Assembly (NCBI GenBank): GCA_017405875.1
Contig: JAFQZM010000021.1
Coordinates: 1-55,875 of the forward strand
Length of the DNA: 55,875 nucleotides
Source of the DNA: a bacterium
GTDB lineage: Bacteria; UBP6; UBA1177
Direction: 5' to 3'
Shown: in pieces, positions 1 through 55,875 of the stretch
Layout: each line of letters starts with the position of its first letter
Numbering within the stretch: the first letter of the stretch is position 1
Translations under genes and position numbers: made by a program
Notes under the pieces: model-generated
Told to the model about the DNA's origin: nothing
The model's input: the letters and a program-made list of their open reading frames with translations, nothing else
The model's database searches: none

Positions 1-25
1 CTAAATTTGAAGACAAAATGATTCC

Positions 26-60
26 GCAACGCAAGGCAACGCAACGCAACGCAACGCAAC
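26..60. repeat. Short tandem repeat of GCAAC
   Basis: The pentamer GCAAC is reiterated seven times here, with one imperfect junction near 35. It lies at the very left edge of the window, upstream of the first lipoprotein gene. The 9-mer CCGCAACGC at its start also occurs in the last codons of the DUF1566 gene ending at 1677, so it may derive from the end of a related gene further left; that is only a guess. Confidence 0.8.
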
Positions 61-84
61 TAATTAGAAATCGTATGGCCGTTT

Positions 85-112
85 TTGAAAAGTCAAGTAT
101 TTTCTTTAATAT
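85..112 (+). promoter_or_regulatory. Promoter for the DUF1566 lipoprotein gene
   Basis: A TTGAAA box at 85-90 and a TAATAT box at 107-112 are separated by 16 bp. The AT-rich leader then runs to a GAGG Shine-Dalgarno site just before the ATG at 148. Recognised by eye against the sigma-70 consensus. Confidence 0.5.
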
Positions 113-147
113 TTTTCACATTTTATTAATTTCCACGAGGTAAAACC

Positions 148-1677
148 ATGAAAAAAACCTGTTTGATTTTTGCGATCTTTTTGCTTTTCACTTTTGTAAG
201 TTGCGGCAACTCAAAAAGCGATAACAAAAATGATGAACCCGATACGGGAGAAGCAGTTACTGACGGAGATACATATTCAACAGATACTGAACCCGCAGAC
301 ACAATGCCGGACGATATTTCAGATACGGATGAACTCGGTGAACTCACCTGCAGAAAAGATGAAGATCAGGAGTATTCTTACCTGTCTTTTCCTAATAATG
401 ATTTTACAAGATATGAAATATGCAAAGCCGGATGTGACCAGTCAACCGGGAAATGCAAATCATGGAAAGATCCGTACACTGGAATAGTCTGGTCTCATTT
501 AAAATTAGGAAAATATAATCCGCATTGGGATGAAGCAGTTTCTTACTGCGACAACCTTTCTTTAGACGGATATGATGACTGGAGCCTGCCAACCGTTAAC
601 GACTTGAGAACTCTTATAATAAACTGTCCCGGAACGGAAACAGGGGGAGAATGCAAAATCGGCGAAGGAGACGGCTTGTCCTGTAACAGTAGCGACTGGA
701 CATCGGCGTGTGGTGGCTGCGGTGCAGATAACGGAACCGGAATATACAATAAATTCGGTAGGATAACAACTGGAGATCCTGTATTTTGGTCTTCCTCTAT
801 CGTATCAGGTTCTGGGACCATGGCCTGGGTGGTTAATTTAAGTTCGGCGAAAATATATAATGAGAGGACTAATTGGCATTCTTTCGTCCGCTGTGTCAGG
901 TATTCGATGAACGAAGCAGAAAAATGTGAAGCTGCAGGCGGAAGTTGGAATGAAACAGAAAATACCTGCACAAAGACGACAAACTGTACCGATTTGCCGG
1001 AGAATGCTGAATGGAACGGCGATGATTCCTACACTCAGACTTTTACCGGCGGCATTTGGAATGGAGAAATTTCAACAGAATTCAACGAAGAAGCCGGGAT
1101 ATGCCATTTCAAATGTAAAGAAAATTATTTTTTCAATTCAAATAAATGTTTAAACCCGTGTGATTCGAATCCGTGTAATTCACTTGAAGCTATTACAGAC
1201 AGGACTTGTGTTGCCTACGATTACAAACAATATTCCTGCGGCGGTAAAGATCCGTCAAGCGGTCTCACATGGTCGGCAAAAGCACAACAAGCTATGAATT
1301 GGGATAATGCCGGAACATACTGCGGCAATTTGAGTGAAGACGGACATACCGACTGGAGACTGCCGACAATCAACGAGCTGAGGACGCTTATCCAGAATTG
1401 CAGCAAAAATGAAATGCCGAACGGTTCTTGTGCTGTTAATGATCCGGATTGTCTGGCACTCAGTTGCTGGACATCGGAAACATGCGGTTCTTGTCTTGAT
1501 AGCAACAATAAGGGGCCGTACAGCAAATTCGGTGATACCGATCAGTCCTGGTGGTCTTCCTCTAACAACACTGATGATACAAACTACGCATGGATCGTGG
1601 ATTTCTATAGAGGAAGCGTACATAGACACAAGAAGACTTACGACTCATTTGCCCGCTGTGTCCGCAACGCCGATTAG
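148..1677 (+). CDS. DUF1566-domain lipoprotein with two lectin-like domains
   Basis: This is a 509-residue exported lipoprotein. The N-terminus is a Sec signal ending in a lipobox (FVSC, Cys at about 19), followed by an acidic Asp/Glu/Thr-rich linker to about residue 65. Two DUF1566 domains follow, at roughly 110-250 and 370-507. Each has the hallmarks W(D/N)(E/N)A..YC.NL, (G/H)..DW.LP..N(E/D)LRTLI, a WSSS motif and a closing RCVR. A Cys-rich spacer separates them. DUF1566 is believed to adopt a C-type-lectin-like fold, which suits ligand binding at the cell surface, but no ligand can be inferred. The start is fixed by a GAGG site at 137. The last codons and the 20 nt after the stop recur at 2713 and, on the other strand, at 22166-22209. 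Confidence 0.88.
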   Translation: MKKTCLIFAIFLLFTFVSCGNSKSDNKNDEPDTGEAVTDGDTYSTDTEPADTMPDDISDTDELGELTCRKDEDQEYSYLSFPNNDFTRYEICKAGCDQSTGKCKSWKDPYTGIVWSHLKLGKYNPHWDEAVSYCDNLSLDGYDDWSLPTVNDLRTLIINCPGTETGGECKIGEGDGLSCNSSDWTSACGGCGADNGTGIYNKFGRITTGDPVFWSSSIVSGSGTMAWVVNLSSAKIYNERTNWHSFVRCVRYSMNEAEKCEAAGGSWNETENTCTKTTNCTDLPENAEWNGDDSYTQTFTGGIWNGEISTEFNEEAGICHFKCKENYFFNSNKCLNPCDSNPCNSLEAITDRTCVAYDYKQYSCGGKDPSSGLTWSAKAQQAMNWDNAGTYCGNLSEDGHTDWRLPTINELRTLIQNCSKNEMPNGSCAVNDPDCLALSCWTSETCGSCLDSNNKGPYSKFGDTDQSWWSSSNNTDDTNYAWIVDFYRGSVHRHKKTYDSFARCVRNAD

Positions 1678-1700
1678 CGCACGGTTTCACAAAACAAGGG
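1657..1700 (+). repeat. DUF1566 3'-tail repeat, copy A
   Basis: These 44 nt cover the codons for CVRNAD, the stop codon and the following noncoding CGCACGGTTTCACAAAACAA. Copy B at 2713-2756 matches at 42 of 44 positions. Copy C (minus strand, 22166-22209) keeps the 20 noncoding bases exactly while its coding part carries several silent changes. The noncoding part contains a small GTTT-CACA-AAAC inverted repeat. Confidence 0.9.
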
Positions 1701-1717
1701 GTTTCAATAGATTTCTC

Positions 1718-2566
1718 TTATTTATTTTCTATCAACAGCAGATCCTTCTTCAAATCAAGAGAAAGTATCGTTCCCAACTGCCTTTTCGCAGTATCGCGGA
1801 GTTTCAAAAGCCGCTCTTTTTGAGAGATTTTCTGCTCAATCAGAATAGCGTTATAACTTTCAAGATTTGCAAGAACCAAAAGATGCGGAATATCCGCATA
1901 ATCCCTGATGTTTCCGCTTTTGCCGGGATTATCGTTGCGCCATTCTTTCGCCGTTTTTCCGAAAAGAGCGACATTCAGCAGGTCTGCTTCATCGGCATAA
2001 ACAAAGTTCTGTTGTTCAATAGTGAGATCAGGCAAAAGCAGATTCTCTTTGACAGCATCGGTATGAATCTTGTAATTCAGCTTCGAAATTTCCCGATTCA
2101 GATTCCAGTTGAGTGAAAGACGGCTGTTTTCATCGGATTTGAGACGGCGGTAGTCCTTCATTATATAAAGCTGAAACTCCGGTGAAATCCAAGTGGCGAA
2201 TGACATTGCAATATCGCTGTGGGCGAAAGTCCCGCCGCCGTAACGACCCGACTTCGATACGATACCTTTTGCATTCATTTGCTCAATCCATTTTGTCGGA
2301 GTCATCACAAAACGGTTCAAGCCGGCTTCGTTTTTAACCGCCTCGAATTGCACACGGTTAAAATCAGGATTGTGAAGAATTTCCCAAACAGCGAGAAATT
2401 CAATCGTATTTCTGTTACGCATCCAATTCTGGATAACAAAACGAGGATCATCTTCGTTTCGGTATTTTGCGATATCCGTTAAAGAAAGAAATTCATTTTC
2501 GAAATCCGTCGTATAAATACCGATTTCGATGCCCTGAGCATGAATTGTTTCTGTTACAGTTTTCAT
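1718..2566 (-). CDS. KilA-N domain protein
   Basis: This 282-residue protein has a KilA-N domain at about residues 30-145, recognisable from (R/N)RNTIEFLAVWE near the start of the domain, TPTKWIEQ in the middle, then SGRYGGGTFAHSDIA and FATWISPEFQLYI. KilA-N is a DNA-binding module found in phage antirepressors and in free-standing chromosomal proteins. The C-terminal half (about 150-282) is helical and charged, a form often seen in such free-standing members. A GGAGAG site precedes the ATG. It runs opposite to the lipoprotein gene on its left and lies exactly between two copies of the DUF1566 tail repeat, so it was probably gained, or trapped, by recombination. No phage genes are adjacent. 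The function is unknown; transcriptional control or a defence role are both possible. Confidence 0.8.
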   Translation of the reverse strand: MKTVTETIHAQGIEIGIYTTDFENEFLSLTDIAKYRNEDDPRFVIQNWMRNRNTIEFLAVWEILHNPDFNRVQFEAVKNEAGLNRFVMTPTKWIEQMNAKGIVSKSGRYGGGTFAHSDIAMSFATWISPEFQLYIMKDYRRLKSDENSRLSLNWNLNREISKLNYKIHTDAVKENLLLPDLTIEQQNFVYADEADLLNVALFGKTAKEWRNDNPGKSGNIRDYADIPHLLVLANLESYNAILIEQKISQKERLLKLRDTAKRQLGTILSLDLKKDLLLIENK

Positions 2567-2712
2567 GTTTTCTCTCCAAATTTAAAATCATCAGAACAAT
2601 TTTACAAACAACAAATAATATTTTAATATATTAAGTCAAGTTTTATTTTTTACAATTTATAAAATCTTCAAAAATAAACCTAAGAAATATCAAAGAATGG
2701 AATAAAAGCATT

Positions 2713-2733
2713 TGTGTCCGAAATGCCGATTAG
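2713..2733 (+). pseudogene. Orphan 3' end of a DUF1566 gene
   Basis: Seven codons read Cys-Val-Arg-Asn-Ala-Asp-stop, the exact ending of both DUF1566 lipoproteins in this window. Nothing upstream of them resembles the rest of such a gene: the preceding 140 bases are AT-rich and unrelated. This looks like the remnant of a deleted gene, or the tail carried along by recombination. Confidence 0.75.
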
Positions 2734-2756
2734 CGCACGGTTTCACAAAACAAGGG
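2713..2756 (+). repeat. DUF1566 3'-tail repeat, copy B
   Basis: This direct repeat of 1657-1700 differs at two positions, both in the coding part. The noncoding CGCACGGTTTCACAAAACAAGGG segment is identical. Together with copy A it brackets the KilA-N gene. Confidence 0.9.
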
Positions 2757-2788
2757 CTTAAGATTTTCAGCACACTCTCACAAAAAAA

Positions 2789-2815
2789 TTGCTAAATCCG
2801 TCCTTTCAGTATGAT
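2789..2815 (+). promoter_or_regulatory. Possible radA promoter
   Basis: TTGCTA at 2789-2794 and TATGAT at 2810-2815 lie 40 bp before the radA start. The 15-bp spacing is short, so this is tentative. Confidence 0.33.
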
Positions 2816-2854
2816 GTGCAACCGTAAAAAAGCTGATTTGAAACCGAGGTCAAA

Positions 2855-4246
2855 ATGGTAAAAAAACGCACTTCTTATGTCTGCTCGAACTGCTCCTACA
2901 CTACTCCGAAATGGATGGGGAGATGCCCCGAATGCGGAGAGTGGAATACTCTCGAAGAAAAGGATGAAACTGTCGTAACTGAGCAGAATCACAGGCTTTT
3001 CCAGTCTTCGCCCGATGCGGTATACACACACATTTCAGAGGTCGAAACTACCGACAGTGAAAGGGTGAAAACGGGTTACAAGGAGTTTGACAGGATCTTA
3101 GGCGGAGGCGTCGTCAAAGGGAGTTACAATTTAATCAGCGGACACCCGGGAATAGGAAAATCGACACTCATGCTTCAGATCGCGCTTGAACTTTCGAAAC
3201 AGTGCAAAGTGCTCTATCTTTCAGCTGAAGAGAGCATCACACAGGTCAAAATAAGGTTTGAAAGGCTCGCAGGAAAGCAGGGCTGCGGCAAACTTTTCCT
3301 TTCGAATGAAAGCAACCTCGACAAACTGCGGGCAAAACTCGAGGAAGAGGATTTCGACATCCTTTTCTGCGATTCGATACAGTCGGTCTACTCCCCTTCC
3401 GTCCTCGGGATTCCCGGCTCGGTGAGCCAGATAAAGGAGTGTGCCGTCAGACTTTTAGAGACTGCAAAAAGAAAAGATATCACGGTTTTTGTAGTCGGTC
3501 ACGTCACCAAAAACGGCGAGATCGCAGGCCCCATGCTGCTTGAGCACATGGTTGATTCGGTGCTCATTTTCGAAGGCGATTCGTCGCTCGGCTACCGGGT
3601 TCTGCGCTGCTCGAAAAACCGCTTCGGAGCAACGGATGAGATAGGAATTTTCACGATGACTTCAAACGGTCTGCACGAAGTCGAAAACCCGAGCCAGTTT
3701 TTCCTTTCTGACAATCTCGGAACTATTTCCGGTTCGGCAAGAGCGCTCGTTCTCGAAGGAACGCGCCCCTTTTTAGTCGAAGTCCAGTCGCTCGTCACAA
3801 GTTCCAACCTGCCTCAGCCGCGCCGTGTCGTAACAGGCATCGACAGCGGAAGACTTGCCATGATCTGCGCTATCTTGGAAAAAAGGTGCGACATCTATTT
3901 TTCGAATTTCGATATTTTCGTAAACATCGCAGGCGGACTAAAAATCAAGACTCCGAGCATCGACATGCCGCTTGCGGCCTCGCTCTTCTCGTCTGTTTTC
4001 AATCTTCCGCTGCCCGTCGACTGGGCTTTTGTGGGAGAGATCGGTCTCGGAGGCGAAGTGCGTGAAGTTCCTGGGCTCGACATCATGCTGAAAGAAGGAA
4101 CGAGGCTGGGTTTAAGCAGGATATTCGCTCCTGTTGAGCGCAGCAATAAAGGGAAAAAATATCCCGGCAAAACCGAAATAATCAGAGTCTCACACATCGA
4201 CGAGATCAGGGAACACACCGCTTCGACCAATATTTTCGACCGTTAA
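2855..4246 (+). CDS. radA: DNA repair protein RadA
   Basis: RadA is a RecA-like ATPase that drives branch migration during recombinational repair in the cytoplasm. The 463 residues show the full family layout. A C4 zinc finger lies at the N-terminus (CSNC then CPEC), followed by a Walker A motif GHPGIGKST at about 96-104. The RadA signature KNRFG is at about 253-257, and a C-terminal Lon-protease-like domain carries VFNLPLPVDWAFVGEIGLGGEVR. Length is normal for the family. A GAGG site precedes the ATG. It is transcribed alone, with a 67-nt gap before the next gene, where a separate promoter is visible. Confidence 0.97.
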   Translation: MVKKRTSYVCSNCSYTTPKWMGRCPECGEWNTLEEKDETVVTEQNHRLFQSSPDAVYTHISEVETTDSERVKTGYKEFDRILGGGVVKGSYNLISGHPGIGKSTLMLQIALELSKQCKVLYLSAEESITQVKIRFERLAGKQGCGKLFLSNESNLDKLRAKLEEEDFDILFCDSIQSVYSPSVLGIPGSVSQIKECAVRLLETAKRKDITVFVVGHVTKNGEIAGPMLLEHMVDSVLIFEGDSSLGYRVLRCSKNRFGATDEIGIFTMTSNGLHEVENPSQFFLSDNLGTISGSARALVLEGTRPFLVEVQSLVTSSNLPQPRRVVTGIDSGRLAMICAILEKRCDIYFSNFDIFVNIAGGLKIKTPSIDMPLAASLFSSVFNLPLPVDWAFVGEIGLGGEVREVPGLDIMLKEGTRLGLSRIFAPVERSNKGKKYPGKTEIIRVSHIDEIREHTASTNIFDR

Positions 4247-4256
4247 GTGCAAAAAC

Positions 4257-4286
4257 TTGACTTAAAGCACTTTTCCCGTGTTAATT
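4257..4286 (+). promoter_or_regulatory. Promoter for the U32 peptidase gene
   Basis: TTGACT at 4257-4262 is followed after 17-18 bp by GTTAAT/TTAATT at 4280-4286. The next bases, GCAGACTTTTG, fit the GC core plus T-tract seen after several other promoters here. The GAGG site of the gene follows at 4304. Confidence 0.5.
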
Positions 4287-4313
4287 CGCAGACTTTTGTG
4301 ATTGAGGTGTTTG

Positions 4314-5516
4314 ATGGCTGAACTTCTTGCCCCTGCAGGTAATCCAGAAAAGCTCGTCTGGGCAGATATTTACGGCGCGGATGCTATATATTTCGGTGTA
4401 GACAGGTTTTCACTCCGCTCTTTCGCGGGAAATTTCACTTTAGACGACGCCGCAAAAGCTCTTGAAAGACTCCATAAAAACGGCAAGAAAGGCTACATAA
4501 CCTTGAATATTTATCCTTATTCGGGCGAATACAAAGATCTGGTCGAAACTGCCGGAAACCTTGCCGACTGCAATGCCGACGCATTTATCGTGAGTGATTT
4601 CGGTGTTATCACGGCTCTCAAAAAAGCAGGGCTCAAAGTGCCGCTCCACATTTCGACTCAGGCAAACACCGTTTCGTGGCAGACTGTAAACGCATACTAC
4701 GACTACGGCGCAAAAAGAGTGAATCTGGCGCGCGAACTTTCGTTTGAAAAGATAAAAGAGATTGCAGAAAACAAGTATAAAGAAGCTGAGATCGAAGTTT
4801 TCATCCACGGCGCAGTGTGCTTCAGCATGTCGGGAAGATGCGCGATAAGCGACTGGCTTACCGGAAGAAAGGCGAACCGCGGCGAATGCACACACCCCTG
4901 CCGCTGGAAATACGCAGTTGTCGAAGAAAAACGCGACGGCGAATATATGCCGGTTGCTGAGGACGGACGCGGGTCATACATCTTCAACCCGAAGGAACTC
5001 GCCCTTTTCGACTACGTTCAGCCGCTCAAGGAACTCGGCGTGGACTCCTTCAAGATCGAAGGAAGAATGAAGTCCATCCACTACGTCGCATCGGTCGTTT
5101 CGCTTTACAGAAGGATCCTCGACGGCGAAAATATCCCGCATGAAGAGATAACGAGACTTCTCAACCGCATCAAAAACAGAGGATACTCCACAGGTTTCAT
5201 GAAAGGCGGCGTCACTCCCGACGACTACCAGTTAGGTGGCGACGGCTCCAATTCCGAAGCCGAATTTATCGCCAATATCACCGAAGAAAAGCTAGTCGGC
5301 AAATGTGTTGCCGAGATCAGGAATCACACCGAAGCGGGCGAAACCGTCGAAATTCTTGAACCGAACGGGCACACCAGAAGCTACAAACTTCCGGAGCTAC
5401 TCACCTTCACCGACGGCACTCAGGCACGCGAAGCCAACCACTCGAAATTCATCCTGCTCGAAGGCGATTTTGTGCCTTATTCCATTTTGAGGAGAATCGA
5501 TAATGGCGTGGCATAG
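4314..5516 (+). CDS. Peptidase U32 family protein (TrhP/YegQ-like)
   Basis: This 400-residue protein begins with MAELLAPAGN, typical of U32 family members, and carries the signature ending in GRCAISDWLTGR with the conserved Cys cluster CTHPCRW near residues 190-200. Characterised relatives (TrhP, RlhA) hydroxylate specific pyrimidines in tRNA or rRNA together with a prephenate-dependent pathway; others are annotated as collagenase-like proteases. RNA modification is the better guess, but the substrate is not determined. I chose the ATG at 4314 because a GAGG site (4304-4307) is correctly spaced; an upstream in-frame TTG at 4302 would lie on that site. Its 3' end overlaps the next gene by 14 nt. 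Confidence 0.88.
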   Translation: MAELLAPAGNPEKLVWADIYGADAIYFGVDRFSLRSFAGNFTLDDAAKALERLHKNGKKGYITLNIYPYSGEYKDLVETAGNLADCNADAFIVSDFGVITALKKAGLKVPLHISTQANTVSWQTVNAYYDYGAKRVNLARELSFEKIKEIAENKYKEAEIEVFIHGAVCFSMSGRCAISDWLTGRKANRGECTHPCRWKYAVVEEKRDGEYMPVAEDGRGSYIFNPKELALFDYVQPLKELGVDSFKIEGRMKSIHYVASVVSLYRRILDGENIPHEEITRLLNRIKNRGYSTGFMKGGVTPDDYQLGGDGSNSEAEFIANITEEKLVGKCVAEIRNHTEAGETVEILEPNGHTRSYKLPELLTFTDGTQAREANHSKFILLEGDFVPYSILRRIDNGVA

Positions 5517-5715
5517 GATCATAAAAATGAAGCCGAAAGAGAATTTTTTCTTTCATTTTACGATAGAAAGCTACGAAAATCTGGGGCTTATCTCGACTTT
5601 GGCGAAAGAAAACGGATATTTGATCCTTGACTGCTTTACGACTATGGAAAGCGCAAGTGAGTTCGACCGCGTGATAAACAATGTATTGAAGGAAATGAAG
5701 GCGCGCAATGAATAG
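5503..5715 (+). CDS. Small DUF4911-like protein
   Basis: This is a 70-residue soluble protein resembling DUF4911, a family of about 70 residues with an alternating strand-helix pattern (FHFTIESYENLGLISTLA ... ILDCFT). It overlaps the U32 gene by 14 nt and the following gene by 8 nt, so all three are probably translated together. AGGAG at 5490 is well placed for the ATG at 5503. No catalytic motif is visible. A partner role to the U32 enzyme is an inference from position only. The family assignment is from memory of the pattern and is moderately sure. Confidence 0.65.
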   Translation: MAWHRIIKMKPKENFFFHFTIESYENLGLISTLAKENGYLILDCFTTMESASEFDRVINNVLKEMKARNE

Positions 5716-6283
5716 AAAGTTTTTCGTTTTCATCGTTGTTTTTCTTCTTTTCGCGAACCTTCACGCAGTTCTCAACGACAGAATTTCGGGAAATAAAGTG
5801 CCCTCGCTTTCGCTTATGGTTTCGCTTGAAGAGTCGAATTTTCTCTACAACGCGCCGCTGATTCAGTATCTCAACCTCGATTTCGGTCTCATGGTAAACC
5901 GTTTTCAGGATCCGGGACTTAAATTCGGAATAGACTGGCAGTGGATCGACAGCGAATATGTTGCCGGAACTCTTAAAATAGACGGAATATTCCTCACGAA
6001 CCGTAAATTCAACAGAATATTTTTGGGCGGCGAAGCGGGCGCGACAATATCGGCCGGAGTAAAACTTTCCGGATTCAAAGGTGAATTTTTAACTATCGTG
6101 ACTGCCGATCCGACCGAGACTTCAGATCCCAGAGTAGCGCTTGAACTCAGGCTCGGCGCATATGTCTCTCCGCATGAATCGGTTAACATCTACCTCGCTC
6201 CGGCAGCCGGAAAATATTTTGTTGAAAGGAAAAGTTTTTACTTCAACTTAGTTCTTTCGACTGAAGTTTTCCTCTGGAAATAA
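5708..6283 (+). CDS. Exported barrel-like hypothetical protein
   Basis: The 191-residue product opens with a clear Sec signal peptide (MNRKFFVFIVVFLLFANLHA, cleavage after about 20) and then consists of alternating hydrophobic/polar segments ending in aromatic residues. The last residues (VFLWK) are strand-like with an aromatic near the end. That suggests a small outer-membrane or periplasmic beta-barrel. No known family was recognised. It overlaps the preceding small gene by 8 nt and is followed by the sigma-factor gene after 64 nt. Confidence 0.7.
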   Translation: MNRKFFVFIVVFLLFANLHAVLNDRISGNKVPSLSLMVSLEESNFLYNAPLIQYLNLDFGLMVNRFQDPGLKFGIDWQWIDSEYVAGTLKIDGIFLTNRKFNRIFLGGEAGATISAGVKLSGFKGEFLTIVTADPTETSDPRVALELRLGAYVSPHESVNIYLAPAAGKYFVERKSFYFNLVLSTEVFLWK

Positions 6284-6347
6284 TTTTTTTCGGAATATTT
6301 TTCATTTTTCCGCTGTTTCTTTCGCGTTGTTCATTTCGGGACTGATT

Positions 6348-6899
6348 ATGGAAGAATTACTGAAAGCCAACCTCGACAAAATTTTCAACTACGCGCTTTT
6401 CATCACGGGAAACCGCGACAAGGCGCTCGACCTCATGCAGGATACGATCGTCACGGTGTTATCGAAAAAGCATCTTTACAGAGAGGAGGAGCATTTCAGA
6501 TCGTGGATTTTCAGGATTTTGAAGAACAACTACATCAACAAGGTCAAGCACGACGCGGTAACAGGAGAAATATCGTATTCGGATCTTGCGAAAGATGATG
6601 ACGATCCGGGAATCATCGACTTTCCAGACACCCGCATTTCTCCTGAAGAACTGAGCGATCCGATACTAAAAGAGAGGATCCGTGAAGTTTTTGAAAAAAT
6701 GCCTCCCGAATACCGCGAAGTCATCGTCATGATCCACATCGACGGCTTATCCTACGAAGAGACTGCACAGACTCTCGCGATCCCCGTCGGAACGGTTATG
6801 AGCAGGCTTCACCGCGGCAGGAATTTCCTCAAAAAAGTGCTTGGAAAAGAGGCGGAAGAATTGAATATCGTTACGAAAAAGGAAAGGAAAGATGCTTAA
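6348..6899 (+). CDS. ECF RNA polymerase sigma factor
   Basis: This is a 183-residue sigma-70 family factor of the extracytoplasmic-function type. Region 2 is at about residues 10-75 (ALFITGNRDKALDLMQDT ... FRSWIFRILKNNY). Region 4 is at about 105-165 (MPPEYREVIVMIHIDGLSYEETA, then GTVMSRLHRGR). It lacks regions 1 and 3, as expected for ECF. The ATG at 6348 is preceded by a weak CGGGA site; an upstream TTG at 6327 is less likely. It overlaps the anti-sigma gene by 8 nt, the usual arrangement, so the pair is co-translated. Autoregulation is common in the family, but its target promoters cannot be told from this sequence. Confidence 0.94.
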   Translation: MEELLKANLDKIFNYALFITGNRDKALDLMQDTIVTVLSKKHLYREEEHFRSWIFRILKNNYINKVKHDAVTGEISYSDLAKDDDDPGIIDFPDTRISPEELSDPILKERIREVFEKMPPEYREVIVMIHIDGLSYEETAQTLAIPVGTVMSRLHRGRNFLKKVLGKEAEELNIVTKKERKDA

Positions 6900-7698
6900 G
6901 GGAAAGTGTGATTTCAACGAACTTTTTATCGAACAGTTCGCCGACAGAGAACTTGATTACCTCGAAAGCGCGGAGGTCGCGGCACATTTGAAAGAATGTC
7001 ACGAATGCCGCAGAAAATACGAGGCGATCATCGAAACGAAAAAGATCACTTCGGCATTTGCCGAAAACGAAAAACTTTCGATCATCGAAAAAGAAGGTCT
7101 TTTGAGACTGATAGATCAGAAATCGGAGCAGAAACCGGCACTTATCGAATCAATAAAAAGTCTTTTTCAAAACCGTGCAGCAACTCTCGCCTTCTCTTTT
7201 TTCTCATTCACATGCCTCGTCTTCGCATTCATCTTCGCAATCAACGGAATAGAGAAAAATAACAACATCATAATCGACGAGATAATGACGGCACACACTC
7301 AGGCACTTCCAGACGAATTCGGAAACAGCCAGGCGGCGCAGAATGAACTGAAGGAAAAATTCAAAACTGTGACATTCTCGGAATTTACGAAAAGACCGAA
7401 AATAAGCGGCAGATTCACTTCGATCGCAGCCACTCCGACAGCAAAAATAACCCTTGATTCGAAAGAGGACAATATCCGCGGAACTCTCTTCCTCTCAAAG
7501 CGTAACGAGCAGCTCGAAAAACTTTTTTCTGAAAGCGACTGCCTTATCAAAAAAGACGACATCTGCAAGGCTCGCCACCGCAATGACGGCGGAAAAGAGA
7601 TGATCTACTGGCAGAATTCGGGAAACAACTATCTCATGGTTTCCGACGAGAGCAACGCCGCCGCAAAAATGGTGAAACTCATAAACACCAGTTTTTAA
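6892..7698 (+). CDS. Anti-sigma factor with zinc finger
   Basis: The 268-residue product is a membrane-anchored anti-sigma factor. An N-terminal ZAS zinc finger has the HLKECHECRRKY motif (H-x3-C-x2-C) at about 32-43, which normally holds the cognate ECF sigma factor. One transmembrane segment lies at about 97-120 (TLAFSFFSFTCLVFAFIFAI). A periplasmic domain of about 145 residues follows and probably senses the signal; it matches no family I recognise. The ATG overlaps the sigma gene stop by 8 nt. Confidence 0.9.
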   Translation: MLKGKCDFNELFIEQFADRELDYLESAEVAAHLKECHECRRKYEAIIETKKITSAFAENEKLSIIEKEGLLRLIDQKSEQKPALIESIKSLFQNRAATLAFSFFSFTCLVFAFIFAINGIEKNNNIIIDEIMTAHTQALPDEFGNSQAAQNELKEKFKTVTFSEFTKRPKISGRFTSIAATPTAKITLDSKEDNIRGTLFLSKRNEQLEKLFSESDCLIKKDDICKARHRNDGGKEMIYWQNSGNNYLMVSDESNAAAKMVKLINTSF

Positions 7699-7727
7699 TT
7701 GCAAAAACACTTCACCTGCCCTATAAA
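7699..7727 (+). promoter_or_regulatory. Promoter for the O-methyltransferase gene
   Basis: TTGCAA at 7699-7704 and TATAAA at 7722-7727 are 17 bp apart. They are followed by GGCGGTTTG and a GGAGG ribosome site at 7742, so the leader is very short. Confidence 0.6.
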
Positions 7728-7753
7728 ACGGCGGTTTGTTTGGAGGATTTGCC

Positions 7754-8383
7754 ATGGACGCAAGAACGGCGCAGTATCTCAGGGATTTCATAAAACACGA
7801 TTCCGAATTTTTGGACGAACTCGAAAAATCAAACAGGAGCCGCAACGACATCCAGCCGATGATAGAAATCGAAGTAGGAAAATTTCTCGTTTTTCTCATT
7901 CGGGCGAAGAAGATAAAATCGGTCCTGGAGCTCGGCACAAGCAACGGATATTCGGCAATCTGGATGGCTTCGGCTCTTAAGAAAACAGGTGGAAAGATAA
8001 TCACGATCGAAGGTCACGACCGGATCTTCGCCGAAGCTGAAAAAAACATCGCCACATCGGGATACGCTGACATCATCGAACTTATCCACGGCAAAGCCGA
8101 AGCCGAGACTGCAAAACTTTTAGAAAAAGGGGAAAAATTCGACCTCATCTTTCAGGATTGCGGCAAATATTTGTATCCGATGCTTCTTGAAACGACAGTC
8201 AAACTCTGCAAAAAAGGGGGAATAATCGCAGCCGACGATTCACTTTTCAGAGTGACGGAAACCGTCCGCAGCGGACTTGGCGACTACACCCACGACTACA
8301 ACAGAGCCGTTTTCGCCCACAAAAAACTTTTCAGCACGATTCTGCCGATAGGGCATGGATTGACGCTTAGCGTCAAGATTTAA
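7754..8383 (+). CDS. SAM-dependent O-methyltransferase (COG4122 type)
   Basis: This 209-residue cytosolic methyltransferase is of the caffeoyl-CoA/catechol O-methyltransferase-like class. The SAM-binding motif I is VLELGTSNGYSAIWMA at about residues 56-71, followed by an acidic residue at the end of strand 2 (ITIEG). The motif DLIFQDCG replaces the metal-binding Asp region, and AADDSLF follows. Relatives need a divalent metal and methylate catechol-like hydroxyls or tRNA hydroxyuridine (TrmR). The second possibility is attractive because a U32 hydroxylase-like gene lies 2.2 kb upstream, but that is inference. The start at 7754 is set by a GGAGG site; an in-frame TTG at 7736 precedes that site. 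Confidence 0.86.
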   Translation: MDARTAQYLRDFIKHDSEFLDELEKSNRSRNDIQPMIEIEVGKFLVFLIRAKKIKSVLELGTSNGYSAIWMASALKKTGGKIITIEGHDRIFAEAEKNIATSGYADIIELIHGKAEAETAKLLEKGEKFDLIFQDCGKYLYPMLLETTVKLCKKGGIIAADDSLFRVTETVRSGLGDYTHDYNRAVFAHKKLFSTILPIGHGLTLSVKI

Positions 8384-8385
8384 TG

Positions 8386-8440
8386 CCGGGATCACGGGAT
8401 CACGTGATTCCGATCGTGATTCCGAGATCCCGAGATCACG
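8386..8440. repeat. Iterated palindromic words between convergent genes
   Basis: About 55 bp are built from short words repeated in both orientations: CGGGATCA twice, CGTGATTC twice and CGAGATC twice. The segment can fold as stacked hairpins and lies between the stops of two convergent genes, overlapping the ispG stop codon. A bidirectional terminator or a small REP-like element are both possible. Confidence 0.6.
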
Positions 8441-9506
8441 ACCAGATTTCTTTGATTTTTTCCAAAAGAAACCTGAAAGCTTCATCCTGGTCGTCGAATT
8501 TTTTGACGATCTCCCCTTTTTCGAAGTAAAGGGCGCAATCTTTGCCAAGCGCGATGCCGAGATCGGCTTCACGCGCCTCTCCGGGACCGTTCACTTCGCA
8601 GCCCATGACGGCAACTTTGAGATTTGGTTTCATCCACCACTTTTCCTCGTCGAACCACGCTTCCAGGCGGTTGTAGTATTCGATCACTTTTCCGTGAGTT
8701 CTTCCGCATGTGGGACAGCTTACGATCTCGCCGCCTGTTTTCAGGATCCCGAGAGATTTCAAGATCATGTTGGCAGTCCGCAGCTCTTCTTCGATAGGAG
8801 CCGTGAGGCTTACTCTGAAAGTATCGACCAGACCTTCGTTTAAAAGTATCGCGATACCGGCAGTTCCTTTGATGATCCCGTGCTTTCCGCCGCCCGCTTC
8901 GGTAATTCCGACGTGAAGCGGTGTCTCTGAATGTTCTCTGATTTTCCTGCAAGCCGCAACGGTTTCGGAAACATTTGAAGCCTTTGCCGAAATTTTGAAG
9001 TTGAAAAATCCGAGTTCTTTTTCAAGAAAATCTGCCCAGTAAAGAGAACTTTCGACAAGCCCTTCCCAAGTTACTCCGCCGTATTTTTTGAGGATGTTTT
9101 TATCCAAAGAACCGCCGTTTACGCCGATCCGGACAGCAAGTTCGGGGCGTTTTTTCGCAGCTTCGATTATCGCTCTGACGTTTTCTTCGCCGCCGACATT
9201 CCCGGGATTGAAGCGCACTCCGCTTACCCCTGCTTCGATTGCGGCGATGGCAAGTTTGTAGTCGAAATGAATGTCTGCGATTATCTCGCCTTTGAAATTG
9301 GCGACTAAATACTTCAATCCCTCGAGCTCGGATATGTGTTTGAATGCTGTTCTGACGACAACACATCCGAGATCGAGCGCGCGGTTTGCTTCCGCAAGAG
9401 CCTCTTCTTTTCTAGTCAAAGGCGTCGTTATCATCGTCTGTATGACCGGAGGATTGTCCCCGCCTATCTTCACTTTTCCCAAAGTTATGACTCTTGATTT
9501 TTTCAT
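8436..9506 (-). CDS. ispG: 4-hydroxy-3-methylbut-2-enyl diphosphate synthase IspG
   Basis: IspG (GcpE) makes HMBPP from methylerythritol cyclodiphosphate in the non-mevalonate isoprenoid pathway, using a [4Fe-4S] cluster. The 356-residue protein has the N-terminal TIM-barrel motif GGDNPPVIQTM(I), the mid-region GVRFNPGN, and the C-terminal cluster ligands SCPTCGRT and MGCEVNGPGEA, whose three Cys are all present. I chose the ATG at 9506, behind a GAGGTG site, so the protein starts MKKSRVITLGK; a longer reading from 9590 would run into the upstream gene. It begins 7 nt after the amidohydrolase stop, so the two share a transcript. Confidence 0.96.
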   Translation of the reverse strand: MKKSRVITLGKVKIGGDNPPVIQTMITTPLTRKEEALAEANRALDLGCVVVRTAFKHISELEGLKYLVANFKGEIIADIHFDYKLAIAAIEAGVSGVRFNPGNVGGEENVRAIIEAAKKRPELAVRIGVNGGSLDKNILKKYGGVTWEGLVESSLYWADFLEKELGFFNFKISAKASNVSETVAACRKIREHSETPLHVGITEAGGGKHGIIKGTAGIAILLNEGLVDTFRVSLTAPIEEELRTANMILKSLGILKTGGEIVSCPTCGRTHGKVIEYYNRLEAWFDEEKWWMKPNLKVAVMGCEVNGPGEAREADLGIALGKDCALYFEKGEIVKKFDDQDEAFRFLLEKIKEIWS

Positions 9507-9513
9507 ATTCACC

Positions 9514-10695
9514 TCAGCCGAAAATTTCAGTCGGATCAAATTCATAAACGCCGTGCTTTTTATCAGTGCAGTAGCCTGCGATAAATTCACTCAAAGTGAG
9601 CCTCTGCCCTTCAAAAACGGGGCGCAGCGACTGCTTCAGCGCAAATTTCACGCCGTGCGGCATTCCGTCGGAACCGAAAAACATATCTTTGCCGGGAATA
9701 AAACCCGCTTTGTCGATAAGCATCCTGAAGGGGTTATTCATTTCGGCGAATCCTTTTGGCAGCCTGTCTGCATAGATAAGCGAATCTTCTGTGAAATTTG
9801 GCTGCATAGAAAGGATTATTCCCGCATTTTTCGCTCTTTTCGCCGTTTCAAGATCAATGAACTGCGCGTGTTCAAGCCTTATAAACTGGTCACTTCCGTG
9901 CTTTCTGACAGTTTCAGCCGCTTCGACCACCTGACGGGCTGCAATGTCTCCCAAAGCGTGGATCGCGACACCGTTTGCTGTTGTTGCGGCTTCTTCCAAA
10001 AGTCCCACTAGTTCAGGCAGAGTGTGCGTCAAAACGCCCTTGTTCCCGTTTAAATAAGGCTTGCTCAAAGCGGCAGTGCATGAGCCGTTTGCGCCGTCGG
10101 TAAAAAGTTTTATCCCTTTTATCTTCCTTTTTGTCGGATCAGGCATAGTGCGGAAAGTATTGACGTCAGCCCAGAACGAAATGCGTTCTTTAAGGTCTGA
10201 ACCGTCGATCATTTCAAATATTTCCTGACTTGGCAGAAGCATATCCTCGATCTCGTAAACTCCGCATTCTTTCAGCAGGAATTCGGCGAATTCGCTCATC
10301 GTTTCAATGGTCGAAGGCATGATTTTCACGAAAAAAAGCAGGAGTTCAGTCACGTGTTCTTCGCACCACTCCTGATTTTCGTAGTTGTCGATAATCTCTT
10401 CGAATTCAGGTCTGAGCAGTTTTTCGGCACCTTCATTCATCACGAAACCGTGAAGCGAAAGATTGGAGATTATGAGCGGCGGGAACTTGTTGAGAACAGG
10501 CTTTGTCAAAGAAAAAAATCCGCTGTTCCAGCCGTAAGCCGAATTGAGTTTCCCGTCTTCAAGTTTTGCGAACATATTCAGCGCAGCCTCTTTGGTTTTC
10601 ACCTCTTTCAGGCATATCGACTTGAACATTCCTGCATAAAGCGTGAAGTGGCTGTGAGAATCGTGCAGATAAGGAACCGACATTCTGGAAAGCAT
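9514..10695 (-). CDS. Amidohydrolase family protein (YtcJ-like barrel)
   Basis: The 393-residue protein resembles YtcJ-type amidohydrolases (Amidohydro_3). The metal site looks intact: HDSHSHF at residues 11-17, KLFTDGANGS, AIHALGDIAA, RLEHAQFI and the late Asp in FGSDGMPHG. It is unusually short. The chain starts almost directly at the HxH motif and stops soon after the last barrel strand, so the beta-sandwich domain that usually wraps both ends of these enzymes is missing. The substrate is unknown. A GAGG site is 7 nt before the ATG. It is followed by ispG after 7 nt. Confidence 0.82.
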   Translation of the reverse strand: MLSRMSVPYLHDSHSHFTLYAGMFKSICLKEVKTKEAALNMFAKLEDGKLNSAYGWNSGFFSLTKPVLNKFPPLIISNLSLHGFVMNEGAEKLLRPEFEEIIDNYENQEWCEEHVTELLLFFVKIMPSTIETMSEFAEFLLKECGVYEIEDMLLPSQEIFEMIDGSDLKERISFWADVNTFRTMPDPTKRKIKGIKLFTDGANGSCTAALSKPYLNGNKGVLTHTLPELVGLLEEAATTANGVAIHALGDIAARQVVEAAETVRKHGSDQFIRLEHAQFIDLETAKRAKNAGIILSMQPNFTEDSLIYADRLPKGFAEMNNPFRMLIDKAGFIPGKDMFFGSDGMPHGVKFALKQSLRPVFEGQRLTLSEFIAGYCTDKKHGVYEFDPTEIFG

Positions 10696-10737
10696 GAAAT
10701 GACCTCTGTTTTTTAGAAAAATTAAGACTTTTTAAGT

Positions 10738-12465
10738 TTATTTAGGTGAAACACCCGGTTTTTTAGGAGTCGGAAGCCACTGGAAACCGTCGAGAACGAC
10801 AGTTGAATCCCACGAATGGTCAGGACCGTAACCGTCGGTAAGAATTCCCTGCTCAAAAAGAACCAGTCTCAAAGTGATTTCCTCGTTAGGTTCTACGTTT
10901 CCGACAACTCTGAGCCAGCCTGTGCCGCCGTGACCTTCAGCACAGCCGACCACACCGGATTTACCTTCCGTGCCGAAACCGGTCCCGTTAAGGAGTATGT
11001 CATTTTCACAAGCACCCCATTTGTTGAGATTTCCGGTCAACGCATTGTTGCAGCTCGGGTTGCAGGCCTTGAAAAGCCCTGCAGGAGCAAGGTCAACACC
11101 GACCGGATTGCCAGAATCGTCTTTAGCGAGGTTTTTGTCATAAGGATTTTTATATTCAGCAGTGGGGTTTTTCTCGTTGTAGGTAGAATCAAGCAGTGCA
11201 ATAAAGAAGTCGTTATAATTATTTTTGCTGCAAACCGTGCTCGGATATTCGATCGACATGAAGAAAAGACTGAACTCAAAAGCTCTTGCATTTGCCGGAA
11301 CTTTCATCTTCAAAGTAAGCATGATAGGATCCTGACCTACAGGAATATCGCTATCGCTCTTTCCGGCGCACTGGTTCGTAAGACCGTCCTGCGGAGCCTG
11401 TCCGCCGCACGACGGTGCTTTCGGAACTTGACATCCCGGCATCATATTCAGCCAATCCGAGGGAAGTTTGCTGGCTGTCTGCATATCGCCGGCGCCTAAA
11501 GTTGCAACACTTGCATTCTGCGTCGGACTGTTCCACTGACCGGTAGAGAGAACAGCGAGCATATTGCTTCCGTCTTCAGGAACCATTGCAGTGCCGAACA
11601 TATTAGTAACTGCGAAAGTCTGATAGTCGCTTTCGTAGTAAGGCATATCACGGCTGAGTCTCGGCTGAGGATTGTAATTGCATGATGTATTGCCGTTTTC
11701 GGTTGTGCATGGTTCCGGATTTGTATCAATCATTTCTGTGATAGGTTCACCGGCAAGAGAAAGTTCGGCAGAAACAAGACCTGCACAGACTCCCATAGCT
11801 TTTGCAAGCTTCTCTGCGTTGCCTGCATAGTCGCCGATCGCAAGAGACAAACCTGCATCGCAGTGCTCGACCTCGTCGACCTGACCGTTGCAGTTGTCAT
11901 CCACATAGTTATCCTTCATCTCGTATGCACCGGCATTGATTCTTTCAGGCGAATCTGTTCCGCGGCAGTTTGTTTCCCAACCGGTTTCACAGCAGTCACC
12001 GTTGCAGTAGTTGTAGCCGTCACCGTCATAATCTTCCGCATTTTCGGGAGTCATATCCTCTCCGTCGCAGTTTTCGTCAATGCCGTTGCTGCATATTTCA
12101 GCCTGAGGAGTAACCTGACCTATGCATTCACTCCAGTCAGTTCCGTCTTCAACGCATGTCGCGACACCGGCTTTACATACACCGACACCTTCCGTTCCGC
12201 TCGGTCCGTCATAACATGAACGGGTTTCTCCCGGAGTGCATGTTACATAAATTCCGCCTTCGTTGACAGGATCCTGATCAGCATCCGCCTGTTCGTTGTC
12301 ACCGGTTTCTTCTCCACCGTGGTTTTCGCCGTCGTTGCCGGAGTTGCCTTCGTTTTCACCGTTGTTGACGTCGTCACCGGTTACCTCTTCCTCTTCATCT
12401 GCAGCACATGCAGCAAAGAAAAACGCTGTAAATAAAATCATGAATATTACGCTGATTTTCTTCAT
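10738..12465 (-). CDS. MopE-type lipoprotein with metal-binding repeats
   Basis: This 575-residue exported lipoprotein has a signal peptide with lipobox FAAC, then an acidic Gly/Asn/Glu-rich linker to about residue 70. Next come GETRSCYDGPSGTEGVG and WSECIGQVTP, the usual lead into MopE-type repeats, then EICSNGIDENCDGE and YVDDNCNGQVDE, each a putative divalent-metal loop. The C-terminal 370 residues resemble the choice-of-anchor-L domain, with AFEFSLFFMSIEYP and NDFFIALLDS. Such proteins are common in Myxococcota and other delta-type lineages and sit on the cell surface. No enzyme function is suggested. It is transcribed divergently from the next lipoprotein gene. Confidence 0.86.
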   Translation of the reverse strand: MKKISVIFMILFTAFFFAACAADEEEEVTGDDVNNGENEGNSGNDGENHGGEETGDNEQADADQDPVNEGGIYVTCTPGETRSCYDGPSGTEGVGVCKAGVATCVEDGTDWSECIGQVTPQAEICSNGIDENCDGEDMTPENAEDYDGDGYNYCNGDCCETGWETNCRGTDSPERINAGAYEMKDNYVDDNCNGQVDEVEHCDAGLSLAIGDYAGNAEKLAKAMGVCAGLVSAELSLAGEPITEMIDTNPEPCTTENGNTSCNYNPQPRLSRDMPYYESDYQTFAVTNMFGTAMVPEDGSNMLAVLSTGQWNSPTQNASVATLGAGDMQTASKLPSDWLNMMPGCQVPKAPSCGGQAPQDGLTNQCAGKSDSDIPVGQDPIMLTLKMKVPANARAFEFSLFFMSIEYPSTVCSKNNYNDFFIALLDSTYNEKNPTAEYKNPYDKNLAKDDSGNPVGVDLAPAGLFKACNPSCNNALTGNLNKWGACENDILLNGTGFGTEGKSGVVGCAEGHGGTGWLRVVGNVEPNEEITLRLVLFEQGILTDGYGPDHSWDSTVVLDGFQWLPTPKKPGVSPK

Positions 12466-12505
12466 TTCAACCTCCAGAAGAAATCAATAAACCCAAAAAC
12501 ACGAT

Positions 12506-12533
12506 ATTTTACAGAAAGTTGAAAATAAAACAA
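12506..12533 (-). promoter_or_regulatory. Promoter for the MopE-type lipoprotein gene
   Basis: On the minus strand TTGTTT (12533-12528) and TAAAAT (12511-12506) are 16 bp apart, with TG just before the -10 box. ATCGTGTTTTTG follows, then a GGAGG site. Confidence 0.55.
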
Positions 12534-12565
12534 TAATCTGCGGTATTTTATTTTGTTTGAATTTT

Positions 12566-12574
12566 TGCTATAAT
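12566..12574 (+). promoter_or_regulatory. Extended -10 promoter for the CRTAC1-type gene
   Basis: The sequence TGCTATAAT is a perfect extended -10 box. The -35 region is weak, as is usual for this type. It is followed by TGCCGGTCTTTGC and a GGAG site at 12607. Confidence 0.6.
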
Positions 12575-12616
12575 TGCCGGTCTTTGCTTTTTAATTGTTC
12601 AAAAATGGAGAGTTTC

Positions 12617-14587
12617 ATGAAAAAAACCGCGGTTTTAATTCTTTTGCTCGCTCTTATTTTCGCTGCCTGCGGAAACGGCTCGAAAACGGAAACCGGCGAC
12701 AATCAGCCGGAAGAAGAAGTCATTGAGCCGATATGCCTGACTCCTAAAGCAGGTCCTTACAATCTGAAATTCACCGATATTTCGGAAGAAATGGGTGTTC
12801 AGACGCTGAATGCGCTCGGTACGCAGATAACGGTTGCCGATATCGACGGCGACAAATGGCCTGATGTCTACACAACGCTGGCATCCAAAGTACGTGAAGA
12901 TCAGAATGAACCGCAAAATCTTTACAAACTTCTTAAAAACGTGAAAGGCAAAAATTTTGAAGACATCACTTTTTCAAGCGGTCTTTTTGCGGCCAGAAAC
13001 GGAACGAACGGACTCGCTTCGACTTATGTCGTTTTCGCAGATATGAACAACGACGGTTTTCAGGATGCTTTTAATGTCGTTTATGTCGACAAGGACACTT
13101 TGCTGAACGACTCTTTCGAAGAAGATTATTCCCGTGTTTATCTGAATAACGGCGACGGAACATTCAAGTATATCGGCGGCAATTTCATCCTTGACGATTA
13201 TTTTTCAGCCATCGCCGGAGTTACTTTCCTCGATTATGACCACGACGGCGTGATCGATATGTTTCTCGGGCGCCATTACAACAATTACGGCTATCTTGAA
13301 TCGTGCGAACAGGATACTTTGATGAAAGGTTCGGGCAACGGTGTTTTTGAAAATGTCGTTAACGGAACGAGCGGTCTTGAAACCGTGAAAGCAGATGATG
13401 ATTCTCTCGCAAAAGGTAATTTCAACAAACCGACATGGGGTGTTACGGCATGTGATGTAGACGGTGACGGTTTTGCCGACATTCTCACTTCAAGTTACGG
13501 AAGATCCTACAATATGCTGTACAGAAACAAAGGCGACGGAACTTTTGAGGACCTTTCGATAAGTTCGAATTTTGCACACGATGACAACGAAAACTACGGC
13601 GACGACCAGTTTTTTGCATGCTACTGCGAAGCCGAATCCAACAAAGACACAGATTACTGCTCCATATCAACAGGAGCCGTAATCAGCTGCGACGGTGTCA
13701 ACGGCTGGGAACCAGGATTTTCCGATCAGCCCTACCGCCTTGGCGGAAACAGCGCAGGAACGCTCTGCGGCGACTTTGACGGCGACGGCGACACAGACCT
13801 TTTCCAGATCGAACTTGCACACTGGCATATCGGTCAGGCGAGCGATAAATCTCAGCTTATAATGAATGAAGGTTTCCCTGAAAAGCCTCTGAAACGCCTT
13901 TCGGAAGAAGAAAGCGGCATTACGAGAAAACGCTCAGGTTCCTGGAATGACGGCGATCTCGGCGGTTTGGCGGTCGACTTCGACAACGACGGAAAACTCG
14001 ACATTTACATTCTGAGTTCCGATTATCCCGGCACAAAATCGATGCTTTTCCAGCAGCAGGCTGACGGCAGATTCAGCGAAACGGCAAAAGATGCGGCAGC
14101 TCAGGTAGCACGCGCTCACGGCGGCGCATTCGTCGATATCGACAGAGACGGCGACTATGATCTGATTGTCGGAACATCGTTCATGCGCTGGTCAACGACT
14201 GATACTGACTCAAAGAAAAAGCCTGAAAAACAGTGGATCAAAGTGCTCCGCAACGATACCGGTCAGGATGCCAACAAAGTCATAATCGATATTTCCGGCT
14301 CGACTGCAAACCGTGACGCTATCGGCGCCAAAATCATCGTCAAAGCAGGAGGAAAGCAGTTTGTCCGCGAAGTTCAGGGCGCATACGGTCTCAACGGTTT
14401 CCAGAACGACCACCTTCAGATCATCGGTCTGGGAGAGATCTGCGAAGTCGAAGGAATCGAGATCCATTGGCCTGACAAAGAAAACTCCGTCACGACATAC
14501 GACAAAGTTTTCGCGAACTATGTTCTTGAAATCAATCAGGAAACAGGACTCAAGCACCACAAAATCGAAGAATACTTCGGCAAATAA
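12617..14587 (+). CDS. CRTAC1-like FG-GAP/ASPIC-domain lipoprotein
   Basis: The 656-residue exported lipoprotein has a signal ending in lipobox IFAAC. A chain of FG-GAP/VCBS-type repeats with DxDxDG calcium loops follows (DIDGDKWPD, DMNNDGFQD, DYDHDGVID, DVDGDGFAD, DFDGDGDTD, DFDNDGKLD, DIDRDGDYD), which should form a beta-propeller. The C-terminal 90 residues form an ASPIC/UnbV domain (RDAIGAKI, then EGIEIHWPD). Proteins of this kind are surface-exposed and bind calcium; their ligands are mostly unknown. The ATG at 12617 fits the GGAG at 12607 better than the ATG at 12605. The rhomboid gene starts 6 nt after its stop. Confidence 0.88.
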   Translation: MKKTAVLILLLALIFAACGNGSKTETGDNQPEEEVIEPICLTPKAGPYNLKFTDISEEMGVQTLNALGTQITVADIDGDKWPDVYTTLASKVREDQNEPQNLYKLLKNVKGKNFEDITFSSGLFAARNGTNGLASTYVVFADMNNDGFQDAFNVVYVDKDTLLNDSFEEDYSRVYLNNGDGTFKYIGGNFILDDYFSAIAGVTFLDYDHDGVIDMFLGRHYNNYGYLESCEQDTLMKGSGNGVFENVVNGTSGLETVKADDDSLAKGNFNKPTWGVTACDVDGDGFADILTSSYGRSYNMLYRNKGDGTFEDLSISSNFAHDDNENYGDDQFFACYCEAESNKDTDYCSISTGAVISCDGVNGWEPGFSDQPYRLGGNSAGTLCGDFDGDGDTDLFQIELAHWHIGQASDKSQLIMNEGFPEKPLKRLSEEESGITRKRSGSWNDGDLGGLAVDFDNDGKLDIYILSSDYPGTKSMLFQQQADGRFSETAKDAAAQVARAHGGAFVDIDRDGDYDLIVGTSFMRWSTTDTDSKKKPEKQWIKVLRNDTGQDANKVIIDISGSTANRDAIGAKIIVKAGGKQFVREVQGAYGLNGFQNDHLQIIGLGEICEVEGIEIHWPDKENSVTTYDKVFANYVLEINQETGLKHHKIEEYFGK

Positions 14588-14593
14588 TTCTTT

Positions 14594-15475
14594 ATGGAAG
14601 AAGCACAAAACAATTCCGCATACATACCTGCTCCGAACAAAAAAACTGCACGGGAATATTCGCTTCTTTTGGATTCACTGTCTATTCCGAACAACGCCCT
14701 TTTCCGCTGGAATTCGTGGCAGATAGAAGTGGATTTTAGTGACTACGAAAAGGCGAAAAGCGAAATTGCAGCTTACGAAAAATCGGGAAGAATAGAAAAA
14801 GTTCACAATAAATTCGCCCACATACGTTTTCAGAAAGTTGACTGGGCTTGTTTTTGCGCAACTCTCATTCTCCTTGCCGCATTTCACGTTTTCATCTATG
14901 AATTTGACCACCTGGAACTCATAAAAGCAGGCCGTTCAAGCGCTGCAGCAATAACCGAAGGCGAATTTTTCAGAGCGGTCACCGCCCTCACCCTTCACGG
15001 AGACTACAAGCACCTTTTTTCCAACATTTTTTTCGGCGGGATCGTCCTCTGGGCACTTTCGACCATGACGGGAACAGGCTCTGCCCTTCTTTTTGCACTT
15101 TTCACCGGTTTTGCGGGAAATGTAATGAACGCCTTTTTCTACGGCAGCGCGCACAATTCTATCGGCGCTTCGACCTCTGTTTTCGGCATCATCGGAGTTC
15201 TTGCCGGATTACAGTTTTTTGACAGTTTCAGAGAGAAAAAACTCGGGCGCTGGATCCCGTTCGGAGCTGCTCTCGGACTTCTCGCCATGCTCGGAAGCAG
15301 CGAAAAAAGCGATGTTTTAGCCCACCTTTTCGGCTTTGTCGCAGGACTTCCCGCCGGAACTATTTTCGGAGCAGTTTTTTCAAAGCGCAATATCCCCGGA
15401 AAAACTTTTCAGAACATAGCCGCACTTATTTTTATTCTTACAATTTTCGCCTGCTGGATGAAAGCTGTCAGTTAG
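14594..15475 (+). CDS. Rhomboid family intramembrane serine protease
   Basis: This 293-residue inner-membrane protein has a cytosolic N-terminal extension of about 80 residues and then six or so hydrophobic segments. The rhomboid features are present: HLFSNIFF (residues 140-147), the catalytic motif GASTSVFG with Ser193, and the catalytic His244 in VLAHLFGF. The Ser is followed by Thr and not the usual Gly, a tolerated variation. Rhomboids cleave membrane-anchored substrates. It directly follows the CRTAC1-type lipoprotein gene and is likely cotranscribed with it, but a functional link is unproven. Confidence 0.92.
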   Translation: MEEAQNNSAYIPAPNKKTAREYSLLLDSLSIPNNALFRWNSWQIEVDFSDYEKAKSEIAAYEKSGRIEKVHNKFAHIRFQKVDWACFCATLILLAAFHVFIYEFDHLELIKAGRSSAAAITEGEFFRAVTALTLHGDYKHLFSNIFFGGIVLWALSTMTGTGSALLFALFTGFAGNVMNAFFYGSAHNSIGASTSVFGIIGVLAGLQFFDSFREKKLGRWIPFGAALGLLAMLGSSEKSDVLAHLFGFVAGLPAGTIFGAVFSKRNIPGKTFQNIAALIFILTIFACWMKAVS

Positions 15476-15563
15476 AAATCCTGCAGCAAATTCAGAATCC
15501 TTGAAAATTCGATATCAAAAGACCTGTTTTAATCGTAAATTTTAGCGAAGTAAATGAAATATA

Positions 15564-15587
15564 CGCCCGTCTTAGAAAAGGCGGGCG
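15564..15587. terminator. Hairpin between convergent genes
   Basis: CGCCCGTC and GGCGGGCG form an 8-bp stem with one G-T pair around an 8-nt loop. It lies between the rhomboid gene and a convergent lipoprotein gene. There is no strong T-run on either side, so termination is only a plausible role. Confidence 0.4.
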
Positions 15588-15619
15588 CAACAGCTCGCTA
15601 TCGAATCTTTGATGGGGAA

Positions 15620-16588
15620 CTATTCATCCTTTACAAGAACGAACATTGTCGAAATCTCTTTTTCGTCAATTACCGAAAGCATGTCAAAAACCTTCTTTTG
15701 ATCCATATAACCGGCTTTCGAACATCTTACTTCGACCTGAACATTTCCTGCGTTGTTGTAGGTCAAACCTTTGATATCAAAAGTTTCCGTTGACTCGTAA
15801 GGAGTCGGGGCGAGATACTTTTCATTCTGGTTTTTGACATTCGGAGTTGACGATTTTACACGCCAGTAACAATCTGCTCCTGCAGGACGTGACTGGATTG
15901 ACCAGTGGATCGTGAGGTGTTCAAGTGCCGTGTTGCCCTCTCCTGTTACCTGCTTGTTTGCCTCGTTTTTCGGGGATGATGCGCGGTGAAGGAAGAATGC
16001 GACTCTGTCCCAGTCAATCTGTTCAAGCGCATTTGCATAAGCTTCGTTTATGACCATGGAAGCGGCAGAAAAATTGCTGGGAGCACCGTTTGCATTGCTG
16101 AATCTGCCCTGTGCACTTGTTCTCGGATAAACGATTTTGCGGTCATGATCATAAATTTCGACCTCAAGATTTACGCTTCCTGTCCAGCCTTTGCCGCTCA
16201 GATAGTCGACATGGAATTCTTTAATTATTATCTGAAGCATATAATCAGTAGCAACATCTGCTTCAAGCGGGAAACCGAGATCACGTGTATATTTGCGGAG
16301 ACTTTCTTCTACAAAGTCTTTCACTTCCGGGTCAACACTGTAACCGCCTTTCACACGACCGCTGGCAGTTGCATCGTAAACATGAATCATCTCTTGTTTT
16401 GCACGACCATCTTTTATGCTGAGACGTATACCGTAATCCATATTGATATATTTGTTTGCCGGAGCCTCTTTGATGAGTTCAAGGCTTATAATTTTTGCTT
16501 GAGCATTTTTATTACGCCGCGATGCGCTACCGCAACTTACTGAAAAAATCAGTGCAAAAATGATGAATATTATAGTGATTTTTCTCAT
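15620..16588 (-). CDS. Lipoprotein of unknown function (YajG-like region)
   Basis: This 322-residue lipoprotein has signal and lipobox FSVSC. Residues about 40-210 resemble the YajG/Lipoprotein_16 pattern, with a block DYMLQIIIKEFHVDY and a following KIVYPRTSAQGRFSN. The C-terminal 100 residues contain a beta-rich stretch with two Cys (GADCYWRVKSS and VEVRCSKAGY) that could form a disulfide. Its neighbour 10 nt upstream is another lipoprotein, and both are probably one transcription unit read from 17135. No enzymatic motif is visible. Confidence 0.72.
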   Translation of the reverse strand: MRKITIIFIIFALIFSVSCGSASRRNKNAQAKIISLELIKEAPANKYINMDYGIRLSIKDGRAKQEMIHVYDATASGRVKGGYSVDPEVKDFVEESLRKYTRDLGFPLEADVATDYMLQIIIKEFHVDYLSGKGWTGSVNLEVEIYDHDRKIVYPRTSAQGRFSNANGAPSNFSAASMVINEAYANALEQIDWDRVAFFLHRASSPKNEANKQVTGEGNTALEHLTIHWSIQSRPAGADCYWRVKSSTPNVKNQNEKYLAPTPYESTETFDIKGLTYNNAGNVQVEVRCSKAGYMDQKKVFDMLSVIDEKEISTMFVLVKDE

Positions 16589-16598
16589 AGTTTCCTCA

Positions 16599-17135
16599 TT
16601 AGTTTGCAGTATTGAGTTTTATCAGTTTGGCTGAAATTTTAACTCTGTACAAAACACCGTCTTTCAGTTCTTCTGTATCAACACGAACCGATGGAGCAAG
16701 GATGCCGTCAGCTCCGACAGTTTTAGCTTCGTTGATAAGTCTGTAAGCTGCCAGATAACGTGCCATGGATTCGCCATCACATCTGTCAGGCTCTCCACCG
16801 TTATTAAAGTTTTCTATAATACCGTAACGTAATGTTCCTTTTGAATCTTCAGTACTGTAATTGTACTTTTCCGGATCATTTTTGTCCTGATAACAAACAT
16901 TAATGAAATCTTCGCCTGAATCTGGTTTGACTATACGTTTTTTACCTTTTTGAGTCATTGAAACAGCGACTTCGCCGTCAACCGAATTGAGAACCTGATA
17001 CTCATCGGTGCGGTCTGATCTTTCCACTGCCGGAAGTGTCACTCTGCTGATTGGTGCAAATTGTCTTGATGCGCATGATGCAAGAAGCATGCTGCAAAGA
17101 ATGACTGCCATTAAAGAATACATTGTTTTTTTCAT
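16599..17135 (-). CDS. Small lipoprotein of unknown function
   Basis: The 178-residue product has a signal peptide and lipobox LLASC, so it is an exported lipoprotein. The rest is mixed alpha/beta, with a C-terminal AKTVGADGILAPSVRV segment typical of small periplasmic alpha/beta folds. No family was recognised with confidence. A GGAGG site precedes the ATG. It lies opposite an XRE-type regulator across a 209-bp divergent region that contains repeats, so it may be controlled by that regulator. Confidence 0.68.
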   Translation of the reverse strand: MKKTMYSLMAVILCSMLLASCASRQFAPISRVTLPAVERSDRTDEYQVLNSVDGEVAVSMTQKGKKRIVKPDSGEDFINVCYQDKNDPEKYNYSTEDSKGTLRYGIIENFNNGGEPDRCDGESMARYLAAYRLINEAKTVGADGILAPSVRVDTEELKDGVLYRVKISAKLIKLNTAN

Positions 17136-17216
17136 CTTTTCCTCCTTGAAAAAAAATTTAAATAAACATGAGAAAATCGCTTTCTCTTCCTTTTTACGCT
17201 CAAATGTATACTAACG

Positions 17217-17284
17217 GCTACAAAAATCAAGAAAAAGTGCATTAAAAGCTACAAAAACCGCAAAAATGTGTATTATCAGATACA
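17217..17284. promoter_or_regulatory. Repeats in a divergent regulator/lipoprotein region
   Basis: Two direct copies of GCTACAAAAA lie at 17217-17226 and 17248-17257, exactly 31 bp apart (three helical turns). An inverted repeat TGTAT-N6-ATACA follows at 17269-17284. These are candidate operators for the XRE protein encoded to the right. The reverse strand here also contains the leader-type word GCGGTTTTTG. Confidence 0.4.
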
Positions 17285-17301
17285 TACGTGAAAAAATTTT
17301 C

Positions 17302-17310
17302 TGCTATTTT
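17302..17310 (+). promoter_or_regulatory. Extended -10 promoter for the XRE regulator
   Basis: TGCTATTTT is an extended -10 box embedded in the same AAATTTT(CT)TGCTATNNT context as the promoters at 12566 and 41360. It argues that the in-frame bases before 17345 are leader, not coding. Confidence 0.45.
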
Positions 17311-17344
17311 ATTGCCGTTGTTGTTTTTGGTTTTTGTTGCCGCC

Positions 17345-17575
17345 ATGGAAGCTCGTGAACTACTCGGAAAACGCATTTTGTTTCTTCGGAAACAGCAGGG
17401 AATGACACAGAACGATCTTGCGTTCAAATCGGGTCTCGGTCGCGAATACATCAGCACGGTAGAATGCGGCAAACGCAACATTTCAATAGATGCGATCGAA
17501 AAAATATCTTTTGCTCTGGAGCTTCCTTTAAAAGATCTTTTTGATTTTGAAGAAAGCGGAAATACAACCGTATAA
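17345..17575 (+). CDS. XRE-family transcriptional regulator
   Basis: This 76-residue protein is almost entirely a helix-turn-helix domain of the XRE/Cro type: LGKRILFLRKQQGMTQ, then DLAFKSGLGREYISTVE with CGKRNIS, and a closing ALELPLKDLF. Proteins of this size act as dimeric repressors. A GTG at 17288 would add a hydrophobic N-terminus looking like a signal peptide, but that stretch coincides with an extended -10 promoter and would be senseless on a DNA-binding protein, so I start at the ATG at 17345. That ATG has no obvious Shine-Dalgarno site. Likely targets are the divergent lipoprotein genes. Confidence 0.82.
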   Translation: MEARELLGKRILFLRKQQGMTQNDLAFKSGLGREYISTVECGKRNISIDAIEKISFALELPLKDLFDFEESGNTTV

Positions 17576-17635
17576 AAGAAAAATCACAAACCGCACCAGA
17601 GCGATTATTTCATAATAAAATCAAACAGTTAAGAA

Positions 17636-18265
17636 CTATCCGAAAATTTTTCTTTTGACGTCACGGGTATAGGTGAAAGCGCTGATAAGGCTGAAAACGA
17701 TCGAAGACCCGATAAGGAAATAACCGACTCCCGAGGGATCCCAGTCGATATTTACAAGAGCAAGCAGAGTCTTCTGATTTATCATGAAAAACGGCAGAGC
17801 GAACATCTGGAGCATGGTTTTAGTTTTGCCCCAGATATCGGCAGCGATGACTAAATCATGTTCCATGGCAAGCGAGCGGATGCCGAAAATGTAGAATTCG
17901 CGCGCCAGAATTATGATGACCGGCCAGGCCGAGATTTCCTGCATCGAAACAAGCAGAACAAGAGTCAGATTGACGATGAACTTGTCTGCCAACGGGTCAA
18001 GCAGCTTGCCTGAAACCGAAACAGCGCCTGATTTACGTGCAAGATAGCCGTCGAAAAAATCTGTCACAGTCGCTATCGTGTAGAATATCCACGACCACAG
18101 ACGCATGAGCGGTGTGTCAAGCCAGATAAAAAGAAGAACTACCGGAACAAGGATTATTCTGATCGAAGTGAGAAGATTCGGAATCGTCAGAACATCCTGC
18201 TTGAAATTGCGTAACCTGTCAATAATTTTACGTTTTCCGGCGCCGCCTTTAAATTTTTTCACCAT
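17636..18265 (-). CDS. pgsA: CDP-diacylglycerol-glycerol-3-phosphate phosphatidyltransferase
   Basis: PgsA makes phosphatidylglycerol phosphate from CDP-diacylglycerol and glycerol-3-phosphate in the inner membrane. The 209 residues include about five transmembrane segments and the complete CDP-alcohol phosphotransferase signature. It runs from TDFFDGYLARKSG through KLLDPLADK and contains all the conserved Asp residues. It is the last gene of the ftsH operon; its start overlaps the lytic transglycosylase gene by 7 nt. Confidence 0.93.
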   Translation of the reverse strand: MVKKFKGGAGKRKIIDRLRNFKQDVLTIPNLLTSIRIILVPVVLLFIWLDTPLMRLWSWIFYTIATVTDFFDGYLARKSGAVSVSGKLLDPLADKFIVNLTLVLLVSMQEISAWPVIIILAREFYIFGIRSLAMEHDLVIAADIWGKTKTMLQMFALPFFMINQKTLLALVNIDWDPSGVGYFLIGSSIVFSLISAFTYTRDVKRKIFG

Positions 18266-18861
18266 GGCTCTTTCCCCGTATAAATTTTATAAAAACCGTG
18301 TATTTTATCGACATAATTCATAGTTTCGTCAAACGGCGGAACTCCGTCGTAATAAACGACCGCAGCGGGTCCGGCATTGTATCCGGCGACTGCGCTTTTG
18401 GCATTGTTTTTGAACTTTTTCAGCATTTTTTTCAGATATTTTGTGCCGCCCATGATGTTCTGTTCGGCATCGAAAACATTTTTCACACCTACTTCAGCCG
18501 CCGTGTCCGGCATAAGCTGCATAAGTCCTTTCGCTCCGGCGCTGGAGACTGCTTTCGTGTCGAAAAGGGATTCCGCCTTTATCACGCTTTTTATGAGGAA
18601 AAAATCGACTCCGTGCTTTTCTGAAGCACGTTTTATGATCTCGTCATACTGATTTTCACGCCCAGGATTTATCTTGTAGCCCGCCTTGTGCTTCACTTCC
18701 CCTTTCGTCACATACAATGGCTTGCATGAGCGCAGATCGGAACACTGATTCGTGAATGTGTAGCGGTCTGAAAGCGGTTCGTAGAGATAATATATTCTGA
18801 CCGTGTCGGCAAAAATCAGAAAAAAAGAAAAAAATGTCAGAAAAAATACCGCAAAGCGCAT
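18259..18861 (-). CDS. Lytic transglycosylase (SLT domain)
   Basis: The 200-residue exported protein has an N-terminal signal peptide (MRFAVFFLTFFSFFLIFA). An SLT-type lysozyme-like domain covers about residues 70-195. The catalytic Glu is in SVIKAES, followed by GAKGLMQLMPDTA and AGYNAG, the standard motifs. It cleaves peptidoglycan to 1,6-anhydro products in the periplasm. It starts 3 nt after the ftsH stop and overlaps pgsA, so all three are one operon. Confidence 0.93.
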   Translation of the reverse strand: MRFAVFFLTFFSFFLIFADTVRIYYLYEPLSDRYTFTNQCSDLRSCKPLYVTKGEVKHKAGYKINPGRENQYDEIIKRASEKHGVDFFLIKSVIKAESLFDTKAVSSAGAKGLMQLMPDTAAEVGVKNVFDAEQNIMGGTKYLKKMLKKFKNNAKSAVAGYNAGPAAVVYYDGVPPFDETMNYVDKIHGFYKIYTGKEPW

Positions 18862-18864
18862 TGT

Positions 18865-20697
18865 TTATTCTGTTTTCTCCTCTTCGGCTTCTTCTGTCTG
18901 CGATTTCGGATCAAATGCTTCCATTATTTCGTCGCGCTCCAAGGTCTCTTTCTCGATAAGCGCGGCTACAAGCCTTTCAACGCCGTCTCTGTGGGCTTCA
19001 AGGATATTTTTCGCATCGGCATAGGCAGTTTCGATGATTTTCTGGACCTCTTCATCAATTTTCTGCGAAGTCGCTTCGCTTACCTGAGTCCTCTTTCCGA
19101 GCTCCCGGCCAAGGAAAACCTGTTCTTCCTTTTCGCCGTAGCTGATTGGTCCCAAATCGTCACCCATGCCCCACTGCATGACCATATTCCGGGCAATCTG
19201 CGTCGCGCGTTCGATGTCGTTTCCGGCGCCCGTCGTGATCCTGCCGATGAAAACTTCTTCAGCAGCTCTGCCGCCCATGAGAACCTTGATCCTGTCGACA
19301 AGTTCAGCTCTGTGATAGGAATATTTGTCCTTTTCGGGAAGCTGCTGTGTTACGCCCAAAGCCCTTCCGCGCGGCACGATCGAAACTTTGTGAACCGGAT
19401 CGGCATATTCTGAGCAGAGCCCAACAACAACATGACCCGCCTCGTGATAAGCGGTATCTTTCTTTTCTTCGGGAGTCTGAACCATCGTTTTGCGCGCTTT
19501 TCCCATAAAAATCTTGTCTTTTGCGTCTTCGATGTCGGCCATCGTGACTTCGTTTTCAGATCTCGATGCCGCGATAAGTGCAGCTTCGTTGAGAAGGTTG
19601 GCAAGATCAGCGCCCGAAAGCCCCGGTGTTCCTTTAGCGATGTCGCTGAAATCGATATCAGGCGCGGTTTTTATCTTTTCAGCATGAACTTTAAGAATGA
19701 GTTCACGCCCTTTGATGTCTGGAAGCGGAACGTAAACCTGTCTGTCAAATCTTCCGGGACGCAGAAGCGCCGGATCGAGAACGTCAGGTCTGTTGGTCGC
19801 AGCAATTACGATGATTCCTAGGTCGCTTCCGAAACCGTCCATCTCGACCAGAAGCTGGTTCAAAGTCTGCTCTCTCTCGTCGTTTCCGCCGCCGAGACCT
19901 GCTCCGCGCTGACGCCCTACCGCATCGATCTCGTCAACAAAAATTATGCACGGCGCCTTGGCTTTCGCGTTTTCAAACAAGTCGCGGACCCTGCTTGCAC
20001 CGACACCGACGAACATTTCGACAAAATCGGAACCGCTTATGATGAAGAAAGGAACATCAGCTTCACCCGCAACAGCTTTTGCGAGCAAAGTCTTACCGGT
20101 TCCGGGAGGCCCAACGAGAAGGACTCCGTGCGGGATCTTCGCGCCGATCTTGGTGTAGACTGACGGTTTTTTGAGGAAATCAACAACTTCTTCAAGTTCT
20201 TCCTTCGCCTCGTCGACACCGGCAACATCCTTGAAACGGATCTGGTTCTGGTCTTTCGAGATCATCCTGTGCTTGCTTTTTCCGAACGAGAAAGCCTTGT
20301 TGTTGCCGCCGTTCATCTGACGCAGGAAGAATATGAAAATCGCAACGAAAATCAGCATCGGAAGCCACGAAATGAGGAGAGTTTTCCAGAGCGAATCATC
20401 TTCAGGTTTTTTGTAGGTCGCCGGAACATTGTTTTCAGCCAGAAATTCCGACATTCTTTCACCGCTCGGCCCGATCACCGTGAATTTGGTATCTTTTCCG
20501 TCGTTGAGAACACCGGAAAACTCGATTCCGTCGATGAAAACCTCTTTTATTTCCTGATTTTTAACCTTCTGCCTGAACTCGGTCATGTTGATTTCCGCAA
20601 CCGGAGAAGAATCGGTCATTCTCGAAAGATTTATGGCTACAAAAGCAAGAATCGCGATAAAAAGCCAAACAATCAGCGTCCTGTAATTGAATCTCAT
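18865..20697 (-). CDS. ftsH: ATP-dependent zinc metalloprotease FtsH
   Basis: FtsH is the hexameric inner-membrane AAA+ protease that removes misfolded membrane proteins and regulatory proteins. In the 610 residues, transmembrane helices lie at about 8-25 and 107-125, with a periplasmic domain between them. Walker A is GPPGTGKT (196-203), followed by Walker [11 protein letters not shown] and the SRH region ([21 protein letters not shown]). The zinc site is HEAGH. The C-terminus is charged. It is the first gene of a three-gene operon with a transglycosylase and pgsA. Confidence 0.97.
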
Positions 20698-20847
20698 ATA
20701 TTTCTCCTAAAAATAAAAAGCAACGAGCGCATTTCCATATAAGCACAAAAACGCAAAAGCGAGCTATATTAGCAATATTTTCTGAAATTAAAATAAATAT
20801 CTATAAAAAAGAGAGCGATCAAAATACATTTGATTGATCTAACAACT

Positions 20848-21936
20848 CTATTTTTTTCTACTTTTCGATTTTTTTGAGAGTGATTTTTCAATCGTGCTTG
20901 TTTCAGGCAGGATATTTTTCGCAGCGGGTATGATGTTTGCTAGTTCATAAGTCGATATTCCAACAGGTTCTCTGCTTTTTTCCACTGTCCACTGGGCTAC
21001 GACATCGTTTTTTTCACTGCAAATCAAAAGTCCGATAGTTTCTTTGTCAATATCTTCTTTTATCAAATGATCCACTGCACTGCAGTAGAAATTCAGCTTG
21101 CTTACGAATTCCGGCTGAAATTTGACTACTTTTAGTTCGACCACGATATAACAGCGCAGTTTGAGGTTATAAAACAGCAGGTCGCATTCGTATTCATCGC
21201 CGTTGACGACAAAAGGAACATGGCTTCCGACAAAGGCAAAACCTTTCCCGAGTTCCAATAGAAATTTTGTCAGATTTGTTTCCAAGGCTTTGTGAAGATC
21301 TTTTTCTTCGTAGTCCTCGCGCAGGCTCACAAAATCAAGTTTATATGTATCTTTCAGGATCTGTTTTGCGTATTCGCTGTCGTTTTTCGGCATCGTCAGT
21401 GTGAAATTGTTCACGGTATTTCCATGCGTTTCAAAGAATTTCGTTTTCATCATGTTAACAAGCATGCCGCGGCCCCATCCGTTTTCCTTAGTCTTTTCAA
21501 TGAAGAAAAGAGCCTCTTCCAAACTTTTTGCCCGGGTAAATATTTCCACATGATGCCGCCAAGGAATTATAAAAAGAATCTTTTCCAATTCGTCACCAAG
21601 CTGGTGACGAATTCCCGATTCTGCACCAAGCTGGTGCAATTTTTCAGAATAAAACAGATAAAACCGCTTCATGTATTTTAAATTAGTTTCGGAAAAACCT
21701 TCCGAGTCAGGAAAATCCGACCTCAGATCGCGGCTTAAATTTTCAAAAAAATGGGAGCCGTATTTTGCATCCAGCCTTTTATTGCAGATATCTTTGCCGA
21801 TATTCCAGTATAAAATGAGCATCTCCTCGTTTACGGCAATAGAAGCCTTTATCTGCGTGGCGCGGATATCTTTTTTAAGTTGAACGATCCAGTCTCTGTA
21901 TTCTTTATTTTTCTGAAAAGACAAATCTTTTTTCAT
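20848..21936 (-). CDS. PDDEXK nuclease domain protein (DUF1016/YhcG)
   Basis: This 362-residue protein is a DUF1016/YhcG-type member of the PDDEXK nuclease superfamily. The N-terminal winged-helix part (YWNIGKDI, FSETNLKYMKRFY) is followed by IIPWRHHVEIFTRAK. The C-terminal nuclease core has FVGSHVPFVVNGDEYECDLLFYNLKLRCYIVVELK (quoted here in two parts: Asp in ECDLLFY, then VVELK), which supply the expected D and ExK. The role is unknown; it is often found near restriction systems and transposons. Residues about 118-137 (HQLGAESGIRHQLGDELEK) are an insert encoded by two palindromes. The ATG at 21936 has a GAGG site at proper spacing. Confidence 0.85.
   Translation of the reverse strand: MKKDLSFQKNKEYRDWIVQLKKDIRATQIKASIAVNEEMLILYWNIGKDICNKRLDAKYGSHFFENLSRDLRSDFPDSEGFSETNLKYMKRFYLFYSEKLHQLGAESGIRHQLGDELEKILFIIPWRHHVEIFTRAKSLEEALFFIEKTKENGWGRGMLVNMMKTKFFETHGNTVNNFTLTMPKNDSEYAKQILKDTYKLDFVSLREDYEEKDLHKALETNLTKFLLELGKGFAFVGSHVPFVVNGDEYECDLLFYNLKLRCYIVVELKVVKFQPEFVSKLNFYCSAVDHLIKEDIDKETIGLLICSEKNDVVAQWTVEKSREPVGISTYELANIIPAAKNILPETSTIEKSLSKKSKSRKK
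21587..21638. repeat. Two in-frame palindromes inside the DUF1016 gene
   Basis: The first palindrome (21587-21613) has perfect 12-bp arms, AATTCGTCACCA and TGGTGACGAATT, around AGC. The second (21622-21638) has perfect 7-bp arms, TGCACCA and TGGTGCA, around the same AGC. Each encodes HQLG on the gene strand, giving the tandem HQLGAESGIRHQLGDEL. Confidence 0.9.
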
Positions 21937-22165
21937 TATCACAATCCTCGCAATTGAACCGTGATATTCTATATCAACATTTTGAAATTTACAAATTTTT
22001 ATTTAAAAAATTTTTAAATACCAAATATGTGGTTTAAATTACACGGAACAAAAACAGAATTTGTTTGTAAATTTTGTAAATATCACTGTTATGTCTCAAA
22101 AATTATTGTCGGAGCGCGGGCGGCCCACCTGCAACAACTTCCCAAAAATCTCTTGAAAAATCAAC

Positions 22166-22209
22166 CTTTTGTTTTGTGAAACCGTGCGTTAATCAGCGTT
22201 TCTGACGCA
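22166..22209 (-). repeat. DUF1566 3'-tail repeat, copy C
   Basis: On the minus strand this reads the codons for CVRNAD, TAA and then CGCACGGTTTCACAAAACAA, identical over those 20 noncoding bases to copies A and B some 20 kb away. The coding part differs from copy A by silent substitutions, and the stop is TAA, not TAG. Confidence 0.88.
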
Positions 22210-23037
22210 TCGGACATCATCAAGATCATTTTTAAAGTCGATGTCTATCTCTCCAGAACTGAAACCAACGCGCCATGCATAATCAGGATCGCCTGAATTA
22301 GTAGAGGAAGACCAAAGCATAATACCGTCATGATCCCCTAATTTGCTGTAATAAGAACTACAAGGTTTGTAGTAGCATGAACAATGGTTTCCGCAATAAC
22401 TGAACAGACAGTCCGGATCAGCGACAGCACAAGAACCTCCAGTTTGCAAAACGGAACAATTTCGGATAAGCGTCCTTAATTCATTTATATTCGGAAGATG
22501 CCATCCGCTTATCCCGCCTTCTGAATATTTTTCACAATATTCAACAGCTTCGTTCCATTCCATATAATTCGATGACCTTGCCGACCAAATCAGGCCGCTT
22601 ATAGAATCTTGGCATGGTGTACCGGAAAAAGGACTGCATTCCAGAATAGCATTTCCGTAGTCCGTTTCCGCATTTGTATCAGGTATGTAATCTGTCGTAA
22701 ATAACGAACCGCATTCTATAGTGTCTCCGTAGTCAGCGTATGCGTCTTCATCCGATATGGAATCTGCTGTATCTACTGCATCATCATTCTGTTCCTTATT
22801 TGTCTCTTCATCATAAATATCTGAATTGTGGTTCTCTTGAGTTTCATCCGTATCATCCGAGTCGGATTTATCCGAAGGCTCAGTATTTTCAGGTTCATCA
22901 TCTTCGGTTTGCTGCGTCTCTGCGGCAGCAGTATTATCAAGCGTGTCGGAACTTTTACAGTTTTTCGAACTGCCGCCGCAACTGACGACAAAAATCAAGG
23001 CTGCTAAAAGTATTAAAATTACTAAAAGTTTCTTCAT
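22189..23037 (-). CDS. DUF1566-domain lipoprotein
   Basis: This 282-residue lipoprotein has signal and lipobox FVVSC, a long acidic low-complexity linker (about 25-115) and one C-terminal DUF1566 domain (about 140-282). The domain carries WNEAVEYC, GWHLPNINELRTLI, LWSSS, YAWRVGF and ends RCVRNAD like the gene at 148. The Cys-rich loop CGNHCSCYYKPC suggests disulfides and export. The start is the ATG at 23037, just behind a GGAG site; a longer reading to 23082 would cross a palindrome and the ribosome site. The hairpin at 23051-23072 ends a few bases before that site and might modulate translation. Confidence 0.85.
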   Translation of the reverse strand: MKKLLVILILLAALIFVVSCGGSSKNCKSSDTLDNTAAAETQQTEDDEPENTEPSDKSDSDDTDETQENHNSDIYDEETNKEQNDDAVDTADSISDEDAYADYGDTIECGSLFTTDYIPDTNAETDYGNAILECSPFSGTPCQDSISGLIWSARSSNYMEWNEAVEYCEKYSEGGISGWHLPNINELRTLIRNCSVLQTGGSCAVADPDCLFSYCGNHCSCYYKPCSSYYSKLGDHDGIMLWSSSTNSGDPDYAWRVGFSSGEIDIDFKNDLDDVRCVRNAD

Positions 23038-23050
23038 TTTTTTCTCCATG

Positions 23051-23072
23051 GAGACGTGCCCGGGCGCGTCTC
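23051..23072. repeat. GAGACG palindrome upstream of lipoprotein start
   Basis: Arms GAGACGTGCCC and GGGCGCGTCTC form a 22-bp inverted repeat with one G-T pair and no spacer. The type TAGAGACG...CGTCTCTA is, to my knowledge, a scattered palindrome in many bacterial genomes. Here it sits in the 5' leader of the DUF1566 gene, ending about 3 nt before its Shine-Dalgarno site. Confidence 0.75.
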
Positions 23073-23096
23073 TACCAATCAAACAAAAACCGCAAA

Positions 23097-23124
23097 ATTA
23101 TATGTATTCTCAATCTAAACGCAA
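23097..23124 (-). promoter_or_regulatory. Promoter for the second DUF1566 gene
   Basis: On the minus strand TTGCGT (23124-23119) and a perfect TATAAT (23102-23097) are 16 bp apart. TTTGCGGTTTTTG follows, the clearest example of the shared leader motif. The GAGACG palindrome lies between this promoter and the gene. Confidence 0.7.
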
Positions 23125-23177
23125 TATTTAACTTAAAATGACTAGTTAAAAAGATGACAATCGTCAGCGATTACTGG

Positions 23178-23564
23178 TTATCCGATAATATCTTCCGTTT
23201 GATCCGGAAATTTCGGATCGTGACCGTATGGATTCGTCCCGATTTCGCCGGGCTGGGCAGCCCAATACAGGAAAATCCAGCTGCCGACTATCGGTATCAA
23301 AGAAACGAACCAGTATTTTCCAGATTTGCCTATATCATGAAGACGCCGCCAGCACAATGCAATAGAGGGACACAAAACAGCAAGACGGTATGTAGTCAGC
23401 GGAATATTGTAATGCCCTTTGCCGGGTAATCCCCAGATAAGAATAAGTATCACAGTCACGATGACATTAAACAGAACAAAATACCAGTACTCGCTTCTGC
23501 GGGCACGCCCTTTAAACTCAGCATACTTTGAAAAAACACTTATTACAGCCTGAAACATGTTCAT
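23178..23564 (-). CDS. DUF805 inner-membrane protein
   Basis: The 128-residue membrane protein is a typical DUF805 member. The N-terminus has KYAEFKGRARRSEYWYFVLF. Three to four hydrophobic segments follow, with the conserved CWRRLHDIGKSG(K)YW between them and a Pro/Gly-rich tail PGEIGTNPYG. The family's function is unknown. It is flanked by a lipoprotein and a nucleotidase gene, each with its own promoter, so it probably stands alone. Confidence 0.93.
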   Translation of the reverse strand: MNMFQAVISVFSKYAEFKGRARRSEYWYFVLFNVIVTVILILIWGLPGKGHYNIPLTTYRLAVLCPSIALCWRRLHDIGKSGKYWFVSLIPIVGSWIFLYWAAQPGEIGTNPYGHDPKFPDQTEDIIG

Positions 23565-23598
23565 GAAAATCTCTCGGTGTGGAAAGTATTTGAACGAA

Positions 23599-25140
23599 CT
23601 ATTTAGCCGAAACTTTCGGAGGTTCGATGTATTTTTCGCGTTTGATGTATTCGATTACTGCCGCCGGAACGGAGATTTTGGTGTCGTTGAGTTTGAGTTT
23701 CGTCATCATTTCAAAGCCGTCACCGCCGCCTGCAACAAAGGAATTGACTGCAAATGTGTAGGTTTTGCCTGCGTCCAAAGCTACGCCGTTTACTTTGATG
23801 TTTGACGCTTTGTCACCCGAAACGGAAAATTCCACACCGTAGAAGTGAAGGAAACCGCCCTCCCCTTTGTTTTTAAGCGAAAGATTGATAACTTCTGTCA
23901 GCTGAGCGCCGGTGAGCGAACCTGTAACGATCGTGTCTTCGAACGGGAAAACGCTGTAGATATCCATTTCGTTGACTATGCCGCGGTTAAGCCCCTGTCT
24001 GATCGCGCCGCCGTTGGCGAAAGCGATATCGACATTCGTTCTGTCCTTCATGACTTCGGCAATGAAAACGCCCAGAGTCGAAGGATTGTTGCGGACGAAA
24101 TTTCTTTCGCCGTTGAACGAATCGGAAAGTTCGCCTACAACCTGAGTCGAAAATTCGCAGTTGAAATCGTTGAGCATTTTCAGCATAGCTTCGTTTTCAA
24201 CAAGGTCTTTGCCTCTGTTTTCATAAGTTACGCTGCCGTTACTTTTAACGATTTTTTCTTTGATGTTTACCGGGTAAAGTTTGAAATTTTTCTGAACGAG
24301 TTCTTTGCCTTCAAAGTAAAAGTCAAATCTGCCGACCCACTTTCCGAGTCCTTCGGTCTGGATGATCGGAACATTGTTGACATAAACCGGCTCATTCATC
24401 TGGATTTTCGTGCGTCCGCCGATGATGAGGTCGATTCCGGGAACTTCTTTCGCAAGAAGTCTGTCACTCGGATAACCGTCTGAATCCATATCTTTGTCGG
24501 AGTAGCCGAGGTTTGAAAGAACGACTACGAAATCGTTATTCTTTTTGAGTTCTTCAACAGCTTTTTTAGCAGCTTCGATCGGATCCTGAACCTTTACGAG
24601 ACCTTCGACACCTGCGTTTGAGATTTTTTCAAGTTCCGGAGTCGTAATGCCGACGAAAGCAACTTTAACGCCGTTTATCATCTCTTTCTGGATGAACGAT
24701 TTGCCGACCTGTTTATTGTTTTTATAGAAAAGATTTGCTGCAATAAACGGAAATCTCGCCTCTTTCTGCATCTTTTCAAAAGTTTTCATTCCGAAATCGA
24801 ATTCATGGCTTCCGATAAGCATTCCGTCGTAGCCGATAAGGTTCATGCCGGATATCATCGGCAGGTTTTCACAGATATTGCTTCTGGGGTCACCCATCGT
24901 TACGTTACCGCTGCTCAAAACAACAACGTCGCCGTTTGTAAGCTGGACTTCGTTTCTGATCTGCTCGATAAGAGTTTTCTGAGCTGCAAGACCGCCTGTT
25001 TTCGGGCTGTCAGGAGCATCAAAAGCCCAAGCCATACCGTGAGAATCGTTTGTAAAAAGGATCGTCAGAAGTCTCGGCTCCGCAAAAAGCGAAACGCTGA
25101 GACCGCAGATAAAGAGGAAAACCAAAAAATTTCTTTTCAT
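23599..25140 (-). CDS. 5'-nucleotidase-family protein lacking metal ligands
   Basis: This 513-residue exported protein has the two-domain layout of UshA-type 5'-nucleotidases. After a signal peptide (residues 1-20) comes a metallophosphatase-like domain (about 22-250). The C-terminal substrate domain (about 330-500) has intact landmarks: NGGAIR, FPFEDTIV and AVNSFVAGGGDGF. The metal site is not intact. TNDSHG keeps Asp32 and His34, but the DAGD-type Asp is Asn79 (SSGN), the GNHE Asn is Ser111 (GSHEFD), the THxG-type His is Asn210 (LSNLG), and GGHSH has become GGRTK. Catalysis by the usual two-metal mechanism is therefore doubtful; nucleotide binding may persist. A GGAGG site fixes the ATG at 25140. 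Confidence 0.85.
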   Translation of the reverse strand: MKRNFLVFLFICGLSVSLFAEPRLLTILFTNDSHGMAWAFDAPDSPKTGGLAAQKTLIEQIRNEVQLTNGDVVVLSSGNVTMGDPRSNICENLPMISGMNLIGYDGMLIGSHEFDFGMKTFEKMQKEARFPFIAANLFYKNNKQVGKSFIQKEMINGVKVAFVGITTPELEKISNAGVEGLVKVQDPIEAAKKAVEELKKNNDFVVVLSNLGYSDKDMDSDGYPSDRLLAKEVPGIDLIIGGRTKIQMNEPVYVNNVPIIQTEGLGKWVGRFDFYFEGKELVQKNFKLYPVNIKEKIVKSNGSVTYENRGKDLVENEAMLKMLNDFNCEFSTQVVGELSDSFNGERNFVRNNPSTLGVFIAEVMKDRTNVDIAFANGGAIRQGLNRGIVNEMDIYSVFPFEDTIVTGSLTGAQLTEVINLSLKNKGEGGFLHFYGVEFSVSGDKASNIKVNGVALDAGKTYTFAVNSFVAGGGDGFEMMTKLKLNDTKISVPAAVIEYIKREKYIEPPKVSAK

Positions 25141-25168
25141 AAGGACCTCCAAAAATTAGACGGCGCCA

Positions 25169-25197
25169 TTTATATATGAAATAAATAATTTAGTCAA
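25169..25197 (-). promoter_or_regulatory. Promoter for the nucleotidase-family gene
   Basis: On the minus strand TTGACT (25197-25192) and TATAAA (25174-25169) are 17 bp apart. TGGCGCCGTCTAATTTTT follows, leading into the GGAGG site. Confidence 0.65.
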
Positions 25198-25238
25198 AAA
25201 TCCGCATATATGTTTAACAAAACGGGATCGGGCCACTC

Positions 25239-25266
25239 TTTACTAATTTTATTTTTGAAGTATAAG
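25239..25266 (+). promoter_or_regulatory. Possible promoter for the UbiA-family gene
   Basis: TTTACT at 25239-25244 and TATAAG at 25261-25266 are 16 bp apart. TGCTTTTCGGAGG follows immediately, combining the GC/T-tract leader and the ribosome site. Confidence 0.42.
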
Positions 25267-25287
25267 CAAATGCTTTTCGGAGGTTTG

Positions 25288-26160
25288 ATGAAGCACCTTT
25301 CAGACTTTATAAAATCGGCACGTTTCGCCGAAGTTTCGATACTTCTGGGTTTTCCGATGATCGGTCTTTTCTTTGCCTTTACATCGCCGGATCAGCTTGT
25401 TTCGCTCCCGGTTTTCCTTTTTGCGGCGGCGATTTTCTCGCTTTTTACGGCGATTTACGCTTTCAACGGATTTGCAGGAACAGAAGACGACAAACACAAT
25501 TCGCGCCTTGCCGACCTCGCCGGAAAACGCCGTTCGTTCATCGTGACACTTGCAGTTTCGCTTCTGCTTTCGCTCGTTCTTTTCTCTCTGATAAAGCCGG
25601 TTCTCGCCCTATTTTCAGCCGTAAGTTTTCTGCTCTGGTGCCTCTATTCGTTCCCGAAAAAAGGGTTCAAATACCGCCCGTTCCTCGGAACGCTGATACA
25701 TTTCATCGGCCAGATAATACACTTTCTCATGGGTTACACCGTTTTGGCTCCGCTTGACAAAGGGAGTGCCGCCGCTTCGGTTTATTTCGCGCTTCTTTTT
25801 TCCGCAGGGCACATAAACCACGAACTTATCGACCACGACGCCGATGAAAAAAGCGGAATAAAAACCGGAGCCGTTTCATTCGGGGTCTCCGCTTGGGAAA
25901 AGGTTTCTTTCGCACTTTTTACGCTTGCAGCACTTTATATTTCGGCTCTTTCGGTGATTGAAAAAGAACTTCTGCCGGTCTGTTTTCCTTTCATCATCGC
26001 AGGACTCATCCATATAATTTTCAAAATATGCAGATTCAAGAAGGCTCCTGTTCAGGCGAAATTTCTTGAAGAGAGGCATTTTTACAGAATACTTTACTTT
26101 GCCGCAGGAATACTCTTCATAGCGGCGAAAATTTTTGATTTTGCAAATTTAATCAAATGA
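25288..26160 (+). CDS. UbiA-family prenyltransferase
   Basis: The 290-residue polytopic membrane protein has about eight hydrophobic segments. The two Asp-rich UbiA motifs are recognisable: YAFNGFAGTEDDKHNSR at about 55-71 and NHELIDHDADEKSGIKT at about 170-186. Enzymes of this superfamily transfer a prenyl chain from a diphosphate donor to an aromatic or other acceptor. The acceptor here is unknown, and no quinone or haem genes are adjacent. The start at 25288 is set by a GGAGG site. The stop overlaps the next start as ATGA, so the two genes are translationally coupled. Confidence 0.82.
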   Translation: MKHLSDFIKSARFAEVSILLGFPMIGLFFAFTSPDQLVSLPVFLFAAAIFSLFTAIYAFNGFAGTEDDKHNSRLADLAGKRRSFIVTLAVSLLLSLVLFSLIKPVLALFSAVSFLLWCLYSFPKKGFKYRPFLGTLIHFIGQIIHFLMGYTVLAPLDKGSAAASVYFALLFSAGHINHELIDHDADEKSGIKTGAVSFGVSAWEKVSFALFTLAALYISALSVIEKELLPVCFPFIIAGLIHIIFKICRFKKAPVQAKFLEERHFYRILYFAAGILFIAAKIFDFANLIK

Positions 26161-27149
26161 ATACAATGAGTTACAATGCAAGCATAATTTATTTTTCGGG
26201 GAAGACCGATGCCGAAAAAATAGCTGAAAAGTTAACGAGCTCAGGAATAAAAACTAAACTTTTTCCGGTAAAAAAGTGCATCATCACAGAAGATATTTCC
26301 GAGTATTTCGTTTTCGACAGAACTCAGGCAGATCCGCTTGAAAAAGCCTATCTGCGGGACGGAAAAACCGATCCTGCGGCGCTTCTTTCGATTCAGAAGA
26401 TAATTCTCGACAGAATCCTTGCAGAAGCTGACGAAAACACGGTTTTCTTTGTCGAAGAGAGCTTTGTTCCGGAATGTTTTTACATCAGAAAAGCACTTTT
26501 CAGAAACCGCAGAACTTTCTATTCTTTCGGCAGAATCGCTCCCGAATCCGGTCTTTCGGTCGTTCGCGGCGCACTCGACCTTGGTTTTCACGAGGCTTCG
26601 TTTCTGGATTTTGCCGGGACTGAAAAGCCGGCGTTTCCGGCAGCAAAAATACCGCAGTTTCCTGAATTTAACGGGATAGTTGCGATAGACGCTCCGCCGG
26701 ACTCGATTCCGGCAAGATATCTGCGATTTTTCAGAAGTCCGCTTCAACTCACGAAAGGACTCATCCGCTTTTACAACTCGTATCTTCAGGAAGAAAGACA
26801 CGGAAAAATCTTAGTCTATTCGCCGGAAAAAGAGGCTGACTGCTACACGATTTCCGAAAGAACGGCACAGTTCATCCGGCTTCTGGGAGCGCGAGGAAAA
26901 ACTTTTTCCGATTTTTCGGAACTTCCATTCGGCGCGGCAGTTCTCACCTGGTCGACAAAGCGGTTTTTCTCGCTTTTGAAAAACGGTTTCAGACCGATAC
27001 CGATGACAAAATCCCTCTCAGCCAAACTTTTTGACCCGAAAACAAAGTCTCCGGCAGAGCTGATCACGTCTGCTCCGGACAAGGAAGCGTTCTTAAAAAT
27101 AAAAGATTTTCTCCACAACTGCGAACTTAGAAATTTTAAGATAAAATAA
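26157..27149 (+). CDS. Unknown protein coupled to the UbiA-family gene
   Basis: This 330-residue soluble protein is not recognised. It has no signal peptide, no membrane segment and no clear nucleotide-binding motif. It reads as alternating alpha/beta with a Ser/Phe/Lys-rich composition, and a stretch GKILVYSPEKEADCYTISE at about 218-236. This faintly recalls GT-B-fold or capsule-type sugar transferases, too weakly to assign. Its ATG overlaps the UbiA stop by 4 nt, so it is very likely made together with that enzyme. A new promoter separates it from the next gene. Confidence 0.7.
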   Translation: MNTMSYNASIIYFSGKTDAEKIAEKLTSSGIKTKLFPVKKCIITEDISEYFVFDRTQADPLEKAYLRDGKTDPAALLSIQKIILDRILAEADENTVFFVEESFVPECFYIRKALFRNRRTFYSFGRIAPESGLSVVRGALDLGFHEASFLDFAGTEKPAFPAAKIPQFPEFNGIVAIDAPPDSIPARYLRFFRSPLQLTKGLIRFYNSYLQEERHGKILVYSPEKEADCYTISERTAQFIRLLGARGKTFSDFSELPFGAAVLTWSTKRFFSLLKNGFRPIPMTKSLSAKLFDPKTKSPAELITSAPDKEAFLKIKDFLHNCELRNFKIK

Positions 27150-27186
27150 TCTCCAATTCGCAAGCCTTCGCGCGCGCTTTATTTAT

Positions 27187-27214
27187 TTGCTTTTAATTTT
27201 ACTTTAAGGATAAT
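27187..27214 (+). promoter_or_regulatory. Promoter for the transglutaminase-HK-barrel operon
   Basis: TTGCTT at 27187-27192 and GATAAT at 27209-27214 are 16 bp apart. AGGCGGTTTTTTG follows directly, then an AAGGGG ribosome site. Confidence 0.55.
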
Positions 27215-27238
27215 AGGCGGTTTTTTGAAGGGGCATCA

Positions 27239-28618
27239 ATGAGCAAGCCGGTTTTTCTGTTTTTATCACTCTTTTTTTCATTCTTCATTTTCGCGGAGAC
27301 GAATGTCTACAGAATCTCGATGATGGGAGCTGAAATCGGCAGAAGCACCGAGACTTGGGAAGAGAAAAAAAATCCTGACGGAAGCTGCGAAATCACGCTG
27401 CGTTCTGTTTCGGAAATGAGTTTAGCCCGCGGTCTCGATTCGATGACGATAAAATCGGACACCACTCTTTCAGCCGACTGCATCACCTTTGAACCGAAGC
27501 GGATAAAAGGCGAAATATCGGAAGGCGGCTCTAAAGTTTTTGTCGAAGGCTTTAACAGGAACGGCGTTTTCGAAACCAGCATGACAAAAAACGGAAGCAG
27601 GGAAACTTCAAGTTTTCAGGTAAAGAAAAATTCCGCGTTTTTCGGAATGATTTTCAAGAAACTCGGCGCAGAAGAGCTTTTAAAAGGCGGAAAGACTTCA
27701 ATAATTTCTGAAGAAAGCCTTGCCGAGAGCGAAGTTTCGTATTCAGCTTCGAAAAATGCTGACGGAACAGTTTCGGCTACGGTCGTTTTTCAGGGAATCC
27801 CGATAAAATACACTGTTTCAAACAAAAAAGTGCTCCGTTCCGAGATACAGGGAGGACTTATCGTCTACACTCTCGAATCTCTGCCCGAAACAAAAACGGC
27901 TCCCGCTACAGGAAGCCCCGACATTCTGCAGACTACGAAACTTTTCAATGAGGGAATTGCTATAAAATCTCCGAGAAAAACACAGAATACGATTTTCCAA
28001 GTCGAAAATTCAGATTTTGCGTCGATTCCCGAAACGTGCTTTCAGAAAAAAGGGAACAACACTCTGACGGTTAGCGCTGACGCGGCAAACTGCAGAAATC
28101 TGCCCGAAGCATCCGACACTCAGCCGAATATAATCGAAGACAGCAACAATCCCGAAATCGTCCGTGCAGCCCGTAAAATCGTTCTCGGCGCGCCGAATCA
28201 GCAGGAAATGGTGAAGCGCATTGCGAAATTCGTTTACAAGCACATAAGCAATAAAAACTACAACCACGGGAATATGTCGGCAGGCGAAGTTCTGCGTACC
28301 AAAAGCGGAGACTGCACCGAGCATTCCGCACTTTTCGCGGCGCTTTCGCGTGCTGCAGGAATCCCTGCGAAAATGGTTTACGGCGTCGTTCTGAATCCGG
28401 GCGGAGAATTTTTCTTCCACAACTGGAACGAAGTTTTTGCTGACGGAAAATGGATATCTGTTGATTCGACCTTCAACTTGATTCCGGCTGATTCTTCGAG
28501 AATAACGCTTATTTACGGCGGTTCAGACAGCAGATCGCGTGAACAGGTTTCACTTTCTGTTTTAAAGTTTCTGAACAACACCAAAATTTTTGTAAGAGGC
28601 TTTTCAAATGAAAAGTGA
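27239..28618 (+). CDS. Exported transglutaminase-like protein
   Basis: The 459-residue product has a signal peptide (about 1-19, ending FIFA) and a beta-rich N-terminal domain to about residue 290. A C-terminal transglutaminase-like domain then spans about 300-440. The catalytic Cys is in SGDCTEHSALF (about 359), the His in FFFHNWNEVF (about 394) and the Asp in ISVDSTF. Such periplasmic domains act as cysteine proteases or amide-cleaving enzymes in addition to crosslinking; the substrate is unknown. The next gene begins inside its last codons, an 11-nt overlap. Confidence 0.87.
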   Translation: MSKPVFLFLSLFFSFFIFAETNVYRISMMGAEIGRSTETWEEKKNPDGSCEITLRSVSEMSLARGLDSMTIKSDTTLSADCITFEPKRIKGEISEGGSKVFVEGFNRNGVFETSMTKNGSRETSSFQVKKNSAFFGMIFKKLGAEELLKGGKTSIISEESLAESEVSYSASKNADGTVSATVVFQGIPIKYTVSNKKVLRSEIQGGLIVYTLESLPETKTAPATGSPDILQTTKLFNEGIAIKSPRKTQNTIFQVENSDFASIPETCFQKKGNNTLTVSADAANCRNLPEASDTQPNIIEDSNNPEIVRAARKIVLGAPNQQEMVKRIAKFVYKHISNKNYNHGNMSAGEVLRTKSGDCTEHSALFAALSRAAGIPAKMVYGVVLNPGGEFFFHNWNEVFADGKWISVDSTFNLIPADSSRITLIYGGSDSRSREQVSLSVLKFLNNTKIFVRGFSNEK

Positions 28619-29216
28619 GAATTTTGTCTGCAGCGATTTTCTGATAAAGGCGGGGCACGAAATCGTCAACATAATGACGCCGCTCGAGCACATCGAATAT
28701 CTGGAAGAAGATATGATTGCAGCAAGAGTGACACGCGGCGAAAAGCTTGGAAGACAACTCGGAAGGATAGGAAGGCTGATTTCCGGCGAAAACGGAAACG
28801 AGCCTTACGAATTCAGCGAATTTATTTACGACATCAAGGAAAAATGCCGCAGTCTGGGAATAAAGGTTGCGGCGGAAAACAAAAACTACAACTCGATCGA
28901 GACGATAAAAGGAAAAAACCTGATGTCGTGCGTGATTGACGAAATACTTGCGAACTGGAAAATGCACGGCAAAGGCGAATTTTCGATAAACATAGCCGAC
29001 GAAAAGACGATCGTTTTCAAAAACGACTACGATCCCGCCTCTTTGAAAAATGCCGGCAGCACGAAAGAAGAACTTGCAGAACCATTTGTCAAAGGAGCTT
29101 TTTCCAAAGGCTCCGGACTCGGTTTGTACATGATTGAACTCGCTTCAAAAGAAGGAGGTTTCACTTGGAATTTATCAGCAGACGAAAAATATTTTTCCTT
29201 ATCGCTTGTCTTCTGA
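28608..29216 (+). CDS. Small cytosolic histidine kinase-like protein
   Basis: This 202-residue protein has no signal or membrane segment. An H-box-like sequence near the N-terminus (LIKAGHEIVNIMTPLEHIE, His17) is followed by a GHKL ATPase domain with an N-box-like DEILANW and the G2-type GSGLGLYMIELASKEGG at the end. That is a bare DHp plus catalytic core with no sensor, so it must be signalled by another protein. No response regulator is nearby. It overlaps the transglutaminase gene by 11 nt and the barrel gene by 52 nt. Either a kinase or an anti-sigma-type ATPase is possible, the H-box favouring the kinase. Confidence 0.75.
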   Translation: MKSENFVCSDFLIKAGHEIVNIMTPLEHIEYLEEDMIAARVTRGEKLGRQLGRIGRLISGENGNEPYEFSEFIYDIKEKCRSLGIKVAAENKNYNSIETIKGKNLMSCVIDEILANWKMHGKGEFSINIADEKTIVFKNDYDPASLKNAGSTKEELAEPFVKGAFSKGSGLGLYMIELASKEGGFTWNLSADEKYFSLSLVF

Positions 29217-30100
29217 TTTTCTCCGCTCTTTTCGCGGATGAAGACAAAGTTTATATGGAAGACCCGCTATCCCCTGTTTCCGATACGACATGGGGAAACC
29301 GCTCGAGAGAGCTGAGACACGCGATAGATACGCAGAACTGCGGCAAAGGCTGCGGCGCTCTGCTCAGCCACAATGCACAGTTCGTAATGAATCCGGCAGC
29401 TCTTATGATCAACAAAATGTTCAGCGTGACGGCACTTTATCAGTTCGTCGAGGCAATGTCTGTATCGGTCAGCGACTCGAAGACAACGACCGTCGGCGGC
29501 GGAATCATGTACTCCTACAACTACGGACTTCACCACATCAAAACGAATTTCGGTTTTCCGATATATCCCGGCTACCTTTACGGCGGTATAAACCTCAACA
29601 ACTACATCGGCAAATTCGAACCGACTCAAAACGACGACACCAATTCCCACTCTTTCGATATCGGAATCGCGGCGCAGATAACTCCTTTCGTGAATCTGGG
29701 ATTTGCCGCTCTTGACGTCTGGACCTTCTACGGACGCGACATTCCGAGAAAACTGAGCTGGAATTTTGAAACCAACATAAGAGATATGTTTTTCATAAAC
29801 ACAGGCTGGCAGTACCACCTGCAGCAGGGAAAAGAAAAGTTTCAGAACAAGCGGACAACGTTGAAAGGCTTCGATTTTTACACCGGTTTCGAGTTCAGAT
29901 ACGCGCTTTTCAGGGCAGGATTCGGCTTCAACAATATCTCTTTCAGCAAGAAACTTACATGGTACACAACGACAAAAACCTTTTCCCTCGCCTTTTACAA
30001 ACCGGGCGCAGGGGGAATTTACGGTAATTTCATGTATAACGAATCGAACTACATCACATTTTCGATAAACGTCGTCTGGGAACCCTCATTCGGCGGTTAA
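29165..30100 (+). CDS. Outer-membrane barrel-like protein (TTG start)
   Basis: The 311-residue exported protein has a signal peptide cleaved after FSALFA (about residue 24), then the NPAAL motif seen in PorV/FadL-like barrels. Amphipathic strands rich in aromatic residues follow, down to the C-terminus (FSINVVWEPSF). I place the start at the TTG at 29165 because a strong AAGGAGGT site lies 4-6 nt before it and no ATG fits. The start is 52 nt inside the histidine-kinase gene. The role is unknown; a transport or assembly protein of the outer membrane is likely. Confidence 0.78.
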   Translation: MEFISRRKIFFLIACLLIFSALFADEDKVYMEDPLSPVSDTTWGNRSRELRHAIDTQNCGKGCGALLSHNAQFVMNPAALMINKMFSVTALYQFVEAMSVSVSDSKTTTVGGGIMYSYNYGLHHIKTNFGFPIYPGYLYGGINLNNYIGKFEPTQNDDTNSHSFDIGIAAQITPFVNLGFAALDVWTFYGRDIPRKLSWNFETNIRDMFFINTGWQYHLQQGKEKFQNKRTTLKGFDFYTGFEFRYALFRAGFGFNNISFSKKLTWYTTTKTFSLAFYKPGAGGIYGNFMYNESNYITFSINVVWEPSFGG

Positions 30101-30113
30101 AAAAGGAGGAAAA

Positions 30114-31094
30114 ATGAGAGCTTTATCAGGGATAAAACCGACCGGTACGCTGCATTTGGGCAACTATTTCGGTGCGGCGCAGCAGTTTTCGGCAATGCAA
30201 AGCAAAAATTACGAAGGTTACTACTTCATAGCTGATTATCACACGCTGAACACCCTGCCGGATCCGACGAAACTTACTGAAAACACTTGGAATATCGTCC
30301 TTGACTACCTCGCTTTCGGGCTTGACCCGGAAAAAAGCGTGATTTTTCTGCAGTCGCTTGTTCCCGAAGTTGCGGAACTCGCGTTCATTCTCGGCAACTA
30401 CACGCCGATGGGACTCATGCAGCGTGCTCACAGCTACAAGGAAAAAACGGCGAAAGGAGAACTTATAAACGTCGGGCTTTTCTACTATCCGCTTCTTATG
30501 ACCGCCGACATTCTGCTTTACAAATCGAACATCGTTCCGGTCGGAAAAGACCAGAAGCAGCATGTTGAGATCGCCCGCGATATAGCAGAAAAGTTCAACC
30601 TTTTCTACCAGAAGGACCTCTTTGTCATTCCTGAACCTTTTATTCCCGAAAGCGTTGCGATAGTTCCGGGAACAGACGGGCAGAAGATGTCGAAAAGCTA
30701 CGGCAACACTATCGAAATGTTCGCAGCCGATCCTGTCCTCAAAAAGCAGATCATGGGAATCGTCACCGATTCGACTCCGCTTGAAGAGCCGAAAAACCCC
30801 GAAAAATGTAATGTCTACAACATTTACAAGCTCATAGTTCCGCCGGAAAAAGCCAAAGAAATGGCTGACAAACTCTCGGCAGGCGGATACGGCTACGGAC
30901 ACGCGAAGAAAGAACTCCTTGCGGCAGTCCACGAATTTTTCGATCCGATGAGAGCAAAAAGAGCCGAGCTTGAAAAAAACATGGATTACGTAAGAAAAGT
31001 TATCGCGGAAGGAAGTGCAAAAGCGCGTGAAACAGCGGTCGAAACGATAAAAGAAGTCAAAAAAACAGTCGGCTTAGTCGGCAATATTTACTAG
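30114..31094 (+). CDS. trpS: Tryptophanyl-tRNA synthetase
   Basis: TrpS charges tRNA-Trp in the cytoplasm. The 326-residue class I synthetase has the N-terminal GIKPTGTLHLGNY, containing the HIGH-type motif, and KMSKSYGN (about 191-198) for the second catalytic loop. Length matches the bacterial enzyme. An AAGGAGG site precedes the ATG. OmpA-family and other genes follow at 9-16 nt spacing, so it is in a longer operon with envelope genes. Confidence 0.97.
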   Translation: MRALSGIKPTGTLHLGNYFGAAQQFSAMQSKNYEGYYFIADYHTLNTLPDPTKLTENTWNIVLDYLAFGLDPEKSVIFLQSLVPEVAELAFILGNYTPMGLMQRAHSYKEKTAKGELINVGLFYYPLLMTADILLYKSNIVPVGKDQKQHVEIARDIAEKFNLFYQKDLFVIPEPFIPESVAIVPGTDGQKMSKSYGNTIEMFAADPVLKKQIMGIVTDSTPLEEPKNPEKCNVYNIYKLIVPPEKAKEMADKLSAGGYGYGHAKKELLAAVHEFFDPMRAKRAELEKNMDYVRKVIAEGSAKARETAVETIKEVKKTVGLVGNIY

Positions 31095-31103
31095 GAGGTT
31101 GAT

Positions 31104-32471
31104 ATGAAACTGAATAAAATTCTCCTCTTTTTGGTACTTTTCCTTTTTGTCGCAAGGCTTTCAGCCGATTTCGCGATTGACGGCAACAGGTTCAAAACCT
31201 CGCCTTTCGCCGACGGATTTTTAACGGTCTACGGCTCGGAAGGACTTGAAGAAGGACTTTTAGGAGTCGATTTCATTATGAATTTTCAGCACAATCCGAT
31301 TCTTGTCTCAGGCGGAAACAAAGTTATTGCAAACCAGCTTGCTTCCGACATTTCGATTTTCTACAGCGTCGTAAAGTGGTTTGACCTCGGCGTTTCGCTT
31401 CCGGTCATCATTTTTGAAAACGGCGACGGCTGGAACAAGGACGACAGTCTTGCAAAAGCGGGTGTCGGCGACCTTAGACTTGTTCCGAGATTTCAGCTTT
31501 TCAGCCTTTTTGATAAGCTGATTTCGATGTCGGTAATCACAGAAGTTACAGCTCCGACCGGGAAACAGATTCACTCGGCACTCGGAAGCAACCAGTTCAC
31601 TTTCCGCCCGGCGATCGCTCTCGGAACCCAGTCGAAATGGATAGATGCTGCGCTCAACCTTTACTACCACGTTCTTCCGAAGCAGACTTTCGCATCATCA
31701 AAATTCGACGACGAATTCGGTCTCAAACTCGGACTCAACGTCCACGCAGTCGAAAAACTCCTTGACATAAACGCTGAATTTCATTCGGCAACCTCGATAA
31801 AATCACCTTTCAAGAACGATGCTCAGGATAACATTGAAATCGGCGGCGGCGTCCGCTTCAAAACTCCGGCAAACATTGATGTTATCGCAGGCGCTTTCGG
31901 CGGTTTCGGCAAAGCGGTAGCAGTTCCCAAATACCGCATCTACGCAGGAATTTCGTGGAATATGAACGTCCTTCCGCCCGAAGAAGAACGCAACAAAGAA
32001 GAATTCAAACTTAGAAAGAGAGAGACTAAACAGGAAGAAAAGCCGAAACAGGAAGAGAAAAAACCTGAAAAGAAAGTCAAGAAGGCAGCACCGAAGAAAA
32101 CCGCTCCGAAACAGGAAGCAGCACTTCCTCAGAAGCCTGTAAAAACCGGAGAAAAACTGCCGAATGAAGTTCACTTCATGCATGAATCCGACTACATCGC
32201 AGATACTGTCGAAATCGAAAAAGTCGCACTCATTCTGACAAGAAACTTCATGCTGAAAATCAGAATCGAAGCTCACACCGACAGGCATGAGAACGCATCT
32301 TTCGCTACTAAACGCGCTAATGCCGTAAAAGCGGTACTCATCAAAAACGGCGTCGAGGCAAACAGAATAAAAATCAAAATAATCGGTGCGGCGGAACCTG
32401 TTTCAAACGGAGACACCGAGCCCGATATGGTTAAAAACAGAAGAGTCGAATTCTTCGTCGTAACGGATTAG
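31104..32471 (+). CDS. OmpA-domain protein with N-terminal barrel
   Basis: The 455-residue outer-membrane protein has a signal peptide (to about residue 21) and a transporter-like barrel of about 270 residues. A Lys/Glu/Pro-rich linker follows (KPKQEEKKPEKKVKKAAPKK, about 315-335). A C-terminal OmpA domain (about 355-452) has the peptidoglycan-binding pattern IEAHTDRHENASFATKRANA and NRRVEFFV. It anchors the outer membrane to the cell wall, and the barrel may also act as a pore. The start is 9 nt after trpS, with an AGGAGG site. Confidence 0.9.
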   Translation: MKLNKILLFLVLFLFVARLSADFAIDGNRFKTSPFADGFLTVYGSEGLEEGLLGVDFIMNFQHNPILVSGGNKVIANQLASDISIFYSVVKWFDLGVSLPVIIFENGDGWNKDDSLAKAGVGDLRLVPRFQLFSLFDKLISMSVITEVTAPTGKQIHSALGSNQFTFRPAIALGTQSKWIDAALNLYYHVLPKQTFASSKFDDEFGLKLGLNVHAVEKLLDINAEFHSATSIKSPFKNDAQDNIEIGGGVRFKTPANIDVIAGAFGGFGKAVAVPKYRIYAGISWNMNVLPPEEERNKEEFKLRKRETKQEEKPKQEEKKPEKKVKKAAPKKTAPKQEAALPQKPVKTGEKLPNEVHFMHESDYIADTVEIEKVALILTRNFMLKIRIEAHTDRHENASFATKRANAVKAVLIKNGVEANRIKIKIIGAAEPVSNGDTEPDMVKNRRVEFFVVTD

Positions 32472-32482
32472 TCAGAGGAAAC

Positions 32483-33292
32483 ATGGAAAAAATCATCTCT
32501 ATCGGCGAAATAGCTCCCAGAATTTACAAGATAGTCATAACTGCTCCGCAGATAGCAAAAATGTGGAAACCGGGTCAGTTTCTCATCATCCACCTCAATG
32601 AAGACAGCGAAAGGATACCGCTCACGATATGCAAACGCGACATTGAAAAAGGAGAACTCACGCTCATCGTTCAGGCAATCGGTGAAAGCACGCGCGAAAT
32701 CTGCGCAAGTCAGCCGGGATCTGAAATCCGCGACGTTTTAGGACCACTCGGAATGCCGAGCGACATAAACCCCGATTTTAAAAGCGTCCTTTTCATTTCG
32801 GGCGGAATCGGCATCACGCCGCTTTATCCGCTGATTCAGAAATATCACGAGCTCGGAATTCAGACGACTGTCCTCATGGGTTTTAGAACGGCGAAAAACC
32901 TCATTTTAGATTCGGAAGTAAAAGAAGTCGCAAACAACATAATGATTGCATCGGATGACGGAACCTTAGGAGAAAAAGGTCTGGCTCTGGATCTCATCGC
33001 CCCGGCAATTGAAAAATGGGGAAAATTCGACCACGTCTACATTGCAGGACCTGTCAGAATGATGCAGTACACCGTTTTCGAAGCGGCAAAATTCGGTATA
33101 AAATCGACTGTCAGCCTCAATCCGCTCATGATAGACGGCACAGGAATGTGCGGCGGCTGCAGAGTGAATATCGGCGGCAAAACTAAATTCGCGTGCGTTG
33201 ACGGGCCGGAATTTGACGGCGAACTGGTTGATTTTGAAAAACTGGCAAAAAAATTAGGCACTTACAAAGATCATCAGTGCCGCATCAGGTAG
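32483..33292 (+). CDS. NfnA/PyrK-like FAD/NAD(P)-binding protein
   Basis: The 269-residue flavoprotein belongs to the ferredoxin-NADP reductase group that contains PyrK and NfnA (GltA-associated alpha subunit). An FAD-binding barrel comes first (WKPGQFLIIHL, then RIPLTICKRD), followed by the NAD(P) domain with ISGGIGITPLYPL. The C-terminal [2Fe-2S] site has GTGMCGGCRVNIGGKTKFAC. In NfnAB the partner is a GltB-like flavoprotein, usually encoded next to it. None is present here, so the partner must be elsewhere or the protein acts alone. It follows the OmpA gene after 11 nt. Confidence 0.87.
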   Translation: MEKIISIGEIAPRIYKIVITAPQIAKMWKPGQFLIIHLNEDSERIPLTICKRDIEKGELTLIVQAIGESTREICASQPGSEIRDVLGPLGMPSDINPDFKSVLFISGGIGITPLYPLIQKYHELGIQTTVLMGFRTAKNLILDSEVKEVANNIMIASDDGTLGEKGLALDLIAPAIEKWGKFDHVYIAGPVRMMQYTVFEAAKFGIKSTVSLNPLMIDGTGMCGGCRVNIGGKTKFACVDGPEFDGELVDFEKLAKKLGTYKDHQCRIR

Positions 33293-33308
33293 TTTTATGA
33301 GGTAAACG

Positions 33309-33926
33309 ATGGATATTTTTACGATTTTCACAAAGGGCGGAATCGTCATGTACCCGATCCTGCTCTGCTCGATCGTGAGTGTGGCGATCCTTTTTGAGCG
33401 CCTTTTCGCCCTCAGAAAAAGCAGAATCATCGCAAACAGAGACCTTTTGATGCACCTTGCAGAAAAACATGCGTGGAACGATCTCAAAGAAGCGGCACAA
33501 AAAGGCGACGACCTCTTTTCCCGCGTGGTTTACATGACTCTGGACGATCCTTCATCCGAAACGGAAACGGAAAAAATCACAGAAATCTACGCAAAAAAAG
33601 TGACGGAAGAAATTTACAGCCATACCTCGATTCCCGGCGTCATGGCTACCCTTTCGCCTCTGCTCGGACTTTTGGGAACAGTCCTCGGCATGATAAGGAT
33701 TTTCAACAAGTTCACCGAAGCGGGCGGAAACCCGATGATCCTGGCGGGCGGCATCTGGGAAGCGCTCATTACGACGGCGGCAGGACTCACCGTCGCGATC
33801 CCGAGCCTCATAATTTACAGATTCCTGACATACACCGCTGAAAAAAGCGTTGCCGAGCTTGAATTCGCTCTGGAAAAATTCGTTATTTTCAGAGGCGACG
33901 GGAAGAACGGAGATAAAAAAAATTAA
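33309..33926 (+). CDS. MotA/TolQ/ExbB proton channel family protein
   Basis: The 205-residue inner-membrane protein fits the TolQ/ExbB family. One N-terminal transmembrane helix (YPILLCSIVSVAILF) is followed by a cytosolic loop and a pair of C-terminal helices with the family signature ATLSPLLGLLGTVLGMI and GGIWEALITTAAGLTVAIP. It normally works with a TolR/ExbD protein to couple the proton or sodium gradient to envelope processes. No TolR/ExbD gene follows; recA, with its own promoter, comes next. Confidence 0.9.
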   Translation: MDIFTIFTKGGIVMYPILLCSIVSVAILFERLFALRKSRIIANRDLLMHLAEKHAWNDLKEAAQKGDDLFSRVVYMTLDDPSSETETEKITEIYAKKVTEEIYSHTSIPGVMATLSPLLGLLGTVLGMIRIFNKFTEAGGNPMILAGGIWEALITTAAGLTVAIPSLIIYRFLTYTAEKSVAELEFALEKFVIFRGDGKNGDKKN

Positions 33927-33943
33927 ATTTTGGTTAAAAAAAG

Positions 33944-33972
33944 TTGATTTTTAGATAATTTTGTCATAATTT
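33944..33972 (+). promoter_or_regulatory. Probable recA promoter
   Basis: TTGATT at 33944-33949 is followed by the -10 candidates CATAAT (33965-33970, preceded by TG) and TAATTT (33967-33972, 17-bp spacing). No obvious LexA-type palindrome was seen, so SOS control cannot be inferred. Confidence 0.42.
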
Positions 33973-34002
33973 CAGATGTAATATTTGTCAATGGAGAGAA
34001 AA

Positions 34003-35076
34003 ATGGCAGAAAACAGAAGAGAAATGATCGAAAACGTTATCAGAAACGTTGAAAAGCAGTACGGCAAAGGCTCGATTATGATTTTGGGAGACGAGACCAA
34101 CATCGACATTCCGGTTATTCCGTCGGGTTCGATGAGCCTTGACATCGCAATGGGTATCGGCGGCTATCCGAGAGGAAGGATAATCGAGATCTACGGACCT
34201 GAATCTTCGGGAAAAACAACTCTCGCTCTTCACGCAATCGCTGAAGCACAGAAAAAAGGCGGAGCTGCAGCATTTATCGACGCGGAACACGCATTTGATC
34301 TCAACTATGCGAAAAGACTGGGAATCCAAGTCGATTCACTTGTAGTTTCGCAGCCCGATTACGCTGAACAGGCTCTTGAAATCGCGGAAACCCTCGTACG
34401 CAGCAACGCAATCGACGTTTTAGTTATAGACTCCGTCGCAGCACTCGTTCCGAGAAGCGAGATCGAAGGCGAAATGGGCGAAAGCCAGATGGGTGTTCAG
34501 GCAAGACTTATGTCGCAGGCTCTGAGAAAACTCACGGCGGCAGTCAGCAAATCGAAAACCTGCCTCATCTTCATCAACCAGCTCAGAAGCAAGATCGGCG
34601 TAATGTTCGGCAATCCGGAAACCACGACAGGCGGAAACGCCCTTAAATTCTATGCTTCGATAAGAATCGACATAAGAAGGATCGCAAGCATCAAGGAAAA
34701 GGAAACCGTTATCGGCAACCAGGTAAAAGTCAAAATCCAGAAAAACAAGATGTTCCCGCCCTTCAGAGAGGCTGTTTTTGACATAATCTACGGCAAAGGC
34801 ATCGACCGCCTTACCGACATGATAAACGTTGCTGAAACTGACGGAATCATCGTAAAAAGCGGAAGCTGGTATGCATACAACGACGAAAAACTCGGTCAGG
34901 GCATTTCGAATGCTGCAAAAACTTTGAAGGAAAATCCTGAACTCATGAAGGAAATCGTCAACAAAATCAAAGAAAAACACAATCTGGTCAAAGATGCCGA
35001 CGAACAGCCGAAAGCAGAGCAGAAACCAGCAGAAGACGAAGATAAAAAACAGAAAAAGAGTGCTGGAGGCAAATAA
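34003..35076 (+). CDS. recA: Recombinase RecA
   Basis: RecA forms filaments on single-stranded DNA, drives strand exchange and activates the SOS response. The 357 residues contain the Walker A motif [11 protein letters not shown] (about 66-76), FIDAEHAFD, the Walker [39 protein letters not shown] and [11 protein letters not shown], with the usual acidic/Lys-rich tail. I start at the ATG at 34003 because GGAGAG is spaced 5 nt before it; two earlier in-frame starts precede that site. The stop overlaps the pilT start as TAATG. Confidence 0.98.
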
Positions 35077-36263
35077 TGAGCGACAATTTTCAGGAATACA
35101 TTCAGTTTCTTAACGAACTTCTGCATGATGCGGCAAGCCTCGGCGCATCCGACATTCATTTGAAAACATACAGCGCTCCGGTTTTCAGAATCAACGGAGT
35201 CCTGAACAAAATGGATAAATACGGCGTTCTCAAGCCCGAAAAACTCAATCCGATGATCGCGGGAATCCTCAACGACGAGCAGAGACGCGCTCTCAAAGAC
35301 AATGCCGAAATCGACCTTTCCCACAGCGTTTCGGGCGTCGGCAGATTCAGGGTAAACGTCTTCAAACAGAGAAGTTCTTTAGGCGCAGTTTTCAGAACGA
35401 TTCCCTTCTCGGTCAAATCGATCGATGAACTCATTCTGCCGCCTGCAATCAAAAAAATCGCCGACAACAGACGCGGACTCATCCTTGTCACGGGAACGAC
35501 GGGAAGCGGTAAATCGACGACAATGGCTTCAATCGTCGACTACATCAATTCTACCAGAGGCTGCAACATCATAACTATTGAAGATCCTATCGAATTTTTA
35601 CTTCGCGACAAAAAAAGTATCGTCAGCCAGCGCGAAATCGGTATCGACACGAAGTCTTTCTCGACCGCTCTCAGAGCTTCTCTTCGTGAGGACCCTGACG
35701 TAATCATGGTCGGTGAAATGCGTGACCTTGAAACGATCGAGATCGCACTTACCGCGGCTGAAACGGGTCACCTTGTAATCAGTACCCTTCACACTTTGAA
35801 CGCGGCTGAAACGATAAACCGAATCATCTCGGTATTCCCGCCGAACAACCAGGGACAGATCCGTCAGCAGCTGGGCAGTGTCCTTACCGCAGCAATAAGC
35901 CAGCGTCTTATCAAAAAGAAAGACGGAAAAGCGCGTGTTCCGGCAGTTGAAATCCTTGTCGCTTCCCAGCTCGTAAAAGAGATAATCGTTGACGGCTCAA
36001 GGTTCAAAGAGCTTCAGGACACCATTGAAAAAGGACATCAGAGCTACGGAATGCAGACTTTCGACCAGTCGATATTCCAGCTTTATCAGGACGGTCACAT
36101 CTCAGAAAAAGAGGCGCTCGAAAACGCAACAAGTCCGGACGACCTCGTTCTCAGAATGAAGGGCGTCAGCATGTCGGGCGACGGTGACTGGGGCTCTTTC
36201 GACAGCGGTACCGAGGGCATGACTCCGCAGTACGAGCCGACAGATTTTGAATTCGACAAATAG
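35076..36263 (+). CDS. pilT: Twitching-motility ATPase PilT
   Basis: PilT is the hexameric ATPase that retracts type IV pili. The 395 residues have an N-terminal PAS-like part (ASDIHLKTYSAPVFRING) and Walker A GTTGSGKSTTMAS (about 140). These are followed by the Asp box, the Walker B region ALREDPDVIMVGEMRD, and the His box GHLVISTLHTLNA. The AIRNLI-type retraction motif is not visible verbatim. No pilin genes are in the window. Its start overlaps the recA stop by one base, so translation is coupled to recA. Confidence 0.93.
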   Translation: MSDNFQEYIQFLNELLHDAASLGASDIHLKTYSAPVFRINGVLNKMDKYGVLKPEKLNPMIAGILNDEQRRALKDNAEIDLSHSVSGVGRFRVNVFKQRSSLGAVFRTIPFSVKSIDELILPPAIKKIADNRRGLILVTGTTGSGKSTTMASIVDYINSTRGCNIITIEDPIEFLLRDKKSIVSQREIGIDTKSFSTALRASLREDPDVIMVGEMRDLETIEIALTAAETGHLVISTLHTLNAAETINRIISVFPPNNQGQIRQQLGSVLTAAISQRLIKKKDGKARVPAVEILVASQLVKEIIVDGSRFKELQDTIEKGHQSYGMQTFDQSIFQLYQDGHISEKEALENATSPDDLVLRMKGVSMSGDGDWGSFDSGTEGMTPQYEPTDFEFDK

Positions 36264-36293
36264 TTTTTCCAAACAGTCTATCAAGGAGTTTTC

Positions 36294-37091
36294 ATGAAGA
36301 TCGCAGTAGTTCAAAACGATCCTGTTTTTGGAGAAAAATCTAAAAATATCAGCGATTTGCTTAAAATGATGGAATCAACGGAAGCAGAACTTTACATCCT
36401 TCCCGAAATGTCTTATTCGGGTTATCAGGTCGTTTCAGCGGAAGAAGCGCGCTCGCTTGCAGACAAAGTAGATTCCGAAAATGTCATGCGTTTCGTTGAA
36501 TGGTCGAAATCGCACGACAGCGCGGTAATATTCGGATTTCCCGAAGCTGCAGAAGACGGGAAAATCTACAATTCCTCTCTTTTCGTAACTCCCGAAGGCG
36601 ACAGGCACATTTACCGCAAATCGCACCTCTTTTATAAGGAAAAACTTTACTACGGTCCCGGGAATACCGGCTTTTTCGTAAAAGAATGGCGTGGTTTAAA
36701 AATCGGTCAGGCAATATGCTTCGACTGGTATTTTTCAGAAAGTTTCAGAACTCTGGCACTTCTTGGAGCTGATTTGATAGCGCACTGCACCAACATCATA
36801 ATGCCATATTTCCAGCGTGCCGCATTTGCTCGAGCGATCGAAAACAAAGTCTATATCGCGACATCCAACCGCATCGGAACTGAAGAACGCGACGGCGAAA
36901 AACTCACCTACACAGGCGAAAGCGTAATCGTCGATCCGCTCGGAAACTATCTTGTTGATGCTCCGCACGACACGACCGGAGTATTTGTTGCAGAAATCGA
37001 CACTAAACTTTCGAGAAACAAAAAGCTCAACGAATACAACGATGTTTTGGGCGACAGAAGGGATATTCTTTACAAAAAGCACTCTTTTTAA
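36294..37091 (+). CDS. Carbon-nitrogen hydrolase (nitrilase superfamily)
   Basis: The 265-residue cytosolic enzyme has the nitrilase Glu-Lys-Cys triad: Glu in LPEMSYSGYQ, Lys in YRKSHLFYKEKLYY and Cys in GQAICFDWYF. Members hydrolyse nitriles, amides or N-carbamoyl groups; the closest types include omega-amidases, but the substrate here is not known. An AAGGAG site precedes the ATG. The CCA-adding enzyme gene starts 3 nt after its stop. Confidence 0.9.
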   Translation: MKIAVVQNDPVFGEKSKNISDLLKMMESTEAELYILPEMSYSGYQVVSAEEARSLADKVDSENVMRFVEWSKSHDSAVIFGFPEAAEDGKIYNSSLFVTPEGDRHIYRKSHLFYKEKLYYGPGNTGFFVKEWRGLKIGQAICFDWYFSESFRTLALLGADLIAHCTNIIMPYFQRAAFARAIENKVYIATSNRIGTEERDGEKLTYTGESVIVDPLGNYLVDAPHDTTGVFVAEIDTKLSRNKKLNEYNDVLGDRRDILYKKHSF

Positions 37092-37094
37092 ACC

Positions 37095-38285
37095 ATGAAA
37101 ATCTATCAGGTTGGCGGATCTGTCCGCGATGAAATAATCGGGATTCCCGTTTCAGACAAAGATTTCGTCGTTGTCGGAGCTACCGAAGCCGAATTCTCAA
37201 AAAAATTTCCGAAAGCTGAAAAAGTGGGAAAATCCTTCCCCGTTTTTCTTGTGAACGGCTGCGAATACGCTTTTGCAAGGCGCGAGCGCAAAACAGGACA
37301 CGGCTACCGCGGTTTTTCGGTGGAATTTTCTCCCGACATCACTTTGGAAGAAGACCTGCGTCGGCGTGACATAACGATAAACGCGATCGCAAAAGATCCC
37401 GATTTTCCGGACAGATACATTGATCCTTACGGCGGGATCGAAGACATAAAAAACAAGAAAATAGTCCACGTTTCCGAGGCCTTTTCGGAAGATCCCCTGC
37501 GTGTTTACAGAGTCGCCCGTTTTGCGGCGAAATTTCCAGATTTTTCGGTCGATGAAAGCACGATAAAGCTCATGAATTCTATCGGAGACGAGCTTGAGAC
37601 GCTTTCAACCGAAAGAGTCTGGAAAGAACTTGAAAAAGCCCTTGTCTATCCCCGCCCCAGCCGCTTTTTCGAGATTTTGAAAGAGGCGGATTTGCTGAAA
37701 TTCCACTTTCCCGAAGTAGCTGATCTCATCGGCGTTCCGGCTGGACCGATACAGTATCACCCGGAAGGAGACGCATTCATCCACACGATAGAAACGATGG
37801 ACCGCCTTAAACTTTCCGGCAACAACGACCCTGTCGCAATGTTTGCCGCGCTCTGCCACGACTGGGGAAAGGCAACCTCCTCGCCCGACAACTACCCGCA
37901 CCACTACGGCCACGATAAAGCGGGAGTCCCGATAATCGAAAACTTCTGCCGAAGAATGAAAAATGTTCCCGAGCGCTACAGATTGGCAGCAAAAACCGTC
38001 GCAAAATACCACATGATCGTCAGGGAGATCGACAAGATCACTCCCAAAAAAGCGATCACTATCATTCAGAACATACTTAAATGCTCGTGCGGGCTCGACG
38101 GGTTCATGGACGCAGTCAAAGCCGACAATGCAAGACAAAATGACGATGCACGTGCCTTCATCAGAAAAATGCTTCCCGTTCTGGATGTAAAACTTCCCGA
38201 AAAATACTGGAACGCAGGAAAAAAAAGCGCAGAAATACTGATGCAGCTTAAGATTATGAAATATAAGGAACTGGCCGGGAAATAG
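37095..38285 (+). CDS. cca: CCA-adding tRNA nucleotidyltransferase with HD domain
   Basis: This 396-residue class II enzyme adds or repairs the CCA end of tRNAs. The catalytic head carries GGSVRDEIIG and SDKDFVVVG with its paired acidic residues, followed by RRRDITINAIA and the neck and body helices. The C-terminal HD domain has IHTIETMDRL and FAALCHDWGKAT, which in E. coli adds phosphatase and phosphodiesterase activity. Length and order match the E. coli type. The stop lies 2 nt from the stop of the convergent glnA gene. Confidence 0.94.
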   Translation: MKIYQVGGSVRDEIIGIPVSDKDFVVVGATEAEFSKKFPKAEKVGKSFPVFLVNGCEYAFARRERKTGHGYRGFSVEFSPDITLEEDLRRRDITINAIAKDPDFPDRYIDPYGGIEDIKNKKIVHVSEAFSEDPLRVYRVARFAAKFPDFSVDESTIKLMNSIGDELETLSTERVWKELEKALVYPRPSRFFEILKEADLLKFHFPEVADLIGVPAGPIQYHPEGDAFIHTIETMDRLKLSGNNDPVAMFAALCHDWGKATSSPDNYPHHYGHDKAGVPIIENFCRRMKNVPERYRLAAKTVAKYHMIVREIDKITPKKAITIIQNILKCSCGLDGFMDAVKADNARQNDDARAFIRKMLPVLDVKLPEKYWNAGKKSAEILMQLKIMKYKELAGK

Positions 38286-38287
38286 AT

Positions 38288-39640
38288 TTAGATATTGAAG
38301 TAAAGTTCGTATTCCTGAGGCGTAGGCGCGTTGTAGACATAGCGCGCTTCTGCCTTTTTAGCTTTGATCCAAAGGTCTATCAGAGCCTTCGGGAATGCGG
38401 GCATCAAGTATTCGTTGTCGGCAGCGAGACCGTCAAGAACAGCGTTCAGGTTGAGCGGGAACATTTTTCCGTTTTCCTTGTCGTGATAGTTGCTTTCAAG
38501 CGGATCACGGCCTTTTTTGATGCCGTCAACGCCTGCAAGAATCATTGCGCTGAGGAAATAGTAAATGTTTGCTGTAGCGTCACCGGTCCTGTATTCGATC
38601 CTCTCTTCGCCTTTTGCAAGATATCCCGGAATTCTGATAGATGCTTCACGCGATCCTTTTGCAAATGTTGCGCTGACGGGAGCTTCAAAGCCCGGCACAA
38701 GGCGTTTGTATGAGTTCGTGCTCGGGTTCGAGAAAGCAAGAAGCGATCCGGTAAGGCTGTGGTCAAGAATACCTGCCGTGTAGGAAAGAGCTTCTTTTGA
38801 AAGACCGTGCAGACCGTCACCGGCAAAGAACGAAGCACCTTTTTTAACGAGGAACTGGTGAACGTGCATTCCGTTTCCGGCAATGTTGTAGACCGGTTTC
38901 GGCATGAACGTTACGAAAATTCCGTGCTCGCGTGCAACGTTTACGATTATCCATTTTGCAAGAGAAACTTTGTCGCCCGCTTCTGCAAGGCTTATGAAGT
39001 TGAGCTCGATCTCAAGCTGCGAAGCGCTTACTTCGTGGTGGTGGTATTTGACCGGAATGCCTACAGCTTCCATAGCCGCAACGATGTCGTTTCTCATTTC
39101 GAAATATTTGTCAGCCGGCGTAAGTCTGTGGTAGCCGTTCTGGATCCCGAAACGCGGAGCATCGTCGTAATCGGGGCCTATTCCTTCCTGGCTCTGGACT
39201 TCGTAGAAGCTGTGCGAATACTCGCTTGAATAGCGGACGCTGTCGAAAGCGTGGAACTCAAGTTCGATGAGGACTTTCGCGTCGTCTGCGATCTTCTGTT
39301 CCTTAAGGTATGCCGCAGTCTTTTTCGCGATGTTGCGCGGATACTGGTCGAAAGGCTCTCCCGTCGTCAGATAAACGTCGCAGAAAACGTGAGCTATCGT
39401 GTGTCCTTCCTTCTCCTCTACAAAAACCGTCGAAAGATCGGGTTTTGCGACCATGTCTGATTTGTCAACCTTTGCATAACCAAAGTTGGAGGCATCAAAA
39501 CCGATACCTTTTTCAAAAATCTTTTCCGAAATATAACCTTTTGGAAGCGTCACATGCCTGATCGTGCCGTTGATGTCGATCATCAGCATGCTGAGAAAAT
39601 CAATGTTGTCGAAATTACCGTCAAATTTTCTGAAGTTCAT
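38288..39640 (-). CDS. glnA: Glutamine synthetase (type I, short form)
   Basis: GlnA makes glutamine from glutamate, ATP and ammonia. The 450-residue protein has the type I motifs: GFDASNFGY, a metal-binding KYHHHEVSASQLEIELNF, NGMHVHQ, NPSTNSYKRLVPG and REASIRIPGY followed by RIEYRTGDATAN. It is shorter than the E. coli enzyme, and the Tyr of the adenylylation loop is not apparent, which suits the forms regulated by feedback alone. The ATG at 39640 follows a GGAGG site. Neighbouring genes are unrelated. Confidence 0.95.
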   Translation of the reverse strand: MNFRKFDGNFDNIDFLSMLMIDINGTIRHVTLPKGYISEKIFEKGIGFDASNFGYAKVDKSDMVAKPDLSTVFVEEKEGHTIAHVFCDVYLTTGEPFDQYPRNIAKKTAAYLKEQKIADDAKVLIELEFHAFDSVRYSSEYSHSFYEVQSQEGIGPDYDDAPRFGIQNGYHRLTPADKYFEMRNDIVAAMEAVGIPVKYHHHEVSASQLEIELNFISLAEAGDKVSLAKWIIVNVAREHGIFVTFMPKPVYNIAGNGMHVHQFLVKKGASFFAGDGLHGLSKEALSYTAGILDHSLTGSLLAFSNPSTNSYKRLVPGFEAPVSATFAKGSREASIRIPGYLAKGEERIEYRTGDATANIYYFLSAMILAGVDGIKKGRDPLESNYHDKENGKMFPLNLNAVLDGLAADNEYLMPAFPKALIDLWIKAKKAEARYVYNAPTPQEYELYFNI

Positions 39641-39749
39641 TTTTTCCTCCATAAAGAATTAACAAAAACATCGGGCAACGGTAGCAGATAAAAACTTTAT
39701 TTCAAGAATAAAAGAGGTTTTTAAGTTGAAAAAACGAGGGCAGCGCAAC

Positions 39750-39777
39750 TTGCCTTTTCTGTGTTTTCCTTTAAAAT
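39750..39777 (+). promoter_or_regulatory. Promoter for the AAA+ ATPase gene
   Basis: TTGCCT at 39750-39755 and TAAAAT at 39772-39777 are 16 bp apart. ACTGCGTTTTTCGG follows, then a CGGAGGG site at 39798. Confidence 0.6.
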
Positions 39778-39807
39778 ACTGCGTTTTTCGGTTTTTCGGA
39801 GGGAATC

Positions 39808-41136
39808 ATGCTGAAAATAACGATATGCGACGATCCGCTTTTTTACATCAAAAACAGAACCGACAAAATCCCGTGGGATGCCGCTTCAAAGGATGACTTT
39901 TTCGCTCATCTGCTTGATCTGGTGCGGCAGAACAGAAGTTTCAGCATTGCCTACGGCGAGTATCTTTTCGATGACGACGCAAAGGCTGTGACGCTGCTCG
40001 AAACGCTTGAAGGAAGCACTTCCGACATCACGCTTTTCTGTCGCGAGGCGGCTCTTCCGGCGGCAATTATGCGCTACGCCGCAATAGAAACGCAGAAACC
40101 CGATCTTTCCATATTTTCGGCAAAAACAGAAGCACTTCCCTTTTCAAAAAAGACGAAAGAAACGATTTTCGAAAACCTTAAAGGATTTCCTTTTTCAAGA
40201 ATCGACGACCTTCTGGATACAGTTGCTAAATTTGAGGAAAATCAGGCAGTTGAATACGTTCTGCAGTCAAAGAGAAGTCTCCTTATGCAGAACGAGATCC
40301 TTGAAGTCATCAATGTCGGTGACGGGATTTCGGGAATCGGCGGCTACGACGACCTGAAGCAGTGGATAACCGAGCGCAGAAACAACTTTTCGGAAGATGC
40401 GCGCAAATTCGGTATCCCGATGCCGAAAGGAATGCTCATGCTCGGTGTTCAGGGATGCGGAAAATCACTTACCAGCAAGGTCATCTCGAACATCTGGAAT
40501 TTCCCGCTCGTCAGACTTGACTTCATCAACCTTTTCAGAAAAGGTCAGAGCGTTGAAGAGCTCTTGAAATCGGCGATTGCGACGATCGAAGGTTTTGCTC
40601 CCGTCGTTTTGTGGATAGACGAAATCGAAAAGGCGCTTTCACAGGAAGGTGAAGGGGCTGAGATCCGCCGCGTTTTAGGCTGGCTCATGACATGGATGCA
40701 GGAAAAAACGGAGCCTGTTTTCCTTGTTGCAACTGCGAACAGAGTTTCGCTTCTTCCGCCCGAACTTCTTAGAAAAGGGCGTTTTGACGAAATCTTCTTT
40801 GTTGATCTTCCTTCAAAGCCGGAGCGCGAAGAGATTTTCAAAATCCACCTCAAAAAAAGAGGTAGAAATCCAGAAGAATTCGACACTGACAAGCTCGCAG
40901 GAAACTCCGAAGGCTTCAGCGGCGCCGAAATCGAGCAGACCGTCGTCGATTCGCTCATCACGGCATATTCGAGAAACTGCGAACTGACGCAGAAAATAGT
41001 GGAAGAGATCCTTCGCAGGACTGTTCCGCTTTCAAAAACCTACGAAGAAAACATCAAAGAACTCAGAATCTGGTCGAGAAACCGCGCAAGAAACGCTTCC
41101 GGCAACAGAAAAATAGAATCCTTCTTCGGAAATTAG
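39808..41136 (+). CDS. AAA+ ATPase (Ycf46-like)
   Basis: The 442-residue protein has an N-terminal domain of about 170 residues and then an AAA+ module resembling Ycf46: GVQGCGKS (Walker A, about 213-220), VVLWIDEIEKAL (Walker B), the sensor-like LVATANR and a LLRKGRFDEIFFVDLP arginine-finger block. Ycf46-type proteins are cytosolic and of unclear function; some are tied to carbon and photosynthesis traits in cyanobacteria, not relevant here. A GGAGGG site precedes the ATG, and a tRNA gene follows on the other strand. Confidence 0.85.
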   Translation: MLKITICDDPLFYIKNRTDKIPWDAASKDDFFAHLLDLVRQNRSFSIAYGEYLFDDDAKAVTLLETLEGSTSDITLFCREAALPAAIMRYAAIETQKPDLSIFSAKTEALPFSKKTKETIFENLKGFPFSRIDDLLDTVAKFEENQAVEYVLQSKRSLLMQNEILEVINVGDGISGIGGYDDLKQWITERRNNFSEDARKFGIPMPKGMLMLGVQGCGKSLTSKVISNIWNFPLVRLDFINLFRKGQSVEELLKSAIATIEGFAPVVLWIDEIEKALSQEGEGAEIRRVLGWLMTWMQEKTEPVFLVATANRVSLLPPELLRKGRFDEIFFVDLPSKPEREEIFKIHLKKRGRNPEEFDTDKLAGNSEGFSGAEIEQTVVDSLITAYSRNCELTQKIVEEILRRTVPLSKTYEENIKELRIWSRNRARNASGNRKIESFFGN

Positions 41137-41205
41137 CACAAAAAAGTCTTCAAGCCTTAACTTAAAAACCTTAAAAACGATGTCTGGGAAAAAAAACCGG
41201 AAAGG

Positions 41206-41281
41206 TGGTGCCCAGGGACAGAATCGAACTGCCCACACGGGGATTTTCAGTCCCCTGCTCTACCGACTGAGCTACCTGGGC
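41206..41281 (-). tRNA. tRNA-Phe (GAA)
   Basis: The minus strand reads a complete 76-nt cloverleaf. Acceptor arms GCCCAGG and CCTGGGC are perfect, the D-arm is GCTCAGTCGGTAGAGC and the T-arm loop is TTCGATT. The anticodon loop CTGAAAA with stem GGGGA/TCCCC gives anticodon GAA. The discriminator is A and the CCA end is encoded. A run of eight Ts (in the tRNA sense) lies about 10 nt after the 3' end, at 41190-41197, which may end transcription. Confidence 0.97.
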
Positions 41282-41359
41282 ACCAGCGAGCGGCATAGTA
41301 CCCGAAAGCTGATTGATGTCAAGAAAAAAATCTCAAAAAATTAATTTTATGAATTTTTC

Positions 41360-41368
41360 TGCTATTAT
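41360..41368 (+). promoter_or_regulatory. Extended -10 promoter for the CvpA-family gene
   Basis: TGCTATTAT is an extended -10 box; a weak TTAATT lies 16 bp upstream. CGGGCGTTTTTAAGGAGG follows at once, so promoter, leader motif and ribosome site are packed into 30 bp. Confidence 0.55.
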
Positions 41369-41391
41369 CGGGCGTTTTTAAGGAGGAAGCG

Positions 41392-41862
41392 ATGACTTTG
41401 GACATAATTTTTGCGGTTTTCGTTCTGCTTGCGATGCTTGCGGGATATTTAGGCGGCGGTTTCAAGGAAATTTTGAAGCTTGTCATCTTCGTTGTCATAT
41501 TCGCCGCATTCAAAATCCCGTCACTTGAAAGCGCGATGCAGGAACTTGCAGGACCGAGATTCTACACCGCATTTTACGCAGTCTCCTTTGTTGTCGCATA
41601 TTTCATAATATACAAACTGCTTTTTTTCGCGCTCCGCGACCTCATCAAGGAAAAGGAAGGAGCTTTGGGTGCAACGAACAAAACACTCGGAATCATCGTC
41701 GGATTTTTCAAGGGAACAGCAGTTATTTTCGTCTTGATCTACATTTTCGATTCCCTTTTAAAGCACAAAATCCTTATCGAACTCAAGCCTTACACCGAAG
41801 AATCGGTCATATACAGTGTGACAAAGATCGTACTCGAAAAAACCGGACTTTTTTTCTTTTAG
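41392..41862 (+). CDS. CvpA family membrane protein
   Basis: The 156-residue inner-membrane protein has four hydrophobic segments and the CvpA-like start DIIFAVFVLLAMLAGYLGG, then a Gly-containing GATNKTLGIIVGFFKG near residue 100. CvpA relatives are linked to colicin V export, envelope stress and biofilm traits, with unknown mechanism. The gene starts behind an AAGGAGG site. It ends 9 nt before xseA and is probably cotranscribed. Confidence 0.88.
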   Translation: MTLDIIFAVFVLLAMLAGYLGGGFKEILKLVIFVVIFAAFKIPSLESAMQELAGPRFYTAFYAVSFVVAYFIIYKLLFFALRDLIKEKEGALGATNKTLGIIVGFFKGTAVIFVLIYIFDSLLKHKILIELKPYTEESVIYSVTKIVLEKTGLFFF

Positions 41863-41871
41863 AGGTGCGCC

Positions 41872-43044
41872 ATGCAGGATGTAGTTGTTCCGGTATCGGC
41901 ATTTGTTCACGACCTTAAAAACGCAGTCGAAGGAGCTTTCGGCTTTGTCGCTCTGCGCGGCGAGATAACAAATCTGACGCGTGCTTATTCAGGTCACATC
42001 TACTTTACGCTGAAAGATAACGACGCACAGATCAAGTGCGCCCTTTTCAAAAACCAGCAGAAAATGAACAAGGCGGAGCTCAAAAACGACGCCGAATATG
42101 TGGTTTACGGCAGGATCTCGGTCTACGAACCGCGCACCGAGATCACTCTCGTCGCCTCTCTTGTAGTGCCTTTCGGAGAAGGGCTTGCAGCGATGCAGCT
42201 GAAAATGCTCAAGGAAAAACTGTATAAAGAAGGCGTTTTTGACCAGTCCCACAAAAAACCGCTTCCCGAATATCCGGCAGTAGTCGGCGTCGTCACGGCT
42301 GAAAGCGGAGCCGCGATACATGACATCATAAAAGTTTCGAGAAAGCGCTTTCCGGCAGCCCAGATAGTCCTCTCACCCGCACTGGTCCAGGGTAGAGACG
42401 CCCACTTGAGCATAATTGCGGCACTCGAAAAACTTTCGGCGCTTGATGAAGTCGAAGTCATAATAATCGGCAGAGGCGGCGGCTCGAAAGAAGATCTCGA
42501 TGCATTCAATTCAGAGGATCTGGCACGAGCCGTCATAAAATGCGAAAAACCGATAGTCAGCGCAGTAGGACACGAAACCGACTCCACGATTCTGGATTTA
42601 GCGGCAAGTTTTTCTGTCGCAACTCCGAGTGCGGCGGCTGAGCTCATCTTCCCCGACAGTACTGAGATCCTTCAGAACACAAAACACACAGTTGATCTCA
42701 TGAGAAAAGAGACCGAAGGAATCCTCTTTTCAAAGTTCATGCAGCTCGACAACCTCACCCTTTCGCTCAAAAACCCGAAAGAGATCATAAATTCCATCCT
42801 TCACGACACCGAAAGACTGATGTTTAAAGCAGAAAAGATACTCAAAGAACTCATAAATCAGAAAAGTGCCGAACTTTCAGACCTCGAAAAAAGACTTGAG
42901 ACAGTCAATCCGCTCTCCCCGCTGCAGAGAGGTTTCGCGATAGTTTCGCAGAACGGAAAAACCGTCAAAAAAAGTGTTGAACTTGAGCCTGCTTCGCCGT
43001 TTGAAATAAGGTTCGGCGACGGGAAAGTTAGAATTAAGGAGTAA
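41872..43044 (+). CDS. xseA: Exodeoxyribonuclease VII large subunit
   Basis: XseA with XseB forms exonuclease VII, which degrades single-stranded DNA. The 390 residues have an N-terminal OB fold (LRGEITNLTRAYSGHIYFTL) and the catalytic core with VIIIGRGGGSKEDLDAFN and SAVGHETDSTILD, all intact. The coiled C-terminal part is shorter than in the E. coli enzyme. No xseB gene was found adjacent; it is a very small gene that could be elsewhere. Downstream a strong palindrome separates it from a convergent gene. Confidence 0.95.
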   Translation: MQDVVVPVSAFVHDLKNAVEGAFGFVALRGEITNLTRAYSGHIYFTLKDNDAQIKCALFKNQQKMNKAELKNDAEYVVYGRISVYEPRTEITLVASLVVPFGEGLAAMQLKMLKEKLYKEGVFDQSHKKPLPEYPAVVGVVTAESGAAIHDIIKVSRKRFPAAQIVLSPALVQGRDAHLSIIAALEKLSALDEVEVIIIGRGGGSKEDLDAFNSEDLARAVIKCEKPIVSAVGHETDSTILDLAASFSVATPSAAAELIFPDSTEILQNTKHTVDLMRKETEGILFSKFMQLDNLTLSLKNPKEIINSILHDTERLMFKAEKILKELINQKSAELSDLEKRLETVNPLSPLQRGFAIVSQNGKTVKKSVELEPASPFEIRFGDGKVRIKE

Positions 43045-43049
43045 GGTTT

Positions 43050-43085
43050 AAGGTCCTTAAGGACTTTAGGGACTTTAAGGACCTT
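43050..43085. terminator. Inverted repeat between convergent xseA and DHH gene
   Basis: Arms AAGGTCCTTAA (43050-43060) and TTAAGGACCTT (43075-43085) are perfectly complementary, with a 14-nt loop that repeats the word GGACTTTA. It occupies the 53-bp gap between the two convergent stops, so a bidirectional terminator is likely. Confidence 0.65.
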
Positions 43086-43097
43086 AGACTTTAAACT

Positions 43098-44066
43098 TTA
43101 CAATTCCAGTGTTTCCGCGATTTCAAGGACTGCTTTTCTGCCTTCGTCCAAAGTGCCGTAAAAGGTGAATCCGGCTGCATTTTTGTGACCGCCGCCGCCG
43201 AATTTCTGCGCTATCGGAATGCAGTCGATGTTTCCGCGGCTTCTGACGCTGAATTTCCACACTTTGCCCGCTTCGACTTCGCGGATGCGGAAGATAATCT
43301 TGACTGTGCCTATTCTGCGGATCTCTTCGACGAAAGGATCGATCTCGTCGATCGCGAGGTTGAATCTATTGAGCTGATCGAGCGTGGTTGCGAAGAAAAC
43401 CACTTTGCCGTCGCGGTATTTTTCCATGCTCTGAATGACTTCGGCGAACATTGAGAACCAGTTTTCGGGAAGTGTTTCAAAGAATTTCGAGCAGAAATCG
43501 CCGTAATTTATGGTCTCGGCAAGTTCCGAAACGATGAAAAGCGCCTCTTTGTCGGTGCTTGCATAGCGGAGTCCGCCTGTATCGCCGAAAATTCCGAAGC
43601 AGATGTCTTCCGCTTCGCCTTTCGTGAGTGCGTGACCGATGCTTTTTGCCCAGCGGTAGACTATCGCGGCTGTTGCGCTCGCACCTTCGTCAGAGACTTC
43701 GGCGTCGTAAAAGCCGTTTTCCTTGTGTCTGTGGTGGTCGAAAAGGATTTTTCTGCTTTTTGAAGCCGAAAGTTTGGCAAAAAACGCTTCTCCGGTACGC
43801 TCTGGAGCGGCGCTGTCGAGTATGAAGTAAAGGTCCGGCTCGAAACCGGGAACAGTTTCGCTCGCCGAGTCTGAATTTTCCAGAAATGCTCCGTTGTAAG
43901 GATATTTGTCGCTGCGGTAAAGATATACATCCTTTCCCATCGACCTCAGGATCGAGCAGACTGCAAGCGCACTTCCCATGCAGTCGGGGTCGGGATTGAC
44001 GTGCCCTGCGACGATAACGGTTTTCGAACTCTCCAAAATTTCATTGATTCTGCTGAAATCGCTCAT
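43098..44066 (-). CDS. DHH-family phosphoesterase (NrnA-like)
   Basis: The 322-residue protein belongs to the DHH/DHHA1 superfamily, NrnA type. It has HVNPDPDCMGS (a variant of the DxD motif), an FDHHRHKE motif, GDTGGLR and the DHHA1 motif GGGGHKNAAG near the C-terminus. NrnA enzymes degrade short oligoribonucleotides and pAp. The first motif reads HVNPDPD, an ordinary variant, so activity is likely. An AGGAGG site fixes the ATG at 44066. It is divergent from uvrA. Confidence 0.9.
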   Translation of the reverse strand: MSDFSRINEILESSKTVIVAGHVNPDPDCMGSALAVCSILRSMGKDVYLYRSDKYPYNGAFLENSDSASETVPGFEPDLYFILDSAAPERTGEAFFAKLSASKSRKILFDHHRHKENGFYDAEVSDEGASATAAIVYRWAKSIGHALTKGEAEDICFGIFGDTGGLRYASTDKEALFIVSELAETINYGDFCSKFFETLPENWFSMFAEVIQSMEKYRDGKVVFFATTLDQLNRFNLAIDEIDPFVEEIRRIGTVKIIFRIREVEAGKVWKFSVRSRGNIDCIPIAQKFGGGGHKNAAGFTFYGTLDEGRKAVLEIAETLEL

Positions 44067-44090
44067 TTTCACCTCCTAAAAAAACGTGGC

Positions 44091-44118
44091 ATTATATTTA
44101 TTTTCCTTTCATTGTAAA
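44091..44118 (-). promoter_or_regulatory. Promoter for the DHH phosphoesterase gene
   Basis: On the minus strand TTTACA (44118-44113) and a perfect TATAAT (44096-44091) are 16 bp apart. GCCACGTTTTTTT leads directly into AGGAGG. Confidence 0.62.
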
Positions 44119-44190
44119 ATCATGATCCGGATTTATCTTGCATAATCATGCGGAAAAAATATAACGAAAACCGGTTTTTTGGAGGTAAAA

Positions 44191-46968
44191 ATGCTTCGTT
44201 CAATAGTGATAAAAGGTGCGAGACACCACAATCTGAAAAATTTTGATATCGAGATCCCGCATGAAAAATTAGTCGTCGTTACGGGCGTTTCGGGAAGCGG
44301 CAAAACGACGCTCGCATTCGATACGATCTATGCCGAAGGGCAGCGCAGATACGTCGAAAGTCTTTCAAGTTACGCGAGAATGTTCCTTGAACTTTCGGAA
44401 AAACCTGAAGCCGACCTCATTGAAGGTCTCTCGCCTTCGATCGCGATCCAGCAGCGCAGTCTGAATGCAAGTCCGCGCTCGATTGTCGGAACTACGACCG
44501 AAATTTATGACTATATGCGTCTTCTTTTCGCCCGAGCAGGCAAAGTCCACTGCCACAACTGCGGCAGAGAAATCACGAAGACTCCGGCAGCGAAAATCGT
44601 CGAGACAGTTCTCAACAAAACCGGCAAAAAAGTTCTCATTCTTTCCCCCGTCGTAAGCGGCAGAAAGGGAACCTACGAAAAACTTTTCGAAGATTTGAAC
44701 AAAGAAGGCTACTTACGCATAATCATTGACGGAACCGAATACAGGCTCGATGAAGAGATGCCGAAATTGGACAAGTTCAAAAAGCACGACATCAACCTTG
44801 TGGTGGACAGGCTCGCGATAAAAGCAGACACCGACGCAGTGCGCGTTCAAGCTTCGGTCGAAACGGCTCTCAAAAAAGGAAACGGCAAAGTTATCGTCAA
44901 GGAATTGGACGGCGAAGAGAAACTTTTCAGCGAAAATTTTGCCTGTCCATACTGCGATATTTACTATGACGAGATCGAGCCGCGCACGTTCTCTTTCAAC
45001 AATCCGGCGGGATCGTGCCCCGAATGCAGCGGCCTTGGAACAAGAACATACATGGACGTAAATAAAGTTCTCGTCAACCCGTCGCAGCCAGTCAACAAAG
45101 CGTTCATCGACCTCTGGGCCTTCACGAAATTCACTATTAAACAGGTGATCGAGCACTACGGCGAAGACCCGAAACTCCCCTTCAACAAACTCTCGCCCAA
45201 AGTTCAGAACGCCGTTCTCTACGGCTCGTCGGACGAAATCGACTTTTCGATAAACACAAAAAGCACGAAATACCAGATGACTAGAAAATATGAAGGTCTC
45301 ATGCCGTCTCTCGAAAGACGCTGGCGGGACAGCGAATCGGAGGCTGTACGTGAAGACCTCTCCAAATTTCTTGCAGAAGGAGTCTGCCCAGAATGCGGCG
45401 GAAAAAGGCTCAGCAAAAAGGCACTTTCGGTAACTATCGGCGGCATGAATATTTTTGAAATGTGCGAACTTCCGGTGCGCGAACTCTTCGCAAAACTCTC
45501 AAACGACAACTTTTTCGGATTCACCGATTTCGAGCGCGAAGTTGCGGCAAAACCGCTCAAGGAGATCCGCTCACGCCTCAAATTCCTTGATTCGGTCGGG
45601 CTCGGATACCTGACCCTCAACCGCAAGACGAACTCGCTTTCGGGCGGAGAAGCGCAGAGGATAAACCTTGCAAGCCAGATCGGCTCGGCTCTCACCGGAG
45701 TCACCTACGTCCTGGACGAACCGAGCATCGGACTTCACCCGAACGATACAGACAAACTCGTAAATTTATTGAAAAATCTCCGCGATATCGGAAACAATGT
45801 CATAGTTGTTGAACACGACAGGGAAATAATCGAAGCGGCAGATTTTCTCGTCGATTTAGGGCCCGGAGCAGGCGAAAAAGGAGGAGAACTTCTTTTTGCA
45901 GGAGAATCTAAGGACATTCTCAACGTCAAAAATTCGCTCACGGCAGACTATTTAAGCGGAAGAAAAGTTATCGAAATTCCGAAGACCCGCAGAAAACCGG
46001 CAGGCTGGATAACGCTTTCTGGAGTCACGACGAACAACCTGCAGAACGTGACGGCAAAGATCCCGCTCGGCGTTCTCTGCTCGGTCACGGGAGTTTCGGG
46101 AAGCGGAAAGAGCTCACTTGTCATGGAAACGCTAATCCCCGCATTGAAAAAAGAGAAAGCGCCCTTCAAATCGATAAAAATAGACGGCAAGATCGATGAA
46201 CTGATAGAGATCGACCAGTCACCCATCGGCAGGACTCCGAGATCGAACCCCGCAACTTATGTCGGTTTGTTCGGCTACATCCGCGATATTTTTGCTGCAA
46301 TGCCCGAAGCAAAAGCGCGCGGATACACTGCAAGCCGTTTTTCCTTCAACGTCAAGGGAGGAAGATGCGAAACGTGCCAGGGCGCAGGAATAATCAAGAT
46401 CGAGATGAACTTCATGCCGAACACTTTCGTCAAATGCCCCGACTGCGGCGGAAAACGCTTCAGCGACGAGACTCTGCAGGTAAAATTCAAAGGCTACGAC
46501 ATCCACGACATTCTTGAAACCGATGTTGCGAAGGCAGCTGAAATTTTCTCGCCGTTTCCTGCGATAAAGCGGAAATTAGACCTTCTGAACTCGATCGGAC
46601 TCGGCTACATCAAGCTCGGTCAGCCGGCACACACGCTTTCCGGAGGCGAAGCGCAGAGAATAAAACTTGCCGAAGAACTTTCGAAAAAGCGCTCCGACAG
46701 CTCGATCTACATTCTCGACGAACCAACGACCGGACTCCACTTCGACGACGTGAAAAAGCTCATCGCGATACTCAACCAGCTCGTCAAGAAAGGTTCGACC
46801 GTCATCGTCATCGAACACAACCTCGATATAATCAAGTCATCGGACTACATCATCGACATCGGTCCGGAAGGAGGCGACCGCGGCGGCAGGATCGTGGCGG
46901 CAGGCACACCGGAAGAAGTGATGAAGTGCAAAGATTCATTCACCGGAAAGTGGCTTAAAACGCTATAA
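44191..46968 (+). CDS. uvrA: Excinuclease ABC subunit A
   Basis: UvrA recognises bulky DNA lesions for nucleotide-excision repair. The 925-residue protein has two ABC ATPase halves with Walker [13 protein letters not shown] (about 31-42) and [11 protein letters not shown] (about 636). Both ABC signatures ([18 protein letters not shown]) are present. The zinc-type Cys pairs are CHNCG, CPYC/CPEC and CETC/CPDC. Length is normal. The ATG at 44191 follows a GGAGG site. The leader has the CCGGTTTTTT word. uvrB is not in the window. Confidence 0.98.
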
Positions 46969-47012
46969 ATTTTTTACGTTTTTATTTAACAATTTCAGCA
47001 AGTTTCTTTTAT

Positions 47013-47040
47013 TTGACTTTTGTGTTCCCCACAATAATAT
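47013..47040 (+). promoter_or_regulatory. Promoter for the V-type ATPase operon
   Basis: TTGACT at 47013-47018 and TAATAT at 47035-47040 are 16 bp apart. A leader of about 45 nt leads to a GGAGG site before the first gene. Confidence 0.62.
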
Positions 47041-47090
47041 ACCGTCGTTGAATTGGCTGAATGTGTTTAAACATAATTTTGGAGGCAAAA

Positions 47091-47723
47091 ATGAGCGAAA
47101 CTCAGAACACGAAACTCAATGTTACGGACAGCAAAATCAAGGATATCACCGATTTCCTGAAATCTTCCGTTCTTGAACCTGCCGAACAGGAAAAAGAGAC
47201 TATTCTTACAGACGCAAAATCAGAGGCTTCAAAAATCATCGCAAACGCTAAAAAAGAGGCCGAAGAGATCATTGCAAACGCAAAGAAGGAAGCCGAAACG
47301 ATGAAGCACAATACCGAATCGGCTCTTAAGATCGCGGCAAAACAGTCTGTAGACAAACTCAAACTCGCTCTTGAAAAAGAGGTTCTTACTGCAACTGTCG
47401 CAGCGCCTGTAAAAGATGCCATGAACAGTGAAGCACTCATCAAAGAGTTCGTTTCGGAATTCCTTAAAATATATGCCGGCAAAGGCTCGTTTGCAATCGA
47501 ACTTCCGGCTGCACTCAAGGAAAAACTCGCTTCCTACGTAAAAGCCCAGATCGACGCAATGGGCGCAAAAGAGATAAAACTCGGCGACGAGACACTTCCG
47601 AGCGGATTTGCAGTAAAAGCATCAGACGGAGCGCTCCGCTACGATTTCACCGACGAATCGGTTACAGAACTGCTTACTGAATACATCAGACCCGAACTTA
47701 GAAAAGCACTGTTTTCGAAATAG
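47091..47723 (+). CDS. atpE: V-type ATPase subunit E
   Basis: Subunit E is a peripheral-stalk protein that holds the catalytic head still. The 210-residue chain has a long N-terminal coiled coil (about 25-100), including a tandem KKEAEEIIANAKKEAE, and a globular C-terminal domain with ELLTEYIRPELRKALF. The ATG at 47091 follows a GGAGG site. It is the first gene of the V-ATPase operon, and the next gene starts 14 nt downstream. Confidence 0.9.
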   Translation: MSETQNTKLNVTDSKIKDITDFLKSSVLEPAEQEKETILTDAKSEASKIIANAKKEAEEIIANAKKEAETMKHNTESALKIAAKQSVDKLKLALEKEVLTATVAAPVKDAMNSEALIKEFVSEFLKIYAGKGSFAIELPAALKEKLASYVKAQIDAMGAKEIKLGDETLPSGFAVKASDGALRYDFTDESVTELLTEYIRPELRKALFSK

Positions 47724-47737
47724 CGGGGTGATTAAGC

Positions 47738-48565
47738 ATGAAGTTTAATCACTACACGATAGCCGCTCTGCCGCATCTGACCTGGGACAGCGATCTTCCC
47801 TGCTCTCTGGCGGAACTTCTCGAAGAATTCGACATGCAGCTTGAACCTCTGCGCGAGGGGATCTGCAGCATCCTTCTTCTTGACGACCTCAGAAACATGG
47901 AACTGCTGATCAAATCCAAGGCTGGTGCAGGCGGCAACACCGCCGACGGAAACATCGACTTCTACCGCGCAGGGATCACGAAGCCGGAAGAACTCGAACT
48001 TTTCGTGGACGATCCGAAGCACAACACTCCCGATTTCGTCTATCCCGAATTTGTCGAAGACTTTTTTGAAACATGGAAGACGAATGAAGAAAGGGCTTCA
48101 CACATCGAAGAGCTTTATACCGGCTACTACGGCATGATGAGCGGAAACAAAAACGCTTTCCTTGCCCGCTACGGCACGAACATGATGATAATGAGCACGA
48201 TAATTTCGGCTCTCAGAATGATGAAAAGCGGCGCTGACCTTGACAAGAATCTGAAAGGCGATGCCGATGCCGTTAAAATAATCCTCGAAAACAGGAACAA
48301 CGCCGATCTCGGACTTAAAGGTTATTTTCCTGAAGTCGCTGAAATCGTTGCTCTTTTCGACAAAAGCAAAACTCCGCTCGAAGTTGAAAGAGAGCTCGAC
48401 AGGATCCGTTTCGCGCTTCTTGACGAAGTCGGTCAGGATAAACCTTTCGCCGACCACATAATCTACGGCTACATCATCGGTTTCCAGCTCAAAGACAGAT
48501 GGACGACGCAGAACGACGAAGCCGGAATGCAGATACTTGAGAACATAATTAAGGGAAATTATTGA
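47738..48565 (+). CDS. DUF2764 protein of the V-ATPase operon
   Basis: This 275-residue soluble protein has no signal or membrane segments and an acidic, helical composition. It resembles DUF2764 (the opening YTIAALPHLTWD and the region LARYGTN), a family found between subunits E and A in compact V-ATPase operons of spirochaetes, Bacteroidetes and chlamydiae. It may replace the rotor/stator connector subunit C(d), which has no other candidate here, but this is unproven. It lies between subunit E and A with 13-14 nt gaps. Confidence 0.78.
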   Translation: MKFNHYTIAALPHLTWDSDLPCSLAELLEEFDMQLEPLREGICSILLLDDLRNMELLIKSKAGAGGNTADGNIDFYRAGITKPEELELFVDDPKHNTPDFVYPEFVEDFFETWKTNEERASHIEELYTGYYGMMSGNKNAFLARYGTNMMIMSTIISALRMMKSGADLDKNLKGDADAVKIILENRNNADLGLKGYFPEVAEIVALFDKSKTPLEVERELDRIRFALLDEVGQDKPFADHIIYGYIIGFQLKDRWTTQNDEAGMQILENIIKGNY

Positions 48566-48578
48566 TAGGAGACTACAA

Positions 48579-50330
48579 ATGGATGAAAAAACAAAAGGGA
48601 CAATCATTGCCGCGCAGGGCAACCTTGTTACCGTAAAATTCGACGGAACGATCCGTCAGAATGAAGTTGTTTTCGTTAAGACCGGCGGCCAGTCGCTCAA
48701 AGGCGAGGTCATCGAGATAAACGGAAACGAAGCGAAAGTCCAGATCTTCGAACCGACCGACGGCATCAGATACGGCGACGAAGTCGTTTTCGAGAAGGAG
48801 CTTCTCTCCGTCGAACTTGGACCGGGACTTCTCAAAAGAGTCTTCGACGGTCTTCAGAACCCGCTTGAAGATATTGCAGAAGCTGCGGGATACTTCCTCA
48901 AAAGAGGCATCTACCTTCCTCCGCTTCCCCGCAACATCAAGTGGCAGTGGAATCCGACGGCAAAAGTCGGCGATGTCGTCTACAGAGCGTACTTCCTCGG
49001 CTGGGTTCCCGAAGAGAACATCAAGCACCAGATCATGGTTCCTTTTAATTTTATAGGTAAAGGTATCGTAAAATCGATAGCGGCTCCCGGTGAATACACT
49101 GTCGAGCAGGAGATCGCGAAGATCGAAGACGAAAAAGGAAACGTCCGTTCGGTCAACATGATAAATCTGTGGCCTGCGAAATTCGCGCTCCGCTTCGGCG
49201 AAAGACTTCTTCCGACCGAACAGCTTGTAACTTCGCAGCGCATCATCGACGGACCTTTTCCTGTCGCTAAAGGCGGAACGTTCTGCACTCCCGGACCATT
49301 CGGCGCAGGAAAAACCGTCCTTCAGCACCAGATCTCAAAGTATGCGACGACTCAGATAGTAATCATCGTTGCATGCGGCGAGCGTGCAGGTGAAGTTGTT
49401 GAAATTCTTCGTGAATTCCCGCACCTTGACGACCCGCAGACCGGAAAGAAGCTCATGGACAGGACCTGCATCATCTGCAACACTTCTTCAATGCCCGTTG
49501 CAGCGCGTGAAAGCTCGATCTACATGGGCGTTGCGATCGCAGAATACTACAGGCAGATGGGTATCGACTGCCTTCTTCTCGCAGACTCGACTTCGAGATG
49601 GGCTCAGGCTCTCCGTGAAATGTCGGGAAGACTTGAAGAGATCCCGGGCGAAGAGGCGTTTCCGGCTTACCTCGCTTCCAGAATTTCGGAACTTTATGAA
49701 AGAGCCGGCGTGATCAGGCTTTACAACGGCGAGCAGGGTTCGCTCACGATCGGCGGATCGGTAAGCCCCGCAGGCGGTAACTTCGAAGAGCCGGTAACCC
49801 TTTCGACTCTTGCTGTCGTCGGCTGCTTCTTAGGTCTTAGCAGACAGAGATCGGATGCCAGAAGATTCCCGGCTATCGATCCTCTTATCAGCTGGTCGAA
49901 ATACGGCGAGAGATTCGCAGCCCACGGCGATGACAAGATGAAGGAAAGAATCAAAATCATCGAAAAAGCGCAGAAAATGATCATCGAAAGCGACGATATC
50001 GGCAAAAAGATGTCGGTCGTCGGCGAAGAAGGTATCAGCATCGACGATATGGTAACCTACCTCAAAGGCGAGTTCTACGATGCGGTATATCTCCAGCAGA
50101 ACGCTTACGACAAGGTCGATACGGCGACGAGCATGGACAGGCAGAACGAGCAGCTCGGCATCATCTCGAAAGTCCTCGACAAGAACTTCAAGTTCGACGA
50201 CAGGGAAAAGGCGAGAAACTACTTCCTCGACCTTACCGACAAGATAATCCAGCTCAACTACCTTCCGCGCGAGGCTTCGATCTACGGCGAAAAGAAGCAG
50301 GAAATACTCAACATGATCGAGGGAGAATAA
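48579..50330 (+). CDS. atpA: V-type ATPase catalytic subunit A
   Basis: Subunit A carries the catalytic nucleotide sites. The 583-residue protein contains the Walker A motif [11 protein letters not shown] (about 239-249), the non-homologous insert of about 90 residues before it, [30 protein letters not shown] and SGAGG-like [15 protein letters not shown]. Length is normal for V/A-type A subunits. It lies between DUF2764 and subunit B and is followed by the latter after 1 nt. Confidence 0.97.
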
Positions 50331-50331
50331 C

Positions 50332-51636
50332 ATGGTAAAGACATACAACCGAATCGAAAGGATCAAAGGAAGTATCGCTCAGGTAAAGGCTGAAGGCGTA
50401 ATGCTGGGCGAACTTGCGCAGATAAAAATGAATGACGGCAGATCGACTTTAGGTCAGGTCATCGGCTTCAACGGCGACAGAGTCAGCCTTCAGATCTTCG
50501 CCGGAACGAAAGGCGTCGGTACGGGCGACCAGATCCGCTTCCTCAGCAAACCGATGCAGGTAAACTGCGGCGAAAGCATGCTCGGAAGAGTTTTCAACGG
50601 CAGCGGCGAGCCGATCGACAACGGTCCAGAGATCATGGCTGAAAAAGTCGATATCGGCGGCCCTTCGTTCAACCCGTCGAAAAGGATCGTTCCGAAGAGA
50701 TTCGTCAGAACGAACATCCCGATGATCGACATGTTCAACGCGCTCGTCATCAGCCAGAAGATTCCTATTTTCTCGATCTCCGGCGAGCCTTACAACGAAC
50801 TTCTTGCAAGAATCGCGAGCCAGACCGACGCCGACATCATCATTCTCGGCGGCATGGGCCTCAAATTCGACGACTACCAGTTCTTCAAGGATTACTTCAC
50901 GAGAACGGGCGCGATGGAAAAGACTTCGATGTTCATCCACCTCGCTTCAGACCCGGTCGTTGAGTGCGTCCTCGTTCCCGACATGGCGCTTGCTGCTGCG
51001 GAACAGTTCGCTATCAAAGACAAAAACGTCCTCGTTCTTCTTACCGATATGACTTCTTTCAGCGACTCGCTGAAGGAAATCTCGATCTCCATGGATATGG
51101 TTCCTTCGAACCGCGGTTATCCTGGTTCGCTCTATTCCGACCTTGCTTCGAGATACGAAAAGGCTGTCGATATCGAAGGTTCCGGCTCGATCACGATCAT
51201 CGCGGTCACGACGATGCCCGGAAACGACGTAACGCATCCGGTTCCTGACAACACGGGATACATCACGGAAGGCCAGTTCTATCTGCACGGCGGAAGGATC
51301 GACCCGTTCGGATCGCTCAGCCGTCTCAAACAGCAGGTCATGGGTAAGGTCACGAGAGAAGACCACGGCGACCTTGCGAATGCGATGATCAGACTTTACG
51401 CTGATGCGAAAAAAGCGCGTGACAGAGAGTCGATGGGTTTCAGACTTTCGGGCTGGGACAAGAAACTTCTCGCTTACGCAGAAACATTCGAGAAGAAGAT
51501 GATGGACCTCCAGGTCAACCTCGACATCGAGGAACAGCTTGACCTCGGCTGGACGATCCTCGCACAGTGCTTCGACAGAAACGAAACAGGTCTTAAAAAC
51601 ACTTGGATTGAGAAATATGGTAAATGGGATAAGTAA
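50332..51636 (+). CDS. atpB: V-type ATPase subunit B
   Basis: Subunit B is the non-catalytic partner in the A3B3 head. The 434 residues match it: [37 protein letters not shown], then [15 protein letters not shown] where a Walker A would be, as expected without the Lys. [16 protein letters not shown], then [15 protein letters not shown] and [12 protein letters not shown] follow. It starts 2 bases after the A stop and ends just before D. Confidence 0.96.
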
Positions 51637-52260
51637 ATGGCAGTAATAAAACTGAACAAAACAGAGCTGAAAACTCAGAAGAACCTTCTGGCGCAGCTCA
51701 GCAAGTACCTTCCCACGCTCCAGCTCAAGAAGCAGCAGCTCCAGGCGGAAGTCGAAAATTCCCGCAACATGGCCGCTGCAGTCGAAGCCGAGATTGAAAA
51801 AAGGAAGGAAGCCGCTGCGAAATGGGCGGCGCTGCTCAGCCGGAAGCTCACTCTGAACATCTATCAGCTCGTTGCAGTCGAAGAAGTCCTGACCGAAGCG
51901 GAAAACATCGCCGGAGTAGACGTCAGAGTCTTCAAGGATATCAGGTTCAAGCCGTTTGAATACTCGTTTTTCTCCACCCCGATCTGGCTTGACAGAGCCT
52001 TTGAAGAGCTTCGCGCACTCGTCGCCGAAAGAGAAAAACTGAAAATCGTCCACGAGCGTTTCGACATTCTTTCGGAAGAGCTGCGTCAGACGAGCATCAA
52101 GGTCAACCTTTTCGAAAAGAGGAAGATCCCCGAGTGCAAAGAGAACATCAAAAAGATCTCCATTTTCCTCGGCGATCAGGAGATAGCTGCGATCTGCAAC
52201 GCCAAAATCGCGAAAGACAAACTTAAAAGAAAGGACGAAAAGTTCGCGGAGGCGGTGTAA
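51637..52260 (+). CDS. atpD: V-type ATPase subunit D
   Basis: Subunit D forms the central rotor shaft. The 207 residues are a long antiparallel coiled coil, starting KLNKTELKTQKNLLAQLSKYLPTLQLKKQQLQ (in two parts: NKTELKTQK and LPTLQLKKQQLQ), with a C-terminal KKISIFLGDQE. The start codon abuts the B stop and the stop abuts the I start, so spacing is zero. Normal length. Confidence 0.93.
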   Translation: MAVIKLNKTELKTQKNLLAQLSKYLPTLQLKKQQLQAEVENSRNMAAAVEAEIEKRKEAAAKWAALLSRKLTLNIYQLVAVEEVLTEAENIAGVDVRVFKDIRFKPFEYSFFSTPIWLDRAFEELRALVAEREKLKIVHERFDILSEELRQTSIKVNLFEKRKIPECKENIKKISIFLGDQEIAAICNAKIAKDKLKRKDEKFAEAV

Positions 52261-54159
52261 ATGATAAGTAAAATGCAAAAACTTCTGCTGGTCGGCCCGC
52301 AGAAAAAGAAAGATGCGATCATAAAAACGCTGCAGAAGGCGGGAGTCGTCGAAGTCATGCCCTACAAAGGCAAAGAGTTCAGGACTGACGGGCGTTTCGT
52401 AACGACAGCGAATGCCGACACCGCTCTTTCCGCGCTGAAACTTGCCGACAAATACGCTGCTATAAAGGAAAATGAGAACCGCAAACACGGTGATGTCGAT
52501 CTTCCGGCAGCCGATCTGGCAAACAAGATAATCGAGCTTGACGCATCCTGCAAAAAGATGCGCGACGAGCTCGCACTTCTTAATAACAAGCTGAAAACTG
52601 TCGAAACTTTGGGCGACTTTTCGCTTGCAGAGATCCGCTCGATCGAAGAAAAAGGCAGAATCAAAATTCAGGTCTGGGAAACCACGAAAAAAGGTGCAGA
52701 CGAGATAAATTTCGAAGGCGCGCTTGCTGTTTTCAAAGTCTATTCCGATCCTGCGAAAGAGATCTTCCTCACCTGTGCGAAAGAGCGTCTAACGCTTAGA
52801 AAATGCTCAGAGATCGTGCTTGACGAAGACCTTTCCTCGCTCAAGAAAAAAATCGGCGAACTCAAAGAAAAACAGAACGGCACCGAATCGGCAATCTTTG
52901 ACATTTCGGCAAAAAGAAAAGAGCTTTACGACAACTATCTTGCCGAACTCGACAAGATCAGCTTCAACCGCGCCGCAAAAGGAACAGTCAGCGAATTCGA
53001 CGACAAAGTCTTCCTTCTTCAGGCATGGTGCCCGAAATCGGAACTTGCCAACCTGAAAAAGACGTTCGAAAACGAATGTGCGGCGATAATCGAGATCGAA
53101 CCTGAGAAGGACGAAACGATCCCGACGCTCATCGACTCCAAAAAAGCGGTCGATGAAATGGGACGCGACCTCGTCAACATATACGACACGCCGGCATACA
53201 CCGACTGGGATCCGAGTTCGTGGGTATTCTTCTCGTTCACCCTCTTCTTTGCGATGATCGTGGGAGACGGCGGATACGGACTCCTCCTTTTCGCGTTCAT
53301 GATCTTCCTCAAGATCAAGCTCAAAAATCCTGGCGCGGCAATGAGGCGTTTCATCAACCTTTCGCTCGTTCTCACCGGAGCAACGGCAGTTTACGGCATA
53401 CTCACGGGCGCATTCTTCGGCTGGTTCCCGAAATCGTTCGAAGCACCGCTCATCACCTTCTGCAAAAACATGGATTTCATAAAGATCGACAAGGCAAATC
53501 CCGACACGACGAAATTCATGATGCAGCTTTCGGTGCTCATCGGTATGGTCCACATCTGCCTTTCGCTGATACTGCGCGGACTCCGTGCGGCGAAAGACGA
53601 GAAAGACTTTATTTCTCCGCTTATAAACCTGTCATGGATCGGCGGCATCTGGTCGTTCTTCTTCTGGTATGCCTTCGACAAAGGCGGAAGCACGGTTTTT
53701 AATGCGGCTGACCCTGCTGCAATAAGCGCGAACGGACTTCTTTCGCTAGAGATTTTTGCAGGGATTTTGGTCGTTCTCTATGCGATCCAGGCAAAGACAT
53801 TCAACCCGTTCAAGATGCTTTACGCCTCGTTCTTCGGGCTTTACAACGGAGTTCAGTTCTTCAGCGACATACTCAGCTACATCAGACTTTTCGCGCTCGG
53901 TCTTTCGGGTGCGCTGCTCGCCCAGACATTCAACAATCTGGCTGGGCAGGTCCTTGATTTCGGCGCTGTAGGCTACGTTTTCGCTCCGATAATTGCGATT
54001 TTCGGGCATCTGCTCAACATCGCGCTCTGCCTCATGGGCGGCGTGATCCACGGGCTCAGGCTCAATTTCCTCGAATGGTACAGATGGTGTTTTGACGGCA
54101 GCGGCAGAAAGTTCGTGCCGTTCAAGAATTTGACAACAAATGCTAAAGGCAACGATTAA
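52261..54159 (+). CDS. atpI: V-type ATPase subunit I (a-subunit)
   Basis: Subunit I is the membrane stator that forms the ion half-channels. The 632-residue protein has a cytosolic N-terminal half (to about 310) with coiled coil, then seven or so membrane segments. The typical GDGGYGLLLF and LSYIRLFALGLSGALLAQTFN, containing the essential Arg, are present, followed by HLLNIALCLMGGVIHGLRLNFLEWY. It directly follows subunit D. The proteolipid gene comes next after 23 nt. Confidence 0.95.
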   Translation: MISKMQKLLLVGPQKKKDAIIKTLQKAGVVEVMPYKGKEFRTDGRFVTTANADTALSALKLADKYAAIKENENRKHGDVDLPAADLANKIIELDASCKKMRDELALLNNKLKTVETLGDFSLAEIRSIEEKGRIKIQVWETTKKGADEINFEGALAVFKVYSDPAKEIFLTCAKERLTLRKCSEIVLDEDLSSLKKKIGELKEKQNGTESAIFDISAKRKELYDNYLAELDKISFNRAAKGTVSEFDDKVFLLQAWCPKSELANLKKTFENECAAIIEIEPEKDETIPTLIDSKKAVDEMGRDLVNIYDTPAYTDWDPSSWVFFSFTLFFAMIVGDGGYGLLLFAFMIFLKIKLKNPGAAMRRFINLSLVLTGATAVYGILTGAFFGWFPKSFEAPLITFCKNMDFIKIDKANPDTTKFMMQLSVLIGMVHICLSLILRGLRAAKDEKDFISPLINLSWIGGIWSFFFWYAFDKGGSTVFNAADPAAISANGLLSLEIFAGILVVLYAIQAKTFNPFKMLYASFFGLYNGVQFFSDILSYIRLFALGLSGALLAQTFNNLAGQVLDFGAVGYVFAPIIAIFGHLLNIALCLMGGVIHGLRLNFLEWYRWCFDGSGRKFVPFKNLTTNAKGND

Positions 54160-54182
54160 TAACTTTTTCAAGGGAGAAAAAA

Positions 54183-54611
54183 ATGATTTTTGAAAATTTC
54201 CAGAATTTCGGTCCGGCTCTCTGCCTCGGTCTTGCAGCAATCGGCAGCTCGATCGGCTGCGGTCTTGCAGGTATGACATCTCACGGCGCAATGGCTAAAG
54301 TTGACGAAGGTCACGCAAAATTCGTAGCACTTTCCGCAATGCCTGCGTCTCAGTCGATCTACGGCTTCGCGCTCATGATCATCCTTCAGGGCGCACTCAA
54401 AGCGGAAAACGATTTCGCTATCTTTGGAATCGGTCTTGCATGCGGCCTTGCTTTCATGGTCAGCGCAATTTTCCAGGGCAAAGCCTGCTCCAGCGCGATT
54501 CTCGCAGTTTCCAAGAAACCGTCTGTTTTCGGTATGAGCTTCGCGGCTCCCGGTATCGTTGAGTCGTTCGCACTTTTCGCTCTCGTCGGCGGAATCATGA
54601 TGGCTTCGTAA
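54183..54611 (+). CDS. atpK: V-type ATPase proteolipid subunit K
   Basis: Subunit K is the rotor-ring proteolipid. The 142 residues form four membrane helices as a duplicated hairpin. In the second helix Ser56, Gln57 and Tyr60 (PASQSIYGF) and later Gln98 (FQGKAC) and Glu127 (GIVESF) stand where Thr64, Gln65, Tyr68, Gln110 and Glu139 bind Na+ in the Enterococcus hirae NtpK ring, so this ring may carry sodium. That comparison is from memory. A GGGAG site precedes the ATG. The last gene of the operon; a terminator follows. Confidence 0.93.
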   Translation: MIFENFQNFGPALCLGLAAIGSSIGCGLAGMTSHGAMAKVDEGHAKFVALSAMPASQSIYGFALMIILQGALKAENDFAIFGIGLACGLAFMVSAIFQGKACSSAILAVSKKPSVFGMSFAAPGIVESFALFALVGGIMMAS

Positions 54612-54638
54612 GCCGGAACAACGGATTCAATTTTTGAA

Positions 54639-54665
54639 AGGGGGTCGGAAGACCCTCTTTTTTTT
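54639..54665 (+). terminator. Rho-independent terminator of the V-ATPase operon
   Basis: AGGGGGTC and GACCCTCT form an 8-bp stem with one G-T pair around the loop GGAA, followed by a run of eight Ts. It begins 28 nt after the subunit K stop. Confidence 0.9.
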
Positions 54666-54717
54666 GTCTTGTAGGAGTGCTGACGTCTTGTCTGTAATTC
54701 TTGGCTCACACTTCTTG

Positions 54718-54758
54718 CCTCTCACTCTGGGAGAGGTGGCACAAAGTGCCGGAGAGGG
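54718..54758. repeat. REP-like double hairpin
   Basis: CCTCTC pairs with GAGAGG (54718-54736), followed at once by GGCAC-AAA-GTGCC (54738-54750), then GGAGAGGG. Elements of the form CTCTGGGAGAGG + GGCAC...GTGCC recur in many bacterial genomes as short interspersed repeats, as I recall. Here it lies between the V-ATPase terminator and the TIR gene end. Confidence 0.6.
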
Positions 54759-54796
54759 CTGCTTCGCTTGCTTAGCGGTTGAATTTGTAGAAGCTA

Positions 54797-55609
54797 TTAA
54801 AGTGTCACGCCTTCTTCGTGTAATGCTTGAATGATGCTATGCAATACTGTTATCAAGTCATTATTTAGTTGTTGGAAATCTGAAGGAACTGGTGGTAATT
54901 TAGATTCTTTTAAAGTTTTAAATCTTTTTAGATACACATTAAATTGATCCACAATTTCTTTTGCTTTACGAATATGAGTATTGTTGTTGCCATTAGAAGA
55001 GGTATTGTAAAACTCATAATAGTCGTATATTTCTTGGAAAGATTCCTGTAATTTTATTAAATCGGTTTTTTTATTGTTGTCATAACTCGACTTTCTTAAT
55101 TCCAATAAAGAATAATATGCCTGTGTTAGACGTGATATATATGCCTGATCACGTGATTCTACTCTCTTTCCATCATCCGAGTCGTTAGTTCTGATAATAC
55201 GTTGTATTAACTGTTTTGCAAAAAGAAGTGCGATTTGATCGCAGGAATATTTATTGGAGTCAATCGCTTGTATGTCAGCAATAGAAGGATATTGCTCTTT
55301 TAGCTGATCAAAAGAGATTTTATGAAGAATTGGAAGAATAATTTTTTGCCCATTTGAGTTCTGTCTTTTCAAAAAATCGTTAAGCTCTTTTTCCGTCCAC
55401 TCACGTCCGAAAAATTTTTCAGAAATAACAATAATGGCAAACTCAGCAGTTTTGATTCCTTCTAACAGTTTTTTCTTCCAATTATCACCCCATTGAATAG
55501 TATCCTTATCATAAAAAACCTTAACTCCTAATTTGTCTATAGATGATTTAAGGTCATTAACATACTCTTCCTTGTCTGAGCTTGCGTGCGAAATAAAAAC
55601 ATCATACAT
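54797..55609 (-). CDS. TIR-domain protein
   Basis: The 270-residue protein has an N-terminal TIR domain (about 1-135): YDVFISHASSDKE, then VFYDKDTIQWGD, and the WTEKEL block in which Glu75 is the likely NADase catalytic residue. The rest (about 136-270) is helical, with no recognised family. Bacterial TIR proteins often deplete NAD+ on phage infection, activated by a partner or by a signal molecule. No partner gene is visible in this window; if one exists it is beyond the right edge. Codons are AT-rich compared with the preceding operon, which suggests transfer. Confidence 0.88.
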   Translation of the reverse strand: MYDVFISHASSDKEEYVNDLKSSIDKLGVKVFYDKDTIQWGDNWKKKLLEGIKTAEFAIIVISEKFFGREWTEKELNDFLKRQNSNGQKIILPILHKISFDQLKEQYPSIADIQAIDSNKYSCDQIALLFAKQLIQRIIRTNDSDDGKRVESRDQAYISRLTQAYYSLLELRKSSYDNNKKTDLIKLQESFQEIYDYYEFYNTSSNGNNNTHIRKAKEIVDQFNVYLKRFKTLKESKLPPVPSDFQQLNNDLITVLHSIIQALHEEGVTL

Positions 55610-55848
55610 TATCTCTTGTCCTCCAGCTATTGATTCGGCTATGATTCCGTGAACCTGAAATCAAGCGCAGCGATTATATCCACGCTACAAATACCGTCAA
55701 GGCACTTTTTCAGTCAAACCGCATCAACTAACATGTCTTTCATCCTCTTTTTTTATCAGGTTGCTGAACTAAAAAATTGCCTTGCCTTTCATAATACCTA
55801 TAATTTTGCGGTTTTCTGGGGTTTATGATGATGGTATCAGGGCTTACG
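55610..55848. other. Gene-free right end
   Basis: These bases contain no reading frame I would call a gene. They hold the likely promoter region of the TIR gene, but I see no clear boxes. Confidence 0.5.
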
Positions 55849-55875
55849 ACAAACAAACAAACAAACAAACAAACA
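55849..55875. repeat. Tetranucleotide ACAA tract at the right edge
   Basis: About six and a half copies of ACAA run to the end of the window. Together with the GCAAC tract at the left edge it means that both ends of this sequence lie in simple repeats, as happens when an assembly stops at a repeat. Confidence 0.85.

Follow-up and report, generated by a model that had tools for sequence, protein, structure and literature searches.

Integron cassettes, including those of integron remnants (CALIN), consist of one gene and one site each, form arrays that vary among relatives and carry defence cargo, and the R box of their attC sites reads GTTRRRY with a RYYYAAC partner. Integrative elements that insert at gene 3' ends, such as tRNA-targeting prophages and ICEs, keep the gene end intact on one side and leave a displaced copy of it on the far side. 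The small modules of Acinetobacter plasmids (pdif/XerCD) have short sites with clear XerC and XerD arms, an Xer site being built of two 11-bp arms around a 6-bp spacer, alternate in orientation and hold no recombinase of their own; dif modules contain toxin-antitoxin genes and variable 6-bp spacers (PMC13141974).

The locus compared with these systems lies in a window of 55,875 nucleotides (the whole stretch of DNA that was analysed) from a 2.5-Mb rumen genome of the candidate phylum UBP6 (G000), in which the 20-mer CGCACGGTTTCACAAAACAA was found exactly at 1678-1697(+), 2734-2753(+) and 22169-22188(-), with 0.04 occurrences expected by chance in shuffles at up to 3 mismatches. As the initial annotation had noticed, this noncoding 20-mer is identical in the three copies, A, B and C, while the CVRNAD codons preceding it carry silent changes (TGT GTC CGC AAC GCC GAT, TGT GTC CGA AAT GCC GAT and TGC GTC AGA AAC GCT GAT, respectively). 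Its placing of all three behind DUF1566 genes held for A and C but not for B, which no Lcl_C domain precedes; in the window, the genome scan gave Lcl_C matches only at 466-900, 1246-1665 and 22201-22611. Copy B was found to be a displaced 3'-end fragment, lying about 150 bp from where a reversed KilA-N gene starts and shortly upstream of radA. The last codons of the DUF1566 gene before copy A, RCVRNAD and the stop, form the left part of site A. Alignment of the copies gave a conserved unit longer than the 20-mer, of about 63 bp (consensus TGYGTCCGNAACGCYGATYAGCGCACGGTTTCACAAAAYAANNNNTTGAKTTTTCAAGAGAT), running from TGYGTCCGNAACGCYGATYAG through CGCACGGTTTCACAAAAYAA and four variable bases to TTGAKTTTTCAAGAGAT, with the core columns TTTCACAAAA mostly 94-99% conserved and the flanks diverging (position logo and alignment; Table 1). 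The contig starts (window 1-60) within a GCAAC short tandem repeat, so that the first array lacks its left end. The site search found no second site behind the YhcG gene of the window, a member of a family that forms cassettes elsewhere.

Table 1. Sites, cassette, neighbouring genes and palindromic repeat, with positions in the window unless another region is named.
Feature	Position	Strand	Remarks
Site A	1656..1718	+	core GGTTTCACAAAACAA 1683-1697; variable spacer GGGG 1698-1701; right arm altered
Site B	2712..2774	+	orphan copy; displaced DUF1566 3' end (..ICVRNAD, stop), core 2739-2753, spacer GGGC
Site C	22148..22210	-	core 22183-22169; directly behind DUF1566 gene
DUF1566/Lcl_C lipoprotein-like gene, two Lcl_C domains	148..1677	+	open reading frame; Pfam PF07603, E 5e-34
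KilA-N cassette, core to core 1056 bp	1683..2739	+	95% identical copy in G009 (L089 6427-7452)
KilA-N domain gene, reversed relative to the sites	1718..2566	-	Pfam, E 3e-16; PADLOC PDC-S22 (candidate defence family), E 3e-126
radA, chromosomal right flank	2855..4246	+	homology with G012 starts at the site; G012 has a ToxN cassette in this place
YhcG/DUF1016 PDDEXK nuclease gene, downstream of site C	20848..21942	-	Pfam PF06250, PF17761
DUF1566/Lcl_C gene ending RCVRNAD, stop	22189..23082	-	Pfam PF07603, E 2e-19
REP-like palindrome	L022 8872-8926; L102 7060-7115; L110 8999-9054; window 22110-22140		

The genome and its relatives (among them G009, G011, G012, G013 and G017) were found to hold further copies with variable flanks. 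There were 16 places in the genome with at most 3 mismatches to the 20-mer, against 1 for a reversed control, and a sequence-only profile model matched 22 times in this genome, 33 times in G017 and 17 times in G009. The element was present in 13 of the 15 genomes of the genus (112 matches), with G014 lacking sites in the profile search, and was found by the same type of search in none of the 13 other UBP6 phylum genomes; the viral contigs searched with the core pattern gave no match. The named matches were to rumen and abomasum metagenome genomes of UBP6 and relatives, and the assemblies are MAGs in which some arrays end at contig ends. Some copies do lie directly after DUF1566 stops, as had been supposed, but most are not behind DUF1566 genes.

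What lies between the copies was mapped from regions fetched around them in G000 and its relatives. Neighbouring copies less than 4 kb apart were in the same orientation in every case (40/40), with a median spacing of about 1.1 kb. Of these 40 intervals, 25 held a single gene of 100 aa or more, and of the genes in the intervals 18 were co-oriented with the sites and 23 opposite to them. Cargo identified by Pfam and PADLOC comprised KilA-N, ORF6N, RhuM-Fic, YhcG/DUF1016 PDDEXK, ToxN/AbiQ, AbiEi/AbiEii, Abi_2/AbiD, PIN, AAA_14-DUF4143 and DUF4209 genes, and the cassettes are, judged by gene family, mostly of predicted phage-defence type; DUF3825 and an ExbB-ExbD-TonB set were also found. The latter set, flanked by two sites (L103 6399-8164), does not look like defence cargo. 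Also widespread is a GC-rich palindrome of REP type (GCGGGCGAGCCGCCCGCGCTCCGACAA and variants), which makes up the body of gene-free mini-cassettes.

The cassettes at the conserved loci radA, POT transporter and DUF58 were seen to differ from one species to another. The radA locus holds KilA-N in G000, KilA-N, ORF6N and AAA_14 in G009, and DUF4209 and ToxN in G012, while in G017 an array separates radA from the peptidase gene that comes right after it in the window; the POT transporter locus holds ToxN and YhcG in G000 and AAA_14 in G009. KilA-N, ToxN and YhcG cassettes recur at other places or beside other neighbours with their ends at the site, and homology between the KilA-N cassette of the window and its G009 copy likewise stops at the sites. 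Cassettes common to several species are 95-96% identical, including their noncoding DNA, against 89-92% for radA and POT. The DUF1566 gene with its site is 95% identical between G000 and G013 (radA 83%), and AbiE is 91% identical between G017 and G011 (comparison value 83%). Set against 83-92% for radA and POT (83-91% for radA), a cassette identity of 95-96% indicates transfer of cassettes between species. The recombination site at gene 3' ends that the initial annotation had proposed as one option is borne out in that the copies bound exchangeable cassettes and that blocks of homology have their ends in the element.

At the DUF58 locus, G011 has a Sel1-repeat gene (Sel1 by Pfam, placed with DUF1566 genes by loose clustering), one site and DUF58, and G000 has the same gene, a site, an ORF6N fragment, a second site and DUF58. 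The single G011 site was found to be a hybrid: its left part equals that of the first G000 site and its right part that of the second, the change from one to the other falling between core positions -2 and +8. In this one clean event, which the comparison reads alike as gain or loss, the crossover lies no more than about 10 bp from the 20-mer. Averages of marker linkage suggest a crossover at roughly -5 to +8; only one event is clean, and the spacer behaves independently. Core positions 16-18 vary independently of both flanks and the only marker linked to the right flank is position 8, to their left, so the cut points are not fixed to exact bases.

The DUF1566 genes, which are of surface-protein type, appear themselves to supply the left part of the site. 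Fifteen copies adjoin a co-oriented gene of the DUF1566 cluster and are fused in frame to its end, and 14 of these 15 genes end RCVRNA[DEKN] or nearly so. Orphan copies, with no gene before them, still read VRCVRNAD and a stop or similar, the RCVRNAD residues being matched at 4 or more of 7 positions in 32 of 66 orphans compared with 1 of 3960 control windows; the stop has been lost in about one third of orphans, whereas every copy fused to a DUF1566 gene with an RCVRNAD-type ending retains it. Such retention of DUF1566 codons is expected if the site arose as a DUF1566 3' end and was displaced behind a cassette. At A and B the arrangement is that of integrative elements, with the target gene intact and a displaced 3' fragment beyond the cassette, and the element is probably a cassette recombination site that uses DUF1566 3' ends as landing pads. 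It differs from integrative elements in having one gene per element without its own integrase, and in that its target is a multicopy protein family. Five gene-free mini-cassettes (54-57 bp) have only the core and right part in common, so the part derived from DUF1566 is not a strict requirement.

From the sites, arrays, exchanged and transferred cassettes, homology ends and one hybrid junction that sequence comparison brought out, we consider it likely that a gene-cassette system uses the element as its directional recombination (attachment) site. A cassette would usually comprise a single gene, lying in either direction, and one terminal copy of the site, and would be gained, lost or swapped by crossover inside the core of about 20 bp, so that arrays come to read site-gene-site-gene-site. 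The primary landing pads would be DUF1566 3' ends, perhaps the original target; since the gene's last codons double as the left part of the site, insertion would leave that gene intact and push a copy of its 3' end beyond the cassette. We infer that a site-specific recombinase acts on these sites, and that it does so in trans.

For that enzyme XerC and XerD, acting in trans, are the leading candidates, since they are the only site-specific recombinases detected in the site-rich G009 (97% complete), where they were the sole tyrosine recombinases and no serine recombinase was found. Neither an integron integrase nor a serine recombinase was found in G000, serine recombinases in the genus were present only in G012 and G017, and no site-specific recombinase gene was seen in the mapped arrays. 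With the enzyme so named, the cassette site would be a one-armed relative of dif (XerC-like arm TTTCACAAAA, degenerate right arm) recombined by host Xer, after the models of Acinetobacter plasmid dif modules and Xer-exploiting phages. The dif of the genus reads CTTC[G/A]CATAACATATATTATGTAAA; its chromosomal location is L250 about 178-205 (contig C23), 4 kb from xerC in this genome. Comparison of the left arm of the element, TTCACAAAAC, with TTCACATAAC in the dif of this genome gives 9 of 10 positions identical, against 8 of 10 in the other genomes, and the dif modules too have toxin-antitoxin genes and variable 6-bp spacers (PMC13141974). However, an arm match this good over all registers is estimated to arise by chance about 1 time in 10 and the right arm does not resemble an XerD arm, and for these reasons we hold the Xer version to be possible but doubtful. 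The dif modules also alternate in orientation and lie on plasmids, whereas the sites here are always direct, chromosomal and extended into DUF1566 codons, and the position of the spacer does not coincide neatly with the DUF58 crossover.

The other explanations are less likely than Xer. Shuffling between copies of a dispersed intergenic repeat of 60 bp by RecA, with no dedicated recombination, would fit the direct repeats, which favour deletion and duplication, and crossover points that are not fixable to one base. We regard it as an unlikely account of the whole, because core columns are 94-99% conserved while the flanks diverge, copies are found at many non-homologous places both behind DUF1566 ends and elsewhere, the five mini-cassettes have just the core and right part in common, and the common stretch is close to the minimum length on which RecA can act. 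RecA recombination between repeats of about 60 bp could nevertheless explain part of the later shuffling.

An integron remnant (CALIN) with very divergent attC sites would account for single-gene arrays with a site at one end, no integrase, and defence and toxin-antitoxin cargo, but appears very improbable. The initial annotation had already seen no match to attC, and rightly so, as nearly all copies have GTT followed by TCAC instead of RRRY (position logo) and no conserved fold of attC type. No TIGR02249 match over the cut-off for an integron integrase was obtained in 19 genomes of the family, the matches in the genus being Xer-like. The copies are scattered over many loci, and the conservation of the core is concentrated on the right-hand side of the mapped crossover, unlike integron sites. 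The GTTT-CACA-AAAC inverted repeat that had been pointed out did not prove to be a conserved structure. RNAalifold returned no pairs for the alignment of copies, and the hand-named stem pairs hold in 44-79% of orphan copies, with little compensatory change. The related suggestion of an RNA 3' end used by the whole DUF1566 family was not upheld either, given that most copies are not behind DUF1566 genes, no fold is conserved and an Rfam search with the element gave no match; a folded RNA element was rejected.

This genome has 132 Lcl_C/DUF1566 domain matches, an extreme expansion. It also has two diversity-generating retroelements (DGRs), at L060 (contig C14) 2822-6030 and L061 (C46) around 4940-8240 on the minus strand, each with a reverse transcriptase, a template repeat rich in AAC, and variable repeats of DUF1566 type that end in RCVR and a stop. 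That the site is an IMH-adjacent homing signal of such variable DUF1566 genes was at first a strong lead, sharing protein family, RCVR end and genome, with one site-bearing DUF1566 gene adjoining a DGR reverse transcriptase, but it was rejected and is now barely credible, as the template and variable repeats seen (C14, C46) run from RCVR and the stop into other sequence without the element, many of the differences between site-bearing DUF1566 genes and the templates are not at adenines (by reading), and the genes that most copies bound are unrelated.

Defence genes pass from one bacterium to another, though the means by which single ones are mobilised are often obscure; here predicted defence cassettes form a genus-wide, chromosomal and interchangeable set. 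The cassettes have a sharp common boundary and no visible integrase, which makes the enzyme that moves them directly testable, and the site can serve as a search tool, the genes found between a pair of copies being candidates for a role in defence. Alongside integrons and dif modules, this may be a further class of gene-cassette platform, chromosomal and without its own integrase, using host Xer or an unrecognised recombinase and DUF1566 3' ends as pads, and stockpiling predicted phage-defence genes in an uncultured phylum; we put this forward tentatively, with slightly less belief than doubt. Our literature search found no account of integrons in UBP6 or of DUF1566 with gene cassettes.

A solo tyrosine integrase, about 400 aa in length (67-99% identical), was also found in 10 of the 15 genomes of the genus (L237 4063-5259, L238-L246). 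It was rejected as the enzyme of the sites, being absent from the site-rich G009 and from G011, present in the siteless G014 and adjacent to Cys-rich repeat genes. It often lies at contig ends beside divergent genes of this Cys-rich type, with a GTGTAAAAANTGGTGTAATTTTTG motif upstream, and may shuffle surface protein genes.
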